The notes under the pieces were generated by a model that had not been told where the DNA came from, did no database searches, and saw only the letters and a program-made list of their open reading frames with translations. A stretch of DNA of 64,000 nucleotides from Picosynechococcus sp. PCC 7117 (GTDB lineage: Bacteria > Cyanobacteriota > Cyanobacteriia > Cyanobacteriales > MRBY01). This document shows, in pieces, positions 1 to 64,000 of the stretch (positions are counted from its first letter, which is position 1; every line of letters begins with the position of its first letter). The position numbers and the translations under genes were made by a program. The DNA lies in NCBI RefSeq assembly GCF_001693275.1, contig NZ_CP016477.1, positions 2,108,001 through 2,172,000 of the forward strand. The letters are read 5' to 3'.

Positions 1-1
1 T

Positions 2-43
2 GGTATTTTGATTGCCATGGGCCTTAAAATGCTCTCAATATAA
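2..43 (+). CDS. 3' end of an MntP-type membrane protein gene (partial)
   Basis: Only the last 13 codons and a TAA stop are inside the window. They read GILIAMGLKMLSI, which matches the C-terminus of the complete MntP-like protein just downstream (GGVLIALGIKMLSI) almost residue for residue, although the codons differ. This points to a paralogous gene immediately upstream, so the two form a tandem pair. The rest of the gene lies outside the window, so its integrity is unknown. Confidence 0.6.
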   Translation, partial: GILIAMGLKMLSI

Positions 44-287
44 TGATTATTTAGGCCCGATTTTTATAAATCTAAAGTCATCGTTTTCCAAGTAAAAAGC
101 AGATTATTATTTCGCTCAGTCTCACGAGAATTTGGATTTATTTATAGACAATTACTTTTTGGGAAGAATTTTTTTAATAATTTTGTGGAACTCGGAAACA
201 ATGAAAAAACTATGATAAATCGACCCACGATTTTTCGTTTATAGTAATAAATGCATTCTTTTCGGGTTGGTGATCGCCACGGCATTT

Positions 288-851
288 ATGGGTTTTGAAT
301 TAGACATTATTATTTTCGCCCTTGTCCTCAGTATTGACTCCTTTTCCGCTGCCTTAGCCCTTGGTATTCGTCACTTTTCTGGAAAACGGGCTTTATTTTT
401 TGCGCTCAGTTCGGGGCTTTCTGAAGGGGTGGCGATCGCCCTCGGCTTCATTTTGGGACGTTTTGCCCAGACTATAATTATGGCCTACGATCATTGGGTG
501 GCCTTTGCCCTATTGGTTTTGGTGGGTGGACATATGTGCTACAACGCTTACCAAGAAATGCGAGCCAAGCCAGGCGATGACGATGGTGAATCCGTCAAAA
601 TCCATAGCCTGTGGAAAATTTTGTTTATTTCTAGTATCACCAGCATCGACTCTTTGGGGGTGGGCGTTTCCCTCGGCCTCATTGGTAAACCGCTTGTGCC
701 TTACTCCCTCAGCATTGGCTTGGCTGCTTTTTGCGCTACCTATGGGGGCTTATTTTGTGCCAGACTCATTTCCGGGCACTTAGGCGAAAAGGTAGAATTT
801 TTTGGCGGCGGAGTTTTGATCGCCTTGGGCATTAAGATGCTGTCAATCTAA
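288..851 (+). CDS. MntP/YtaF-like integral membrane protein, putative manganese exporter
   Basis: This is a small, very hydrophobic protein of about 187 residues with roughly six membrane segments. Its two halves carry the internally repeated signature of the MntP family: SIDSFSAALALG near the N-terminus and SIDSLGVGVSLG in the middle. The acidic residues of these motifs are needed for Mn(II) efflux in characterised MntP proteins. I chose ATG 288 as the start; TTG 267 or GTG 270 in frame would add up to seven residues, and no good ribosome-binding site separates them. A tandem paralog ends 244 bases upstream. The gene converges with the DUF3110 gene, 15 bases away. The family is clear; the transported ion is inferred. 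Confidence 0.75.
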   Translation: MGFELDIIIFALVLSIDSFSAALALGIRHFSGKRALFFALSSGLSEGVAIALGFILGRFAQTIIMAYDHWVAFALLVLVGGHMCYNAYQEMRAKPGDDDGESVKIHSLWKILFISSITSIDSLGVGVSLGLIGKPLVPYSLSIGLAAFCATYGGLFCARLISGHLGEKVEFFGGGVLIALGIKMLSI

Positions 852-866
852 TCTATTCCGAATACA

Positions 867-1259
867 CTACAAAAGCCCTTCTAATTGACGTCGAATGCGG
901 TCTAATTCTGTATCCGACAAATCGTTTTCTGACGCTGTGGTTTGCTCTGCTGGCTGTTGCTTTCCCTCTGGATCCCAAGCTAAATCTGTCACATTCGCTT
1001 CGGGGGGCGTGGCCAATTCGCCAGCGGCAACGTGCTGCCAATCATAATCTGCATCCCGACAAAACTCGATAATGTCTTCTTCATCCATGGCTTCGATGGA
1101 GACGGGCGGGAAATCCTGGGCCTCCAACATTAGCCCAAACCGGGTGGCGTCATCTTCATCTTCAAACATTAAAATCTTGTTGCGATCGCCAGTTTGGAGT
1201 GTGTGAATCCCTTCATTTTCTGTCCGGGCATTAAACAGCAAGACATACACGCGACTCAT
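867..1259 (-). CDS. DUF3110 domain protein
   Basis: A 130-residue soluble acidic protein of a family found in cyanobacteria and plastid-bearing plants, with no established function. The N-terminal part, beginning MSRVYVLLFNARTENEGIHT, is the conserved DUF3110 region. The C-terminal 40 or so residues are rich in Glu, Gln and Thr and look like a flexible tail ending in a short charged helix. An open frame runs upstream to 1403, but ATG 1259 is preceded by a strong Shine-Dalgarno sequence (TAAGGAG, 7 bases away) and fits the family length, so I take it as the start. It lies divergently from the secreted protein gene at 1604. Confidence 0.75.
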   Translation of the reverse strand: MSRVYVLLFNARTENEGIHTLQTGDRNKILMFEDEDDATRFGLMLEAQDFPPVSIEAMDEEDIIEFCRDADYDWQHVAAGELATPPEANVTDLAWDPEGKQQPAEQTTASENDLSDTELDRIRRQLEGLL

Positions 1260-1603
1260 GGATTTTCTCCTTAGATGCTTACTAATCGGCTCCTTTTGGG
1301 GGAGGGTGATCAAATTGTTTATGATAAGGTAACGGGAAATTTCGCTCAAACCCTTTAAAATGGTACCGCTCGATTGGCAAATTGCGAATCTTCCCATGTT
1401 CAACCATGGTTTATTTTTGCTTGGTATCGATCTTAAAGGTGGCGATCGATCGCCATCGCTGTTTCAGGGCCTTTTTGCTTAACAAGCCTTCACAAAACAG
1501 CAGTAGTGGAACTTTCCTGGAATCTTTTCTTTCATAGAGCCTAGACGCTCACTTGATCAAGGGAGCCTCTGACGGTATAACCCAACTGGGGAGGGGGACA
1601 GCC
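1260..1603. other. 344-base divergent intergenic region
   Basis: Spacer between the DUF3110 gene and the secreted protein gene. It should hold both promoters, but I see no convincing -35/-10 pair. It contains AACCATGGTT (about 1401-1410) and, at 1441-1454, the 14-base palindrome GGCGATCGATCGCC, an extended relative of HIP1. No RNA gene was recognised. Confidence 0.5.
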
Positions 1604-2098
1604 ATGACAAAATTTTATGCACCGACCATTATTGGGGCAACAACGCTCCTGACCATTGCCGCTGGTCTTGGTGGTATTCAAGGGGCGATCGCCGGCCCGG
1701 AAACCTTTACGATCGCCGCTAACGGAGCCATTACCTCCAATGAAGTCTTTAACGGGACAATCACCGGCCAGGCTGGGGGGCCAACCAATAGTAACTTTTG
1801 TGGCTGGATTGCCAATCGCCCCAACCACACCTTTCGCATTAATGGCAATGGCCTGATGTCTCTCAATCTCAGCGTCGTCGATCCTAACGGTGGCGTTTCC
1901 AGACCCTTTACGCTTCTGATCAAAAATGCCGATGATCCCAGTGCAGATCCATTCTGTGCGATCGCCGATCCTTTTAGCGGAATTCCTGCCGAAATTGGCG
2001 GTGTTTGGAATCCAGGCCGCTACCAAGTCTTTATCGGCAACTTTGAACAGGCTGGTAATGCAGGTCGCGCTCCCTACGTTTTACAAATTTCCCAGTAG
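1604..2098 (+). CDS. Small secreted protein with probable beta-sandwich domain
   Basis: The 164-residue product begins with a Sec signal peptide: Lys at position 3, a hydrophobic stretch from about 5 to 30, and a likely cleavage at GAIAG. The mature part is rich in Gly, Asn, Thr and aromatic residues, with two cysteines (in FCGWIAN and PFCAIAD) that could form a disulfide. Its pattern of short strands ending in GRYQVFIGNF resembles the bacterial pre-peptidase C-terminal type of sandwich, but I do not recognise a named family. ATG 1604 follows GGGGAGGGGG and places the signal peptide correctly; an in-frame ATG at 1553 would add 17 unlikely residues. It is probably monocistronic and is followed by a hairpin terminator. 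Confidence 0.65.
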   Translation: MTKFYAPTIIGATTLLTIAAGLGGIQGAIAGPETFTIAANGAITSNEVFNGTITGQAGGPTNSNFCGWIANRPNHTFRINGNGLMSLNLSVVDPNGGVSRPFTLLIKNADDPSADPFCAIADPFSGIPAEIGGVWNPGRYQVFIGNFEQAGNAGRAPYVLQISQ

Positions 2099-2148
2099 CA
2101 TCAACAACCGTCGGTTCCCCAAAATAATCCTCTAAAAAACTAATTAAA

Positions 2149-2190
2149 AAATTGCCCTCCTCTCTTAATTTTGAAAGGGGGGCAGTTTTT
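2149..2190 (+). terminator. Bidirectional rho-independent terminator
   Basis: TTGCCCTCC and GGGGGGCAG form a GC-rich stem around an AT-rich loop, followed by TTTTT on the plus strand. The complementary side has a run of A before it, so the same hairpin also gives a T-tract on the minus strand. It sits between the converging secreted protein gene and apcE and can serve both. Confidence 0.75.
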
Positions 2191-2215
2191 ATGGTCTTAA
2201 CCGAATTTTCGTGTT

Positions 2216-4882
<2,667 letters not shown>

Positions 4883-5155
4883 TCAACTATCTCCAATCAA
4901 AAATGTTCAATTTATAGCGAAATTGGGGAGAAAGTCAGCAAGAGTTTTCGGGTTCCCTTTGGCGATCGCTTCTCCCAAATGCTTTATTAAATGAGATGTT
5001 TATCAGTTAGCTAGACTTTAGGGTAGAACGTTTCCGGCCCGGACACGAAATTTATTAAGAAGTATGTCAAAAATTCAGAAAAACTGGGGATCAAGGTTGC
5101 ACAATGTGACCTGTACTGTTTTCAAGCCAGTTAATCTATTTGCGACCTTCTCCCT

Positions 5156-6355
5156 ATGACTCACCCTAGCGATCGCCAACAAGCCGTCCGAAATCTCTAC
5201 AATACCTATCCTTTTCCGCCGGAGCCGCTGTTGGATGAACCGCCCCCAGGGTATAACTGGCGTTGGCATTGGCAGGCCGCCTATAACTTTTGCACTGGAC
5301 GTAAACCGAGCACCGATAAAATTCGCATCCTCGATGCTGGTTGTGGCACGGGAGTCGGTACGGAATATTTAATTCATTTAAACCCAGCCGCTGAAATTGT
5401 CGGCATTGACCTCAGTGAAGGGGCCTTAGAAGTTGCCGAAAAACGCTGTCAACAGTCTGGGGTACGCGATCGCCACACCGCACCAGTCACCTTTAAGCGT
5501 TTACCTATTGAGCAAGCAACGGAACTAGAGGGGGAATTTGATCTAATTAATTGCGTCGGCGTCTTGCACCATATGCCCGACCCAATTCAGGGAATTCAAG
5601 CCCTCGCGCAAAAACTAGCCCCCGGCGGCATTTTCCATATTTTTGTCTATGCGGAGTTGGGCCGTTGGGAAATTCAACTGATGCAAGAGGCGATCGCCAT
5701 TTTGCAGGCCGATAAGCGCGGCGACTATATTGACGGAGTTAAAGTAGGCCGCCAAATTTTCGCAAACCTACCAGAAAATAATCGCCTCGTTCAATACGAC
5801 AAAGAACGCTGGTCTCTAGAAAATCACCGGGATGCATCCTTTGCAGATATGTATGTTCATCCCCAGGAAGTGGACTACAACATCAAGACTTTATTTGAAC
5901 TCATCGATGCGTCAGGCTTAGAATTTGTTGGTTTTTCTAATCCACAGTTTTGGGATCTAGAGCGACTCGTGGGCAAGGAACCAGAGTTAATCGAGCGGGC
6001 AAAAAACTTAGATGAACGTTCCCGTTATCGTTTAATCGAATTGTTGGATACCACCATCAGTCATTACGAATTTTTCCTCTGCAAACCGCCCCTGGCAAAA
6101 ATGGATTGGTCTGACGATCAAACTCTTACCGAAGCAACAGCAGAGGTTCATCCTTGTCTGAACGGTTGGCCTAGCCAGTCTCTCTTTGACTACGACTACC
6201 AACTCGTTAGCCTCAACGACACTGAGTTTCAGTTTATGCAGGCTTGCGACGGCACAAAAACGATTGGTGAAATTTCCCAAGCTCTGGGAGTCGGACTCGA
6301 TCTAGGGCGATCGCTCCAGGCCAGACAATTGATTATGCTGACACCTAAAATATAA
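5156..6355 (+). CDS. Class I SAM-dependent methyltransferase
   Basis: A 399-residue soluble protein. The Rossmann-type methyltransferase fold is seen at about 55-175: motif I is LDAGCGTGVGTEYL, followed by the acidic ribose-binding residue in IVGIDLS, and motif IV is INCVGVLHHMPDP. The C-terminal half (about 220-399) is longer than in minimal methyltransferases and has no domain I can name. Its last 60 residues resemble a small winged or substrate-docking module (MQACDGTKTIGEISQALGVG). The substrate is unknown. ATG 5156 lacks a clear ribosome-binding site. hicA starts only 10 bases after the stop, so the toxin pair may be co-transcribed with it. Confidence 0.85.
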   Translation: MTHPSDRQQAVRNLYNTYPFPPEPLLDEPPPGYNWRWHWQAAYNFCTGRKPSTDKIRILDAGCGTGVGTEYLIHLNPAAEIVGIDLSEGALEVAEKRCQQSGVRDRHTAPVTFKRLPIEQATELEGEFDLINCVGVLHHMPDPIQGIQALAQKLAPGGIFHIFVYAELGRWEIQLMQEAIAILQADKRGDYIDGVKVGRQIFANLPENNRLVQYDKERWSLENHRDASFADMYVHPQEVDYNIKTLFELIDASGLEFVGFSNPQFWDLERLVGKEPELIERAKNLDERSRYRLIELLDTTISHYEFFLCKPPLAKMDWSDDQTLTEATAEVHPCLNGWPSQSLFDYDYQLVSLNDTEFQFMQACDGTKTIGEISQALGVGLDLGRSLQARQLIMLTPKI

Positions 6356-6365
6356 GCAGTGAAGG

Positions 6366-6578
6366 ATGCCTAAAAAGATTCGTGAGTTAAAAAAACTCTT
6401 GCGTCGGGCTGGATTTACGATGCGACCTGGCAAAGGAAGTCATACCAACTGGACACATCCAAAATATGCAGGCAGGATCACCTTAGCCGGAAAAGATGGA
6501 ACAGACGCAAAGCCCTATCAGGAACAAACTATTCTAGATGCCATTCAACAGGTTAACGAAGCAAAAGACGATGGATAA
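6366..6578 (+). CDS. hicA: HicA-family toxin (mRNA interferase)
   Basis: A 70-residue basic protein with the double-stranded-RNA-binding-like fold of HicA. The catalytic histidine of the family is His26 in GKGSHTNW, inside the usual context of an N-terminal KELKKLLRRAGF-type helix and a C-terminal helix. HicA toxins cleave mRNA and are neutralised by HicB. The reading frame is intact and the catalytic residue is present, so it looks functional. It overlaps the hicB start by 8 bases, giving toxin-first order and coupled translation. The start is close behind the methyltransferase stop, with GAAGG directly before the ATG. Confidence 0.9.
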   Translation: MPKKIRELKKLLRRAGFTMRPGKGSHTNWTHPKYAGRITLAGKDGTDAKPYQEQTILDAIQQVNEAKDDG

Positions 6579-6792
6579 ACTCAAATATCAAATGGTAATT
6601 CAGTGGAGTGACCCTGATAATTGTTATCTGGTTGGCTTTCCGGATTTTATTGGTCAAACCTGGCGTACCCATGGTGAGAGTTATCAAGAAGCTGTTCAAA
6701 ATGGTGTTGAATGCCTAGAAAGCTTAATTGAAGACTACGAAGCGGCAGGAGAAACTTTACCAAAGCCCACCGCTGTCTTGGTTGCAGCCTAA
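6571..6792 (+). CDS. hicB: HicB-family antitoxin
   Basis: A 73-residue partner of the preceding HicA. It has the HicB partial RNase H-like fold: a first strand, then DNCYLVGFPDFIG, then a helix GESYQEAVQNGVECLESLIEDYEA, ending LPKP. No C-terminal DNA-binding extension is visible, so this is the short HicB form; autoregulation by this protein alone is therefore uncertain. ATG 6571 overlaps the hicA stop by 8 bases and is preferred to an upstream in-frame ATG at 6538 inside hicA. Its stop overlaps the stop of the convergent amidase gene by 4 bases. Confidence 0.88.
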   Translation: MDKLKYQMVIQWSDPDNCYLVGFPDFIGQTWRTHGESYQEAVQNGVECLESLIEDYEAAGETLPKPTAVLVAA

Positions 6793-7601
6793 CCGAAAAC
6801 CCGGTGTTCGAGGGAGGGCATTTGACGGCGCACTTGGGCTAGGCGATTTGGATTAATTTCGGCGATCGCCACCCCTGGGTGAACACCCGCATCATTCAGC
6901 ACAGTTCCCCAAGGATCGACGATCATTGCATGGCCGTGGGAATAACGCATGCCGTAATGGTTGCCTGTCTGCGCTGGCGCGATTACATAACAGGTATTTT
7001 CAATGGCTCTGGCTTGAATCAAGGTCTGCCAGTGATCTTTGCCGGTATAGGCTGTAAATGCGGCGGGAATGCAAAGAATATCGGCTCCTTGCTTTGATAA
7101 AGAACGATATAGCTCCGGAAAGCGCACATCATAACAAACGGATAAACCGATTTTGCCCAACTCCGGCGAAGCAAAGATTTGGGGGAGCGTATCGCCCGCC
7201 TGGACTGTGCTTGATTCTTTGTAGGTATTTCCGTCGGGCAAATTCACATCAAACAAATGCACCTTGTGATAGCGGGCCAATTCTTGGCCATCAGGGGAAA
7301 TCAGCAGGGCCGTGTTAAAGACTTTATTGTCACCGCCAGGCACCGGAAACCCACCACCCAGGAGGGTGATTTGAAATCTCTGGGCCATAGTCTTGAGAAA
7401 TTTTTCGCTTTTTTGGGCAATGACATCGGCTTGGGCAAGCTTAGCGGCTTCTTCGCCGAGGAAAGAAAAATTTTCCGGAAGCGTCACAAGTTTCGCCCCC
7501 TGGTTGACAGCCAACTGAATCAAGTCTTCTGCTTCGCCCAAGTTGTGGTCTAAGTCGGGCTTACTGGTCATTTGGATCGCTGCCGCGAGATAGGATTTCA
7601 T
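6789..7601 (-). CDS. Carbon-nitrogen hydrolase, Nit1/Nit2-like amidase
   Basis: A 270-residue member of the nitrilase superfamily. The catalytic triad is visible: Glu43 in LPENF, Lys113 in RYHKVHLFD and Cys156 in SVCYDVRFPELYR. The CYDVRFPE signature is that of the Nit1/Nit2 branch, whose studied members hydrolyse deaminated glutathione or omega-amides of 2-oxoacids as metabolite repair. The exact substrate cannot be decided from sequence. The protein is cytosolic, with no signal peptide. It converges on hicB with a 4-base stop overlap and is followed upstream by the long gene-free region before sigA. Confidence 0.85.
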   Translation of the reverse strand: MKSYLAAAIQMTSKPDLDHNLGEAEDLIQLAVNQGAKLVTLPENFSFLGEEAAKLAQADVIAQKSEKFLKTMAQRFQITLLGGGFPVPGGDNKVFNTALLISPDGQELARYHKVHLFDVNLPDGNTYKESSTVQAGDTLPQIFASPELGKIGLSVCYDVRFPELYRSLSKQGADILCIPAAFTAYTGKDHWQTLIQARAIENTCYVIAPAQTGNHYGMRYSHGHAMIVDPWGTVLNDAGVHPGVAIAEINPNRLAQVRRQMPSLEHRVFG

Positions 7602-8161
7602 ATGGCCTGAGATGTTTTTAGAAATAGGGATCTGGGAAAACCGTCAACCAGAAGTTTTGATGGTTAAACTGGTTTAATACCATAGCAGAATCTTTCCCCA
7701 CCAACATGGGGCGATCGCTTCGAGACGGGCTTTGCAGCATACCTTTCTTGAGTGGATGATCAAAAACGGTGGGGGCTGTGAATCATTGGCATGGAAATCT
7801 TGCGGCGATCGCATTACCAAAGCACAGATGTCTCGGTTTGAAAACCTTTAGCGCAGAAAATTTTGCCCATGGTGAACATTTTCAGAAAAGATCAGTTAAC
7901 CTATTAGCATCAAGTTTCTGGATAGCCCTTGACAAAGGTTGCATCCCACCTGGAGTAGTTTTTGCGACTGGCGATGCTAGAGGCGATCGCCATCCATCAG
8001 TCGCTTTACTTGGGCACTAGAATATTTGTACTTAACAAAAACCTATGGGTGGGCGAAGTTTACAGATTTTGCTATAACCATGTGGGCAATAAAAGACAAA
8101 TTCACTAAAATGGCTAAGGATTTGCTCCAAGCTATCTCGTCGGAGAAGCTCATTACAGATT

Positions 8162-8189
8162 TTGACTAGTTTTAGAGACGGAATAAAAC
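8162..8189 (+). promoter_or_regulatory. Candidate sigA promoter
   Basis: TTGACT and TAAAAC are separated by 16 bases, close to a sigma-70 arrangement, about 180 bases before the sigA start. The -10 element is a weak match, so this is only a candidate. Confidence 0.25.
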
Positions 8190-8288
8190 CCCCAAAAGGT
8201 AGCAGGAAAGTTCCCATCTACTAGTACAATCAAAACCCACAGTTTTTTCTATCAAACATAGCCTTTGGTAGGGAAAACCTTGACTTCG

Positions 8289-8303
8289 ACAGAATCATTC
8301 TGT
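8289..8303. promoter_or_regulatory. Perfect 15-base palindrome upstream of sigA
   Basis: ACAGAATCATTCTGT is a 7-1-7 perfect inverted repeat ending 64 bases before the sigA ATG. Its size and symmetry suit a dimeric DNA-binding protein. I do not recognise it as a known cyanobacterial operator, and it is not HIP1. Confidence 0.4.
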
Positions 8304-8367
8304 TTGCTAGAAGTCCCCATTGAATGTCCATTTAGTTGCTTTTTTAAACGAACAAGAGGAAATAGGC

Positions 8368-9495
8368 ATGACCCAAGCGACGAACCCCGTACTGGATCAG
8401 ACTCGGAATGAGGGTGATATTGATTACAGTGCCCTTGCGGAAGCGCAAATTAAAGAAGGTACCGACTATGTAGAACTTACCCTCCCCACGAAAAAAAGTC
8501 GGAAAGCAAAAACCAGTCGTCGTAAGGAAACTGCCACCAAGAAAAAACCCTACACCGAAGACTCGATTCGGATTTACCTCCAAGAAATTGGCCGGATTCG
8601 TCTGCTGCGGGCTGAAGAAGAAATTGAGCTGGCCCGGAAAATTGCTGATTTGCTCGAACTAGAGCGGATGCGGGAACAACTCACCGAGCATGAGTCTCGC
8701 GTTCCTACGGACAAAGAGTGGGCCGAAGCCGCTGGGATGCCCCTCAAAGATTTTCGGCGTCGCTTGTTCCATGGTCGCCGTGCCAAAGACAAAATGGTGC
8801 AATCAAACCTCCGTCTGGTGGTCTCCATTGCGAAAAAATATATGAACCGCGGCCTTTCGTTTCAGGACTTGATCCAAGAGGGTTCTTTGGGTCTGATCCG
8901 TGCCGCCGAAAAGTTTGACCACGAAAAAGGTTATAAGTTCTCCACCTACGCGACCTGGTGGATTCGTCAGGCCATTACGCGGGCGATCGCCGATCAATCT
9001 CGCACCATTCGTCTGCCTGTTCACCTCTACGAAACCATTTCCCGCATCAAAAAGACCACCAAGATCCTCTCCCAGGAATTAGGCCGCAAACCCACCGAGG
9101 AAGAGATTGCTGAGCGCATGGAAATGACCATCGAAAAACTGCGCTTCATCGCCAAGTCTGCCCAGTTACCGATTTCCCTCGAAACGCCGATTGGTAAAGA
9201 AGAAGATTCTCGCTTGGGTGACTTTATCGAAGCCGATGGGGAAACCCCCGAGGATCAAGTCTCCAAGAGCCTGCTGCGGGAAGATTTGGAAAATGTACTC
9301 GATACCCTCAGTGCCCGTGAGCGTGATGTTCTCCGCCTTCGTTATGGCCTCGATGATGGCCGCATGAAAACCCTCGAAGAAATCGGCCAAATTTTTAACG
9401 TAACCCGTGAACGGATTCGCCAGATCGAAGCAAAAGCGCTGCGTAAACTGCGTCACCCCAACCGCAACAGCATCCTGAAAGAATATATCCGCTAG
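8368..9495 (+). CDS. sigA: Principal (group 1) RNA polymerase sigma factor SigA
   Basis: The 375-residue housekeeping sigma factor. Region 1.2 includes [16 protein letters not shown]. Region 2 runs through [32 protein letters not shown] and the -10-recognising [13 protein letters not shown]. Region 3 follows, and region 4.2 is the helix-turn-helix [28 protein letters not shown]. The N-terminal 70 residues are short and basic ([19 protein letters not shown]), as in cyanobacterial group 1 factors, which lack the long E. coli spacer. ATG 8368 follows AAGAGGAAATAGG; an upstream in-frame ATG at 8320 has poorer context. It is monocistronic and followed by a terminator. Confidence 0.95.
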
Positions 9496-9552
9496 GCCAT
9501 ATTCAGCCTCAATCTTTAAAAGCTGAATACTGAGGACATAAAATTTTAGAAT

Positions 9553-9579
9553 TACCCTGCCAGTCGGTGGGGTTTTTTA
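9553..9579 (+). terminator. Rho-independent terminator after sigA
   Basis: ACCCTGCC and GGTGGGGT pair over an AGTC loop (two wobbles) and are followed by TTTTTT. A second AT-rich inverted repeat, TATTCAGC/GCTGAATA, lies just upstream at about 9502-9531. Confidence 0.75.
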
Positions 9580-9675
9580 TTGCTCAATTTTCCTGGAAAA
9601 ATATTCTGTAAAAAAACCGTAAAAATTTGGATAGTTCACAGTAGCATAGCGGCAACAGCAGTTTAGTGAGTTCCC

Positions 9676-12423
9676 ATGGCAAGCTCTCCTCTGACGATCA
9701 CGATTGATCCGGCATACGATATTCTTCGCTCGGAAAAACAACCCCTCAGTTATTTTTTTAATCCCAAATCTGTTGCTGTCATTGGTGCCACGGATAAAGA
9801 GGGTAGCGTGGGGCGGACGTTGCTCTGGAATTTGATTAGTCATCCCTTTGGCGGGACGGTCTATCCGGTAAACCCGAAGCGCAATAGTGTGTTGGGGATT
9901 AAAGCCTACGACAATATTTCCGCAGTCCCCGAAACGGTGGAGTTAGTAGTGATTGCAATTCCAGCACAGTTTGTGCCCCAAGTGGTGCGCGAATGCGTTG
10001 ATGTGGGGGTAAAAGCCGCAATTATTATCTCGGCGGGCTTTAAGGAAATTGGTGAGAAAGGGAAGGCGCTGGAAAAAGAAATTATGGCGATCGCCGCTGG
10101 GAAGTTGCGGATTATTGGGCCGAACTGTTTGGGGTTAATGAATCCCCATAGTGGGTTAAATGCCACCTTTGCCCATGCGATGGCGCAACCGGGTCATGTG
10201 GGGTTTATCAGCCAGAGTGGGGCGTTTTGTACAGCGGTGTTGGACTGGAGTTTTCCGGAGAATGTGGGCTTTAGTGCTTTTATTTCGCTGGGGTCGATGC
10301 TGGATGTGAACTGGGGTGATTTGATTACCTACCTCGGCGATGACCCGAACACCAAAAGCATTGTGATTTATATGGAGTCGGTGGGTGATGCCCGGTCGTT
10401 CCTTTCGGCAGCGCGGGAGGTGGCGATCGCCAAGCCGATTATTGTGATTAAGGCGGGACGGACGGAGGCGGCAGCAAAGGCTTCAGCTTCCCATACGGGT
10501 TCCTTGGCGGGGAGTGATGCGGTGTTGGATGCGGCTTTTCGACGCTGTGGGGTGTTGCGGGTGGATCGCATTTCAGAATTGTTTAATTTGGCGGAAATTC
10601 TCGCGAAACAGCCCCGCTTACCGAAAAAACCGAAACTAACGATTATCACCAATGCAGGGGGGCCGGGAGTTTTAGCGACCGATGCGATTATTCAGCGGGG
10701 CGGAGAACTGTCGGAATTAGCCCCCGAAACGATCGCCGCCTTGGATGAATTTTTACCGAGCCACTGGAGCCACAGTAATCCGATTGATATTTTGGGGGAC
10801 GCGGAACCGGAACGCTATGCCAAAACCCTCGATGTGGCGATCGCTGACCCGAACAGTGCCGGATTTTTGGTGATCCTGACCCCCCAAGCGATGACTGACC
10901 CCACCGCTACGGCGATCGCCCTACAAAAATGTATCGAAAAAACTGATAAACCCGTCCTTGCCAGTTGGATGGGGGGCAACGAAGTGACCGAGGGGGAACT
11001 GTTTTTAAATCGCTCCCAAGTGCCCACCTACCGTTATCCCGATTCCGCCGCCTATTTATTCCAATTGTTGTGGCGCTATAAATACACCCTCGAAGGCATC
11101 TACGAAACACCGACCCTCGCCCCCGATACTGATGGGATTATTGATCGCCATAATGTCAAAGTGATCCTTGATTCGATTCGCGCCGAAGGTCGGACACTCC
11201 TCACGGAATCCGAGTCGAAGAAAGTGTTAGCCGCCTACGGCATTCCCATTGTCGCGACGGGCAATGCCAGCACCCCAGAAATGGCGATCGCCCTTGCCGA
11301 TGAAATTGGCTACCCAGTGGTTTTGAAACTACTCTCCACCACGATCACCCATAAAACCGATGTGGGGGGCGTGGAACTCAATTTAAACAGTGCGGCGAGT
11401 GTCGAGCGTGCCTTTGAGCGGATTGGCCAGAGCGTCACCGAAAAAGTCGGTGCAGAGCATTTCCACGGGGTGACGGTACAACCGATGCTTAACCTCAAGG
11501 ATGGCTACGAACTCATCCTCGGCAGCAGTATCGATGGGCAGTTTGGGCCAGTGATGGTCTTTGGCACGGGGGGACAACTCGTGGAAGTTTTTCAGGATCG
11601 GGCGATCGCCTTACCGCCGTTGAACAGTACCCTCGCCCGCCGTACGATGGAGCAAACCAAAATTTATAAAGCCCTCAAGGGAGTCCGGGGTCGAAAAGCC
11701 GTTAATTTAGACGAATTAGAGCAAATTTTAATCCGTTTTAGCCGTTTAATCGTCGAGCAACCCTGGATCAAAGAAATGGACATTAATCCCCTCTTTGCCT
11801 CGGGCGATCGCCTTGTTGCCCTCGATGCGCGGCTTGTGTTGCATCCCCTCGACTTAGCCGAAAAAGATTTACCCAAACCTGCCATTCGCCCCTACCCGCT
11901 GCAGTACGAAAAACCCTGGACAAGCGCCGATGGACGGGAGTTTATGATTCGTCCGATCCGCCCCGAAGATGAACCGATGCTGGTTAAATTTCACCAAACT
12001 CTATCTGAACAAAGTGTTTATTTCCGTTATTTTCACCTCGTCACCCTGCAAAGTCGCATCGCCCACGAACGGTTAACGCGGCTTTGTTTCATTGATTACG
12101 ACCGGGAAATGGCGCTGGTTGCCGAATACACCGACCCTGATACACAAGAAAAAGAAGTCTATGCTGTGGCCCGTTTGAGTCAACTCCACGGCACCACGGA
12201 GGGAGAATTTGCGATGATTGTCAGTGACCCGATCCAACGCCAAGGACTTGGTACCGAATTACTCCGGCGTCTGGTGGAAATTGGTCGCAATGAAGGGCTG
12301 ACTGCCATTACCGCCGACATTCTCTCAGAAAATAAAGGGATGCAGCGGGTTTCAGAAAAAGCTGGTTTTACCCTCAAGCGCCAAAACTTTGAAGTGGTTA
12401 AAGCGACTCTACAACTCAATTAA
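9676..12423 (+). CDS. ADP-forming acyl-CoA synthetase fused to GNAT acetyltransferase (PatZ/Pat-like)
   Basis: A 915-residue multidomain protein. The order is a CoA-binding domain (about 25-160, [14 protein letters not shown]), succinyl-CoA-ligase-like domains (about 170-470), an ATP-grasp domain (about 505-720, [23 protein letters not shown]) and a C-terminal GNAT domain (about 765-915, with acetyl-CoA loop [13 protein letters not shown]). The layout matches bacterial Pat/PatZ protein acetyltransferases, in which the synthetase part is reported to have lost its catalytic histidine. Here His273 in ASHTGSLAG and His559 in THKTDVGG occupy the expected ACD histidine positions, so the synthetase could be active. 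The function may be acetate/acetyl-CoA conversion, lysine acetylation, or both. The start has no strong ribosome-binding site. A DUF423 gene follows 9 bases later. Confidence 0.88.
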
Positions 12424-12432
12424 ACAAAGACT

Positions 12433-12813
12433 ATGACCCGTTTTTTCTTAGTTATTGCCCCCATCCTTGCTGGTCTCGCCGTTGCTGCTGGTGCCTTTGC
12501 CAGCCATGGCCTTAAAGGAACCCTCGACGCCAATGCCCTTGATATTTGGGAAACTGCCGCTAAATACCAAATGTATCAGGCGATCGCCTTACTGCTGGTG
12601 GGCCTATTTTCTGTCCAGGGGGCGTTCCCCCAAAGTTGGCTCAATGGGGCTGGCATTGCCTTTATTGTCGGGATTGTGCTCTTTTCCGGTAGCCTCTATG
12701 CCTTGAGTTTAAGTGGAGTGAAAATCTTGGGGGCCATTACACCACTCGGTGGGGCAGCATTTTTGATTGGCTGGATCTGTTTGGCGATCGCCGGTTGGCA
12801 GTTAAGCCGCTAA
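12433..12813 (+). CDS. DUF423 (YgdD-like) small membrane protein
   Basis: A 126-residue protein with four hydrophobic membrane segments. The N-terminal AAGAFASHGLKG motif and the TAAKYQMYQAIALLLVG segment are typical of DUF423/YgdD proteins, which are widespread and of unknown function. The start lies 9 bases after the stop of the acyl-CoA synthetase/GNAT gene, so the two are probably co-transcribed. That pairing does not by itself define a role. Confidence 0.85.
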   Translation: MTRFFLVIAPILAGLAVAAGAFASHGLKGTLDANALDIWETAAKYQMYQAIALLLVGLFSVQGAFPQSWLNGAGIAFIVGIVLFSGSLYALSLSGVKILGAITPLGGAAFLIGWICLAIAGWQLSR

Positions 12814-12933
12814 AGAATTTTGGCAAAGCGATTAAGTTTGGACAGATTTTGCGAATTTGCTGTAACTTCGCTCTCAATTCCTCGCTAAGATTCAAGGAAC
12901 TACGAATTTCTTTAGCAATAGGAGCACCTGGCT

Positions 12934-13566
12934 GTGTATGGAGCCGACCCCAATGATCCGCATCCCATGGCAGGATTCCCACAGATTTGTTTTATCCGCA
13001 ACACGGTGACAAATCCGAATATCATCATCGGCGATTACACTTACTACGACGATCCGGAGGATTCAGAAAACTTTGAACGCAATGTTTTGTATCACTTTCC
13101 CTTCATTGGCGATCGCCTAATCATCGGTAAATTTTGCGCCTTGGCCAGGGGGGTCAAGTTCATCATGAACGGGGGCAACCACAAAATCGATGGTTTTTCT
13201 ACCTATCCGTTTCAGATTTTTGGCAATGGTTGGGACAAACTCGCCCTGCAACCTAGTGACTTTCCCTACAAAGGCGATACGGTCATCGGTAATGATGTTT
13301 GGATTGGCTACGAAGCCGTGATGATGCCCGGTGTGCACGTGGGAGATGGTGCGATTATTGCCGCCAAATCAGTCGTGGTTAACGATGTCCCTCCTTACAC
13401 CATTGTGGGTGGTAACCCTGCTAAATGTATTCGACAACGCTTTACCGATGAAGTGATTAAAACCTTACTATCAGTCGCTTGGTGGGATTGGGAGATCGAG
13501 AAAATTACCCGCAATTTAGAAAAAATTGTCGCAGCGGATTTAGATGCTCTGCTCAAGTGCGAATAA
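12934..13566 (+). CDS. Vat/CatB-family hexapeptide-repeat O-acetyltransferase
   Basis: A 210-residue left-handed beta-helix acyltransferase of the xenobiotic acetyltransferase (XAT) family. The family opening YGADPNDPHPMAGFPQ is present, as is the conserved MNGGNHKIDGFSTYPF block with the catalytic histidine (the His of GGNHK). Hexapeptide turns follow in TVIGNDVWIGYEAVMMPGVHVGDGAIIAAKSVV, and the protein ends VGGNPAKCIRQRF. Studied relatives acetylate chloramphenicol or streptogramin A, but many chromosomal members have unknown substrates, so drug resistance should not be assumed. The start is GTG 12934, giving the family N-terminus MYG; AGGAG lies about 10 bases before it. Confidence 0.85.
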   Translation: MYGADPNDPHPMAGFPQICFIRNTVTNPNIIIGDYTYYDDPEDSENFERNVLYHFPFIGDRLIIGKFCALARGVKFIMNGGNHKIDGFSTYPFQIFGNGWDKLALQPSDFPYKGDTVIGNDVWIGYEAVMMPGVHVGDGAIIAAKSVVVNDVPPYTIVGGNPAKCIRQRFTDEVIKTLLSVAWWDWEIEKITRNLEKIVAADLDALLKCE

Positions 13567-13682
13567 CGGAATCTTTATATAGCTTCTACAATCGTCATGC
13601 TCGCTGCAAAAGTTTAGACACAGCTCACGAGCTTCATCATCAAAACTATTGACACTCTTGCCTGAGCTTTCAAAATAAAACC

Positions 13683-13722
13683 AACAAAAAACCCTGCTAA
13701 TTTTCTCTATGTTGAAGCAGGG
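13683..13722 (-). terminator. Rho-independent terminator after tldD
   Basis: On the minus strand CCCTGC and GCAGGG pair around a 19-base loop and are followed by TTTTTTGTTGG. It lies 40 bases beyond the tldD stop and closes the minus-strand run of genes that starts at gpgS. Confidence 0.7.
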
Positions 13723-13761
13723 CATCGCAGATTGCAGATAGCTTGAGATTTTAAATTCTAT

Positions 13762-15153
13762 TTAACGGCCACCGACGACAACATTTTTAATGCGCAAGTG
13801 CGGGCCGCCAACGCTGACAGGTAAACCTCCTTGGCCACCTTTACCACAGCCGCCGTTGGTATAGAGGGTGTCGTTACCGATCGCCTCAATGTCCTTTAAG
13901 GTTTGGAAGACGTTCCCAGAGAGGGTGACATCACTAACAGGTTCGGCGATTTTACCATCACGGATCATGTAGCCTTCCGCCGCCGCAAAGGTAAACATTT
14001 CCCCATTGGTTTGACCACCGATCATCCGCACCGCATAGACTCCTTCTTGGATATCTTGGATCATTTCTGCAAAGGGCGTATCGCCCGGTTCAATTGCCGT
14101 ATTGGTCATGCGCACCAGGGGCGGATAACCAGCTTGAATGGCGCGGGCATTCCCTGTGGGCGCTTCACTCATTTTCCCTGCGGTTTCCCGGGAGTGGAGT
14201 CGCTGGGTGAGCACACCGTCTTTGATTAAATATTTGCGTTGGCCGGGCACTCCTTCGTCATCGTATTTCATCGTGCCGGGCAGATCAGGGAGGGTGGCAT
14301 CATCGATCACATTTAGTTGGGAAATGCCGAGGGGTTTGCCGATGGTCAGGAGTTCCTGCATCCGGGGATTTTCGTAGACAAAATCGGCTTCGGATAGGTG
14401 GCCAAAGGCTTCGTGAATAAAGACCCCTGCGAGGTAAGGATCCAGAACAACGGTATATTGTCCGCCTTTGACGGGCTTGGCTTCTAGTTGACGGATCGCT
14501 CGTTCTGCTGCGCCTTTAACACGCTCTTCGATTCCAATGAGCGCATCGAAATCACAGCGGGAATTAATCGATTCAAAGCCCTGGCGCACGACACCATTTT
14601 CTCCCCTGGCGATCGCCCCAAATCGGCCATTGACATCGAGGCGTTCTTGGATGATGCAACTGCCATTGGAATTGACGAAGTAGGTGGTGACGAAACTATC
14701 GCTAATGCTGGCCATCGTCGTTTGAATCCGGGGATCATAAGCCAGCAAAATTTGGTTGTATTTCGCCAACAAATCTCGTTTTTCCTTGAGGGAAATGGTG
14801 CGGGGGTCGGTTTTAATCTCTACTGGTACATAGTCCTCGATGGCCCCACTGGGAGCCAGTTGGGTCGATTCTTTGCCCACAAGTTTCGCCTGGGAAACCG
14901 CTTCGGCAACGCGATCGCCTAATTCGGCAAGGCCATTGAACGTGACAAAACTCCAACCCCCCTGGTGACAGGCCCGAATCCCGCCGGCGAGGGCAAAACT
15001 ACGGTTACTGCCGTCGAACTGCGCCCCCCGGAAGGCCAGACTGGTAGATTCACTCTGCTGCACCCGAATTTCTAGGTAGTCCACAGCCTCTTGATGGGTG
15101 GCGATCGCCCCCTTGAGGGCATCGGTAATTTGTTGCATGGTGAGGGTCGTCAT
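13762..15153 (-). CDS. tldD: Metalloprotease TldD-like protein
   Basis: A 463-residue member of the TldD/PmbA (U62) family. The zinc site is the HExxxH motif at His247-Glu248-His252 (IHEAFGHLSEADF), with the further conserved NGGCGKGGQG cysteine near residue 440. TldD works with TldE/PmbA as a heterodimeric protease that degrades unfolded peptides and matures some modified peptides. The tldE partner is not in this window. The gene starts 6 bases after the stop of the solute-binding lipoprotein gene, so they are co-transcribed. The terminator at 13683-13722 ends the unit. Confidence 0.92.
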   Translation of the reverse strand: MTTLTMQQITDALKGAIATHQEAVDYLEIRVQQSESTSLAFRGAQFDGSNRSFALAGGIRACHQGGWSFVTFNGLAELGDRVAEAVSQAKLVGKESTQLAPSGAIEDYVPVEIKTDPRTISLKEKRDLLAKYNQILLAYDPRIQTTMASISDSFVTTYFVNSNGSCIIQERLDVNGRFGAIARGENGVVRQGFESINSRCDFDALIGIEERVKGAAERAIRQLEAKPVKGGQYTVVLDPYLAGVFIHEAFGHLSEADFVYENPRMQELLTIGKPLGISQLNVIDDATLPDLPGTMKYDDEGVPGQRKYLIKDGVLTQRLHSRETAGKMSEAPTGNARAIQAGYPPLVRMTNTAIEPGDTPFAEMIQDIQEGVYAVRMIGGQTNGEMFTFAAAEGYMIRDGKIAEPVSDVTLSGNVFQTLKDIEAIGNDTLYTNGGCGKGGQGGLPVSVGGPHLRIKNVVVGGR

Positions 15154-15159
15154 CGATCT

Positions 15160-16953
15160 TTACTCCTTAATTTCAGCCGCAATCGTTAAATCTTCTAGGT
15201 TCCAGAGGGGGCCACCCAGGGCCGAATGTTGTACCCCTTCAATTTTGTCACGCACCGCCGCGAGGGAATAATTGTTTACCAGATGGATAAACGGTAAATA
15301 TTCCGCTGCAAGTTCTTGGGTTTTAGCATAAATCTCCTTGCGTTTGTCGAGATCCAGCTCCTGGGCCCCTTGGATGTAGAGATCCGCAATTTCCTGTTCC
15401 CAGTCATTGATCAGCCGATCCGTCAGGGGGGTAGTGCCTGGCCGCGCCGCTTGGTTAAACATATGCAAATTCCCCTCCGGGAACCACACATTCGCGCCCC
15501 CATTGGGTTCATTCCCTCCTGTCAAGCCCAACAAGAAACAATCCCAATCGAGGGAGTTGCTCAACTTATCAACGAGGATATTAAAACCAATCGGACTGTA
15601 GTCCACCTGCATTCCCAAGGCTTCGAGATCTTGCTCAATTTGAGTCGCCATTGCTTCGCGAATTTTGTTGCCCGCATTGGTAATCAAGGAAAAACGCACG
15701 GGATTATTGTCGGCATCGATTAATTGTCCCTGGGCGTTGTAGGAAAAGCCCGCTTCTTCGAGGAGCGCCTTGGCCCTGTCTGGGTCATAATCGTAGGTTT
15801 TTATTTGATCATTATAGAAAGGAGATTGTACCGAAATCGGCGAATGTTGCACTTCCCCCAAACCCCGGTAAATATTGTTCACCATGCGCTGGCGATCAAT
15901 GCCATAGGCCACAGCCTGGCGAAACTTCAGATTGTTAAACCATTTCGACTTGATGGGATCGACGAGGGGTTTGCCGTCCCGCTTCCCGGTATTGAGGTTA
16001 AAGGAAATGAAACTGGTGCCGTAGGCTTCACCGCCATTGTAGATGGTAAATTTACCCCGGTCTTCTTCCCGTTTCAGGAGCGAAAAATAATCTGGGCTGA
16101 CCCCTGTAACATCCAAGTCACCAGACCGAAATTGCAGCAAAGTGGTGTCGGTGTTGGGGACGATTTGCCAAACGATTTGATCTACGTAGGGTTTGGGGGT
16201 TTGCCAGTAGTAGGGGTTGGGCTGGAAGATTAAGCGCTGACCCACGGCATAGTTAATTAACTGGTAGGGGCCGCTGGAAACCAGGTCTTGGGGAGGCGTA
16301 CTGACGCCCCAGGTACCCAAAAAGAGCGGATTACCTTCGCTGTCGGTCTGCTCAACGCTTTCGCGGAGGACGTGTTCTGGCAGAATTTCCAGGGCCGTAT
16401 TGTTGAGGAAAGGCGCAAAGGGTTCGGTGATGGTGAATTTCACCTGGCGATCGCCTACTTTTTCCACCGTCGGCAAGGTTCCGGCAACGCCCACCCGGAG
16501 GCCATCACGGGAATTGGTGGGGATTTTTTCATTGAGATAAATCTGGTTGTAGCTAAAGACCACATCATCAACGGTGAGCGGTTCCCCGTCAGACCATTGC
16601 AGGTTGTCCCGCAGGGTAAAGGTCAAGCTGAGTTGGTCTTCAGAAAATTCCCAGGATTCGGCAAGCCGTGGCTCCGTTTCCCCCGTGACGGGGTTTTCTG
16701 AAACTAAGCCTTCATAGGTAAGGCCAAAAATACTGGGGGACTCTGCCGAGAGGGCCGGGTTAAAGGTTTTCGGGTCACTGAGGACGCTGATCACAATTTG
16801 GTTGTCCCCTGCCCCGGTGGCGTTACTGGCTTGGGGATTACAGGCGGTGAGGACAGAGGGCAAAGTCAAGGAAAAGGCGATCGCCGCCACAAATGCCCAA
16901 AACCGCTGTAACCGAAATAATTTAGAAAGTTTCAAGACTTTATTCTTCTTCAT
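15160..16953 (-). CDS. Family 5 extracellular solute-binding lipoprotein (oligopeptide/nickel type)
   Basis: A 597-residue SBP_bac_5 protein related to OppA, DppA and NikA. The N-terminus has a basic region, a hydrophobic stretch and a lipobox LTAC with Cys38 as the lipidation site. The family signature is around RLAESWEFSEDQLSLTFTLR and WSDGEPLTVDDVVFSYNQI. Further SBP_bac_5 blocks (FNLNTG, FRQAVAYGIDRQ, ALLEEAGF) are in order. It should capture a peptide-like ligand in the periplasm for an ABC importer, but no permease or ATPase of that family is nearby. ATG 16953 overlaps the previous gene by 14 bases; ATG 16968 is possible. tldD follows after 6 bases. Confidence 0.88.
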   Translation of the reverse strand: MKKNKVLKLSKLFRLQRFWAFVAAIAFSLTLPSVLTACNPQASNATGAGDNQIVISVLSDPKTFNPALSAESPSIFGLTYEGLVSENPVTGETEPRLAESWEFSEDQLSLTFTLRDNLQWSDGEPLTVDDVVFSYNQIYLNEKIPTNSRDGLRVGVAGTLPTVEKVGDRQVKFTITEPFAPFLNNTALEILPEHVLRESVEQTDSEGNPLFLGTWGVSTPPQDLVSSGPYQLINYAVGQRLIFQPNPYYWQTPKPYVDQIVWQIVPNTDTTLLQFRSGDLDVTGVSPDYFSLLKREEDRGKFTIYNGGEAYGTSFISFNLNTGKRDGKPLVDPIKSKWFNNLKFRQAVAYGIDRQRMVNNIYRGLGEVQHSPISVQSPFYNDQIKTYDYDPDRAKALLEEAGFSYNAQGQLIDADNNPVRFSLITNAGNKIREAMATQIEQDLEALGMQVDYSPIGFNILVDKLSNSLDWDCFLLGLTGGNEPNGGANVWFPEGNLHMFNQAARPGTTPLTDRLINDWEQEIADLYIQGAQELDLDKRKEIYAKTQELAAEYLPFIHLVNNYSLAAVRDKIEGVQHSALGGPLWNLEDLTIAAEIKE

Positions 16954-17335
16954 TGCGCTGCGCCCCATCTAAACGCCCTAGTTCATACACCCCACAGCCA
17001 GCACAGGCCATCACTCCCAAACTGATTGCCCAACTGTGGCCGAGGCTCCACTCCACCCCAAAATTACACCCTGCGCCAAATAATAAAAAAGGCACAATGC
17101 TCAAGAGCGAGGCCGAAAAAGCACTCTTGGATTCACGAATTTCTTTGTCCTTCTCAAATTCTTCTTCGGAAAAATAGAGCGCTCGCTCGGCCCAATTCAT
17201 CCAGCGTTCCAGACCATTCAAGATCCCTTCCCGCAACGGAGCAATGCCAATGTAGAGGGCAAAGGCCCAGAGGCAAGCGCCGGCGATCGTGCTGGCTTCG
17301 ATGGGAATAATAAAGGGGAAAAATTCACGCAACAT
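16940..17335 (-). CDS. Conserved hypothetical small membrane protein
   Basis: A protein of about 131 residues with an N-terminal membrane segment (about 10-35), an amphipathic acidic middle part (YFSEEEFEKDKEIRESKS) and two further hydrophobic segments (about 75-115). It ends in a charged tail. I do not recognise the family. ATG 17335 is chosen because the upstream extension to 17422 is Pro- and Gln-rich and outside the membrane pattern, though neither start has a good ribosome-binding site. It overlaps the downstream lipoprotein gene by 14 bases and lies 106 bases after gpgS. Confidence 0.55.
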   Translation of the reverse strand: MLREFFPFIIPIEASTIAGACLWAFALYIGIAPLREGILNGLERWMNWAERALYFSEEEFEKDKEIRESKSAFSASLLSIVPFLLFGAGCNFGVEWSLGHSWAISLGVMACAGCGVYELGRLDGAQRNEEE

Positions 17336-17441
17336 AGGGGGAGTAAGGGCGACAACTGTGTTTAAAGATTGTATCGATTGTGGTGGCCTTCGGCATCCTC
17401 CCCCCATCATCTGTTGCGGCAATGGCGATCGCCCTGGAACC

Positions 17442-18698
17442 TTAAACCATCTCCAAAGGGGGAATTTCCGAGCGCTGCATCGTCGCCTCTAACTGCACCT
17501 CTGCCATATCCGCTTCTACCGCTGCCATCAGTTGCTCCCGGAGGTCAGGCATCACAGCCAAGGCCCTTGTCCAGTCTGGAATGCGGTATACAGCTGGCTC
17601 GTGCATATATTTATCAAAGGCTAAAGGAATGATCTGTTCAAAGCTTTCGACGGTCATTTCCTCCCGGTGGCGATCGTAGGGAATACCGTTACAGGTCGCA
17701 TCGACAAAATATTGACGGATCATATCCTGGGCGACGCGGCGGAACTTCACCTGGAGCGCGATTTGGTGCCCTTCAGAGAAAACAATTGATTCGGTTTCCG
17801 TCAGAGTGCGCAGAATAGAGGACAAAATTTCGGTACACATTTTCTGTAGCCCTTCCTGGGGATTGTTGCCCACGGCTTTGTGTTTGTGGTCAAAGAACCC
17901 CAGATCCACCTGGGCCACCCGTTTCGGCGCTACGTTGCGATAAACCTCTGCCAATAACCCCACTTCAATGCCCCAGTCACAGGGAACGCGCAAATTTAAG
18001 GCCAAATCAGCGGTCATGGCAAATTCGCCGGCGAGGGGATAGCGATAGGACTTGAGGTAGTGGAGGTAGGCATTGCGCCCCAGGACATCTTCGAGGGTTG
18101 CCAACAGAGGCGCAACAAAGAGACGCACAACCCGGCCATTCATCGCCCGGTTTTCGAGGCCGAGACGGGTGTAGTAGGCTTTGTTGTAGGCAATACCAAA
18201 TTCTGGTTCCACGATGGGATAAAACAGCTTGGCCACCAGGGAACGGTCAAAGGTGACAATGTCGGCATCATGGAGGGCGATCGCCCGGGCATCTAGGGAC
18301 GCCAGACCAAGGCCCAGCCATACCGCCCAGCCCTTGCCCATGTAGTCAAGGAGATTGAGATTTTGGTGGGCGAGCTTTTCTAAGATGCCGCGAATTCGGG
18401 CTCCATTCGTCCAAATGACGTTGACCTTTTGGGGCAATTCACGAAAAAACGTCACGGCATGGTGATACTGTTCGACGGTTTCGGCGTGGAGACAAACGTT
18501 AACCGTCTGGATGTAGGCACAGCCTTTTAAATGTTCTTTGATCCGGGTAAGGGCAGGCCGTTGAAGTTCTTCATAAAGTGAGGGAATGAGTAACGCCATG
18601 GGGCAAATTTCACGAAGATTCATCAGGCGTTTTTCGAGGTAGTCCAGATCGGCATCAAGATCATGGATGGTGGTGATGAATTCTTGGCAAAAGTCCAT
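17442..18698 (-). CDS. gpgS: Glucosyl-3-phosphoglycerate synthase (GT81)
   Basis: GpgS transfers glucose from a nucleotide sugar to 3-phosphoglycerate, the first step of glucosylglycerate synthesis. The 418 residues show the GT-A fold of family GT81. The nucleotide-binding start is around ALLIPSLYEEL, GKGWAVWLGL holds conserved contacts, the metal-binding DxD is Asp144-Ala-Asp146 in LHDADIVTF, and the acceptor side includes AGEFAMTADLA and DWGIEVGLLAEV. Glucosylglycerate accumulates in some marine Synechococcus under nitrogen limitation plus salt. AGGTGACTAGCA precedes the ATG. It is divergent from the GH13/gpgP operon, so synthesis and turnover genes share one control region. Confidence 0.92.
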   Translation of the reverse strand: MDFCQEFITTIHDLDADLDYLEKRLMNLREICPMALLIPSLYEELQRPALTRIKEHLKGCAYIQTVNVCLHAETVEQYHHAVTFFRELPQKVNVIWTNGARIRGILEKLAHQNLNLLDYMGKGWAVWLGLGLASLDARAIALHDADIVTFDRSLVAKLFYPIVEPEFGIAYNKAYYTRLGLENRAMNGRVVRLFVAPLLATLEDVLGRNAYLHYLKSYRYPLAGEFAMTADLALNLRVPCDWGIEVGLLAEVYRNVAPKRVAQVDLGFFDHKHKAVGNNPQEGLQKMCTEILSSILRTLTETESIVFSEGHQIALQVKFRRVAQDMIRQYFVDATCNGIPYDRHREEMTVESFEQIIPLAFDKYMHEPAVYRIPDWTRALAVMPDLREQLMAAVEADMAEVQLEATMQRSEIPPLEMV

Positions 18699-19012
18699 TG
18701 CTAGTCACCTAAATAAAAAGAAAATCTTAAAATTCGCCTTTAAATTAACCCAATTTTTTGGGAGTGGCCGTATCTAAAGCGACGTAAAAATCACTACAAT
18801 GTCATCCGCATTTGTTGATAGGCTGAGATTTAACTTGAATAAAGGATGAGTCAGCCGTTTTTTCGTCCCCAAGAAAATACTGAAAAAACAGATCAATCGA
18901 GTTTTTAAAAATGATGTCTGTTGATCCTGTAATCACGAGGCTCTGGGGTTTAAAAAAACGACGTGGGCTTGTCCCCGATGAGTGAAATTAGCGTGTTTGT
19001 CTTGTTACTCCT
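18699..19012. other. 314-base divergent control region of the glucosylglycerate locus
   Basis: It separates gpgS (minus) from the GH13/gpgP operon (plus). On the plus strand it holds a possible -10 box TACAAT (18795-18800), then a hairpin with T-tract at 18821-18862, then a second inverted repeat (ACAGATCAA with TTGATCCTGT, 18888-18930). CCCAATTTTTTGGG (18749-18762) lies 51 bases before gpgS. No open frame of note. Confidence 0.6.
18821..18862 (+). terminator. Terminator-like hairpin in the GH13/gpgP leader
   Basis: GGCTGA and TCAGCC form a 6-bp stem with a 24-base loop, followed at once by GTTTTTT. It lies 150-190 bases upstream of the GH13 start codon and points in the direction of that gene, so it could act as a transcription attenuator. 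The long loop makes a constitutive terminator less likely. Confidence 0.4.
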
Positions 19013-20770
19013 ATGACCATTCCCCAGATTGCAGGTCTTGGCGATCGCCTTGATGAATTTTTTGCGACCCTATATCCTGATCATCCGCCTGCAGCATTAG
19101 TTGCGCGTTTGGAGCAGGTACTTGCGCCCCATGTGACGGCGACGACGAAAAATGAAGAGTTATGGGATCAAAGCACGGCCCTGATGATTACCTACGGGGA
19201 TAGCCTGTACCAAGCCAATACTGACAATGGCCCCAACCCCCTCCAGGTACTTTTGACTTTTCTGCGGGAACGGCTCCAGGGAGTAATTAGCGGTGTGCAT
19301 ATTCTGCCGTTTTTCCCCTACAGTTCCGATGATGGTTTTGCGGTAATCGATTACCGCCAGGTCAATCCACAGTTGGGCAGTTGGCAAGATATCGAGGCGA
19401 TCGCCAAAGAATTTGAAGTGATGGCCGATCTGGTGATCAACCATGTCTCAAGTGAATCAGACTGGTTTCGGCAATTCCTCGCCCAGGAAAAACCCGGTTG
19501 TGACTATTTCATTGAGGTGCCCCCAGATACCGATACCCAGTTAGTGGTGCGCCCCCGCAGTAGCCCGCTCCTGAGTCAATTTGCCACGACAAAAGGCGAT
19601 CGCCACGTGTGGACCACCTTTAGCCGCGATCAAGTAGATGTCAACTTTGCTAACCCCGACGTCCTCTTTGAATTTATCGATATCCTCTTGGGTTACTGTC
19701 AGCACGGCATCCGCTTTATTCGCCTTGATGCGGTGGGCTTTCTCTGGAAAAAATTACAAACCGCCTGCATTCACCTGCGGGAAACCCATCTGGTGATCCA
19801 ATTGATCCGGGAAATCCTTGCTGTCACCTACCCACGCACCGTGGTGATTACCGAAACCAACGTCCCCAACCGGGAAAACCTCAGCTATTTCGGCAAGGGC
19901 AACGAGGCCCACATGATCTACAATTTCAGCCTGCCGCCTTTGCTCCTCAATGCGCTGATTCGGGGCGAAGCCCGGCACCTCAAAACCTGGATGAAAAGTA
20001 TGCCCCCGGCCCAGGATGGTTGTGCCTACTTTAATTTCACCGCCTCCCACGATGGCATTGGCCTCCGCCCCGCCGAAGGTCTGCTAGAAGGCAAAGAATT
20101 CGATCAATTGATCCAAACCATGGCCGAATTTGGGGCCAGAATTAGCTATCGTAGTCTGCCCAACGGCACCGAAAAACCCTATGAACTGAATATTTCTTTA
20201 TTCGATGCCCTCAAAGGCACAATCACAGGCCCCGACCCCTGGCAGCGGCAACGATTCCTCTGTTCCCAGGCGATCATGATGTCTTTAGAGGGGGTGCCCG
20301 CTTTTTATATCCATAGTTTTTTAGCGACCCCTAATGATGATGCCAAGGTGGCGATGACAAACCATAACCGCAGCATTAACCGTCACCAATGGGACTATGA
20401 CCGACTCCAGAAAAAACTCGCTGACCCTGATTCTGACCAAGCTTGGGTATTAGAGGCACTGACAAAACTCATCCAAATCCGTTGCCAACAGCCTGCTTTC
20501 CATCCTAATGCGACCCAATATACCCTTGATTTCCAAAGTCCGGCAGTATTTGGTTTTTGGCGTCAGAGCCGCGATCGCCGCCAGAGTATTTTCTGTTTAT
20601 TTAACCTAGGCGATCGCCCCACCACTATCCCGGTGGCAAGCCTAAACCTGATTTGCACCGACGACTGGCAGGATCTGTTGGGTCAAGTTGTGTTAGAAGA
20701 AGGCACAACGGACATTTCCCTAGCCCCCTATCAAACTGCGTGGATTACCAATGTTCCTCTGCTTCACTGA
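19013..20770 (+). CDS. GH13 subfamily 18 phosphorylase, probably glucosylglycerate phosphorylase
   Basis: A 585-residue glycoside phosphorylase of the sucrose-phosphorylase group. The catalytic residues are Asp239 (nucleophile, RLDAVGFLWK), Glu281 (acid/base, VITETNVPN) and Asp347 (ASHDGIG). The protein is longer than typical sucrose phosphorylases (about 500 residues) and fits the glucosylglycerate phosphorylase branch known from Meiothermus. Its position supports that reading: gpgP overlaps its 3' end by 20 bases and gpgS is divergent. The expected reaction releases glucose 1-phosphate and glycerate from glucosylglycerate with phosphate. Sucrose phosphorylase activity remains an alternative. 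A structured leader may regulate it. Confidence 0.85.
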   Translation: MTIPQIAGLGDRLDEFFATLYPDHPPAALVARLEQVLAPHVTATTKNEELWDQSTALMITYGDSLYQANTDNGPNPLQVLLTFLRERLQGVISGVHILPFFPYSSDDGFAVIDYRQVNPQLGSWQDIEAIAKEFEVMADLVINHVSSESDWFRQFLAQEKPGCDYFIEVPPDTDTQLVVRPRSSPLLSQFATTKGDRHVWTTFSRDQVDVNFANPDVLFEFIDILLGYCQHGIRFIRLDAVGFLWKKLQTACIHLRETHLVIQLIREILAVTYPRTVVITETNVPNRENLSYFGKGNEAHMIYNFSLPPLLLNALIRGEARHLKTWMKSMPPAQDGCAYFNFTASHDGIGLRPAEGLLEGKEFDQLIQTMAEFGARISYRSLPNGTEKPYELNISLFDALKGTITGPDPWQRQRFLCSQAIMMSLEGVPAFYIHSFLATPNDDAKVAMTNHNRSINRHQWDYDRLQKKLADPDSDQAWVLEALTKLIQIRCQQPAFHPNATQYTLDFQSPAVFGFWRQSRDRRQSIFCLFNLGDRPTTIPVASLNLICTDDWQDLLGQVVLEEGTTDISLAPYQTAWITNVPLLH

Positions 20771-21602
20771 TCTCGACGGCACCCTCCTCAACCACGATGA
20801 CTATCGCTACGATGCGGCGATCCCGACGATCCAGACCTTGAAAAAAGCGGGAATTCCCATTATTCCCACCACCAGCAAAACGAAGGCGGAAGTGCTTGAA
20901 CTGCGCGAAGCCCTCGGGTTAAAGGATCCGTTTATTGTGGAGAATGGCAGTGGCATTGTCCTCGAATCTGACGATCCACGGTTTGATTTTTCGGCATTGG
21001 ATCTAGAGATTACGACCGAGGCAAACCTAACCACCATTACCCTCGGCATTTCCTACGCCCAAGCGCGACAATCCCTCCAGAATTTGGCCCAACAGATCGG
21101 GGAACCCTTAACGGGGTTTGGGGATTTAAGTCTGGAAGCATTACAGGATCTCACGCAATTGCCCTTAGAAGCGTTAAGACAGGCGGGCGATCGCCAATTT
21201 AGTGAACCTTTTTTGCGACCCCAGACGGATTTAGGGCAACTAGAATCCTTAGCGACAAAAGCTGGCCTGCAAATCCTGGTGGGGAACCGTTTCTGTCATC
21301 TTCTGGGGGCGGAAGCCGGAAAAGGGCGCGCCGTGCAACTCCTCCAGCAGGCATGGCAAAAAGCCCATCCCGATCAACCGCCCGTCAAAACCCTCGGCCT
21401 GGGGGATAGTCCCAATGATTTGTCTTTACTAGAAGCTGTGGATGTGGCGATCACCGTGCCGGGGCCCCAGGGGGTCAACCCTAAACTGGTATCCCAAATT
21501 GAAACAAAGGGCTGGTTCGTAGCTCCAGAGCCCGGCGCTCAGGGGTGGGCCAGAGCCGTGACAGCCCAACTTAATTCTCCGTTTGGCATGGCGGCACCTT
21601 AA
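20751..21602 (+). CDS. gpgP: Glucosyl-3-phosphoglycerate / mannosyl-3-phosphoglycerate phosphatase (HAD)
   Basis: A 283-residue HAD phosphatase of the MPGP/GpgP family. Motif I is FTDLDGTLL with Asp7 as nucleophile and Asp9 as acid/base. Motif II is IPTTSKTKAE, followed by PFIVENGSGI, and motif IV is GLGDSPNDLSLLEAV. GpgP removes phosphate from glucosyl-3-phosphoglycerate, giving glucosylglycerate and completing the pathway begun by the divergent gpgS. ATG 20751 overlaps the GH13 gene by 20 bases, indicating coupled translation of a synthetic and a degradative enzyme. A membrane protein gene follows 90 bases downstream. Confidence 0.9.
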   Translation: MFLCFTDLDGTLLNHDDYRYDAAIPTIQTLKKAGIPIIPTTSKTKAEVLELREALGLKDPFIVENGSGIVLESDDPRFDFSALDLEITTEANLTTITLGISYAQARQSLQNLAQQIGEPLTGFGDLSLEALQDLTQLPLEALRQAGDRQFSEPFLRPQTDLGQLESLATKAGLQILVGNRFCHLLGAEAGKGRAVQLLQQAWQKAHPDQPPVKTLGLGDSPNDLSLLEAVDVAITVPGPQGVNPKLVSQIETKGWFVAPEPGAQGWARAVTAQLNSPFGMAAP

Positions 21603-21692
21603 TTAAATTTGCCAAAAAATCATCATTTTCTCCGATTAGGCGATCGCCAACCATTTGCTAGGCTATTCCCGGACATTGCCAAAATACCGCCT

Positions 21693-22805
21693 ATGTTTTT
21701 GTTTTTGAAGCAACTGACCAGTTGGGACCGCTGGAATCAATTCCTGGTGAGTCTCTCGATTTTGGCTTTTTTGCCCTTACAGTTTCCCCAGGTGATCAGC
21801 AACGCAGCGGTCATTGGTACAGGAAATCCAGCGGCGATCACCACCCTGGGTGTAATTCCTGTGGGTGGTTATGCAGCCGGAATTTTAGGTAATTTGCTGC
21901 TGATGAATTTTCTTGCTGGGCAACGGGAATTTTGGGGCACCACCGTCCAGGCCGTCGGGATCGTCACCGCCGACATTGTGATCTTTCAACTGTTTCAGGT
22001 GGGTTTCATTCCGGGGTGGTTATTTTGGCCGGCGACTCTGTTTTTGCTAGTGGGGATGGTGCTGAACTACGGCCATTTTCTCGTTGGCGATCGCCCCAGT
22101 TGGCAGGCGCAATTTTGGCCCCAATGGCGACGCATTTTACAGTGGCTCGGCATTGCTCTACTCCCCGCATTGGTTGTGCTCCAACTCCACGATGCTTTTT
22201 TCCCAAATCTCCCAGAATGGCCAGGGGGCCTTGGAGCGGCATTCCTCTTGAGTGGCTTGATGGTGCAACTAATTCAACGGCAAACCGTAAGCCTACCCAA
22301 CTTTTTTCAATACCAAAACCGCTGGCGACGGGGGGTAATGGCCCAGAGCACTTGGCTGAAAAGCTGGCTGCGGCGGGGCTGGCGCGGTTTGGCGGGCTGG
22401 ACGGCAAATCTGTTGTTTATGTTTAACTCCCTGGCTCAGTTTGTGAACTGCTTAATTTATCCCGATGATCTGGCGGCCCTCTCCCTCACAACCCAAGTGC
22501 TGTTTGTGGTGGGGAATTTGTTGATGTTGTCCCGCTCCGGCACCCTCCTCATTGCCGGGAAAGACCGGATTTGGTGTGCCAGTACCCTCTGGGATCTGTT
22601 GATGCGGGTCGGGATTTTTGCCTGCTTACTCCAGGCTGGCCTCCTCAGCTTGCCGTTATTTTGCGTATTTTGTGGGGCGATCGCCATTTATTTAAGCTTC
22701 ATTTTTTTGATGACCAAGCGAGTTTACCCAAGCTCTTCCCTGGCAGATACCGCCATTTTTCTGCTATTTGGTCGTTCTCCCCAATGGCAGCCCATTGAAA
22801 GTTAA
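21693..22805 (+). CDS. Unrecognised polytopic membrane protein
   Basis: About 370 residues with some nine hydrophobic segments, including ITTLGVIPVGGYAAGILGNLLLMNF and several Trp-rich helices (LQWLGIALLPALVVL, VGIFACLLQAGLLSLPLF). I do not recognise the family. A basic loop near residue 210-245 (RQTVSLPNFFQYQNRWRR) would face the cytoplasm. ATG 21693 starts the membrane-protein pattern; an upstream in-frame TTG at 21609 would add a polar HIP1-containing stretch and is unlikely. It lies 90 bases after gpgP in the same direction, so it may belong to the glucosylglycerate operon; transport of the solute is only a speculation. Confidence 0.6.
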   Translation: MFLFLKQLTSWDRWNQFLVSLSILAFLPLQFPQVISNAAVIGTGNPAAITTLGVIPVGGYAAGILGNLLLMNFLAGQREFWGTTVQAVGIVTADIVIFQLFQVGFIPGWLFWPATLFLLVGMVLNYGHFLVGDRPSWQAQFWPQWRRILQWLGIALLPALVVLQLHDAFFPNLPEWPGGLGAAFLLSGLMVQLIQRQTVSLPNFFQYQNRWRRGVMAQSTWLKSWLRRGWRGLAGWTANLLFMFNSLAQFVNCLIYPDDLAALSLTTQVLFVVGNLLMLSRSGTLLIAGKDRIWCASTLWDLLMRVGIFACLLQAGLLSLPLFCVFCGAIAIYLSFIFLMTKRVYPSSSLADTAIFLLFGRSPQWQPIES

Positions 22806-22955
22806 GCCATTGAGATGAAGTGTTCGCCATAACCCAGCAATTACAATAACCTGTGTCCCAACCGTTCTCGGCCAAAGCCCCGTAAAGATCCAGCAAGGCC
22901 CAGAAGTGGGGTAAACTTTTAACCCAGTAAACCCAGACAATACAGGGAGACAATC

Positions 22956-23594
22956 TTGGGCATTGAACTGCGCAGCTATGTTTATCTCGATAGCCTGCAA
23001 CCGCAACACGCATCCTACATTGGTACAGTCGCCCTTGGATTTCTACCTTTACCAGGAGACTCATCCCTCTGGATTGAAGTGTCCCCAGGCATTGAAATCA
23101 ACCGCATCACCGATGTGGCCCTTAAATCCACCTCCGTGCGCCCAGGGGTACAGTTTGTCGAACGTTTGTATGGGTTACTCGAAATTCACTCGCCCCGCCA
23201 AGGGGAGACCAAGGCCGCAGGCCAAGCAATCCTCGATTCCCTTGGGGTAACGGCCAAGGATTGCCTCAAACCGGAGGTGGTCTCTAGCCAAATTATTCGT
23301 AATATTGATGCCCACCAGGCCCAATTGGTAAACCGGAATCGACGGGGGCAAATGTTGCTGGCGGGCCAAACCCTCTATGTCCTGGAAGTGCAGCCCGCAG
23401 CCTATGCGGCCCTCGCAGCTAATGAGGCGGAAAAATATGCCCAGATTAATATTTTGCAGGTGACGGCGGTGGGGAGTTTTGGCCGGGTCTATCTTGGGGG
23501 TGAAGAACGGGACATTATTGCCGGTTCCCAGGCCGCCCTTGCGGCGATCGCCTATGCCCCTGGCCGACCCCAATCAACCCAGCGTCAAGAATAA
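22956..23594 (+). CDS. ccmP: Beta-carboxysome shell protein CcmP (tandem BMC domains)
   Basis: CcmP is a minor shell component of the beta-carboxysome. Its two fused BMC domains let a trimer mimic a hexagonal shell tile, and pairs of trimers form a gated compartment. The 212-residue protein begins [20 protein letters not shown] and contains [23 protein letters not shown] (first domain, about 1-100). The second domain (about 108-205) has [21 protein letters not shown] and ends [11 protein letters not shown]. The start is TTG 22956, preceded by GGGAGA, and it reproduces the conserved family N-terminus. It lies outside the main ccm operon, as in other beta-cyanobacteria, and is followed after 14 bases by a pentapeptide-repeat gene. 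Confidence 0.92.
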
Positions 23595-23608
23595 TTCTGA
23601 AACGAACC

Positions 23609-24568
23609 ATGGCATCTCAACCGCTCAATATCCTCAAACAAGGCACCCTGGCATGGCTCCAATGGCGGCAAGCCCACCCCACCGTGATTCCTGACTTGAG
23701 CCACGCCAATCTCAGTCGCCTCAACTTGCGGGGAATCGATCTCAGTCGCTGTAATTTGTCCCAGTGTCTCTTTGACCACAGTCGCTTAATTGCCGCTAAC
23801 CTCCAACAAGCTGACTTGAGTGGTGCCCAGGGGGAATCTCTGCAGCTTGTGGATGCCAATTTGCAGTCTGCCAACGCCAGTAATGGCCACTTTGCCAATA
23901 GTAATTTTTCGGGGGCCGACCTCAGTTTTGCTAACTTGATCGGGGCGGACTTGCGCCAATGCTGTTTGCAAGGGGTTAATTTCTACCACACCAATTTGAT
24001 CGGGGCCAATCTCCGCTACAGCAGCCTCCTAGGGGCAAACCTCAGCCAAGCCCAACTGCATCGCGCTAATTTAAGCGAAACGAACCTGAATGAAGTGAGT
24101 TTCAATGAAGCCGATCTCAGCCAAGCCAATTTATTCGAGGCAGAAGTCGGCAAGGGACAGCTTTATAAAGTCAAACTTGTGGGTGCAGATTTGACCCAAG
24201 CCCACCTCCACCACAGTTACCTGTTTGGGGCAAATCTCCAGGGGGCGACCCTCCGTAAAACCGATGTACGCTGGAGCAATCTGGCCTATAGCAATCTGGT
24301 GGGGGCAGATCTAGAAGGGGTCAATCTGGTGGGGGCAGATCTCAGTCATAGTGATCTGACCGGGGCGTCTTTGGTGGGGGCAAATCTGCGGGGTTGTCTG
24401 CTCCAGGGGGCAAATCTCCAGGGTTGCAACTTAGAAAATGCTGACCTAGAAGGGGTTGCTTTGGGACGGGTCAATTTGCAGGGGGCGATCATGCCCGATG
24501 GCCAACGGCGTTGTTCAATCCGGTGCTGTCCCGCTGAGGAAAGCTGGAGCATTAAGAACTTAAGCTAG
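23609..24568 (+). CDS. Pentapeptide-repeat protein
   Basis: A 319-residue protein made mostly of A(D/N)LXX pentapeptides from about residue 28 to 300 (for example ANLSRLNLRGIDLSRCNL and LVGADLSHSDLTGASL). These should fold as a right-handed quadrilateral beta-helix. The N-terminal 27 residues (ILKQGTLAWLQWRQAHP) form a short helix-like cap with the LXXGXXXWNXWR-type signature seen in many cyanobacterial members. The C-terminus has a short Cys-containing tail (RRCSIRCCPAEESW). There is no signal peptide or membrane segment. The molecular function of this large family is mostly unknown. It sits 14 bases after ccmP and is probably co-transcribed with it. Confidence 0.9.
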   Translation: MASQPLNILKQGTLAWLQWRQAHPTVIPDLSHANLSRLNLRGIDLSRCNLSQCLFDHSRLIAANLQQADLSGAQGESLQLVDANLQSANASNGHFANSNFSGADLSFANLIGADLRQCCLQGVNFYHTNLIGANLRYSSLLGANLSQAQLHRANLSETNLNEVSFNEADLSQANLFEAEVGKGQLYKVKLVGADLTQAHLHHSYLFGANLQGATLRKTDVRWSNLAYSNLVGADLEGVNLVGADLSHSDLTGASLVGANLRGCLLQGANLQGCNLENADLEGVALGRVNLQGAIMPDGQRRCSIRCCPAEESWSIKNLS

Positions 24569-24599
24569 GATAAATGTAGTCCCTGCGGAGTCGAGATCT

Positions 24600-24983
24600 A
24601 TGGCTGAATCTGGCGATCGCCTTGGTGAGAATCGTCTACGACAATTACGTCTTTACCTCTATTTGGTGCCGATTCTGGGTTTTGTTCCGGCATTATGGCA
24701 GCTCTATGGATCCAAAGGCGATCGCCGTGAACAACAGATTAGTCGCCAGGCGATTATGCTAATGCTGAGCTGGCTAAGCCTCTACCTGGGGTTAGGCTGG
24801 GGGAGTGACCATCTGGCGGGAATCGGCGGGTTTCGGATGATGTATCTCAATGCCCTGCTGACGTCTGGATATTTTCTCGGTTGCTTTGTTTTGATGGTAC
24901 GTGTTTGGCAAAAATCCGCTAAAACACCCCCAACAAGCACTGATCAGATGGCCGACAATTTCGAGGAATATTTTCTGAAGTAA
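24600..24983 (+). CDS. Conserved hypothetical membrane protein
   Basis: A 127-residue protein with three hydrophobic segments: YLVPILGFVPALWQLYG, AIMLMLSWLSLYLGLGW and MYLNALLTSGYFLGCFVLMVRVW. A basic stretch (GSKGDRREQQISRQ) lies between the first and second, and an acidic C-terminal tail follows. I recall similar proteins in many cyanobacteria but no function. It begins 31 bases after the pentapeptide-repeat gene in the same direction. Confidence 0.65.
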   Translation: MAESGDRLGENRLRQLRLYLYLVPILGFVPALWQLYGSKGDRREQQISRQAIMLMLSWLSLYLGLGWGSDHLAGIGGFRMMYLNALLTSGYFLGCFVLMVRVWQKSAKTPPTSTDQMADNFEEYFLK

Positions 24984-25076
24984 AACTCACCAAAAGTGGA
25001 ACCTCTGGTTTAGCATAGCTATCAAAGTATTTCGTCCCGCAATTTTTAGTGTGGTCTTTCCGGTGTGAGGAAACCT

Positions 25077-26540
25077 GTGCCTGCAACAAAATCGTCCCTA
25101 GCAAATCAACGTCTATCGGCCAAAGCAACCCAAAACCAAAAAAACGCTAAAGCTAACCCTTTTCAGAAGTCGCCCACAAAAAAACGGCGGCCCCTTTCGA
25201 CCTGGCACTGGTTAATGATTTGGTGTGGTTTGACGGGCGTTTCAATTGTGTCTGCTACGGCGGGTGCTTTACTGGCGGTGTCCCTCTCCTCAACCCCCCT
25301 GCGCCAAACGCCCCTCGCCCCGGAAGAACTCAGCGTCTTCTCCCAGGATGAGGCGATCGCCAAACAATCCCTCCGTTTACCGGAACTGACGCGCCCCGTA
25401 AATATTCTGCTGTTGGGGACAAAAGTGCTCACCTCTGAAGTGGATGATGGCACCAATGAAGACCTCGGTTACCATGCCCTCGTGAATTCCTTTGAAGGGC
25501 TGGCCGATACGATGTTGCTATTGCGCTTTGACCCCGCCGACAAACAAATCTCTATCCTCTCCATTCCCCGGGACACCCAGGCCAACATCGAAGGCTATGG
25601 TCTCTCGAAAATCAACCATGCCAATGCCTACGGTGGTGCTGTCCTTTCCGCTAAAACCGTTGGGGATCTTCTGGGTGGCGTCGAAATTGACCGCTATATC
25701 CGCGTCAACGTCCAGGGCATTGGCAAACTCATTGATGCCCTCGGTGGGGTCACAGTCTACGTCCCGAAGGACATGAAATACCAGGACGATAGTCAGCGTC
25801 TCTACATCAACCTCAAGGAAGGAGAACAGCACCTCAATGGCGACGAAGCCCTCCAATTTTTGCGGTTCCGCTATGACGAATATGGCGATATTGGCCGTGT
25901 TCAGCGCCAACAGACCCTAATCCGTGCCGTTCTAGAGCAAGGTTTAACTCCCAGTAACTTGGTGAAATTTCCCCAGGTCATGTCGATTATTCAATCCCAT
26001 ATTGATACGAATATGAGCGTGCAAGAACTGATTGCCCTCGCTGGCTTTGGTTCTCAGATCGAGCGCAGTAATATTCAGATGGTGATGCTCCCAGGGGAAT
26101 TTAGCGGCGACGGCAGAAACGGCAGCACAAGCTATTGGTTACCCCACCGCAGCCGCATTAGTCGGGTGATGGCCCAGCACTTTGACATCCAGACCGATTA
26201 CGCCAGCAATTTAGACTTTCTCTCCCCTGGGGATGTGCGCATTGCAATCCAAGACAGTACCGGGAATTCCCAAGCCGTGCGATCGCTTCTCCAGCGTTTA
26301 AACGAAGCGGGTTACAGTCGAGTTAGTATCGCCCAGGACTGGTCAGAACCGTTGGAAAACACGCGCATCGTCGCCCAAAAGGGAGATGATCTAGCGGCTT
26401 CCGAAATTCGCGCAAACCTAGGATTTGGGGAAGTGCGGGTGGAAAGTACCGGAGTATTAAACTCTGATATCACGATTCAACTGGGCCGCGACTGGCTCAC
26501 CCTCGCAAATAATCTCCCCGGTCAAACCACAGTCAATTAG
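25077..26540 (+). CDS. LytR-CpsA-Psr (LCP) family protein
   Basis: About 487 residues. A basic N-terminal cytoplasmic part (about 1-45) and a membrane anchor (about 47-70, GLTGVSIVSATAGALLAVSL) precede the LCP domain (about 120-290). That domain shows NILLLGTK, DTMLLLRFDPADKQISILSIPRDT, KINHANAYGG and LQFLRFRYDEYGDIGRVQRQQ, which carry the conserved Asp and Arg residues that bind pyrophosphate and polyprenyl lipid. A LytR_C-like domain ends the protein (about 380-475). LCP enzymes attach glycopolymers to peptidoglycan. GTG 25077 has AGGA 5 bases upstream; GTG 25065 is an alternative. It converges on purT with a 4-base stop overlap. Confidence 0.88.
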   Translation: MPATKSSLANQRLSAKATQNQKNAKANPFQKSPTKKRRPLSTWHWLMIWCGLTGVSIVSATAGALLAVSLSSTPLRQTPLAPEELSVFSQDEAIAKQSLRLPELTRPVNILLLGTKVLTSEVDDGTNEDLGYHALVNSFEGLADTMLLLRFDPADKQISILSIPRDTQANIEGYGLSKINHANAYGGAVLSAKTVGDLLGGVEIDRYIRVNVQGIGKLIDALGGVTVYVPKDMKYQDDSQRLYINLKEGEQHLNGDEALQFLRFRYDEYGDIGRVQRQQTLIRAVLEQGLTPSNLVKFPQVMSIIQSHIDTNMSVQELIALAGFGSQIERSNIQMVMLPGEFSGDGRNGSTSYWLPHRSRISRVMAQHFDIQTDYASNLDFLSPGDVRIAIQDSTGNSQAVRSLLQRLNEAGYSRVSIAQDWSEPLENTRIVAQKGDDLAASEIRANLGFGEVRVESTGVLNSDITIQLGRDWLTLANNLPGQTTVN

Positions 26541-27709
26541 AGCGATTCAACGATCTTAATTGTGGCTGCTGCCGTCGTTGCCTTTTGGCGGGCTTCGGTA
26601 GCATCTTTCCCCTTGGCGAGGGCGACCCCCATGCGACGGTAGGGACGAGAATCAGGCTTACCAAATAAACGGAGGTCTGTGTCTGGGATAGCCAAGGCTG
26701 CCGCAACGCCAGTAAAAATAATTTGATCGCTATTTTTCTCAGCTAAAATCACCGCACTGGCCGCCGGACTCAGTAATTCAATGGTGGGAATAGGTAGACC
26801 CAAGATCGCCCGGAGATGGAGTTCAAATTCATTCAGGTTTTGGGAAATGAGCGTTACCATGCCCGTATCGTGGGGCCGGGGAGACAATTCCGAAAAAATC
26901 ACTTCGTCTTTGGTGATAAAAAATTCGACCCCAAAAATGCCAGCGCCACCGAGTTTATCGGTAACTTTCCGGGCAATGTCCTGGGCATCTTTCACTTGGG
27001 CTGCGGTTAAACCAACGGGCTGCCAGGATTCTTGGTAATCACCCCGCTCTTGGCGGTGGGCGATCGCCGGACAAAAGAGGGTTTCTCCTGCCCATTGGCG
27101 GATGGTGAGGAGGGTGATTTCTACCTCGAAATCGATAAATTCTTCGATGATAATTTTGGCGGTGTCACCCCTGGCCCCCTCAATGGCGTAATTCCAGGCC
27201 GTTTCTAATTCGTCGGCAGTTTGTACCACGGATTGCCCTTTACCAGAGGAGGACATTACGGGCTTGATCACGTTGGGAAAGCCGATGTCCTGGGCGACGG
27301 TTTTGAGTTCTGCGAGGTTGGTGGCATAGGCATATTTGGCGGTACGCAGGCCTAATTCTTCGCTGGCAAGATCCCGGATGCGATCGCGGTTCATGGTGAA
27401 GTTAGTGGCGGCGGCGGTGGGAATGACAGTGTAGCCTTGCTGTTCTAATTCGATGAGTTTTTCGGTGCGGATGGCTTCTACTTCCGGCACGATCAGATCC
27501 GGTTGATGTTTTTTGATCGCCGCTTCGAGGGCTACCCCATCAAGCATAGAGATGACTTCCCGTTGGTCGGCCACCTGCATTGCCGGGGCGTTGTCATAGC
27601 GATCCACAGCGATCACGGTATTGCCTAAACGTTGGGCGGCGATTGCCACTTCTTTACCCAGTTCCCCAGAGCCCAACAACATGATTTTTTTCGGTAATGC
27701 GATCGCCAT
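26537..27709 (-). CDS. purT: Formate-dependent phosphoribosylglycinamide formyltransferase PurT
   Basis: PurT makes formyl-GAR from GAR, formate and ATP in purine synthesis, independent of folate. The 390-residue protein has the ATP-grasp layout: N-terminal IMLLGSGELGKEVAIAAQRLG, the VIAVDRYDNAPAMQVAD segment, KPVMSSSGKGQS in the ATP-binding lid, FIDFEVEITLLTIR, and HRQERGDYQESWQP plus SPRPHDTGMVTLISQ in the active site. ATG 27709 follows TAGGTGAAAA and matches the family start; an upstream ATG at 27733 is in frame. Its stop shares 4 bases with that of the LCP gene. Confidence 0.95.
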   Translation of the reverse strand: MAIALPKKIMLLGSGELGKEVAIAAQRLGNTVIAVDRYDNAPAMQVADQREVISMLDGVALEAAIKKHQPDLIVPEVEAIRTEKLIELEQQGYTVIPTAAATNFTMNRDRIRDLASEELGLRTAKYAYATNLAELKTVAQDIGFPNVIKPVMSSSGKGQSVVQTADELETAWNYAIEGARGDTAKIIIEEFIDFEVEITLLTIRQWAGETLFCPAIAHRQERGDYQESWQPVGLTAAQVKDAQDIARKVTDKLGGAGIFGVEFFITKDEVIFSELSPRPHDTGMVTLISQNLNEFELHLRAILGLPIPTIELLSPAASAVILAEKNSDQIIFTGVAAALAIPDTDLRLFGKPDSRPYRRMGVALAKGKDATEARQKATTAAATIKIVESL

Positions 27710-27754
27710 TTTTTCACCTATTGCCAAGAACAAAACAGAGATATCATACCGTTT

Positions 27755-28948
27755 TTAGCTGTACACGCGCCCCCGCCAGGCCTTGGGTTTTTGTCGGGCT
27801 GAGAGAAAAATCCGTGCCACCGCAAAGGGATCGGCGAAGGGAGATAACCAAAATAGCCATGCACTTTTACCGATGCTAAATTGGCGATCGTAGGAGCCGG
27901 AAATGGCCAACAGCATCCCGAAGCGCACCAGGAGCAAAAAGACATTTAAGCCCAACCAACCAGACAAAAAGGGGTTGCTTAAACCTTCTTCGATGCCCCC
28001 AAACAAAAGCATCGTCAAGGGAATCGGTAGGCCTTGCACCATGGTCAGCAGCCACAGTTGTCCCCAGAGTTCTGTCCGGGAGGTGGCATCTTTTAAATCG
28101 AGCGATCGCCCCCACTCATCCCAGGTTTCTCGCATCCCTTCGTACATTCTGACTTTAATAATTTTCGCCCCATCCAGGAAGCCCACCTTATACCCAGCCT
28201 TGGCAATATTGCGCGCCAGGGTCACATCATCGCAAAACGATCCCGCCGCCGAGCGGTAGCCCCCTACTTTTTCTAAAACCTCGCGGCGACAGAGAAAACA
28301 TTGCCCATTAGCCATCACACTGTCTTGATCTGGTTGGCGAATCCCCGCCACATCAAAGCGAAACAGCAAGGTCATCAATAGCGCTGGCTGTAACCACCAC
28401 TCCCCAGGCGATCGCAAAATAAACTGGGGCGAGAGGGACACTAAATCAAACCCCTCCTCTTCAGCGGCCTGGAGAACACTGGCGATCATGCCTCGCTGCG
28501 GTTGGGTATCGGCATCGACTCCCAAAATCCACTCACTGTCTGGGGAACTGTGCTCAAAGCCCCAATTTAACGCCCAGGGACGGCCCACCCAACCCGGAGG
28601 AAGGGGATCATCCGTCAGTAGGCGAAAGCGTGGATCCGTTGCAGCTTTGGCTAAAACCTTTTCCCTGGTGCCATCGGTGGAATTACTATCAACGACGAGG
28701 ATTTCTCGCACTTCATAGCTTTGCTGACTTAGCCCATCCAGGCAGGGTTGAATCCGTTCTACTTCGTTGAGGCTCGGCACCACCACTGTGACAGCGGCTA
28801 AATTATCAGAATTTGAAGCTTGGGGAGTCAAAGGCGATCGCCGCACCGCCCCCTTCATTAACCGTGCCAGGACAACTAAAGCCCCACTACCCTGAATGAG
28901 CAAGCCAAACAGACAAAGACCACCGATCCATACCGGGGAAAAATCCAT
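27755..28948 (-). CDS. cruG: Carotenoid (myxol) 2'-O-glycosyltransferase CruG
   Basis: A 397-residue GT2 family membrane-associated glycosyltransferase. An N-terminal membrane segment (about 8-30) precedes the GT-A domain with VTVVVPSLNEVERI, EILVVDSNSTDGT and the metal-binding DADTQP. The acceptor region GGYRSAAGSFCDDVTLARNIAKAGY follows, and two or three C-terminal membrane segments come after about residue 285. The specific call rests on the neighbour cruF, 78 bases upstream in the same direction; the two genes are known in PCC 7002 to hydrate and glycosylate the carotenoid psi end to make myxoxanthophyll. Without cruF only a generic GT2 call would be safe. Confidence 0.85.
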   Translation of the reverse strand: MDFSPVWIGGLCLFGLLIQGSGALVVLARLMKGAVRRSPLTPQASNSDNLAAVTVVVPSLNEVERIQPCLDGLSQQSYEVREILVVDSNSTDGTREKVLAKAATDPRFRLLTDDPLPPGWVGRPWALNWGFEHSSPDSEWILGVDADTQPQRGMIASVLQAAEEEGFDLVSLSPQFILRSPGEWWLQPALLMTLLFRFDVAGIRQPDQDSVMANGQCFLCRREVLEKVGGYRSAAGSFCDDVTLARNIAKAGYKVGFLDGAKIIKVRMYEGMRETWDEWGRSLDLKDATSRTELWGQLWLLTMVQGLPIPLTMLLFGGIEEGLSNPFLSGWLGLNVFLLLVRFGMLLAISGSYDRQFSIGKSAWLFWLSPFADPFAVARIFLSARQKPKAWRGRVYS

Positions 28949-28978
28949 AACTCAAGTAATTTCCAGCTAAAAATAAAC

Positions 28979-29010
28979 ACAAAAAACCCCCAATTTTAGA
29001 GGATGGGGGC
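28979..29010 (-). terminator. Intrinsic terminator-like hairpin between cruF and cruG
   Basis: On the minus strand CCCCC and GGGGG pair around a 13-base loop and are followed by TTTTTTGTG. It lies 17 bases after the cruF stop and 30 bases before the cruG start, so it could reduce read-through into cruG. Confidence 0.65.
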
Positions 29011-29026
29011 AATACGAAAAAAATAG

Positions 29027-29935
29027 TTAACGACCGGCGCCCACGGGCATTTTCTCAGTCGTGGCATCCACCATCGGCAGCGTTGTCGTTGCTTGGCTTG
29101 CTTTGGGGATACTGAAGTACAGCACAGTAACCGGTGCCAAGCCCAGCAGGATTCCCAACAAAATCGGTGGATAAATGCCGCCACCAATGCTCATCATCGT
29201 CGCAAAGCCAAAATTCAAAAGATACATGGCGAAGGGCAACATCAACTGTTCCCGGGACAGCTCAAGGGGTTGTTTGCCCCAAAACAGACTGGCAATGCCC
29301 ATAAACACACAACCGGTTCCAAACCAACCGGAGAAATTTTCGTAGGGCATCCCGAAAAATGGCCCAACCACTTCCCATTCCCAGAAAGGTACAGTAGTTT
29401 GGCTCATCCCCGGATCTAGAACAAAATCCCAAGAGGTGAGCAGCAAAGCGCCAAGGGCGATCGCCGCTAAAGAATAAATCCACCGGGGTAAGTTATATTT
29501 CTGCAAACCCACCCGCGCGATCAGAAAACTACTAAAGCCCAGATAGAACCAAGACAGAGGAATGGTAAACGGGACTAACCCCGCAATCTTATAGCCCAAA
29601 CCGCTGGTGTAGTGATAAGCCCCAAACGGAAACCCCGTACTGGTGCCCATTAGTTCCGCTGATACCGACACTGCTAGCGCTGGAATGAGAAAAGACAATA
29701 AATATTTTTTCCCCAGCAGGCGATAGGCATAGACAGTGACCGCAGCCATCCCCAGGAGCATGTACATCACACCACCATTGGCCATCGAGAGACGAAAAGC
29801 AACCTGGCCAAAATCGGGCAAGCTGGCAATGAAGTCGGCATTTGGTAAAACAAGCAGTAAGCCCGCTAAACCAAAGGCCATGGCCAACCCATGACCCCAC
29901 AATAAATATTCTTCTGGCTTGAGCCTAATTTTCAT
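29027..29935 (-). CDS. cruF: Carotenoid 1',2'-hydratase CruF
   Basis: CruF hydrates the psi end of gamma-carotene derivatives, giving the 1'-hydroxyl precursor for myxol glycosides. The 302-residue protein has about seven or eight membrane segments and the DUF422/carotenoid-hydratase signature: SVSAELMGTSTGFPFGAYHY, PLSWFYLGFSSFLIAR, TSWDFVLDPGM and the WEWEVVGPFFGMPYENFSGWF block. ATG 29935 has AGGAGG 12 bases upstream; an in-frame ATG at 29971 would add 12 basic residues without this signal. cruG follows in the same direction behind a terminator-like hairpin, and a response regulator is divergent. Confidence 0.92.
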   Translation of the reverse strand: MKIRLKPEEYLLWGHGLAMAFGLAGLLLVLPNADFIASLPDFGQVAFRLSMANGGVMYMLLGMAAVTVYAYRLLGKKYLLSFLIPALAVSVSAELMGTSTGFPFGAYHYTSGLGYKIAGLVPFTIPLSWFYLGFSSFLIARVGLQKYNLPRWIYSLAAIALGALLLTSWDFVLDPGMSQTTVPFWEWEVVGPFFGMPYENFSGWFGTGCVFMGIASLFWGKQPLELSREQLMLPFAMYLLNFGFATMMSIGGGIYPPILLGILLGLAPVTVLYFSIPKASQATTTLPMVDATTEKMPVGAGR

Positions 29936-30005
29936 AACTGGCGCTGACCTCCTGGCGTCCCTGGGGCGCAAAATTGAACTGAGAAGCGATTGACACTCCC
30001 CATAG

Positions 30006-30052
30006 TTTACAAAAAATTGTAAATAAATCTGTAGATTGGTTACAAAATAACC
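30006..30052. promoter_or_regulatory. Two adjacent inverted repeats in the cruF/response-regulator spacer
   Basis: TTTACAAAAAATTGTAAA (30006-30023) and GGTTACAAAATAACC (30038-30052) are two symmetric AT-rich elements in the 243-base divergent region. Each contains a TTACA core. They could be operator sites for either gene; no regulator is assigned. Confidence 0.3.
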
Positions 30053-30178
30053 ACTCGTATCGCTCTTATCTGTAATACCCTTGATCTAACCACGTTTTTT
30101 GGGTGAAGAAGAGCTTTCCGAAATGTCTGTAGTCTGTAGATTAACCCGTAAATCTTTATTTTCAGTTGGTGCAATGAC

Positions 30179-30838
30179 ATGAAACGAATTCTTGTGATCG
30201 ATGATGATCCTATCTTGCAAAAGATCCTGGAAAATTTACTCACGCAAGCTGGATATCTCGTCGCGGTCGTTCTGTCTGGAAAGCAGGGACTCGATATTTG
30301 GCTGGAATTTCAACCGGATCTAATCGTTTCTGATGTGCGTATGCCAGAAATGGATGGTTTTGAATTCTGCCGGTATATTCGTTCTCAACCGACAGGACAG
30401 TTGATTCCTTTTCTATTTTTGTCGAGTCAGACTGATGTAGAGGCGCGCGTTGAGGGTCATTTTTCAGGGGCCGACGACTATATCGCCAAACCCTTTGAAA
30501 TGAAGGAATTACTCGCAAAGATTGAGCGCCAGCTAGCCAGAATAGAGAACATTCGCGCAGAAATGCAACGGCTCGCTGCCCAGGCTAACGTTGAGCAGAT
30601 GAAGCAAGCCCCAGAACCACTCCCGTTAACCCCCGCCGAGATGCGTGTTTTTTGGGAGGCAGTTCAAGGTTGGACCAATAAGCAAATCAGCGAGCATCTT
30701 TATGTCAGTCCGCGCACTGTCCAGACGCACCTCAGTAGTATTTTGAATAAATTAAACCTTGAAAATCGGTCTCAATTGGTGCGGTTTGCCTATGAAAATG
30801 GCTATGAAAAACCAGCAAATCATTCCGAGGAAAGCTAA
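30179..30838 (+). CDS. LuxR/NarL-type response regulator
   Basis: A 219-residue two-component output protein. The receiver domain (about 1-125) has the acidic pocket VIDDD (Asp8-10), phospho-acceptor Asp52 in VSDVRMPEMDG, and Lys104 in YIAKPF. A Gln- and Met-rich linker leads to a C-terminal GerE/LuxR helix-turn-helix (about 150-208) with LTPAEMRVFWEAVQGWTNKQISEHL and SPRTVQTHLSSILNKLNL. No histidine kinase gene is adjacent, so the partner and signal are unknown. The stop overlaps the next start in a TAATG arrangement, indicating coupled translation with an RfaE2-like nucleotidyltransferase. Confidence 0.92.
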   Translation: MKRILVIDDDPILQKILENLLTQAGYLVAVVLSGKQGLDIWLEFQPDLIVSDVRMPEMDGFEFCRYIRSQPTGQLIPFLFLSSQTDVEARVEGHFSGADDYIAKPFEMKELLAKIERQLARIENIRAEMQRLAAQANVEQMKQAPEPLPLTPAEMRVFWEAVQGWTNKQISEHLYVSPRTVQTHLSSILNKLNLENRSQLVRFAYENGYEKPANHSEES

Positions 30839-31362
30839 TGGGACAGGTTTATGAGTTGGCGGTGTTGCAGCGGGCGATCGCCACTGATCCAGACCGCTGG
30901 CGTCCCCTTGTGTTTACCAATGGCTGTTTTGATCTGCTCCACGTGGGCCATGTCCGTTATCTAACCGCTGCGAAACAACTGGGCAAAACTTTGGTGATTG
31001 GCTTAAATAGCGATCGCTCCGTGGCAGGCCTTAAACCCCAACCCGACCATTTACCCGATCGTCCCATCATCCCCGAAGCCCAACGCGCTGAACTTTTGAC
31101 CGCTCTCGCTGTTGTGGATGCCGTCGTGTTATTTGATGAACCCACCGCCACCCAAACCATCGCTGCCCTACAACCAGATATTTATGTTAAGGGGGGTGAT
31201 TACACGCCAGAAACACTCCCGGAAGCGCCTACCGTCAAGGCCTACGGCGGCAAAATTGAGCTGATCCAGATTGAAATTCCGACCTCCACCAGTGGCATTA
31301 TCCAAAAGATTCTTAAACAAGAGTCAATATTTCCTACTGTGTCCTGTGATAGTCTGGTTTGA
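30838..31362 (+). CDS. RfaE2/HldE-type cytidylyltransferase-like nucleotidyltransferase
   Basis: A 174-residue enzyme of the CTP-transferase family. The nucleotide-binding signature VFTNGCFDLLHVGHVRYL contains the HxGH motif, and IQIEIPTSTSGIIQKI near the end matches the family ISTT-type motif. Characterised RfaE2 domains adenylylate D-glycero-beta-D-manno-heptose 1-phosphate for lipopolysaccharide core. Many stand-alone cyanobacterial members act on unknown sugar or alcohol phosphates, so the substrate is open. It overlaps the response regulator stop by one base (TAATG). The C-terminal 15 residues are unusual in composition. Confidence 0.8.
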   Translation: MGQVYELAVLQRAIATDPDRWRPLVFTNGCFDLLHVGHVRYLTAAKQLGKTLVIGLNSDRSVAGLKPQPDHLPDRPIIPEAQRAELLTALAVVDAVVLFDEPTATQTIAALQPDIYVKGGDYTPETLPEAPTVKAYGGKIELIQIEIPTSTSGIIQKILKQESIFPTVSCDSLV

Positions 31363-31493
31363 TGGTGATTTCCGTCCCACTGGGTAAAGCTTTATCGCTC
31401 TGCTTGACTCAATAGTAGATTTCGACGGCGATCGCCCACGCACTACATCCATCACAATTTTTTGACGAAACACATTGGGGAGACACAGTTTAC

Positions 31494-32183
31494 ATGGAGG
31501 CAACCAGCGATTTACTGCAAGAATTTTCGGCATTATCGGCGAAAAAGCAGCTAGAACAAATCCCCCAACTGATTGACCAAGGGGATGCTGGTTTTGCTTG
31601 CTTGAGAGAATTTTTGATGGCGCAACAGGGCCAGGCGGCAACCCCTGTCATGGGGAAAATTTGCCAGGTGCTCACCCAGAATCAAACCGCCGAAAATTTA
31701 TTGTTCATGCAGCAAGAATTTCCGGAGGGGGTCGTTGAACTCAAGTCAGCGCGAGAGATTGATTACCAGATTATTCAAGACAAATTGATCGAAGAGGAGT
31801 TTCTGGAAGCGGATATTTTAACCCTCCAGAAAATGTGTGAACTGGCAGGAGAATCTGCTATGAAACGAAAATGGCTCTACTTTACGGAGGTAGAGCGGTT
31901 TCCCGACGAGGATCTGCTCACCCTCGATCAGCTGTGGCAGGTTTATTCTGGCGGGAAATTTGGTTTTTCGGTACAGCGTAAATTATGGAATTCCCTCGGT
32001 AAAGACTTCAATGCCCTCTGGGAAAAAATTGCCTGGCGAGATGGGCGAACCTGGGCGCGTTATCCCAAAGCATTTATTTGGAATCTGGATGCACCCAGGG
32101 GACATCTGCCCACCTCCAACCAGTTACGGGGCGCAAAAACGATCCTCGCGCTGTTCCAACATCCCGTGTGGACAAAGGACTAG
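31494..32183 (+). CDS. gun4: Tetrapyrrole-binding protein Gun4
   Basis: Gun4 binds protoporphyrin and Mg-protoporphyrin and stimulates Mg-chelatase in chlorophyll synthesis. The 229-residue protein has an N-terminal helical-bundle domain (about 1-85, beginning SDLLQEFSALSAKKQLEQIPQ) and the GUN4 core (about 90-225). The core shows RKWLYFTEVERFPDEDLLTLD, LWQVYSGGKFGFSVQRKLW, WARYPKAFIWNLDAPRGHLP and a C-terminal LRGAKTILALFQHP. This length and architecture are those of Synechocystis Gun4. GGGGAG lies 12-15 bases before the ATG. Its stop shares 4 bases with that of the convergent ABC permease gene. Confidence 0.92.
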   Translation: MEATSDLLQEFSALSAKKQLEQIPQLIDQGDAGFACLREFLMAQQGQAATPVMGKICQVLTQNQTAENLLFMQQEFPEGVVELKSAREIDYQIIQDKLIEEEFLEADILTLQKMCELAGESAMKRKWLYFTEVERFPDEDLLTLDQLWQVYSGGKFGFSVQRKLWNSLGKDFNALWEKIAWRDGRTWARYPKAFIWNLDAPRGHLPTSNQLRGAKTILALFQHPVWTKD

Positions 32184-33043
32184 GATTTCACTGAACCCGC
32201 TAAAATTCCCCGTACGAAATAGCGTTGTAGGCTGAAGAAAACGCCGAGGGGAACGATCATCGAGATAAAGGCTCCGGCAGTGAGTAGGTGCCAATCCTGA
32301 CCCCGTGACCCGACTAAATTACTCAGTTGGATCGTGACGGGGGCAACGTCATTTGTGGTGCCTAAATAAACTAGGGCGATGAGCAAATCATTCCACACCC
32401 ACAGAAATTGAAAGACCGCAAAGGAGGCGATCGCCGGCATCGAGAGGGGGACGATTAATTTCGTAAAAATCTTCAGGTGGGACGCGCCATCCACCGCCGC
32501 CGCTTCGATTAAATCCTTTGGTAGTTCGCCGATATAATTCCGCAGAAGATAAATCCCTAAGGGTAAGCCATAGCCCGCATGGGCGAGCCACACCCCCAGA
32601 AAACTGTTGGACAAGCCGAAATCTCGATAAGCCCGCAGAATCGGAATCAGGGTCGTTTGTAGCGGGACAACCAGCAAACAAACCACCACGATAAATAAAA
32701 ATTGTCGCCCCGGAAATTTCATCCAGGCAAAGGCATAGGCGGCAAAACAGGCGATCGCAATCGGAATTACCGTCGCGGGAATGGCGATCGTCAAGCTATT
32801 AAAAAAGGCCTGTCCCATCCCCTCCGCTTGGAGCACATCCACATAATTTCCAATGTGATATTGGGTTAGTTCAAAGGGATGTTGAAAAATTGTCCACCAG
32901 CCCGTTTCCAGCATTGCATCCCGTCGCCGAAAGGAGCTAATGAGTAACCCCACCGACGGCAATGTCCAGATAAAAGCGATCACCAATAACGAAATATGAA
33001 TCGGTGTTTTTTGCCAAAATTGAGTTTGCTTTTGCTGTGCCAT
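32180..33043 (-). CDS. ggtD: ABC sugar/osmolyte permease, MalG type (GgtD-like)
   Basis: A 287-residue inner-membrane permease with six membrane segments and the EAA loop near residue 190 (IEAAAVDGASHLKIFTKLIVPLS) that contacts the ATPase. It belongs to the MalG branch of carbohydrate importers and partners the permease gene just upstream, which it overlaps in a TAATG arrangement. The four-gene set ATPase-binding protein-permease-permease resembles the ggtABCD glucosylglycerol/sucrose/trehalose importer of Synechocystis. The symbol is by this similarity; other disaccharide importers of the family cannot be excluded. Confidence 0.78.
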   Translation of the reverse strand: MAQQKQTQFWQKTPIHISLLVIAFIWTLPSVGLLISSFRRRDAMLETGWWTIFQHPFELTQYHIGNYVDVLQAEGMGQAFFNSLTIAIPATVIPIAIACFAAYAFAWMKFPGRQFLFIVVVCLLVVPLQTTLIPILRAYRDFGLSNSFLGVWLAHAGYGLPLGIYLLRNYIGELPKDLIEAAAVDGASHLKIFTKLIVPLSMPAIASFAVFQFLWVWNDLLIALVYLGTTNDVAPVTIQLSNLVGSRGQDWHLLTAGAFISMIVPLGVFFSLQRYFVRGILAGSVKS

Positions 33044-34020
33044 TAGCGTAATTTCTCCTGTGTTCTAAACCGTCGAATATTACTGATCATTACCGGAATA
33101 ATTAAGATTAAAAGCACGATGGCGATCGCACTACCACGCCCAAAATTTCGATAATTAAACATCTCTTTAATCATGCGACTGGCAATCACTTCCGTGCCAT
33201 AGTTCCCCCCCGTCATCACAAAAACAATATCAAATACTTTCAAGACCAAAATAATAATCGTGGTACTGACAACGAGAATCGTGGAACGGATCATTGGGAT
33301 CGTAATTCGCCAAAAAATTTGCCAACTATTCGCCCCATCAATCCGCGCCGCTTCGATCACTTCTTCGGGAATACCTTTGACTGCTGAAGATAAAATCACC
33401 ATTGCAAAGCCCGTATAGAGCCAGATCATAATTGCAATCAAAGCAAAATTATTCACCGATTGTTCGACAATCCAGCCCACGGGTTCAAAGCCAAAATTCA
33501 CCAACAGCGCATTTAAAACACCAATTTGATCATCCCCAGCGGGTTTGTAGGCGTACATAAATTTCCAGATGACACTCGCCCCCACAAAGGAGATTGCCAT
33601 CGGCAAGAAAATCAAGGATTTAATAATTGGTTCATAGCGCACTTTGTCAACCAGTACGGCAATAATTAATCCCAAACTGACGCTGACACCTGTAACCAAA
33701 ACAAGCCAAAGCAAATTATTTTTAAACGCAATTAACATTGCCCGGTCAGTGAAGGCAAAAGTATAGTTTTTGAGTCCGACAAAATTTTGCGATCGCCCAT
33801 CTAGAAAACTCAAATAAAAAGTTTGCACCGTCGGCAAAATTAAATAGGCAGAAAGCAATAATAATGCCGGAGAAATATACACCCACGGCAACAGTCGCTG
33901 ATTCCAGGGTTTCGGTAGGGCATTAATCGCAATATTCGCTAAATAAAACAGCCCAATCACACCGCCACAACCAATGGCGATCGCCAAGACCACGTTCAGT
34001 AGACGCGTCCAGAATTCCAT
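33043..34020 (-). CDS. ggtC: ABC sugar/osmolyte permease, MalF type (GgtC-like)
   Basis: A 325-residue inner-membrane permease. An N-terminal segment (about 8-32) is followed by the six-helix MalF-type core beginning WVYISPALLLLSAYLILPTVQTFYLS, with the EAA loop IEAARIDGANSWQIFWRITIPMI. The open frame extends to 34131, but that extension translates a TCCCCC/GGGGGA inverted repeat (IPLNPPSKGDF) and is not protein-like. ATG 34020 has GGAGG 5 bases upstream, so I choose it. Its stop overlaps the ggtD start. A hairpin-forming spacer separates it from the binding-protein gene, which may lower permease expression relative to the binding protein. Confidence 0.78.
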   Translation of the reverse strand: MEFWTRLLNVVLAIAIGCGGVIGLFYLANIAINALPKPWNQRLLPWVYISPALLLLSAYLILPTVQTFYLSFLDGRSQNFVGLKNYTFAFTDRAMLIAFKNNLLWLVLVTGVSVSLGLIIAVLVDKVRYEPIIKSLIFLPMAISFVGASVIWKFMYAYKPAGDDQIGVLNALLVNFGFEPVGWIVEQSVNNFALIAIMIWLYTGFAMVILSSAVKGIPEEVIEAARIDGANSWQIFWRITIPMIRSTILVVSTTIIILVLKVFDIVFVMTGGNYGTEVIASRMIKEMFNYRNFGRGSAIAIVLLILIIPVMISNIRRFRTQEKLR

Positions 34021-34078
34021 CATGACCTCCATGAAATACTTACAGTCTCGGTTAAAGAAGGATTCAGGGGAATCGAAG

Positions 34079-34096
34079 TCCCCCTTTGAAGGGGGA
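34079..34096. repeat. Inverted repeat in the ggtB-ggtC spacer
   Basis: TCCCCCTTTGAAGGGGGA is a perfect 18-base palindrome within an 88-base spacer. It is flanked by further CCCC/GGGG tracts. I recall this type of GGGGGATTTAGGGG repeat as dispersed in many cyanobacterial genomes. It can fold in mRNA between the binding-protein and permease genes. Confidence 0.6.
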
Positions 34097-34108
34097 TTTA
34101 GGGGAATG

Positions 34109-35410
34109 TTACTCAGGCCAACTGTTTTCAATATTGGTTAAAACCGTTTCGGCATCTGCGCCACCGACATAGTCCACCATGCCTGACCAGAACGTCCCCG
34201 TTCCTACCGCCCCCGGCATCATATCCGACGCATCAAAGCGGATCACTTCCGCATTCCCCAAAATCTCTGCTTGTTTACGGCTTAAATCTGTGGGATATAG
34301 AGCCAAATCGATGCCCTGCCGGGGCGAAAGATAGCCCCCTAGTCCTGCGGCTACCTCGTGGGGCGTTTTACTGGCGAGATATTCCATCAATTGCCGCGCT
34401 TCCGGGGTGTCATTAAACATTGCGAACACATCCCCCGCAACGAGGATCGGCAAACCTTGCTCTGGATTAATCTGCGGCAGTGGGAACACATCCACATCCT
34501 CATCAAGATTAATGTCCGTCGGTAAAAATGCCTCAATAAAGTTCCCCTGCTTGTGTAGGTAGCAGTTGGGATCGTCGCCAAACAGTCCTTGAATCGAATC
34601 TCCGAAAGGCGTACTTAAGGCACTCACTACGCCACCATAGACATAATCTTCGTTGCGGACAATGTCGCCGAAAATGTTGACTGCATTTTCTACCGCCGGA
34701 TCATTAAAGGGAATTTCGTGGTTAATCCATTGGTCATAGACGTTGGGACCTGCGGTGCGTAGCATAATTTCTTCGACCCAATCGGTGCCGACCCACCCCG
34801 TAGCATCACCACTTTCCATGCCGATACACCAGGGGGTTTTGCCTTCGGAAACAATGCGATCGCTCAAGGCCAACATTTCATCCCAAGTGGTCGGAATCTC
34901 GTAGTTATTCGCCGCAAACTGCTGCGGGTTATACCAAACCAAACTTTTGACCGAAGCCCGGTACCATACCCCATAGGGCACATTCTCTACACTGCCGAGC
35001 TGAATCCACGACTCATCATAGGCCGCCTGCAAATCCTCAAGGCTCATAAATTCCGTAAGGGGAACCAGCCGACCTTCCCGCGCGAAATCCGCCATCAGCC
35101 CCGGTTGAGGAAACATCGCTAAATCAGGTGGATTACCAGAATCGACCCGAATCGGTAGGGTCGTCGCAAAAGTATCTGTGCCTTCGTAAACCACTTCAAT
35201 GCCAGTTTCTTCGGTAAAGGGAGCTAGTGCTGCCTCAATTTTTTCCTGTTGCTCCCCGATCATCACCCCGAAAACGGTGACTTGTTTGGTGTCACTGACT
35301 GTACTGTCTCCAGAGGTTGTTTGTTCGCCAACACAACCTGTTAAAACGAGTGCGGAACCAAGTGCGAGGGAAGTAAGCTTAAGTGGAGATTTTTTTTGTA
35401 AAAAAAACAT
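34109..35410 (-). CDS. ggtB: ABC sugar/osmolyte-binding lipoprotein (GgtB-like)
   Basis: A 433-residue family 1 solute-binding protein. The signal peptide ends in a lipobox LTGC with Cys26 as lipidation site. The mature protein has the typical two-lobe pattern: FTEETGIEVVYEGTDTFATTLP near the start, GVWYRASVKSLVWYNPQQF, PTTWDEMLALSDRI and the C-terminal AGDVFAMFNDTPEARQLMEYLAS. It should deliver a disaccharide-like compatible solute to the two permeases encoded downstream. The closest functional model is GgtB of Synechocystis, which binds glucosylglycerol, sucrose and trehalose; ligand identity here is inferred. An 85-base spacer with a hairpin separates it from the ATPase gene. Confidence 0.8.
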   Translation of the reverse strand: MFFLQKKSPLKLTSLALGSALVLTGCVGEQTTSGDSTVSDTKQVTVFGVMIGEQQEKIEAALAPFTEETGIEVVYEGTDTFATTLPIRVDSGNPPDLAMFPQPGLMADFAREGRLVPLTEFMSLEDLQAAYDESWIQLGSVENVPYGVWYRASVKSLVWYNPQQFAANNYEIPTTWDEMLALSDRIVSEGKTPWCIGMESGDATGWVGTDWVEEIMLRTAGPNVYDQWINHEIPFNDPAVENAVNIFGDIVRNEDYVYGGVVSALSTPFGDSIQGLFGDDPNCYLHKQGNFIEAFLPTDINLDEDVDVFPLPQINPEQGLPILVAGDVFAMFNDTPEARQLMEYLASKTPHEVAAGLGGYLSPRQGIDLALYPTDLSRKQAEILGNAEVIRFDASDMMPGAVGTGTFWSGMVDYVGGADAETVLTNIENSWPE

Positions 35411-35461
35411 TCATAAAAGTTGAATTCAGCAAATAAATTAAAAGAGAAGTTTTATTTTGAA

Positions 35462-35479
35462 TGGGGTTTAAGCGCCCCA
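35462..35479. repeat. Hairpin in the ggtA-ggtB spacer
   Basis: TGGGG and CCCCA pair around an 8-base loop (TGGGGTTTAAGCGCCCCA). On the minus strand it is followed by ATTCAAAATAAAAC, too mixed for a clear terminator. It may be a processing or attenuation site between the ATPase and binding-protein genes. Confidence 0.45.
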
Positions 35480-35495
35480 AAAATAGCAGATGATT

Positions 35496-36611
35496 TTATG
35501 CAATAACGGTTTCCATTTCGCGATCAAAAAGATACAAGCGTTGGACATTCCATAACACATCAAGGGTTTCTCCCTGTTTAACCGTAGCACGGGGGTCAAA
35601 GCGCGCGACGAATTCCCCTTGTTCAGCCGTTGTGAGATAAACAATGAGTTCATTGCCCATCATTTCAATCATATTGATCGTCGCTTGCACAGCGACAGTG
35701 GGAATATCAGGGGGTAAATATTGGGGATGATAAATATCTTCAGGACGAATCCCTAGGGTAAGGGGCCGATCCTTGAACGTCACGCCACCATCGACTATAA
35801 ATTGCGGTAAATACTTTTGAATTGAAATTAAGTTTTCCCCCAGTTTGAGACAGGGTTCCCCTTCATTGGTGGTTTGTTCGACGTCAAAAAAGTTCATCGC
35901 GGGACTGCCAATAAATCCAGCGACAAACAAATTATTGGGATTGTTATAGAGATTGCCGGGACTATCGACCTGCTGCAAAATCCCATCCTTCATCACGGCA
36001 ATGCGATCGCCCATGGTCATCGCTTCCACTTGGTCGTGGGTGACGTAGATAAAGGTGGTGTTGAGGTCTTGGTGGAGTTTACTAATCTCTTTACGGGCCT
36101 GGACACGCAATTTTGCATCAAGGTTAGAAAGGGGTTCATCCATTAGAAAGACGGCGGGTTTACGGACGATTGCCCGCCCCACGGCGACCCGTTGCCGCTG
36201 TCCCCCAGAAAGTTCTTTGGGTTTGCGTTGTAATAGTCTTTCGATGCCTAATTGGGCAGCGGCACTCTGGACACGCTTGTTAATTTCGGTTTGATCAACT
36301 CCCTGCAATTGCAGACTGAACGCCATATTTTCATAGACGCTCATGTGGGGATAGAGGGCGTAGGATTGGAACACCATCGCAATGTCGCGATCTTTAGGGG
36401 AGAGGTGATTGACCCGGCGATCGCCAATGCAAATTTGCCCATCGGTAATCGATTCAAGACCCGCCAGCAACCGGAGAGAAGTCGTTTTCCCACAGCCGGA
36501 CGGCCCCACAAATACTAAGAATTCACCATCTTCGATGGCAAGGTTGAGGTTGTTGACGGCGACAAAATCATCAAATCGCTTCGTCACTTGCTCGAACGTT
36601 ACGCTAGCCAT
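35496..36611 (-). CDS. ggtA: ABC transporter ATPase, MalK/UgpC type (GgtA-like)
   Basis: A 371-residue ATPase. Walker A is GPSGCGKTT (Gly36 to Thr44), then the Q-loop MVFQSYALYPHMSV, signature LSGGQRQRVAVGRAI, Walker B VFLMDEPLSNLD and switch His in YVTHDQVEAMT. A C-terminal regulatory OB-type domain (about 240-371, TLGIRPEDI) is typical of MalK/UgpC proteins. It powers import through the two permeases encoded downstream. In Synechocystis ggtA is at a separate locus, whereas here it heads the same cluster as ggtBCD. A shared ATPase serving several importers is possible. Confidence 0.85.
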   Translation of the reverse strand: MASVTFEQVTKRFDDFVAVNNLNLAIEDGEFLVFVGPSGCGKTTSLRLLAGLESITDGQICIGDRRVNHLSPKDRDIAMVFQSYALYPHMSVYENMAFSLQLQGVDQTEINKRVQSAAAQLGIERLLQRKPKELSGGQRQRVAVGRAIVRKPAVFLMDEPLSNLDAKLRVQARKEISKLHQDLNTTFIYVTHDQVEAMTMGDRIAVMKDGILQQVDSPGNLYNNPNNLFVAGFIGSPAMNFFDVEQTTNEGEPCLKLGENLISIQKYLPQFIVDGGVTFKDRPLTLGIRPEDIYHPQYLPPDIPTVAVQATINMIEMMGNELIVYLTTAEQGEFVARFDPRATVKQGETLDVLWNVQRLYLFDREMETVIA

Positions 36612-36686
36612 AGAAAGTTTTGGATTGACAACAATTATTCCCCATTAAAGCGAATAATCCTTCAATTTCCCAAAACTAAAACCACA

Positions 36687-37370
36687 TCATTGGGGCTGTT
36701 CGGCTTGCAATTGTCCCATAAACCACTGGGCCACCTGGGCATTGCCGTCTGAGGCAACACGTTCTAGGGCTTCTTCTAATAACGCTTTCGGTAAGTCCTT
36801 TAAAACCTGAGATGTTTCAACGGATTCATAGCGTCCAGCCCCATTTAAAACTAAGAGAAAAAACCGTTGAGCCTGGATATCAATCACCCAATATTCAGGG
36901 ATACCTAACGCAGCGTAAATTTCTTTTTTACGGTCTAAATCATGGAAAATTGTCGTGTCAGAAATTTCACCCACTAAATCTGGCACGCGCCATTCATCTA
37001 AGTTTAAATAACGGCGATCACCTTGTTTCCACACAGGATGATTTTTTCCAAGATACAAAACCAAGTCAGGCGCAGCGGCAATTTTTTTTGAGATTTTTTC
37101 CAGTTGACAGCCGCCCATTAAATGTCCTGTATTTTCTGAATTGAACGCAAACCAAAAACCAATGAGTAAAGTAAATAGATTATTTACTGAAGCGTGATTA
37201 ATTCCTTCTGCGCCCATTTCAATTAATAATGAATTTTGATAAAAATACAGCTTTTGTTTATTAAGATCATCGGTGGGCAAATCCCGCTGTTGTTGGTACG
37301 CTTCCCACTGGGACGGAACCCAGGGGGCGATCGCCTCTTTCTGGCGGGCATTCTTCATCGAAGCAACCAT
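36687..37370 (-). CDS. Uma2-family (DUF820) putative endonuclease
   Basis: A 227-residue protein of the Uma2 family, which has a PD-(D/E)XK nuclease-like fold and is greatly expanded in cyanobacteria. The expected core is present: MGAEGINHASVNNL, APDLVLYLGK (the Asp of the PD motif), PDLVGEISDTT with the Glu, and KKEIYAALGIPEYWVIDIQAQRF. The biological role of the family is not established. GGAGG lies 6 bases before ATG 37370. A second family member is encoded at 38979 on the other side of aspA. Confidence 0.85.
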   Translation of the reverse strand: MVASMKNARQKEAIAPWVPSQWEAYQQQRDLPTDDLNKQKLYFYQNSLLIEMGAEGINHASVNNLFTLLIGFWFAFNSENTGHLMGGCQLEKISKKIAAAPDLVLYLGKNHPVWKQGDRRYLNLDEWRVPDLVGEISDTTIFHDLDRKKEIYAALGIPEYWVIDIQAQRFFLLVLNGAGRYESVETSQVLKDLPKALLEEALERVASDGNAQVAQWFMGQLQAEQPQ

Positions 37371-37469
37371 CGGTTATCCTCCAGAGCATTGATTAGCTCC
37401 ATTGTAAGATCTGAATTTCGTGCCATCCTTTTAAACTAGGGGGATACAAACTCGATTCAGTCAAAATAT

Positions 37470-38873
37470 ATGAGCGCAGATTTTCGCATTGAAAAAGATT
37501 CCATGGGCGATCGCCAAATCCCCCACGACGCCTACTATGGCATCCAAACCCTGAGGGCGACGGAAAATTTTCCGATCAGCGGCATTAAACCCCTCCCTAC
37601 CTATATCGATGCTTGCGTTCTGATCAAAAAAGCGACGGCGATCGCTAATGCGGAACTCGGTTGTATTGAAGCCCAGATGTCCGAGGCAATTGTAAAAGCC
37701 TGTGATGAAGTGTTGCAGGGGGCATTACGAGAGCAATTCGTCGTCGATGTGTACCAAGCGGGGGCTGGCACCTCCCACCACATGAATGTTAACGAAGTCT
37801 TGGCGAACCGTGCCCTCGAACTTCTCGGCGGCGAAAAGGGCGATTACCAAACCGTTAGCCCCAACGATCATGTGAACTACGGGCAATCCACCAATGATGT
37901 GATTCCCACGGCGATCCGCATCGGTGGGTTATTAGCCCTCGAACATTGTTTATATCCAGCTCTCTCTGGGGCGATCGCCACTTTGGATAATAAAGCAGAA
38001 GAATTTGCCCACATCGTCAAATCTGGACGCACCCACATGCAGGATGCCGTTCCCGTCCGGCTTGGGGAAGGATTCCGCGCTTGGGCAGAAATTTTAACCG
38101 CCCACATGGGGCGCATCGAAACCGCCGCCAAAGATTTAACGGTTTTAGGTTTAGGCGGTAGTGCTTCCGGCACAGGTTTAAACACTCACCCACAATACCG
38201 TTTCCGCGTCGCAGAAATTTTAAGTGAACTGATCGGGCAACCTTTGACCTCCGCCCCCCACCTGATGGCAGCGATGCAAAGTATGTCGCCCTTTGTGAAT
38301 GTGTCCGGTGCGTTGCGTAACCTTGCTCAGGATCTTGTGAAAATCTCCCACGATCTGCGTCTGATGGATTCTGGCCCCAACACTGGCTTTAAGGAAATTC
38401 AACTGCCCCCTGTGCAACCCGGTTCCTCGATTATGCCCGGTAAGTACAATCCCGTCATGGCGGAAATGACTTCTATGGTGTGCTTTCAGGTGATGGGCTA
38501 TGATACGGCGATCGCCTTTGCCGCCCAAGCAGGTCAATTAGAACTTAACGTGATGATGCCCCTGATTGCCTACGATTTAATCCACAGCATCGAAATTCTC
38601 GGCAACACCATCAAAGCCCTCAGTGACAAATGTATTGCAGGCATCACCGCCAACGAACAACGCTGTCACAACTACGCTGAAAGCAGTCTGTCCCTTGTAA
38701 CAGCCCTTAATACCCATATCGGTTATCTCAACGCTGCCGATGTCGCCAAGGAATCCTTGCAAACGGGCAAAACCCTCCGGCAAATTGTCCTCGAACGGGG
38801 CTTAATGGATGAGGCGACCCTAGCCCAAGTTCTCGACCTCGAAAAAATGAGTCAATTACCCAGCAATTCATAG
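37470..38873 (+). CDS. aspA: Aspartate ammonia-lyase
   Basis: AspA converts aspartate to fumarate and ammonia. The 467-residue protein belongs to the fumarase/aspartase superfamily: it begins RIEKDSMGDRQIPHDAYYGIQT, has THMQDAVPVRLG and the superfamily signature GSSIMPGKYNPVMAEM in the catalytic loop. NPVMAEMTSMV and GITANEQRC match aspartases better than class II fumarases. Length is as expected. It is a single gene with no partner in the same direction. Divergent and downstream neighbours are both Uma2-family genes, which say nothing about its role. Confidence 0.93.
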   Translation: MSADFRIEKDSMGDRQIPHDAYYGIQTLRATENFPISGIKPLPTYIDACVLIKKATAIANAELGCIEAQMSEAIVKACDEVLQGALREQFVVDVYQAGAGTSHHMNVNEVLANRALELLGGEKGDYQTVSPNDHVNYGQSTNDVIPTAIRIGGLLALEHCLYPALSGAIATLDNKAEEFAHIVKSGRTHMQDAVPVRLGEGFRAWAEILTAHMGRIETAAKDLTVLGLGGSASGTGLNTHPQYRFRVAEILSELIGQPLTSAPHLMAAMQSMSPFVNVSGALRNLAQDLVKISHDLRLMDSGPNTGFKEIQLPPVQPGSSIMPGKYNPVMAEMTSMVCFQVMGYDTAIAFAAQAGQLELNVMMPLIAYDLIHSIEILGNTIKALSDKCIAGITANEQRCHNYAESSLSLVTALNTHIGYLNAADVAKESLQTGKTLRQIVLERGLMDEATLAQVLDLEKMSQLPSNS

Positions 38874-38883
38874 GATATAAAAA

Positions 38884-38918
38884 GGCGATCGCCTCAGGCA
38901 AAAAGGAAGGCGATCGCC
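38884..38918. repeat. Pair of HIP1 palindromes after aspA
   Basis: Two copies of GGCGATCGCC (38884-38893 and 38909-38918) are separated by 15 bases. Each is self-complementary, and together they can form a 10-bp stem with a 15-base loop just after the aspA stop. No T-tract follows. Confidence 0.7.
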
Positions 38919-38978
38919 ACTCTAAACCAATGCACTTCAGTAAGATAGATTTAGGTTTTGTTGTGAAGAGGAAATACC

Positions 38979-39638
38979 ATGGTCGCAACACCAATTAGAA
39001 CAAATATTCCTAAACCAGTGGGAGAACAGCGGGTCGCATTTCATAACCTCAGTTGGGATGACTATCTCAAAATTTTTCAAGCATTACCCCAAGACCGTCA
39101 TTCCCGCCTCTCCTTTTGTAATGGAACGTTAGAAATCACCGCGCCTTTAGAAGATCACGAATTTGCCCTACGACTCATTGAACTCTTTATTCGACTCCTT
39201 GTCCTTGAAATGGGATTAAAAATGAAGACAATGGGTTCAACAACCATAAATCGTAAGGATGTAAAAAAAGGAGCAGAGCCCGACTGTGCCTACTACATTC
39301 AAAATCAGCCCCAGGTTGCAGGACGTAATGTTGATTTTGACAAAGATCCGCCGCCCGATCTCATCGCAGAAGTGGATATCACCAACACAGATATTAATAA
39401 AAATCAACTTTATGCAGCCATGGGCGTTCCTGAATTCTGGCGATACAATGGCGAAACTCTACGCATATTCACGCTAAACAATGGCGAATATGAAGAATGT
39501 GAAACCAGTCCATTATTCTCGATTGTGCAGAAAGAAGATTTATATCGTTTTCTCGCTGAATCAGTTGAGGATGAGATGGAAGCAATGCGTAATTTTCAAG
39601 CTTTCTTAAAACAGAAAATGACAGATGAAGACAATTAA
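38979..39638 (+). CDS. Uma2-family (DUF820) putative endonuclease
   Basis: A 219-residue Uma2-family protein. The conserved features are EQRVAFHNLSWDDYLKI, GTLEITAPLEDHEFA, AEPDCAYYIQN (PD-type Asp), PPDLIAEVDITNTD (Glu) and LYAAMGVPEFWRYNGETLRIF. The reading frame is intact with GAGGAAATACC before the ATG. It is only distantly similar to the other family member at 36687. Function is unknown; members are often mobile or expanded, but no transposase or repeat borders it. Confidence 0.85.
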   Translation: MVATPIRTNIPKPVGEQRVAFHNLSWDDYLKIFQALPQDRHSRLSFCNGTLEITAPLEDHEFALRLIELFIRLLVLEMGLKMKTMGSTTINRKDVKKGAEPDCAYYIQNQPQVAGRNVDFDKDPPPDLIAEVDITNTDINKNQLYAAMGVPEFWRYNGETLRIFTLNNGEYEECETSPLFSIVQKEDLYRFLAESVEDEMEAMRNFQAFLKQKMTDEDN

Positions 39639-39670
39639 AAAGGCGATTTAAAAATCAGTTTTTAGCCACA

Positions 39671-39701
39671 TAAAAAAATGGGCCAGCCCGAAGACTAACC
39701 C
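39671..39701 (-). terminator. Terminator of the rpoB-rpoC1-rpoC2 operon
   Basis: On the minus strand GGGTTAG and CTGGCCC form a 7-bp stem (two wobbles) with an 8-base loop, followed by ATTTTTTTA. It lies 36 bases beyond the rpoC2 stop. Confidence 0.65.
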
Positions 39702-39736
39702 AAATTGTTCAATGATTTTCAGGTTTTAGATTGCCA

Positions 39737-42700
39737 TTATTGATCCTTCATCCAATTATCATCAATCATCGCATCATCATCAATCACAGGTGCTTTTCCC
39801 TGGACATCCGACGGGATCGGCGTATCATCAGAAATCAATTCATCGCCAGAGATAATATCCTTACGGTTTGATTTTCCTTCCGTAAAGGCCCGCGCTGTTT
39901 GATCATCGAGAATTTCGCTGCCATCAAGATCATCATAGGAACGACTCGACAACCCAGCACCATTGTCATTGGTCACGACATTGCTGTATCCATTGGGAGA
40001 CCGTGAAGTTCCTTCGTCTACGAAATCATTTTGACTCGCAAACCCCGTTCCGGCTGGAATCAAGCGACCGATAATCACGTTTTCCTTGAGGCCCCGTAAC
40101 CAGTCAGATTTTCCTTCAATGGCTGCTTCGGTGAGTACCCGTGTGGTCTCTTGGAAGGAAGCCGCAGAAATAAAGCTATCGGTGTTCAAGGACGCTTTGG
40201 TAATCCCTAGGAGCACTGGAGTATAACGGGCCGGTGCACCACCAGTAATGGACATGGCTTCGTTAACTTGTTCTACTTGACGTAGTTCAATTAACTCCCC
40301 TGGCAACATTGTGGTATCGCCACCGTCATCGATGCGAACCTTTGCCGTCATCTGACGCACGATCACCTCGATGTGTTTGTCAGAAATGTCAATGCCCTGG
40401 GACTGGTAAACCCGCTGCACTTCTTCTACCAAGAACCGTTGAGATTCCCGGAGACCAATCAAAGCCGCTTCGTATATCCCCTTACTCTCAGCGTAGTAAT
40501 CAAAGAAAATTTCCAGGATTTCGTGGGGATTATTCAAGCCGTCAGTGAGGGGTTCTGCTGGGCCAACCCGTTGACCATCAACTACCATCACACTTTGGTT
40601 GAGGCTAACCGGATACTCGCTAATGACACCGTCATCTTCGATGACTTTGACATCCACGGTTTCGTCGTCGAGGTATTCGACTTGGCAGGTGCCAGGGCGA
40701 CGGGCGAGCACTGCGGCTTCCTTGGGTTTCCGGGCTTCGAGGAGTTCTTCGATCCGGGGGAGACCCTGGATGATGTCCCCAGTTTTTGCCCGCTCAAAGA
40801 CGAGTAGAACGAGATTGTCACCCCGTTGCACAAGGTCACCTTCGTCGATGTGCAGGACTGCGCCACCAGACACACGGTAGGGCCGGGCGTGACGGAGGAC
40901 AATTTCTTTGTCGCTGACTTTGAGGACTTGGGCAGAATCTTCGATCACGACGCCTTCGGCAATTTCGGTGCCAGCAACCACCAGGGTATTTTCTTTCACC
41001 TTGGCTTTGCCGTCGATGGCGAGGGTTTGGCGATCGCTATCACGCACAATCAACAAACGGCGGATCGCTTCTTGGCCAGAACGGATCCCTCGAACCTCAC
41101 CGGGTTCTTTACATTGAATTTCCGTGCGGGCCACCACTGCGCCAGGGGCAATTTCCTGGCCATCTTCGACCATGAGTCGGGTCTGGACTTGCCCACCAAA
41201 GGGATCACTATCGGAATCACGGCGGAGAATCAAGGACTCAAGAATCACTAGCTGGAGACGTTTTACTTCGTCATCGGTGGGATCATCTTGCAGTTCAATG
41301 TCCGCATAGAGGTTCGCGAGGACATCTTCATCTTCCCCTTCAATGGCACCAATTTCGATAATCAGCTGGGTGCTCAGGAGAGAAACACCATCAACGGATT
41401 TCACCCGTTCGCCATCTTTAAAGAATAAGCGCTGGACAGCATGGAGTTCGATATTCCGGCCTGCGCCCTGTTCGTTAATGGAACCTTGGGACGGTTCAAC
41501 GGGGGTATCCTCGACTTGGAATTCCTCGACGGGACGGACAAGGAGCGCGACCCCTTCGGTGCTGATCACTTTTTCGCCGTAGCTCAGCTTGTCGATGGTC
41601 ACCCCAGGGATCACCTCTTCACCGGGCTGGATCAGTTGTTCGTGATATTTATCGGCGATCGCCTCTTCGGTCAGGTGCAATTCACCCGGCTTAATAATCA
41701 CTTCCCGGAGAATGTCATTCTTTTCGATGACCTCTGCGACCCCAGCCGACTGAGAGAAAATATCCTTAACGACTTCTGTGCCCGCTTCGACGTACTGGCC
41801 ATCTTCGACGATACGCAGAGAGCTATCCTTGTTTACCTCGTGGGTTTCCTCTGGGATCCAAAGGAGTGTGCCCCCTTTCAGCACTTCGTAGCCCTGTTTT
41901 TTCGTGCCCTTGGCCACTTCTACACCAGAGTATTTGATGATGCCTCCGGTGGTTGTCCGGTAGCGGTCATCAATAAGTTCAGCGATGTTGGCGTTGTTTT
42001 GCACCTTCGTGCCGGGGGCTGTTTTCAGGAGGAACTGATCCCCTTTAGAGGTTTCAATGATGTATTGTTCTGAGCCGCCCCCAGTTTCGTGGAGTACCTT
42101 CGCCTCATCTAGGAGTACCGAAGCGGTGACAATTTCAATCTCTCGGCTGTTGGGAATGAGTCGTACAACACCACCGGAGAGGGAAACTAATTTTGTTTCA
42201 GCGAGGATATCACCCACATTGACATGGGTGCCGTTTTCAACGACGGGTTCAGCCCCAGCCGGCAGATTATAAACATCCCCAGCTAAAACCCACATCAAAC
42301 CACTTCTTTGGGCGGAGCGGGTTGTGTTGCCTTGACGATCCGTTTTTTCTTCGGCAATGAGGTTATCAAAGAGAACTTCCCCAGCCAGATCGGAGGAAAC
42401 GTCTTTGGTCGCTCTCTCGGTGGATTTTTGGGTTTTCTGACCCGCACCAACTTCAACGAGCAGATCGCCTTTCTTGACGGAAGCTCCTTCTGCCACCAAG
42501 ACAAAGGAACCCGGTGAAAGCGCATGGCTTACCATTTTGCCATTGTCGCTGGGCTTCAACACCAGAGTACCGGCTACTTCTACCTGCTCTACTTCATCCC
42601 CGTGGGGCGTCCGCATCCGCCGCGTGCTGAGGCCATCTTTAAATTGAATCGTGCCAGCTTTGGAGGCTTTGATCGTCCGGGCGGCTTCCTTGGTAAATAC

Positions 42701-43732
42701 CCCCCCGGTGTGGAAAGTCCGCATGGTTAACTGGGTGCCAGGCTCCCCAATGGATTGGGCCGCAATAATCCCGACGGCCTCTCCCATATCGACCATGTGA
42801 CCGTGGGCAAGGCTCCAACCATAGCACTTGCGACAGACGGAACGGGCCGCTTCACAGGTTAAAGGCGATCGCACTTCCACTTCAGCTACCGTAGTCGCAA
42901 TTTTCTTCGCCAGATCAGCATCAATATCTTGATTTCGTTGGGCAATGACTTCCCCAGTTTTGGGATCAACCACATCGGCATTGAGTACCCGACCAAAGAG
43001 GCGGTCTTCGAGGGAAATCTGTTCGCGCTCACCATCGGTCATGGCGCGGAGTTTGAGACCCCGGGCGGTGCCGCAGTCTTCTTCGCGAACAATCACATCC
43101 TGGGAAACATCCACCAGACGACGGGTTAGGTAACCGGAGTCAGCAGTCCGCAGTGCCGTATCTACCAGACCTTTCCGCGCACCATAGGAGGAAATAATGT
43201 ATTCCGTGACTGTGAGACCTTCCCGGAAGTTGGTTTTAATCGGCAAGTCAATAATTTCCCCTTGGGGATCCGCCATCAAGCCGCGCATCCCGACCAACTG
43301 ACGCACCTGGGAGAGATTACCCCGGGCACCACTAAAGGCCATCATGTAAACGGAGTTGAGGGGATTGGTTTCCCGGAAGTTTTTGACCACTTCATCTTTA
43401 AGGGATTCAGAGGTGCTGTTCCAGGTGTCAATAACCTTTTGGAAACGCTCAACCTCAGTGATTTCACCACGGGAGTAACGAGCTTCTGTGGTCTTAATCT
43501 CCTGTTCGGCACTGTCTAACATCTGCCGCTTGATGGGCGGTACCTGGAGGTCATCGACACTAATCGAGACACCAGCCTGGGTTGCGTAACGAAAACCAAG
43601 GGTCTTCAGTTCGTCGGCCATGGTGGCACAGTGGGCAGAACCAAAACTCGTGTAGGCCCAGGACATCAGCTTTTTCAGACGTCCTTTATCGATGATGCGG
43701 TTGTAAAAAACGGCGGGTTTTTCCTTGGTCAT
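39737..43732 (-). CDS. rpoC2: RNA polymerase beta-prime subunit, C-terminal part (RpoC2)
   Basis: In cyanobacteria and chloroplasts the beta-prime subunit is split; RpoC2 is the C-terminal piece. The 1331-residue protein begins with the conserved [20 protein letters not shown] and contains [22 protein letters not shown] of the bridge-helix region. It also carries the zinc-binding [15 protein letters not shown], the trigger-loop [28 protein letters not shown] and the C-terminal [22 protein letters not shown]. Between about 340 and 1000 lies the long cyanobacterial insertion of sandwich-barrel hybrid motifs. An acidic tail ends the protein. It is the last gene of the rpoB-rpoC1-rpoC2 operon and starts 92 bases after rpoC1. 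Confidence 0.97.
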
Positions 43733-43824
43733 GGTTTTTTGTGATCTCTGGTGTTAATAACTTAAGAAGAAAAACTTAAAGAAAGCAAAAGGCGATCGCC
43801 CTTTTCTTTCCGTTTACAGTCACC

Positions 43825-45735
43825 TTATACAGGTAGTCCTTCTGGGAGCGTCCGCTCGGTTAGATCAAGGGCATCTTGGATCGTCTTGTTGTAGATGATT
43901 CGTCCCGGCGTTGTGCGGATAAACTGGCTAATCATTTCACCCTCTGCCGTTTCCCGAACCTTCCGTTCACGGTAAATTTTCAAAATAGAACCATCCTCTA
44001 ACGTTTCAGATTCCAACACCCGATCATCCGCCTCATTGGTCTCAACATCGCCGAGGTAGCGCAACCATACATAGGCATGCAAATCCACATCCCCTTGCTC
44101 ATAGGCCCGCAACGCATCATCCATACTGCTAAAGTAGCGTCCCGCACCCCGCTGTGCCCCTGGATTTTCCGCCGTCAAATAATAACAACCTAAAACCATG
44201 TCCTGGGAAGGAGCCACAATGGGTTTACCCGTAGCGGGCGAAAGAATATTATGGCAAGCCAGCATCAACAGACGAGCCTCAGCTTGGGCCTCCAAAGACA
44301 AAGGCACGTGCACCGCCATTTGGTCGCCATCAAAGTCAGCGTTAAACGCAGGACAAACCAACGGGTGCAACTGAATCGCGCGACCCTCCACGAGAATCGG
44401 TTCAAAAGCCTGAATCCCTAGTCGATGTAGCGTTGGTGCCCGGTTGAGTAGTACAGGGTGACCCGTAATTACTTCAGCGAGCACATCCCAAACACTTTCA
44501 TCCCCCCGTTGAATCAGCTTCTTTGCCGCCTTAATATTGCTGACAATAGTGCTCTTAATCAGTCGCTGAATCACAAAAGGCTGGAACAGTTCAATGGCCA
44601 TCTCACGGGGCAGACCACACTGATAAATTTTCAGCTTTGGCCCAACCACGATGACAGAACGACCAGAATAGTCAACCCGTTTCCCAAGGAGGTTTTGCCG
44701 GAAACGACCTTGCTTCCCTTCAATAATGTCCGATAAAGACTTGAGGGGACGGTTATTCGCTCCGACAACTGTCCGACCACGACGACCATTGTCAATTAGC
44801 GCATCCACCGCCTCTTGCAGCATCCGTTTTTCGTTGCGGACGATAATTTCCGGCGCCAGAATTTCTTGTAATCGAGCGAGACGGTTGTTTCGATTGATAA
44901 CGCGACGATAAAGATCATTCAAATCGGAGGTGGCAAAGCGGCCCCCATCGAGCTGCACCATGGGACGCAGATCCGGTGGAATGACAGGAATGCTGTTCAG
45001 AACCATCCATTCAGGGCGTGCCCCAGTCGCAATAAAGTTATCAATAACGCGCAAACGTTTAATTAACTTCGCTCGTTTTTGACCTTTAGAATTAGCAATG
45101 CCTTCCCGTAGTTCCTCAGCAACCGCCTCTAACTCAAGCTCTTGCAGCAAACGCTCAATCGCCTCGGCCCCAATGCCAACTTCCACATCCTCTAACTGAG
45201 AATCTTCGCTGTAGAGTTGCTCTTCAATTTCTAACCACTGATCTTCCGTCAATAGTTGCTTATAGCTGAGGTTAGTCGCATTACCCGGATCGAGGACGAC
45301 ATAGGCATTGAAATAAACAATCTGCTCCACATCCCGCAGTGCCATATCCAGCAAAATGCTGAGGTAGCTGGGGATCCCCTTGAGATACCAAACATGGGTA
45401 ACTGCCGCAGCGAGCTTGATGTACCCCATGCGATGACGACGCACCCGAGATTCAGTGACCTCTACGCCACAACGCTCACAGACAATCCCCCGGTGTCTAA
45501 CCCGCTTATATTTACCACAGTGGCATTCCCAGTCCTTGGCCGGGCCAAAAATTCGCTCACAAAATAAACCATCCATTTCCGGTTTTAACGTCCGGTAGTT
45601 AATGGTTTCTGGTTTTGTGACCTCGCCGACGGTTTGACCATTTGGTAAAGTCCGCTCTCCCCACTGGCGTACCCGTTCAGGAGAAGCAATACCAATTTTG
45701 ACGTAATCGAAATGTTGCTCTTGTTGACTTTTCAT
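43825..45735 (-). CDS. rpoC1: RNA polymerase gamma subunit (RpoC1)
   Basis: RpoC1 is the N-terminal part of the split beta-prime subunit. The 636 residues include the zinc ribbon with Cys71, Cys73, Cys86 and Cys89 ([21 protein letters not shown]), the clamp and lid regions, and the catalytic [12 protein letters not shown] with Asp467, Asp469 and Asp471 that hold the active-site magnesium. [21 protein letters not shown] and [21 protein letters not shown] are typical landmarks. It lies between rpoB (112-base gap) and rpoC2. Length is normal for cyanobacteria. Confidence 0.97.
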
Positions 45736-45847
45736 GCCCGTAACTGCTCTTTAAAAACGACTCGACGAATAAAATTTGGCCTATGCAAGCTTAAAAAAGC
45801 ATGGGGCACATTTGGCAAAATGCTGGCCCCACTACTTTTAAGGATGC

Positions 45848-48800
45848 TTACTCTGCTGCCTCTTCTACTAAATCCTCTTGATCTTCATTGGTGACTGACT
45901 CATAGGTAGGCCGATTAGGGGCGCGACGTTGATTGTCCATCATCAAATCTACTTCCACATCACGACTGGTACCATCATCGGCTGCTTCCACTTTATGAAC
46001 AGCAATGTCGAGACCCAGGGATTGTAATTCTCGCATTAGAACTTTGAAAGATTCGGGAGTACCTGGGCGAGGAATCGGCTTCCCTTTAACAATCGCATTT
46101 AAGGCTTCGTTACGTCCTTGCATATCATCGGATTTCACCGTGAGTAACTCTTGGAGAGTATAGGCGGCTCCATAAGCTTCGAGAGCCCAAACCTCCATTT
46201 CCCCGAAGCGCTGACCACCCTGCTGGGCTTTACCACCAAGGGGCTGCTGCGTCACCAGAGAGTACGGCCCCGTAGAACGTGCGTGGATCTTATCGTCAAC
46301 CAAGTGAACAAGCTTAAGCATGTACGCTTTACCGACAGTCACGGCTCGATCAAAGGATTCCCCAGTCCGACCATCGTAGACTTGGATTTTGCCAGGTTCA
46401 TCTTCATTAAAGACCCAGTCTTTGTTTGGCTTTTTCGCTGCTTCGCGAATTTTGCCATGTACGGTTTCCCGTGATGCTTCAGCTCCGTGCATTTCGTCGA
46501 AAGGCATCATCTTAAAGCGAGCATTGAGATGTTCGCCGGCCCAGCCTAGGAGACATTCAAAAACCTGGCCTACGTTCATCCGGGAGGGAACCCCTAGGGG
46601 ATTGAGCACAATGTCGACAGGGGAACCATCGGGTAAGTAAGGCATATCCTCAATCGGGAGAATCCGAGAAATAATCCCCTTATTCCCGTGGCGGCCTGCC
46701 ATTTTATCCCCAACTTGGATTTTTCGTTTTTGAGCCACGTAGACCCGAACCACCATATTGGCACCCGGGGGTAATTCATCGCCCTGCTCACGGGTAAAGA
46801 CGCGGACATCAACTACACGTCCCTTTTCACCGTTGGGAACGCGGAGGGAGTTATCCCGTACATCCCGTGCCTTCTCCCCGAAAATTGCCCGTAGGAGTTT
46901 CTCCTCTGGTGGCTGATCGGACTCCCCTTTCGGAGTGACTTTACCAACCAAAATGTCACCAGATTCTACCCAAGCACCAATGCGAATAATCCCTTGTTCA
47001 TCGAGGTGACGCAGGGCATCTTCCCCAACGTTGGGAATTTCACGGGTAATCTCTTCAGGCCCCAACTTTGTTTGACGGGCTTCAATTTCGAATTTTTCAA
47101 TGTGGATACTGGTATACACATCGTCATAGACAAGGCGCTCACTGATGAGGATTGCGTCTTCGTAGTTGTAGCCTTCCCAGGGCATATAGGCGATGGTCAC
47201 ATTTTGACCGAGGGCAATTTCACCACCTTCAGTTGCGGAGCCATCCGCGAGAACCTGACCAGCGACAACATCTTCACCAATGTCTACAAGGGGACGCTGA
47301 TTAAGACAAGTATCTTGGTTAGAACGCTGATATTTTTGCAGAGGATAAACAATTTCAGCGGCGTCCTCGGTGCCTTCACCGGTTGGTTGCACGCGGATTA
47401 CGGTAGCGTCAACGAAGGTAACAACACCATCACACCGGGACACAATAACCATCCCAGAGTCACGGGCTGCTTGTGCCTCCAGACCGGTGCCAACAAGGGG
47501 ACGTTCTGGTCTGAGGAGGGGAACAGCCTGCCGTTGCATGTTAGAACCCATCAGGGCACGGTTTGCGTCATCGTGCTCTAGGAAGGGAATCAGTGAGGTT
47601 GCAACAGAGACGATTTGTAGGGGCGAAACTGCCACATAGTCCACTTGTTCGGGAGTGGTGGTCGAGAATTCGCGACGATAACGCACGGGAACTGTTTCAC
47701 CGAGAATGTTACCGTCTTCATCCCGTGGTACATCGCCGGGGGCAACCCGCAGATCGTCTTCTTCGCCTGCTGTGAGGTAAACAGAGCCTTGGTCAAAGAG
47801 GATTTTGCCGTTTTCGACTTTGTAATAGGGCGTTTCGATAAAGCCATATTCATTAACGCGGGCATAGGTTGCTAGGGAACCGATGAGACCAGCGTTGGGA
47901 CCTTCTGGGGTTTCTACAGGGCAAATCCGACCATACTGGGTGGGGTGAATATCTCGCACAGCAAAGCCGGCCCGTTCACGGGTTAAACCACCAGGGCCGA
48001 GGGCGGATAGACGCCGTTTGTGGGTCAACTCAGCGAGTGGATTGGTTTGATCCATAAACTGAGAAAGCTGGGAGGAGCCGAAAAATTCCTTAATCGCCGC
48101 AACAAGGGGTTTTGGGTTAACCAAGGAGGCTGGTGTTAGGGTGTCGGCTTCACTGACAGTCATGCGTTCACGAATGATGCGTTCAAGACGGTTTAGACCA
48201 ACACGTACTTGGTTTTGTAGGAGTTCCCCCACGGACCGGACACGACGGTTGCCCAGGTGATCGATGTCGTCAATGTTTCCGGTATCGAATTCTAGGTTAA
48301 TAAGATAATCAATCGCCGAGAGGATATCGGTGGGGGTAAGTACCCGTACGGTATCGGGGATGTTGAGCCGTAACTTTTTATTGATTTTGTAACGACCGAC
48401 TTTACCCAAGTCGTAGCGCTTGTTGTCGAAGAAACGGGATTCTAATAGCTGCTGACCACCGCTGACCGTGGGAGGCTCACCGGGGCGGAGCTTGCGATAG
48501 AGTTCGAGGAGTGCTTCTTCTTCGCTGGGATTGCCTTCTTTTTCGAGGGTTTTTTGATAGAAGTCAGCATGGCGCAAGGCGTCAAGGATTTCGCTGTCGG
48601 ATAGACCCATGGCCTTGAGGAGTACCTGGGCTGAAAGCTTACGGGTTTTATCAATCCGCACCCAGACAATGTTGTTTTTGTCTGTCTCAAATTTCAACCA
48701 TGCCCCACGGTTAGGAATGAGGGATGCGGAGTAGGTGCGACGACCATGTTTATCGACTTCGGATTTGTAATAAACCCCAGGCGATCGCACAATTTGGTTG

Positions 48801-49159
48801 ACGATTACCCGTTCTGCACCATTGATGATGAAGGTACCACGGTCTGTCATCAGAGGCAGATCCCCAATGAAGACTTCCTGTTCTTTGATTTCGCCAGTTT
48901 CTTTGTTGATGAGGCGGGTGGGCACATACATCTGGACACCATAGGTGCTATCCCGACTCTTGGCCTCACTCATGCTGTACTTGGGTTCTTTGAGACGGTA
49001 TTTTTCCCCAATGAAGTGCAGCTCTAATTTGCCGGTATAGTCGGTGATGGGCGAGAAACTGTTGAGCTCCTCAATTAACCCTTTTTCAAGGAACCAACGA
49101 AAGCTTGACCGTTGAATATCAATTAGATCAGGAAGCAGGCTTTGGGTGATATGAGTCAT
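45848..49159 (-). CDS. rpoB: RNA polymerase beta subunit (RpoB)
   Basis: The 1103-residue catalytic beta subunit. Landmarks in order are [13 protein letters not shown] near the N-terminus, [22 protein letters not shown], the rifampicin region ([20 protein letters not shown], then [11 protein letters not shown]), [34 protein letters not shown], the [14 protein letters not shown] lysine-histidine motif, and the C-terminal [20 protein letters not shown]. The open frame runs to 49282, but [12 protein letters not shown] at 49159 matches the family start. It heads the rpoB-rpoC1-rpoC2 operon; the promoter should lie in the 208 bases between it and tatD. Confidence 0.97.
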
Positions 49160-49288
49160 AGGTATTATCTTGGGTCGGGATAACTGGGAGGCAATGGTGC
49201 AGCAGATGGCAGGCGATCGCCTTGGGTTAGGTAGAGAGTTTGTGTAGAAGTCAAAAGGCCCTTCAATGATAGTCCGGGACAAAGGCTC

Positions 49289-49399
49289 CTACAGCAGAAT
49301 GCGACCTTCTCTGATCCCTAGGTTGACCCCTAAGGTGACGAGAATGCCGACAAAATAAAAAAGATATTTAGAAATGCAGCCGAAACAGCTGGCGGGCAT
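49289..49399 (-). CDS. Possible 36-residue single-span membrane peptide
   Basis: A short frame overlaps the end of tatD by 32 bases and runs into the tatD-rpoB spacer. It has one clear hydrophobic stretch ([19 protein letters not shown]) followed by a charged end REGRILL. Much of the hydrophobic part lies outside tatD, so it is not merely a shadow frame. No ribosome-binding site was identified and no family is recognised. Treat as a candidate only. Confidence 0.2.
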
Positions 49400-50147
49400 T
49401 AGCTGTCGTTTGTTGGGCAAGGGTTTCCAAAGAAGTTTCCCGTAATTGGGCAAGGTATTCTGCCACATGGCGGACAAAGGCTGGTTCATTTCGCTTTCCC
49501 CGTTTGGGTACAGGGGCAAGAAAAGGACAATCTGTTTCGATCAAAAGGCGATCATCGGGCACTAGACGAGCGGAATCCCTGACCTGTTCAGCATTTTTAA
49601 AAGTCACCACACCACTAAAGCTAACGAAAAAACCAAGGTCAAGAAACCATTGAGTTTCTTCGGGGGTGCCACTCCAACAATGCATTACACCGCGCACGGG
49701 TTGATCATTCGCCTGAAACTCTTTGAGGATTGCTAACAATTCTGCCGCTGCATCACGACAGTGAATGATCACCGGCAAATCGAGTTCCGCCGCCAGCTCA
49801 AGTTGCGCCCTGAGTACTTTTTCCTGGTGACGGTGATTTTCCGCCTTAAAAAAGTCTAGGCCCATTTCCCCAAGGGCAACGATCCGCGAATCACTCTGGG
49901 CCAAGGCCTTGATTTCTGCAGCCATGGTCTCTGTCCACTTATCTGCATCGAGGGGATGCAGGCCGACAGAAAATTTTAGCTCCGGAAACCGATCAACCAG
50001 GGCTTGAATTTCAGTGAACTCTTGGGGTTCGACGCAGGAATGAACCAAGTGGGCAACACCAGCGGCACGCCAACGACTGGCGATCGCCTCGATATCTTCT
50101 TGGAAAACATCGAAGTTGATGTGCACATGGGTGTCAACAAGTTGCAT
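49368..50147 (-). CDS. TatD-family metal-dependent hydrolase / DNase
   Basis: A 259-residue TIM-barrel hydrolase. The metal ligands of the family are visible: DTHVHINFD (two His), GEMGLDFFK (Glu), PVIIHCRDA (His), MHCWSG (His) and [12 protein letters not shown] (Asp). Characterised members are 3'-5' DNA exonucleases or deoxyribonucleases in repair, but substrate assignment within the family is loose. It sits between rpsT, 75 bases upstream, and the rpoB operon, all on the minus strand, a linkage I recall as conserved in cyanobacteria. Confidence 0.9.
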
Positions 50148-50222
50148 GGTAAAAGTGACAGCGGCTCCTTCAAATGATTAGCAAATAGGGAAAACCCCAG
50201 AGAACGCGACCGCTCTCTCGTC

Positions 50223-50522
50223 CTAGGCGGCCACTTGTCCAGTTGCTTGTTTAAATTCCTTTGCGAGCCGTGCCTTTTTCCGGGCAGCCGTATTGTGATG
50301 GTAAACTCCCCGTTTTACAGCCTTATCAATTTTGCTGTAGGTTGCAGAGAGATATTTTTGTGCTTCTGCCTGGGCATCTGCAGAGGGAGCCGCTGCATAT
50401 TGTTCAATCGCTTGGAGGCACTTTTTGGTGAGGGTCTTGACCGCAGACTTATAGGATTTGTTGCGGAGACGATTACGTTCAGCAGTTTGGATACGCTTAA
50501 TCGCAGATTTAATATTAGCCAC
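50223..50522 (-). CDS. rpsT: 30S ribosomal protein S20
   Basis: A 99-residue, strongly basic, all-helical primary binder of 16S rRNA. It begins [26 protein letters not shown] and ends [21 protein letters not shown], as in S20 of cyanobacteria. The start codon is GTG at 50522, giving the family N-terminus; no ATG is available in frame. It is the first gene of the minus-strand block and is divergent from hisD across 239 bases. Confidence 0.95.
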
Positions 50523-50642
50523 AGTGGTCTAGGTTAATTTAGGTGGACAGATAAATATAGATGATCAAAAATCTCATTGTAGCAAAAGTTGCCCCACTGA
50601 GATCAATCACCGCAGAATTTAGGTTAGGAGTTGGAAGTCTCT

Positions 50643-50660
50643 AATTTCAGAGGTGAAATT
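50643..50660. promoter_or_regulatory. Hairpin in the rpsT/hisD divergent spacer
   Basis: AATTTCA and TGAAATT form a perfect 7-bp stem with a GAGG loop, about 100 bases before hisD. No T-tract follows on either side, so it is not a standard terminator. It could lie in a leader RNA or be an operator. Confidence 0.3.
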
Positions 50661-50761
50661 CTACCACGAAAACTGAGGATAAGCGCGGAATGGCTGCCAT
50701 TGGTTAGGAAAATTCAGTAGAATGAGACAAGATTTTAAGCAATGAGTGATTGATATTTTCT

Positions 50762-52075
50762 ATGCTGCGCATTCTCTATCAGCAGACTGATGCCCCTTCT
50801 GAGTTACAACGTATTGCGAACCGCACCTCCCATGATGTAGCTCTAACCCAAGAGGCGGCGGTGAAAGAGATTGTCACAGCGGTGAAAAATAATGGCGATC
50901 GCGCGTTGGTTGATTTCACGGCAAAATTTGATCGCCAAACCCTCACCCCCGAAAAATTAAGGGTTTCTGCCGCCGAGCTAGATGCGGCCTACCAACAAAT
51001 TGATCGTCCCCTGCTAGAGGCGATCCAACTAGCCAGTCGCCAAATCGAAGCCTTTCACCGCCAACGGGTACCCAAATCTTGGGTGCAGTTTGGCCAAAAT
51101 GATGTGGTTTTAGGTAAACGTTATACGGCTGTGGATCGAGCGGGTCTATATGTGCCAGGGGGCCGCGCGGCCTATCCGAGCACGGTGCTGATGAATGCGA
51201 TTCCAGCAAAGGTGGCTGGTGTGCCAAAAATTGTGATGGTGACGCCCCCAGGGCCAGATCTCAAAATCAATCCGGCGGTTTTGGTTGCGGCCCAGGAAGC
51301 AGGCATTGAGGAAATTTATCGCGTTGGGGGAGCCCAGGCGATCGCCGCCCTCGCCTACGGTACCGAAACAATTCCGGCAGTGGATGTGATTACTGGGCCG
51401 GGGAATATTTTCGTCACCCTTGCTAAAAAAATGGTCTACGGTCGCGTGGGGATCGATTCCTTGGCAGGGCCTTCGGAAGTGCTGGTGATTGCAGATAATA
51501 GTGCGAACCCGACCCATGTGGCGGCAGATTTGCTCGCCCAGGCAGAACACGACCCCCTAGCAGCGGCGATCCTCCTTACCCCTGACCAAGAATTCGCCGA
51601 ACAGGTACAAGCAGCGGTAGCCCAACAGTTAGAAAATCACCCCCGTCAAGAGTTAACCGAAAAGGCGATCGCCCACTATGGCCTCGTGGTGGTGGTAGAT
51701 TCCCTGGAGAAAGCAGCGGAACTCTCTAACCTTTTTGCCCCAGAACACCTCGAACTGGAAGTGGCAGAACCCTGGGAACTATTACCCTTAATTCGCCATG
51801 CTGGCGCGATTTTCCTGGGCCACTCAACCCCGGAAGCGGTGGGAGATTATCTCGCCGGGCCAAACCATACTCTACCGACGGCTGGGGCAGCCCGTTATGC
51901 CTCGGCTCTGGGGGTAGAAACTTTTATGAAGCACTCCAGTATTATTCAATATTCTGCCAAGGCACTCCAAAACGTTGCCAGCGCCGTACAAACCCTGGCC
52001 GAAGCCGAAGGTCTGCCCTCCCATGGGGATTCCGTGCGGTTGCGGACCCAGAAAGGTCAATCTCTAGATCCCTAA
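50762..52075 (+). CDS. hisD: Histidinol dehydrogenase
   Basis: HisD catalyses the last two oxidations to histidine using NAD and zinc. The 437-residue protein has AGLYVPGGRAAYPSTVLMNAIPAKVAG, YRVGGAQAIAALAYGTETIP, the signature block around VDVITGPGNIFVTLAKKMVYG, DSLAGPSEVLVIAD, LLAQAEHDPLAAAIL (zinc-site His), FAPEHLEL and the C-terminal GPNHTLPTAGAARY (active-site His). ATG 50762 gives the common family start MLRILYQQ; TTG 50750 is an alternative. Other his genes are not adjacent. Its 3' end overlaps the convergent hypothetical gene by 12 bases. Confidence 0.95.
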   Translation: MLRILYQQTDAPSELQRIANRTSHDVALTQEAAVKEIVTAVKNNGDRALVDFTAKFDRQTLTPEKLRVSAAELDAAYQQIDRPLLEAIQLASRQIEAFHRQRVPKSWVQFGQNDVVLGKRYTAVDRAGLYVPGGRAAYPSTVLMNAIPAKVAGVPKIVMVTPPGPDLKINPAVLVAAQEAGIEEIYRVGGAQAIAALAYGTETIPAVDVITGPGNIFVTLAKKMVYGRVGIDSLAGPSEVLVIADNSANPTHVAADLLAQAEHDPLAAAILLTPDQEFAEQVQAAVAQQLENHPRQELTEKAIAHYGLVVVVDSLEKAAELSNLFAPEHLELEVAEPWELLPLIRHAGAIFLGHSTPEAVGDYLAGPNHTLPTAGAARYASALGVETFMKHSSIIQYSAKALQNVASAVQTLAEAEGLPSHGDSVRLRTQKGQSLDP

Positions 52076-52489
52076 CCCCAGAAATTTGCGGAGATACAGG
52101 CCCCATTGGGCGGCTAATTCAATTTGGGTAAAGGGAATTTCGAGGGTTCCTTGATCCTGGGTTTCGAGTAATAAAAAGGCTTTTCCCTGGCGAGGTAATT
52201 TTTCTGGATCGTCTAAGCGATCAATCACTTGTTGATCAACACGTAGGGCAATTTTTTGGATCGAGGCGATCGCCACCGTTTGCAGATCCACCATGCCTCG
52301 CCGGGTCGCTTTACCGTAGGTAATCTGACCATTGCGGTAACCCAGAATCGAATACAGATCATATTTCGCTTGATCAAAACCTTCTGCCCACCGTTGATAG
52401 GCCTCAATTTTTTGGTATTCGGCCCAACCAGCCCAGGCTAGCCCGATAAATAGCGCCAATAGCGGCAGCCACAATAATCCCCTTTCCAT
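52064..52489 (-). CDS. Conserved hypothetical membrane-anchored protein
   Basis: A 141-residue protein with a single N-terminal membrane segment (LLWLPLLALFIGLAWAGWAEY, about 4-25) and a soluble remainder predicted to be mixed alpha/beta (YDLYSILGYRNGQITYGKATRR, DLQTVAIASIQKIALRV). No catalytic motif is evident and I do not recognise a named family. It follows the SRPBCC-like gene by 24 bases in the same direction and overlaps the 3' end of hisD by 12 bases. Confidence 0.6.
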   Translation of the reverse strand: MERGLLWLPLLALFIGLAWAGWAEYQKIEAYQRWAEGFDQAKYDLYSILGYRNGQITYGKATRRGMVDLQTVAIASIQKIALRVDQQVIDRLDDPEKLPRQGKAFLLLETQDQGTLEIPFTQIELAAQWGLYLRKFLGLGI

Positions 52490-52513
52490 AAATGATTCAC
52501 ACAGAAATTTTGT

Positions 52514-52903
52514 TTACGATTTTGCTGCTTTGGTTTCGATGAAACGACGTAAACTGAGCAGCGTTACTGTCTGACCCAAATTTAACGGTAACAGAGAAAC
52601 GCCTTCTAAATGGGACTGGAGCCAGCCATCATCCCAAGACCACCCATGAAAACCGTCAATCCCCTGGCGCAATAGGAAGCGAATCCCGTGGTCATGGAGC
52701 GTCTCAACGGTGTGGTGAATCGGCACAACCCCAATCTGGGTCGTAAAGGTCGTCCCCGTTGTCAATTGGGCGGGCAGCTCCGGCCAGCGCTGCAACCAGA
52801 GCCATTGTTTAAGTTGTTGGGGTTGGGTTAGGCTCTCGCGGATGGTCTGGCTAGAAGCGTTGATTTCGAGGCGAATGTTACTCTGCTGAAACTGTCCAAA
52901 CAT
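52514..52903 (-). CDS. SRPBCC-like conserved hypothetical protein
   Basis: About 129 residues, soluble. The opening strand (IRLEINASSQTIRESLTQPQ) followed by a Trp-rich helix (LKQWLWLQRWPELPAQL) and later strands (GTTFTTQIGVVPIHHTVETL, GIRFLLRQGIDGFHGWSW) fits the START/SRPBCC ligand-binding fold found in many cyanobacterial hypotheticals. The ligand is unknown. ATG 52903 begins the domain; an upstream in-frame ATG at 52984 would add 27 residues of non-family character. It is probably co-transcribed with the membrane-anchored gene downstream. Confidence 0.6.
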   Translation of the reverse strand: MFGQFQQSNIRLEINASSQTIRESLTQPQQLKQWLWLQRWPELPAQLTTGTTFTTQIGVVPIHHTVETLHDHGIRFLLRQGIDGFHGWSWDDGWLQSHLEGVSLLPLNLGQTVTLLSLRRFIETKAAKS

Positions 52904-53056
52904 GCAAAAATTCTGGGCCTTCTCAAGGGAATGCCTATGATTATAACGAGGGATGCTCTGGCCATTGGAAACAAACGACCCCAAGCGCGCGTCTTTAAAG
53001 ACTGACCTATGTAAATCAGTTTTTCAGTTTAATTATTCAGTAAAGGGATATTTGCC

Positions 53057-53809
53057 ATGTCTACTACTTCAATCTCTCCTGGGAAAACCGGCACCATTAC
53101 TTGTTTGAGTGCCTTGCTCTTGAGTACGGCGATCGCCCCCTTTGCTGCACTAAATCCAGCCCAGGCCCAGCTTTTTCCACGCCAGTCGAACCGCAACACG
53201 ACCATTCAACGCCAGGGCCAATATTACGGCCAAACGATCACCATTGCGCGGGGGACGAGTATTCCGGTGATGTACCCTGACGCCGAGCGCATTCTCGTGT
53301 CTTCTGAAGAAACCCTTGATTTGACCGTGGAAGTAGCCGCCAACCTGCGGGATCGCAATGGCCAGATTTTAATTCCCTATGGCACAGAAATTGAAGGACA
53401 AATTCGACCCGTGCGGGGCGGTTCCCAATTTATTGCTGAACGCTTAATTTTTGATAATAACGACACCCAGCGTATCTATGCTGAATCCCGGGTCAATGAC
53501 CGAGTTGAAAATATTAACCAAGGTGCCGATGGCGGTGATCTCCTAGAAGGGGCAGCGATCGGGGCTGGGGCGGCAGCGATTATTGCTTTACTCACAGGCG
53601 ATCGCAGCATTGATTTCGGCGAAATTCTCCTGGGTGGCGGCCTCGGTGCCCTCGGGGGGTGGTTGCTTGGCGGTAATAGCAGCGGTGAAGTAATCGCCTT
53701 TGATGCTGACCGTGACCTGGATTTAATCCTCAGCAGTGCCCTAAGCATCGAGCCTTACAACTATCGCACCCCCCAAACCGTGCGCAATGACGATTTTTAC
53801 TGGGAGTAA
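53057..53809 (+). CDS. Secreted protein with glycine-zipper segment, function unknown
   Basis: A 250-residue exported protein. The signal peptide includes a hydrophobic core (TCLSALLLSTAIAPFAALNPAQAQ), with probable cleavage after AQA near residue 37. The middle part (about 60-160) is beta-rich and contains ITIARGTSIPVMYPDAERI and ILIPYGTEIEGQIRPVRGG, reminiscent of the VirB10/TrbI-like beta fold. From about 170 to 215 is a Gly/Ala/Leu segment (AAIGAGAAAIIALL, EILLGGGLGALGGWLLGG) of glycine-zipper type that could insert in a membrane. I do not recognise a function. AAAGGGATATTTGCC precedes the ATG. Confidence 0.65.
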   Translation: MSTTSISPGKTGTITCLSALLLSTAIAPFAALNPAQAQLFPRQSNRNTTIQRQGQYYGQTITIARGTSIPVMYPDAERILVSSEETLDLTVEVAANLRDRNGQILIPYGTEIEGQIRPVRGGSQFIAERLIFDNNDTQRIYAESRVNDRVENINQGADGGDLLEGAAIGAGAAAIIALLTGDRSIDFGEILLGGGLGALGGWLLGGNSSGEVIAFDADRDLDLILSSALSIEPYNYRTPQTVRNDDFYWE

Positions 53810-53823
53810 CTTACTGGGAATAA

Positions 53824-54450
<627 letters not shown>

Positions 54451-54459
54451 CGAACGCTT

Positions 54460-55083
54460 TTAGTGCTCGAAAACATTGTCATAAAAAGCAAGATCTAAAC
54501 TAATAAAGGTGGGGAGACAACGGAGACATTCTTCCATCAGGGGCCAACGGTTTTCGCGCTGGAGCATGGCCATCAACTTGTGCATCATCGGAATGAGATA
54601 GCGCACATCGTTTGAGGCGTATTTGAGCTGTTCCACGCTGAGGGCCGCCACATTTCCCCAGTCAGAGCTTTGGGCTGATTTGTCTAGTTCGACGCCCATT
54701 AATTCTTTGACCAATGCTTTGAGACCGTGGCTAGAAGTGTAGGTGCGGCCCAATTTGCTGGCAATCTTAGTGCAAAAAAAAGGCCGAGTTTCGATGCCAA
54801 AGACATGGCGTAGTTGGGCAAGATCAAATCGTGCAAAATGAAAAACTTTTGTGATTTCAGGGGCTTCCATTAGGGCTTTTAAGTTGGGAGCGGCGGTCTG
54901 ACCCTGGGCAATGCGAATCGCACTGACATAGCCAGCATCATCACAGAGTTGCACCAGACAAAGGCGATCGCGGTGGGGATTGAGGCCCATGGTTTCGGTA
55001 TCAACGGCGATCGCCCCAGATTTGAGGTAGCGTTCTAAAATTTCGGGGCTGAGGTCTTGGTCAAAAAGTGCAAATTGATCCAT
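54460..55083 (-). CDS. RNase D-like 3'-5' exonuclease domain protein
   Basis: A 207-residue single-domain DEDDy exonuclease. Exo I is AVDTETMGL with Asp28 and Glu30, Exo II lies in HFARFDLAQL, and Exo III is YASNDVRYLIPM with the Tyr and Asp of the DEDDy type. The HRDC domains of full RNase D are absent, so it is a short form common in cyanobacteria. It probably trims RNA 3' ends, but DNA is possible. The gene converges with the bilin lyase gene (9-base gap). Confidence 0.85.
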   Translation of the reverse strand: MDQFALFDQDLSPEILERYLKSGAIAVDTETMGLNPHRDRLCLVQLCDDAGYVSAIRIAQGQTAAPNLKALMEAPEITKVFHFARFDLAQLRHVFGIETRPFFCTKIASKLGRTYTSSHGLKALVKELMGVELDKSAQSSDWGNVAALSVEQLKYASNDVRYLIPMMHKLMAMLQRENRWPLMEECLRCLPTFISLDLAFYDNVFEH

Positions 55084-55138
55084 GGTTTCGGTCTAAGTTT
55101 AAAATAAAAAAATGACGCAGTCGTTCTAGGGTCGCCCG

Positions 55139-55720
55139 CTAAAAGGAGGAACCTGGTTGGGCGAGGAAGGCCAATTCGGCCTCGGTGCTGGTGCGGCCCA
55201 AAATTTGATTGCGGTGGGGGAAACGCCCAAATCGCTGAATAACGTCAAAGTGGCGCTGGGCATATTCTAAAAAATCGCTGCCCATTTCAGTATTTTTTCC
55301 CAGTTGACAAAACAAGGCGAGAGATTGGCATTGATCATCAAGATTTTCGCTGTGCTCAAAAGGAAGGTAGAGAAATACCCGTTGAATTGGCAAAAGATCT
55401 TGATCAAATTTCTGGGCGATCGCCTGTTTCGCTAGGGTTAATGCTTGGGGATCTGTGGCGAAGGCTTGGGGATCACCACGAAAGAGATTGCGGGGCACTT
55501 GATCAAAAAGCAAAATTAAAGCCAAGCAAGATTCGGGGGCATCACGCCAGGTACTAAATTCTGCGGCGATCGCCCGTTGGTATAAGGGCCCTAGGGTTTC
55601 AGCAACGGCATTGTCAAATGCTTGGTTTTTGCGGAACCATTCTTTGCGGGGTTGACCATAATCCGGCGCATCAGGTCGGCCAAACCAAAAATTTAAGACC
55701 GTTTGCCAGGGTTCCGCCAT
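55139..55720 (-). CDS. DUF924 family protein
   Basis: A 193-residue soluble helical protein of the DUF924 family. The typical features are VLNFWFGRPD at the N-terminus, KEWFRKNQAFD, LALILLFDQVPRNLFRG with the conserved DQ-PRN, and FLYLPFEHSEN followed by FGRFPHRNQILGR. The repeats of short helices resemble TPR folds. The function is unknown, although the family is widespread. It is separated by 55 bases from the RNase D-like gene downstream and is divergent from the serine hydrolase gene. Confidence 0.88.
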   Translation of the reverse strand: MAEPWQTVLNFWFGRPDAPDYGQPRKEWFRKNQAFDNAVAETLGPLYQRAIAAEFSTWRDAPESCLALILLFDQVPRNLFRGDPQAFATDPQALTLAKQAIAQKFDQDLLPIQRVFLYLPFEHSENLDDQCQSLALFCQLGKNTEMGSDFLEYAQRHFDVIQRFGRFPHRNQILGRTSTEAELAFLAQPGSSF

Positions 55721-55787
55721 CGATAACCGTGCCTCCCACTGAAAATATGCCAGAATCTTACCATTAATGTAAGCAAGGAGAGAGGGT

Positions 55788-56726
55788 GTGCCGTTCTATC
55801 AAAGTTGCGATCGCCTCACGGAACTAGGACAGCAAATTTTACAGACGACCTGGCGCAAATTTCCCAGCCTGAGTCCTGAACAAATTGCCCTAACGTGGTT
55901 GGTCTATGACAATCCGGTGGTGGTCAATACCGATGGTGCCCTTTCCCCAGAAGCTTTTTGGGAGCACCCAGTCCGGGGGTTTCAATATCGGGGTGATGTG
56001 CGCCTTTATCCGGCGAGTGTGGTGAAACTTTTTTATTTAGTGGCGATCCACGAATGGCTAGAGGGACGAATGCTCCAGGACAGCACCGAGCTAGAGCGGG
56101 CGATCCAGGACATGATCGTTGAGTCGAGTAATGATGCCACCAGCTACATTGTCGATAGCCTGACAGGGACAACCAGCGGCCCAGAACTCCCCCCGGAACC
56201 CCTGCAAACCTGGAGCCACCAGCGAAATATTATCAATCGCTATTATCAGTCTCTCGGCTGGGAAGAGCTGACGCCGATCAATGTCAACCAGAAGCCTTGG
56301 AGCAATGGCCCCTATGGTCGCGAACGGCAGTTTTTGGGGCCAAACTACGAAAATCGCAATCTGCTCACCACCAATGCGATCGCCCGGTTGTTCCATAGCA
56401 TTATGGGCGGCGTCGCCGTCTCCCGGGAGCGCTGCCAAAGTATGATCCGTGTATTAAACCGTTCCCTTGATCCGGCAGATCTCCAGGAATTTGACGAAGA
56501 AAATCAAGTAACAGGCTTCTTGGGGGAAATACTCCCGGACGGTAGTCAACTGTGGTCGAAGGCGGGTTGGACGAGTCGTGCTCGCCATGATGCGGCCTAT
56601 ATCGAAGTGCCGGGGCAGCAACCCTATTTATTGGTTGTGTTCACAGAAGGGGAAGCCAATGCAAAAAATCGCGCCATTCTCCCTTTCCTTTCCCAGAAAA
56701 TCCTGGGGGCGATCGCCAAGATTTAA
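55788..56726 (+). CDS. Serine hydrolase with class A beta-lactamase-like fold
   Basis: A 312-residue protein with the three active-site motifs of penicillin-recognising enzymes: SxxK at Ser77-Val-Val-Lys80 (YPASVVKLF), SxN as Ser113-Ser-Asn115 (VESSNDATSY), and KTG replaced by Lys258-Ala-Gly260 (WSKAGWTS). No signal peptide is visible, which is unusual for a beta-lactamase and suggests a cytoplasmic esterase or amidase-like role, unless the start is misassigned. The start is GTG 55788 with AAGGAG 8 bases upstream. Its stop overlaps the OsmC gene stop by 4 bases. Confidence 0.82.
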   Translation: MPFYQSCDRLTELGQQILQTTWRKFPSLSPEQIALTWLVYDNPVVVNTDGALSPEAFWEHPVRGFQYRGDVRLYPASVVKLFYLVAIHEWLEGRMLQDSTELERAIQDMIVESSNDATSYIVDSLTGTTSGPELPPEPLQTWSHQRNIINRYYQSLGWEELTPINVNQKPWSNGPYGRERQFLGPNYENRNLLTTNAIARLFHSIMGGVAVSRERCQSMIRVLNRSLDPADLQEFDEENQVTGFLGEILPDGSQLWSKAGWTSRARHDAAYIEVPGQQPYLLVVFTEGEANAKNRAILPFLSQKILGAIAKI

Positions 56727-57163
56727 CACACCTGAATGGTGGTCTCAAGGGAGACGGTGCCTGAAAGGGAATTCGTAATCAAACAATTGGCTTCTGCTTT
56801 ATAGAGGAGGCGATCGCCCTTGGCGGGGTCACTCTCCGGGGGGATCATGAGGGTTGCGGTAATTTGGTAATGGGTAAATTGGGTCAAACGATCCGCTTTT
56901 TCTAGGGTGCCCGCCACGGAACAATGCAAAGATTCCCAAGCAAAATTAGAGGCCCGGGCTGTCCCCCGAAAGCTGAGGATAAAACAATCGGCGATCGCCG
57001 CTACCAATAAAGTTTCTGGCGACCAATATCCTGCTGGCCCACCGAATTCTACAGGAGGAGCAGACTCCATGGCGTTCAGGCCAGTACTTTCGAGGGTGAC
57101 GTTGCTAGTGTTGCTTGCCCTAGCCTGGACGGCGTAATAGTGGGGAAGAGGTTGGCTCGTCAT
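56723..57163 (-). CDS. OsmC/Ohr-family protein
   Basis: A 146-residue OsmC-fold protein. The two redox cysteines of the family are present, one in LVAAIADCFILSF at about residue 60 and the other in AEANCLITNSL near residue 128. SPETLLVAAIADC is the characteristic helix. Family members reduce organic hydroperoxides with dihydrolipoyl or other thiols; which peroxide or thiol is used here is unknown. It is cytosolic. The gene converges with the serine hydrolase gene (4-base stop overlap) and lies after the GTPase gene in the same direction. Confidence 0.85.
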   Translation of the reverse strand: MTSQPLPHYYAVQARASNTSNVTLESTGLNAMESAPPVEFGGPAGYWSPETLLVAAIADCFILSFRGTARASNFAWESLHCSVAGTLEKADRLTQFTHYQITATLMIPPESDPAKGDRLLYKAEANCLITNSLSGTVSLETTIQVC

Positions 57164-57222
57164 TTTTTACTAAAAAATTATGTATCGATACAATCATGGT
57201 AGCGGTGATTTTCTGGGATGCT

Positions 57223-58638
57223 CTATTGGGGCTGTAATTTGGCCGTGAGTTCCTGGCGTAGTCGGTGCAAAATAGAGTCTCGATCCAAAGATTCAATGAT
57301 GTTTTTAACGACGACTTTCGGATCAGCGTCCCCCCAGGAACCACCATTGGCTAAATAGGTTTGGGTGCTTTTGCCGATAATTTGGGTCGTGAGTCCGGCG
57401 ATCGCCCCCTGGGTCACCGCCACAGAAAGATAAGGCATGACCGATAATCCTCCCGTAAGTGGCGCACTAACCCCCAGGGCGGTTTTCAGGGAGCTGAGGC
57501 CAAGATTTGCCAGCACTTCCCCAAGGCTAATGCCGCCCATACTCAAGACAATTTTCTGGAGGAGGGCGATCGCCTCCCGTTGGTTTAAGGGCAAACCATA
57601 CCACTGGGCCAAACGAATAATTAGGGCCACATCTACCACCGCCCCACTAAATACATCCACGACTGTCACGGGATTTAAAGCCACAGCAACCGCTTTGGTG
57701 AGCATCGCCCGTTCAATGAGGCGATCCGCTGCCTGGGCGCGCAATAGAAGTTTGCGTTGGGTCAGTTGGCCATGGAGCCGATCCACAAAGAGCATAGAAT
57801 TGAGCGCTAAAAGGGCTTTTCCCTCCCGGTCGAGGATTTCAAGAATTTTCAACTTGAGATCAATTACATTCGCGGTGCCCCGTTCTCGGAGAATGTGGCG
57901 TTGTCCCGTGGCATCGGTAGTGATTTTGGTGATGAGAGGAGCCGCTGAAACCATGACAATTTCTGCGGGGGAGAGCAATTCTTTCACCCGGCGATCACAT
58001 ATAGTTTGGTAAATCAAATCTCGGTCAGTGCTGGGGTATTGATCTACCTTGTTAAAAACCAAGATCATCGGCTTGCCCACATCCCGGAGCTGGGACAAGG
58101 CTTCAAACTCGACCCGTGACATATCCCCAGCGATGACAAACAGCAATAAATCCATTTGCTTGGCAATCAGTTTAGCGAGCTGTTCGCGGGTTTCGCCGTT
58201 CACTTCGTCAATACCTGGGGTATCGATCAACTCTAAACGTCCTTGACCTTCCCGAAAAAAAGTCGCCCGTTGAATTTCGCTATTGGCGATCGCCTCCGTC
58301 TGCAATGTCCAAGGCACCTGCTGAATATCCGTCGTGACACCATGGAGGGCCCCGGTCTGAAAAACCTCTTTCCCTAACAGTGCATTTAAGACCGAGGATT
58401 TGCCGCGTCCCACCAAACCAAAGGCCGCGATTTGCAGACGAGTTTGTTCTAATTTATCCAGCATCTGTGAAAGCTGGGCAATTTCCCCCTCTAAACCCTG
58501 TTGTTCTGTCTGGGTGAGATCCAGATGTTGCAATGCCTGGCGGAGTACATCCTGGGCGTGTTGGTAATTGATTTCCGTTTGAATCTCTGAAAAGTTGGCG
58601 ATCGCCCCTTCCAAATCCGTCTGTGACCAGTCCACCAT
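57223..58638 (-). CDS. Dynamin/Era-like GTPase with C-terminal DUF697-type membrane domain
   Basis: A 471-residue protein. An N-terminal coiled region (about 10-70, ALQHLDLTQTEQQGLEGEIAQL) precedes a GTPase domain with G1 GLVGRGKSS (Gly74 to Ser82), G3 DTPGIDE (Asp139-Gly142) and G4 FNKVDQ (Asn196-Asp199). The C-terminal part (about 310-440) has hydrophobic helices with small-residue patterns (AVALNPVTVVDVFSGAVVDVALI, GISLGEVLANLGLSSL) similar to DUF697. Such proteins associate with membranes, and cyanobacteria typically encode several. The function is unknown. OsmC follows 59 bases later; the LON-domain gene lies 44 bases upstream. Confidence 0.82.
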   Translation of the reverse strand: MVDWSQTDLEGAIANFSEIQTEINYQHAQDVLRQALQHLDLTQTEQQGLEGEIAQLSQMLDKLEQTRLQIAAFGLVGRGKSSVLNALLGKEVFQTGALHGVTTDIQQVPWTLQTEAIANSEIQRATFFREGQGRLELIDTPGIDEVNGETREQLAKLIAKQMDLLLFVIAGDMSRVEFEALSQLRDVGKPMILVFNKVDQYPSTDRDLIYQTICDRRVKELLSPAEIVMVSAAPLITKITTDATGQRHILRERGTANVIDLKLKILEILDREGKALLALNSMLFVDRLHGQLTQRKLLLRAQAADRLIERAMLTKAVAVALNPVTVVDVFSGAVVDVALIIRLAQWYGLPLNQREAIALLQKIVLSMGGISLGEVLANLGLSSLKTALGVSAPLTGGLSVMPYLSVAVTQGAIAGLTTQIIGKSTQTYLANGGSWGDADPKVVVKNIIESLDRDSILHRLRQELTAKLQPQ

Positions 58639-58682
58639 CGCTTTAATACAACTTTTCCATGACTATCTAGGGACAATCTCAG

Positions 58683-59321
58683 TTATTCAAACACATCTTT
58701 CAACGCTGTTCTGGCCGCCAAATGATTTCTCGTAGAAGTCAAAATTTCCACCTCCCGCCGCAATCTTTCCTGGGTGTCTTGTAATTCCAAGAGGGCTTGT
58801 TGCTCCTCCGCAACGCCATACAAACTACCCGCAATCCAAAAAGACAATTCCCGTGGCAGATCCGGCAATTCCTCCGGTAGCTCTAGATCTTGGCCGGCGA
58901 GCTTAGCCGATAAACCCACCACATCCATTAACACCTGTTTTGCATCCACCGCCAAAGAAGATAAATTGCCTGTCGTTGGATCATCTTCGATCCATTCCAC
59001 CAAACCGACCCGGTAGGGCTTTTCACGGACATAATCTAAAACCCGAAATCGCTGTTGGCCAATCGTCAACATTTTCATTCGGCCATCGGGTAATTTTTCA
59101 CAGTGGACAATTTCTGCGCAACAACCCACATTGGCGATCGTGCCATCCACAGGATTGACCATTAATACCCCAAAACGTCGATCATGCTCCAAAATCGTGT
59201 TCATCATAATGCGGTACCGAAACTCAAACACATGGAGCGGTAAAGGCCGCGATGGAAACAGCACCAATTCCGGTAACGGGAAAAGCGGTAGTTCTCGGAC
59301 AGCAACGGAAAAAGAGGTCAT
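58683..59321 (-). CDS. LON N-terminal substrate-binding domain protein
   Basis: A 212-residue protein consisting of the LON/PUA-like substrate-recognition domain without ATPase or protease. Landmarks are ELPLFPLPELVLFPSRPLPLHVFE, RYRIMM, FGVLMVN, VGCCAEIVHCEKLPDGRM, GQQRFRVL and a C-terminal helical bundle ending VEILTSTRNHLAARTALKD. Short LON-domain proteins are common in cyanobacteria and plants, and their role is unclear; a peptide or ligand-binding adaptor is plausible. ATG 59321 starts the domain; an upstream ATG at 59366 is in frame. The gene follows the rpsJ terminator region. Confidence 0.85.
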   Translation of the reverse strand: MTSFSVAVRELPLFPLPELVLFPSRPLPLHVFEFRYRIMMNTILEHDRRFGVLMVNPVDGTIANVGCCAEIVHCEKLPDGRMKMLTIGQQRFRVLDYVREKPYRVGLVEWIEDDPTTGNLSSLAVDAKQVLMDVVGLSAKLAGQDLELPEELPDLPRELSFWIAGSLYGVAEEQQALLELQDTQERLRREVEILTSTRNHLAARTALKDVFE

Positions 59322-59377
59322 GGGCGGTGACAAATACGATCTGTTTATACTGTAGCGGATATACAAAACCTAAGGGA

Positions 59378-59418
59378 AACGGAAAGGGTCTTCCCCGAAA
59401 TAAATTCAGAAAAGACCC
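59378..59418 (-). terminator. Probable terminator of the str operon
   Basis: On the minus strand GGGTCTT and AAGACCC form a 7-bp stem, followed by a pyrimidine-rich TTTCCGTTTCCC. It lies about 60 bases after the rpsJ stop. The T-tract is interrupted, so termination may be partial and the LON gene may be read through. Confidence 0.45.
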
Positions 59419-59474
59419 AGATTGAATATCATTCAAAGATGACTTTTTTAAGGTTGAAAAATATTGGCCTTAGC

Positions 59475-59792
59475 CTAGAGTTTCACTTCGATATCTACCC
59501 CAGCCGGTAGGTCGAGCTTCATCAAAGCATCGATGGTTTTAGAAGAGGGCTGGTAAATGTCAATAATGCGACGGTGAGTCCGGGTCTCGAAGTGCTCCCG
59601 GGAATCTTTATCGACGTGGGGAGAGCGGAGCACACAATAAATTTTACGTTTCGTGGGAAGAGGAATTGGGCCGATCGCCGTTGCGTTGGTACGGTTAGCG
59701 GTATCAACAATTTTTTCGCAAGATGTGTCGAGTAAGCGACGGTCAAATGCTTTCAAACGAATCCGGATTTTTTGCTGTTGCAGAGTTGCCAT
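59475..59792 (-). CDS. rpsJ: 30S ribosomal protein S10
   Basis: A 105-residue S10/NusE protein of the 30S head, also part of the antitermination complex. The sequence contains [14 protein letters not shown] at the start, [31 protein letters not shown] in the extended loop, and [14 protein letters not shown] at the end. In cyanobacteria S10 is joined to the str operon (rpsL-rpsG-fusA-tuf-rpsJ) rather than heading the S10 operon, as seen here. It starts 148 bases after tuf, with a hairpin in the gap. Confidence 0.96.
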
Positions 59793-59884
59793 TGTTTTTA
59801 TTTGTCAAGGTGCAGGATAGATTACAAATCACACGTCGAAAAAGCGGCTGTGTAATTTTACCAAGCTAGGTTTTGAGTCTGAAT

Positions 59885-59917
59885 GGGGAGTAGGCGTATG
59901 GTTTAAACCCGCTCCCC
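59885..59917. repeat. Hairpin between tuf and rpsJ
   Basis: GGGGAG and CTCCCC (59885-59890, 59912-59917) pair around a 21-base loop that contains the palindrome GGTTTAAACC (59900-59909). No T-tract follows on the minus strand, so it may stabilise or process the tuf mRNA rather than end it. Confidence 0.5.
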
Positions 59918-59940
59918 ACCAGTGAATTCAGCCGTTAAGC

Positions 59941-61170
59941 TTACTTCAGGATCTTAGAAACGGTACCAGCACCGATAGTGCGGCCACCTTCACGGATCGC
60001 AAAACGCATCCCTTGCTCAATGGCAATGGGGTTGATGAGTTCTACGGTCATCTTGATGCGATCGCCAGGCATAACCATTTCAGCGCTAGAGCCATCATCG
60101 GCGGTGAAAGCAGAGATGGTACCAGTTACGTCAGTTGTCCGGACGTAGAACTGAGGACGATAGTTGGGGAAGAAAGGCGTGTGACGACCACCTTCTTCTT
60201 TAGTCAAAACGTAAACCTCAGCTTCGAAGTTGGTATGGGGGGTGATAGAACCGGGCTTAGCAAGGACCATGCCGCGCTCGATATCATCTTTTTGTACACC
60301 ACGGAGGAGTACACCAACGTTGTCCCCAGCCATCCCTTCATCGAGGGTCTTCTGGAACATTTCAACACCAGTAACGGTGGTGCTGCGGGTGTCTCTAATC
60401 CCAACGATTTCGATGGTTTCGCCAACTTTAACGCGACCACGCTCGATCCGACCGGTGGCAACGGTACCACGACCAGTAATGGAGAAGACGTCTTCTACGG
60501 CCATCAAGAAAGGCTTGTCAACATCCCGCTCAGGCAGGGGCATGTATTCGTCAACGCTGTCCATCAGGGCCAAAATTTTGTCAACCCACTTGTCTTCGCC
60601 ACGCTTGACGTTGGGGTTAGCAACGAGGGCTTCTACTGCCTTGAGCGCAGAACCAGTGGTGATCGGAATATCATCGCCAGGGAAGTCATATTCACTGAGC
60701 AATTCACGAACTTCAAGTTCAACCAACTCAAGGAGTTCTTCGTCATCAACTTGGTCTTCTTTGTTCAAGAAAACAACAAGGCTAGGTACACCAACCTGCT
60801 TGGCCAAGAGGATGTGTTCACGGGTCTGGGGCATCGGGCCATCGGCTGCAGAAACCACAAGGATACCGCCATCCATCTGTGCTGCACCAGTGATCATGTT
60901 TTTCACATAGTCAGCATGACCAGGGCAGTCAACGTGAGCATAGTGACGATTTTCTGTCTCGTACTCTACGTGGGCAGTGTTGATGGTGATACCACGCGCT
61001 TTTTCTTCAGGAGCCGCGTCGATATCTTCATAGCTCTTCGCTTTACCGCCACCTTGAGCCGCTAAGGCCATAGTGATCGCTGCGGTTAGCGTTGTTTTAC
61101 CGTGGTCAACGTGGCCAACAGTACCAATATTGGCGTGGTCTTTGTTTCTTTCAAACTTAGCGCGTGCCAT
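59941..61170 (-). CDS. tuf: Elongation factor Tu
   Basis: EF-Tu carries aminoacyl-tRNA to the ribosome. The 409-residue protein begins [21 protein letters not shown]1 is [10 protein letters not shown] (about 19-28), the switch I region includes [16 protein letters not shown]3 is [15 protein letters not shown] with the catalytic His, and G4 is [11 protein letters not shown]. Domains 2 and 3 follow, ending [13 protein letters not shown]. The length and the short insert near 180 agree with cyanobacterial and plastid EF-Tu. It lies 22 bases after fusA and is followed by rpsJ. The gene has no HIP1 site. Confidence 0.98.
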
Positions 61171-61192
61171 GAGTTTCGTTATTCCTTAATCG

Positions 61193-63274
61193 TTAAAAGT
61201 TTGCGTTCCCTTTGTTTTTTGCGATGATGGCTTCAGCCACATGGCGAGGCACCTCATCGTAGTTGCTGAATTCCATCGAAAAGATACCACGTCCTTGGGT
61301 TTTTGAACGGATATCGGTAGCGTAACCAAACATTTCTGCCAGTGGAACCTTTGCAGAAACCTTAGCCAGGCCTTCTTCGGAATTCATACCTTGGATGTTG
61401 CCCCGACGGGCATTGAGGTCACCCATGATGTCACCAAGGAATTCCTCAGGGACTTCGACCTCAACCTGCATGACAGGTTCTAGCACCACGGGAGAGGCCT
61501 GGTCAACGGCATTACGGATTGCGATAGAACCGGCAATCTTAAACGCCATCTCTGAGGAATCCACGTCGTGGAAAGAGCCATCAAGCAGGGTGGCTTTGAG
61601 ATCAATCATCGGGTAGCCTGCGATGATACCAGATTCGCATGCTTCTTTCATCCCCTGTTCTACAGACGGGATGTATTCACGCGGAATGGCACCACCAACA
61701 ATCTTTGATTCAAACGCAAAGCCACTGCCTTCATCTCCAGGTTCAATCTGGATGACAACATGGCCGTATTGGCCTTTGCCGCCACTCTGACGGATAAATT
61801 TACCTTCGGCATCTGCTTTCTGGCGAATTGTCTCCCGGTAGGCGACTTGGGGTTGACCGACATCTGCCTCAACTTTGAATTCTCGCAGCATGCGGTCCAC
61901 AAGGATTTCGAGGTGAAGTTCTCCCATCCCTGCGATTACTGTTTGGTTGGTCTCCGGATCGACACTGACACGAAAGGTCGGGTCTTCATCGGATAGGGCT
62001 TGGAGCGCTTTAGAGAGCTTCTCCATATCTTGTTTGGTCTTCGGCTCGACGGCGACGGAAATGACAGGTTCTGGAATGTAGAGGGATTCGAGGATGATCG
62101 GGTCATTTGCCTCGCAGAGGGTGTCACCAGTCATTGTGTCACGCATGCCGATGACGGCACCGAGATCGCCGGCACGAAGTTCGTCAACTTCAATCCGTTC
62201 ATTGGATTTGAGGACAATTAGACGAGAAATTCGTTCTTTTTGGTCTTTTGTGGAGTTGTAGACATAGCTGCCTTTTTCGATAACGCCGGAGTAGACACGG
62301 ATAAAACTGAGTCTACCGTAGGGATCAGAGGCGATCTTAAAGGCCAAAGCGGCAAAGGGGGCTTCGTCATCGGCTGGGCGATCGCCTAGGGTGCCATCGG
62401 GGAGTTCCCCTTGGATGGGGGGGACATCTAGGGGGGAGGGCAGGTAATCGACAACGGCATCAAGGAGGAGTTGTACACCTTTGTTTTTAAAGGCAGAGCC
62501 ACACAGCAAGGGAACAATCGTCCCGGCAATGGTTCCTTGCCGGAGTGCGGCCATGATTTCTGCTTCGGTAAAGGCTTCTCCTTCTAAATATTTTTCCAGG
62601 AGGCTTTCGTCACTTTCGGCGATCGCCTCGATCATAATCGTGCGATATTCAGCGGCTTTATCTTGTAATGCTGCGGGAATTTCTGTGATTTCAATGTCCT
62701 GACCAATATCATCTTTGTAGATATGGGCCCGCATTTTCACCAGGTCAATGATGCCTTGAAATTCGCTTTCGCTACCAATGGGAATCTGAATCGCGATGGC
62801 ATTGGCTTTGAGGCGATCGCGGATTTGCTCATAAACTTTAAAGAAATTTGCGCCGGTGCGATCCATCTTATTGACGAAGGCAATCCGGGGCACGCGGTAC
62901 CGGTCAGCCTGACGCCAAACGGTTTCTGATTGGGGTTGCACACCACCAACGGAACAAAAAACTGCGATTACACCATCGAGCACCCGCATCGAGCGCTCTA
63001 CTTCAATAGTGAAATCAACGTGTCCAGGGGTGTCAATAATATTAACTTTGTGGTTACGCCAGCTCGTGCTGATCGCGGCAGCGGTAATTGTAATGCCCCG
63101 CTCCCGTTCTTGTTCCATCCAGTCGGTCACTGCGTTGCCATCGTGAACCTCTCCGATCTTGTGGACAATCCCGGAGTAGAACAAAATTCTTTCAGTTGTC
63201 GTGGTTTTACCCGCATCAATATGCGCGGCAATGCCAATGTTACGGACTTGTTCTAGGGCGATGCTACGTGGCAC
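61193..63274 (-). CDS. fusA: Elongation factor G
   Basis: EF-G drives translocation. The 693-residue protein has G1 [15 protein letters not shown], switch [23 protein letters not shown], and G4 [10 protein letters not shown]. Domain II, domain III ([21 protein letters not shown]), the domain IV segment [16 protein letters not shown] and domain V ([14 protein letters not shown]) follow. The start is GTG 63274 with a perfect AGGAGG five bases upstream, giving [14 protein letters not shown]; the open frame extends to a TTG at 63289 that overlaps this signal and is rejected. It lies 216 bases after rpsG, with a hairpin in the gap. Confidence 0.97.
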
Positions 63275-63433
63275 GATGACCTCCTGCAAACTGATTTTCT
63301 AAAGGCGATCGCACAATCAAAAAAAATCTCTTTAAAGTGTGCACGCCGAAAAATGATGATGAAAACAGTTGCTTAATACTTCTTAGCAATGGCGACTCAT
63401 TATTATAGTCTTGCTGTTTCGTTTCGTCTAGCA

Positions 63434-63478
63434 CCGGGGGATTTTTTGTTGTGAAAAACAAACTGAAATCTTCCCCGG
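63434..63478. repeat. Long hairpin between rpsG and fusA
   Basis: CCGGGG (63434-63439) and CCCCGG (63473-63478) bracket a second inner inverted repeat (TTTGTT with AACAAA). The element begins 12 bases after the rpsG stop and leaves the rest of the 216-base gap upstream of fusA. On the minus strand the T-rich part is inside the loop rather than after the stem. Confidence 0.55.
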
Positions 63479-63490
63479 CATAGATTGTTT

Positions 63491-63961
63491 TTAGTAGCGG
63501 TAGTGGGCAAAAGCCTTGTTCGCTTCCGCCATCCGGTGGGTATCTTCCCGCTTCTTGATGGCGCCGCCCGTTTCGTTGGCTGCATCCATCAATTCGTTGG
63601 CAAGCTTGATCGCCATGCTTTTACCGGAGCGTTGCCGAGCATAGCCGATTAACCAACGGAGGGCCAAAGCAGTACCCCGGCCTTGGCGGACTTCCATGGG
63701 CACCTGGTAGGTTGCGCCACCAACACGACGGGCCTTAACTTCCACGAGGGGAGTCAGGTTACGGATTGCTGTTTCAAAGACTTCGATGGGATCGCTGCCA
63801 GTTCTTTCTTTGATGATGTCGAGGGCATCGTAAACAATCCGTGCTGCCAAGGATTTTTTGCCGCTTTTCATCACACGGCGGATAGTCATGCTGAGAAGAC
63901 GGTTGTTGTACACGGCATCAGGCGGCACAACACGCTTTTTAGTAACTGAGCGACGAGACAT
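63491..63961 (-). CDS. rpsG: 30S ribosomal protein S7
   Basis: A 156-residue 16S rRNA-binding protein that nucleates the 30S head. It begins [21 protein letters not shown] and contains [21 protein letters not shown], the beta-hairpin [26 protein letters not shown] and the C-terminal [25 protein letters not shown]. It is the first gene of the str operon inside the window; rpsL would be expected just beyond the right edge. Length is normal. Confidence 0.97.
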
Positions 63962-64000
63962 ACTTTTCTATGCTTTTACAGATAGAGGGTTTTCTTAGGG

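Follow-up and report, generated by a model that had tools for sequence, protein, structure and literature searches.

A glucosylglycerate locus with a predicted NtcA-activated promoter in Picosynechococcus sp. PCC 7117

Layout of the locus and identity of its enzymes

The window, the whole stretch of 64,000 nucleotides analyzed here (Picosynechococcus sp. PCC 7117, contig NZ_CP016477.1, positions 2,108,001 to 2,172,000), contains a four-gene stretch at 17442-22805 in which gpgS lies on the minus strand and is followed on the plus strand by ggaP, gpgP and an open reading frame for a membrane protein. gpgS (17442-18698, 418 aa) encodes a glucosyl-3-phosphoglycerate synthase, ggaP (19013-20770, 585 aa) a GH13_18 protein, gpgP (20751-21602, 283 aa) a glucosyl-3-phosphoglycerate phosphatase (HAD, MPGP family) and the last gene (21693-22805, 370 aa) an orphan polytopic membrane protein. 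A predicted NtcA box with palindromic half sites, GTAAAAATCACTAC, was located in the gpgS-ggaP spacer at 18784-18797, and a predicted TAN3T -10 element (TAGGCT, 18819-18824, plus strand) lies 21 nt past the box and is oriented to ggaP. Gene order, gene families, signature residues, the conserved box and the -10 element were read directly from the DNA and its translations. An earlier sequence-only reading described gpgS as facing the GH13 gene; the two genes are indeed neighbors, but they are divergent, lying back to back, so the wording was loose. The coordinates bear out the 20-base overlap between the end of ggaP and the start of gpgP in that reading, and the overlap recurs across the genus, measuring 20 bases in 5/6 genomes and 17 bases in G004, where ggaP stops one codon sooner. 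The membrane protein frame as listed begins at TTG 21609, and the homologue in G001 favors ATG 21693, a start that leaves the gap of 90 bases after gpgP that had been reported.

The best NCBIfam match of gpgS was GpgS_Meth (NF040724, E 4e-152) at 507 bits against a curated cut-off of 700, and the protein was not filed under this equivalog; it was named GpgS because of its full-length homology and the names given to the three PCC 7002 genes. gpgP scored above the NCBIfam TIGR01486 (MPGP) cut-off (252 bits versus 165, E 6e-75). The GH13 protein had the sucrose phosphorylase model TIGR03852 as its best NCBIfam match, falling under the curated cut-off (197 bits versus 334) and not being filed there. 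A sucrose phosphorylase was also its top match among PDB sequences, and both matches would fit a role in recycling sucrose, which is the other solute commonly used. We consider this very unlikely as the PDB sucrose phosphorylase holds other residues at the TETN and loop-A Glu positions and as the distribution of the GH13 gene across genomes tracks that of gpgS. TETN and the loop-A Glu (Gln in most other clades) are given as signatures of glucosylglycerate phosphorylase (GGaP) in an excerpt of PMC7178133. Alignment of the window protein with E. coli YcjM gave 39% identity over 572 columns, with TETN present in both and PYEIN of YcjM lying opposite PYELN of the window protein. [TS]ETN together with the loop-A Y-E was present in all 35 cyanobacterial homologues inspected, of which 30 came from the 31 matches of a search of 148 genomes and 5 from a further search, as well as in E. 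coli YcjM.

GGaP homologues were detected in 27/148 genomes (E<=1e-60, 31 matches) and gpgS homologues in 30/148 (E<=1e-40). All 27 GGaP genomes fell within the 30 gpgS genomes (Fisher p 1.4e-26, a value uncorrected for kinship), and gpgS was present in 6/6 genomes of the genus. The GH13_18 protein is therefore best read as GGaP rather than as a sucrose-specific enzyme, a reading supported by the signature residues and the genomic distribution. We infer its substrate to be glucosylglycerate (GGA). The glucosylglycerate pathway that had been proposed for this locus is likewise supported.

The membrane protein gene downstream of gpgP

The sequence-only reading had treated the fourth gene as a dedicated membrane component of the pathway, and such a protein, sharing the predicted NtcA promoter, could be a GGA or glycerate permease, a leak valve or a sensor. 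Consistent with this, the gene shares its strand with gpgP across a short interval that held no terminator-like match, it occupies the same position in G001 as in the window, its dN/dS of 0.10 versus G001 indicates purifying selection, and all four known carriers also have gpgS and GGaP. However, three of the four carriers belong to one genus and the other is Nodosilinea, and joint occurrence says little because gpgS is common in both settings (all six genomes of the genus; 69/192 genomes around Nodosilinea and 18/20 for those numbered G480-G499, low numbers presumably marking the nearest kin of Nodosilinea). In the co-occurrence check the membrane gene was found in 3/148 genomes versus 30 with gpgS and 27 with ggaP. 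It had no match in three of the six same-genus genomes (G002, G004 and G005) despite the presence of the trio in each, and in a fourth, G003, it lies on a different contig and is frameshifted. The Nodosilinea gene had no gpg gene within the surrounding 17 kb. With the protein also giving neither a family nor a usable fold, we regard a dedicated role as quite unlikely, and the earlier claim was not upheld.

The earlier description of the protein as belonging to no recognized family agrees with the NCBIfam and other family searches, which gave no match at E<=0.1. A match to Pfam Oxidored_q3 in one of the four members (E 0.037, under the cut-off) was taken as chance. Two repeats with a PQ-type motif, seen by eye, raised the possibility of a PQ-loop/SWEET-like protein. 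Compared with 29 cyanobacterial PQ-loop proteins using hhalign, repeat 1 scored 13.0 (shuffle median 12.5, top 23.6) and repeat 2 scored 21.8, which was matched by 1/100 shuffles (top 22.8) at a probability of 12.7% in an alignment lying away from the suspected motif, and none of the four members matched Pfam PQ-loop at E<=10. The PQ-loop reading was thus unsupported for repeat 1 and weakly supported for repeat 2. An internal duplication was rejected (hhalign probability 1.2%). AlphaFold2 models built from three and four sequences were too poor to use (mean pLDDT 47.1 and 48.7), and Foldseek returned 130 matches at E<=10 and none at E<=0.001. The protein had no match in the plasmid collection and nothing better than E 1.5 among PDB sequences. 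A scan of the phylum with the membrane profile gave matches in 8/386 genomes at E<=0.01, one being the window's own; the remaining seven (E>0.001) were fragments, five with internal stops, and were taken as noise. The membrane protein gene is most likely an accessory gene with a separate function, and in this strain transcription from gpgP may run on into it.

A predicted NtcA promoter in the gpgS-ggaP spacer

The canonical NtcA-activated promoter is described in part of PMC3898017 as GTAN8TAC centered near -41.5 together with TAN3T, sought here some 22 nt beyond the box, and both elements were found in the window spacer. An excerpt of PMC9430850 lists spacings of N21 to N24 for NtcA sites of WH7803, the site with N21 being among the less canonical. 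Exact GTAN8TAC was present in 7/8 spacers of the clade while the flanking sequence diverges, and the box of G001 is altered by one base. Half-site spacer lengths of 4-12 other than N8 occurred in at most 2/8 genomes. In shuffled spacers of five lineage representatives the box arose in 2.8-5.0% each (product 7e-8), and 0/3000 shuffles placed it at the same position in three lineages. Outside the clade GTAN8TAC was not enriched upstream of gpgS (2/24 versus 1.1 expected) and was absent upstream of ggaP (0/21 versus 1.1 expected, with starts that were estimated); among spacers of more distant divergent loci it was found in 1/5. The predicted ggaP leader is about 180 bases, which is rather long. 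Rfam gave a single snoRNA match (E 0.14, far under the gathering score) that was taken as chance, and counts from a promoter and terminator scan of the sequence were not clearly over those of shuffles.

Sites of other regulators of the CRP family can resemble NtcA sites, and the box could serve such a regulator, or gpgS instead of ggaP. The two clade genomes from outside the genus, G551 and G628, have no TAN3T towards ggaP and carry one towards gpgS instead (N23 and N22), as expected if gpgS were the target. In contrast, the exact GTA/TAC half sites recur at N8 alone and the class II layout towards ggaP, with TAN3T at N21, is present in 6/6 genomes of the genus, leaving another regulator or target somewhat unlikely. 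We favor NtcA acting on ggaP, and the conservation of the predicted box and TAN3T suggests that one nitrogen-gated promoter probably drives both the last synthetic enzyme, GpgP, and the degrading phosphorylase, GGaP. NtcA binding, ggaP-gpgP co-transcription and the direction of flux are what we infer from this arrangement.

Proposed pathway and comparison with known systems

We hypothesize, with good though not full confidence, that this GGA locus is under predicted NtcA activation of ggaP-gpgP, that the GGA pool is a carbon store tied to nitrogen and that the membrane protein is accessory. GpgS would join glucose from ADP-glucose, the donor named in a passage of PMC4390839, to 3-phosphoglycerate. 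GpgP would then remove the phosphate to yield GGA, and GGaP would reversibly convert GGA and phosphate to glucose 1-phosphate and D-glycerate. At low nitrogen, NtcA with 2-oxoglutarate would turn on a class II promoter around 18784-18824 and thereby ggaP-gpgP, and the capacity for synthesis and turnover would consequently rise together, making the charged solute pool an exchangeable carbon store linked to nitrogen status. The suggestion that glucose 1-phosphate and glycerate are returned without ATP cost fits the phosphorolysis step but not the full cycle, which spends the ADP-glucose bond. Conversion of glycerate to 3-phosphoglycerate requires another ATP.

Alternatively, GGaP might be mainly synthetic, joining glucose 1-phosphate to glycerate from photorespiration to form GGA, which would explain GpgP co-expression under nitrogen stress. 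Cell phosphate normally exceeds glucose 1-phosphate, which favors GGA breakdown and argues against this direction. The predicted NtcA promoter common to ggaP and the synthetic gpgP is consistent with a synthetic GGaP, as is the reversibility of the reaction reported in part of PMC11009771, and we consider this alternative unlikely. We are similarly doubtful that NtcA directly gates the GGA cycle so that the anion pool works as a fast reversible carbon buffer, which GGaP can also refill from glucose 1-phosphate and the glycerate of photorespiration, with the orphan membrane protein as a strain-level add-on moving or sensing the solute.

Under the nitrogen-tied store that we favor, what is added to the sequence-only reading is a testable prediction of nitrogen regulation on an already known pathway. 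In nitrogen-limited cells GGA is reported to replace glutamate as counter-ion (PMC11009771, in part), and the metabolic function of GGaP is called unconfirmed in a passage of PMC7178133. A conserved NtcA promoter ahead of ggaP-gpgP, if true, would offer a direct and cheap test of the role of GGA under nitrogen stress, in a genus that is probably a transformable model. The question posed by the predicted promoter is whether nitrogen stress raises synthesis, turnover or both.

The trio itself is not new. The same names are given to SYNPCC7002_A2021-A2023 of Synechococcus sp. PCC 7002, with A2021, A2022 and A2023 as GPGS, GGAP and GPGP (PMC10873239, in part), and the likeness is one of gene names and order, the same three genes having consecutive locus tags. 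The passage of PMC10873239 on PCC 7002 describes neither a promoter site nor a membrane protein neighbor. Divergent gpgS and ggaP-gpgP were also found in 5/5 GGaP-positive genomes out of 8 searched, small genomes of one family (f41) that were taken as picocyanobacteria on the basis of their size and distance. Their proteins are 34-46% identical to those of the window and the GTAN8TAC box occurs in 1/5 of their spacers. A kinase-like gene follows gpgP in L128. An excerpt of PMC11631117 describes a glucosylglycerate metabolism operon plus a putative transporter gene in Prochlorococcus NATL2A, and in WH8102 gpgP (SYNW2434) and gpgS (SYNW2436) flank SYNW2435, which is left unidentified in the relevant part of PMC2874817. 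E. coli YcjM resembles the window's GGaP in its 39% identity and its TETN and PYE signatures; it differs in its setting, a cluster of glycoside genes that includes an ABC transporter, with no gpgS or gpgP annotated in the 15 kb examined. The predicted promoter has GTAN8TAC, a spacing of about N21-24 and TAN3T in common with the class II NtcA-activated promoters of urtA, nirA, ntcB and glnA, and differs from them in that its target is a compatible-solute operon and its site is predicted from sequence.

A predicted NtcA site between gpgS and ggaP

The 314-base spacer separating gpgS (minus strand) from the divergent ggaP-gpgP pair (plus strand) contained a predicted NtcA box of the form GTAN8TAC, GTAAAAATCACTAC, at 18784-18797. 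The exact box was present in seven of eight genomes compared, six from the genus and two from outside it (G551 and G628, which carry the divergent pair), and the remaining genome, G001 from the genus, had one changed base. The box was located 76-87 bases from gpgS across the genus, with the inner eight bases varying by lineage, and 61-67 bases from gpgS in G551 and G628. When GTA-Nn-TAC was counted as a control with n from 4 to 12, n=8 was found in 7/8 genomes and any other n in at most 2/8. As the eight genomes were not independent (the window's genome, G000, is near kin to G001 and G002, and G004 to G005), five lineage representatives were used for dinucleotide shuffling. The box appeared in 2.8 to 5.0% of single shuffled spacers (product 7e-8), one of 4000 shuffled sets reached three boxes and none reached more, and in a further 3000 shuffles the box never fell at one shared position in three lineages.

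A predicted -10 element (TAN3T) was found exactly 21 bases from the box towards ggaP in all six genus genomes, whereas shuffled spacers had one at a given position in 1.6-2.8% of cases. In G551 and G628 the TAN3T was instead positioned towards gpgS (N23 and N22, respectively), and either promoter direction may have switched in these two genomes or their TAN3T matches may be chance. The predicted layout of the spacer fits the canonical NtcA-activated promoter as outlined in the accessible part of PMC3898017. Three boxes occurred in the 64 kb window, the other two (40472 and 48336) inside long minus-strand ORFs, and the one at 48336 was likewise accompanied by a TAN3T. The box was not enriched upstream of gpgS (2/24 vs 1.1 expected) or ggaP (0/21 vs 1.1 expected) elsewhere and was found in one of five spacers of more distant divergent loci, and these counts argue against generality. 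An NtcA promoter at the gpgS-ggaP spacer is a well-supported prediction, and one that would make the role of the glucosylglycerate phosphorylase (GGaP) testable.

Klähn et al. 2010 is reportedly the key paper on glucosylglycerate and nitrogen. The titles and opening abstract lines of papers on NtcA with glucosylglycerate, on related subjects and on the PCC 7002 locus tags named no NtcA site at this locus, and an earlier report may exist. A site at the gpgS-ggaP locus was likewise unmentioned in the available parts of PMC2874817, PMC6392094 and PMC10873239 and of the PCC 7002 papers PMC3468840 and PMC12102436.

Enzyme identities and the cost of turnover

GpgS and GpgP both gave full-length family matches, scoring under and over the curated cut-off, respectively. 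The top family score of the GH13 protein was sucrose phosphorylase, yet under cut-off. According to the accessible text of PMC7178133, GGaP is told from sucrose phosphorylase by a (T/S)ETN motif and a loop A Glu, and one member from E. coli acts strictly as a GGaP. The window protein carries TETN and PYELN. Its alignment with E. coli YcjM, a glucosylglycerate phosphorylase by its K-12 annotation, spans 572 columns at 39% identity, with both GGaP features common to the two. The best PDB match, a sucrose phosphorylase, has PEIHE and YQIN at the equivalent positions of the alignment. [TS]ETN and YE were present in 35/35 cyanobacterial homologues examined (27 orthologues, three of four further matches, the fourth lacking a locus, and five from distant genomes). 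Sucrose specificity, which would have told against the proposed glucosylglycerate locus, is not indicated, and the protein is predicted to act on glucosylglycerate.

The sequence-only reading also proposed a carbon store at no ATP cost. Phosphorolysis does conserve the energy of the glucosyl bond in glucose 1-phosphate, but the full cycle costs a nucleotide-sugar bond and one phosphate per turn and rephosphorylation of glycerate consumes one ATP. Because each full cycle costs energy, co-expression of GpgP and GGaP would be sensible as turnover control and not as a free store. Synthesis from ADP-glucose and 3-phosphoglycerate is described in the available part of PMC4390839, and significant compatible-solute turnover in PCC 7002 is cited in that of PMC11009771. 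In a distant cyanobacterium, a P-loop kinase-like ORF with weak nucleoside kinase model matches directly follows gpgP (L128:6834-7778, plus strand) and may be the glycerate kinase that GGaP would be expected to have as a partner.

The membrane protein and neighbouring genes

The polytopic ORF 3' of gpgP (21693-22805, plus strand; start at ATG 21693, set by the G001 homologue) had no relatives in NCBIfam or among PDB sequences and gave no Pfam match that was credible, and its structure models were too weak for use. Its dN/dS against G001 was 0.10 (ggaP 0.07, gpgP 0.14) with synonymous sites near saturation, and by this ratio it behaves like a real protein. It was detected in 3/148 genomes (G000, G001 and G003); of 240 genomes searched around Nodosilinea, Nodosilinea nodulosa PCC 7104 was the sole carrier. 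A GTDB contig scan gave two loci, in PCC 7104 and on a Limnothrix sp. RL_2_0 MAG contig; counting the latter as one with the G003 copy gives four genomes overall. The gene keeps its position in G001, with an EAL-domain-like ORF (by eye) between it and ccmP, while the equivalent place in G002 has only the EAL-domain-like ORF (by eye), and genome searches of G004 and G005 gave no match. The G003 copy is on another contig (L069:12641-13782, minus strand), adjoins an MscS-like ORF (by eye) and is split by a one-base frame change that could be decay or assembly error. Nodosilinea nodulosa PCC 7104 does have gpgS and GGaP (gpgS is in 69/192 genomes around Nodosilinea), and no gpg gene was found in 17 kb around its membrane-protein copy. 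The lack of co-occurrence that would tell against the dedicated membrane component suggested from sequence is thus largely seen for this protein; it is an orphan flanking gene whose distribution does not track that of the trio.

The GGDEF/EAL-type ORF (by eye) 5' of ccmP (L067:11978-13402 in G002, after gpgP; L066:13372-14607 in G001, after the membrane gene) is missing in the window, marking a small variable spot within the genus. The beta-carboxysome gene ccmP (22956-23594, plus strand) directly follows the membrane protein, and glucosylglycerate synthesis consumes 3-phosphoglycerate, a carboxysome product. As this neighbourhood is retained in G000-G002, with no ccmP match in the stretches around the trio in G003-G005, the adjacency is probably chance. 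A four-gene sugar/osmolyte-type ABC transporter (two permeases, a binding protein and a UgpC/MalK-like ATPase) was seen at 32180-36611 (minus strand), and its place would fit the tag numbers of the PCC 7002 osmolyte ABC transporter A2036-A2039 described in the accessible part of PMC3468840.

The gene set and its known counterparts

The window is part of a 3.09 Mb contig in a genome of 3.43 Mb whose genus is probably Picosynechococcus (the PCC 7002 group), and ORF calls bore out the four genes initially described (gpgS, GH13, gpgP and the membrane protein). The divergent trio was present in 6/6 genus genomes, with ggaP and gpgP overlapping by 20 bases in five and by 17 bases in G004. In G002, gpgS is 99.5% identical to that of the window, ggaP 94.5% and gpgP 89% (loci L006, L036 and L067), an unevenness possibly due to recombination.

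Across 148 genomes, the window's own counted, gpgS was found in 30 (E<=1e-40) and GGaP in 27 (E<=1e-60), all 27 within the 30 (Fisher p 1.4e-26, kinship ignored); only G077, G125 and G139 had gpgS without GGaP. Outside the genus, 23/24 gpgS loci were without ggaP within about 1.5 kb, the sole exception being G064 with the two in tandem. The divergent order reappeared in all five GGaP-positive genomes (8 searched) of one distant family, taken as picocyanobacteria. The gene set is real, conserved and already named, and the host is apparently a relative of a model strain. The set can be considered established because of this shared order in distant genomes and its counterparts in the accessible parts of three papers: PCC 7002 A2021-A2023 is the named gpgS/ggaP/gpgP set (PMC10873239), a glucosylglycerate operon is reported in Prochlorococcus (PMC11631117), and WH8102 SYNW2434-2436 is the same set with the middle gene left unidentified (PMC2874817).
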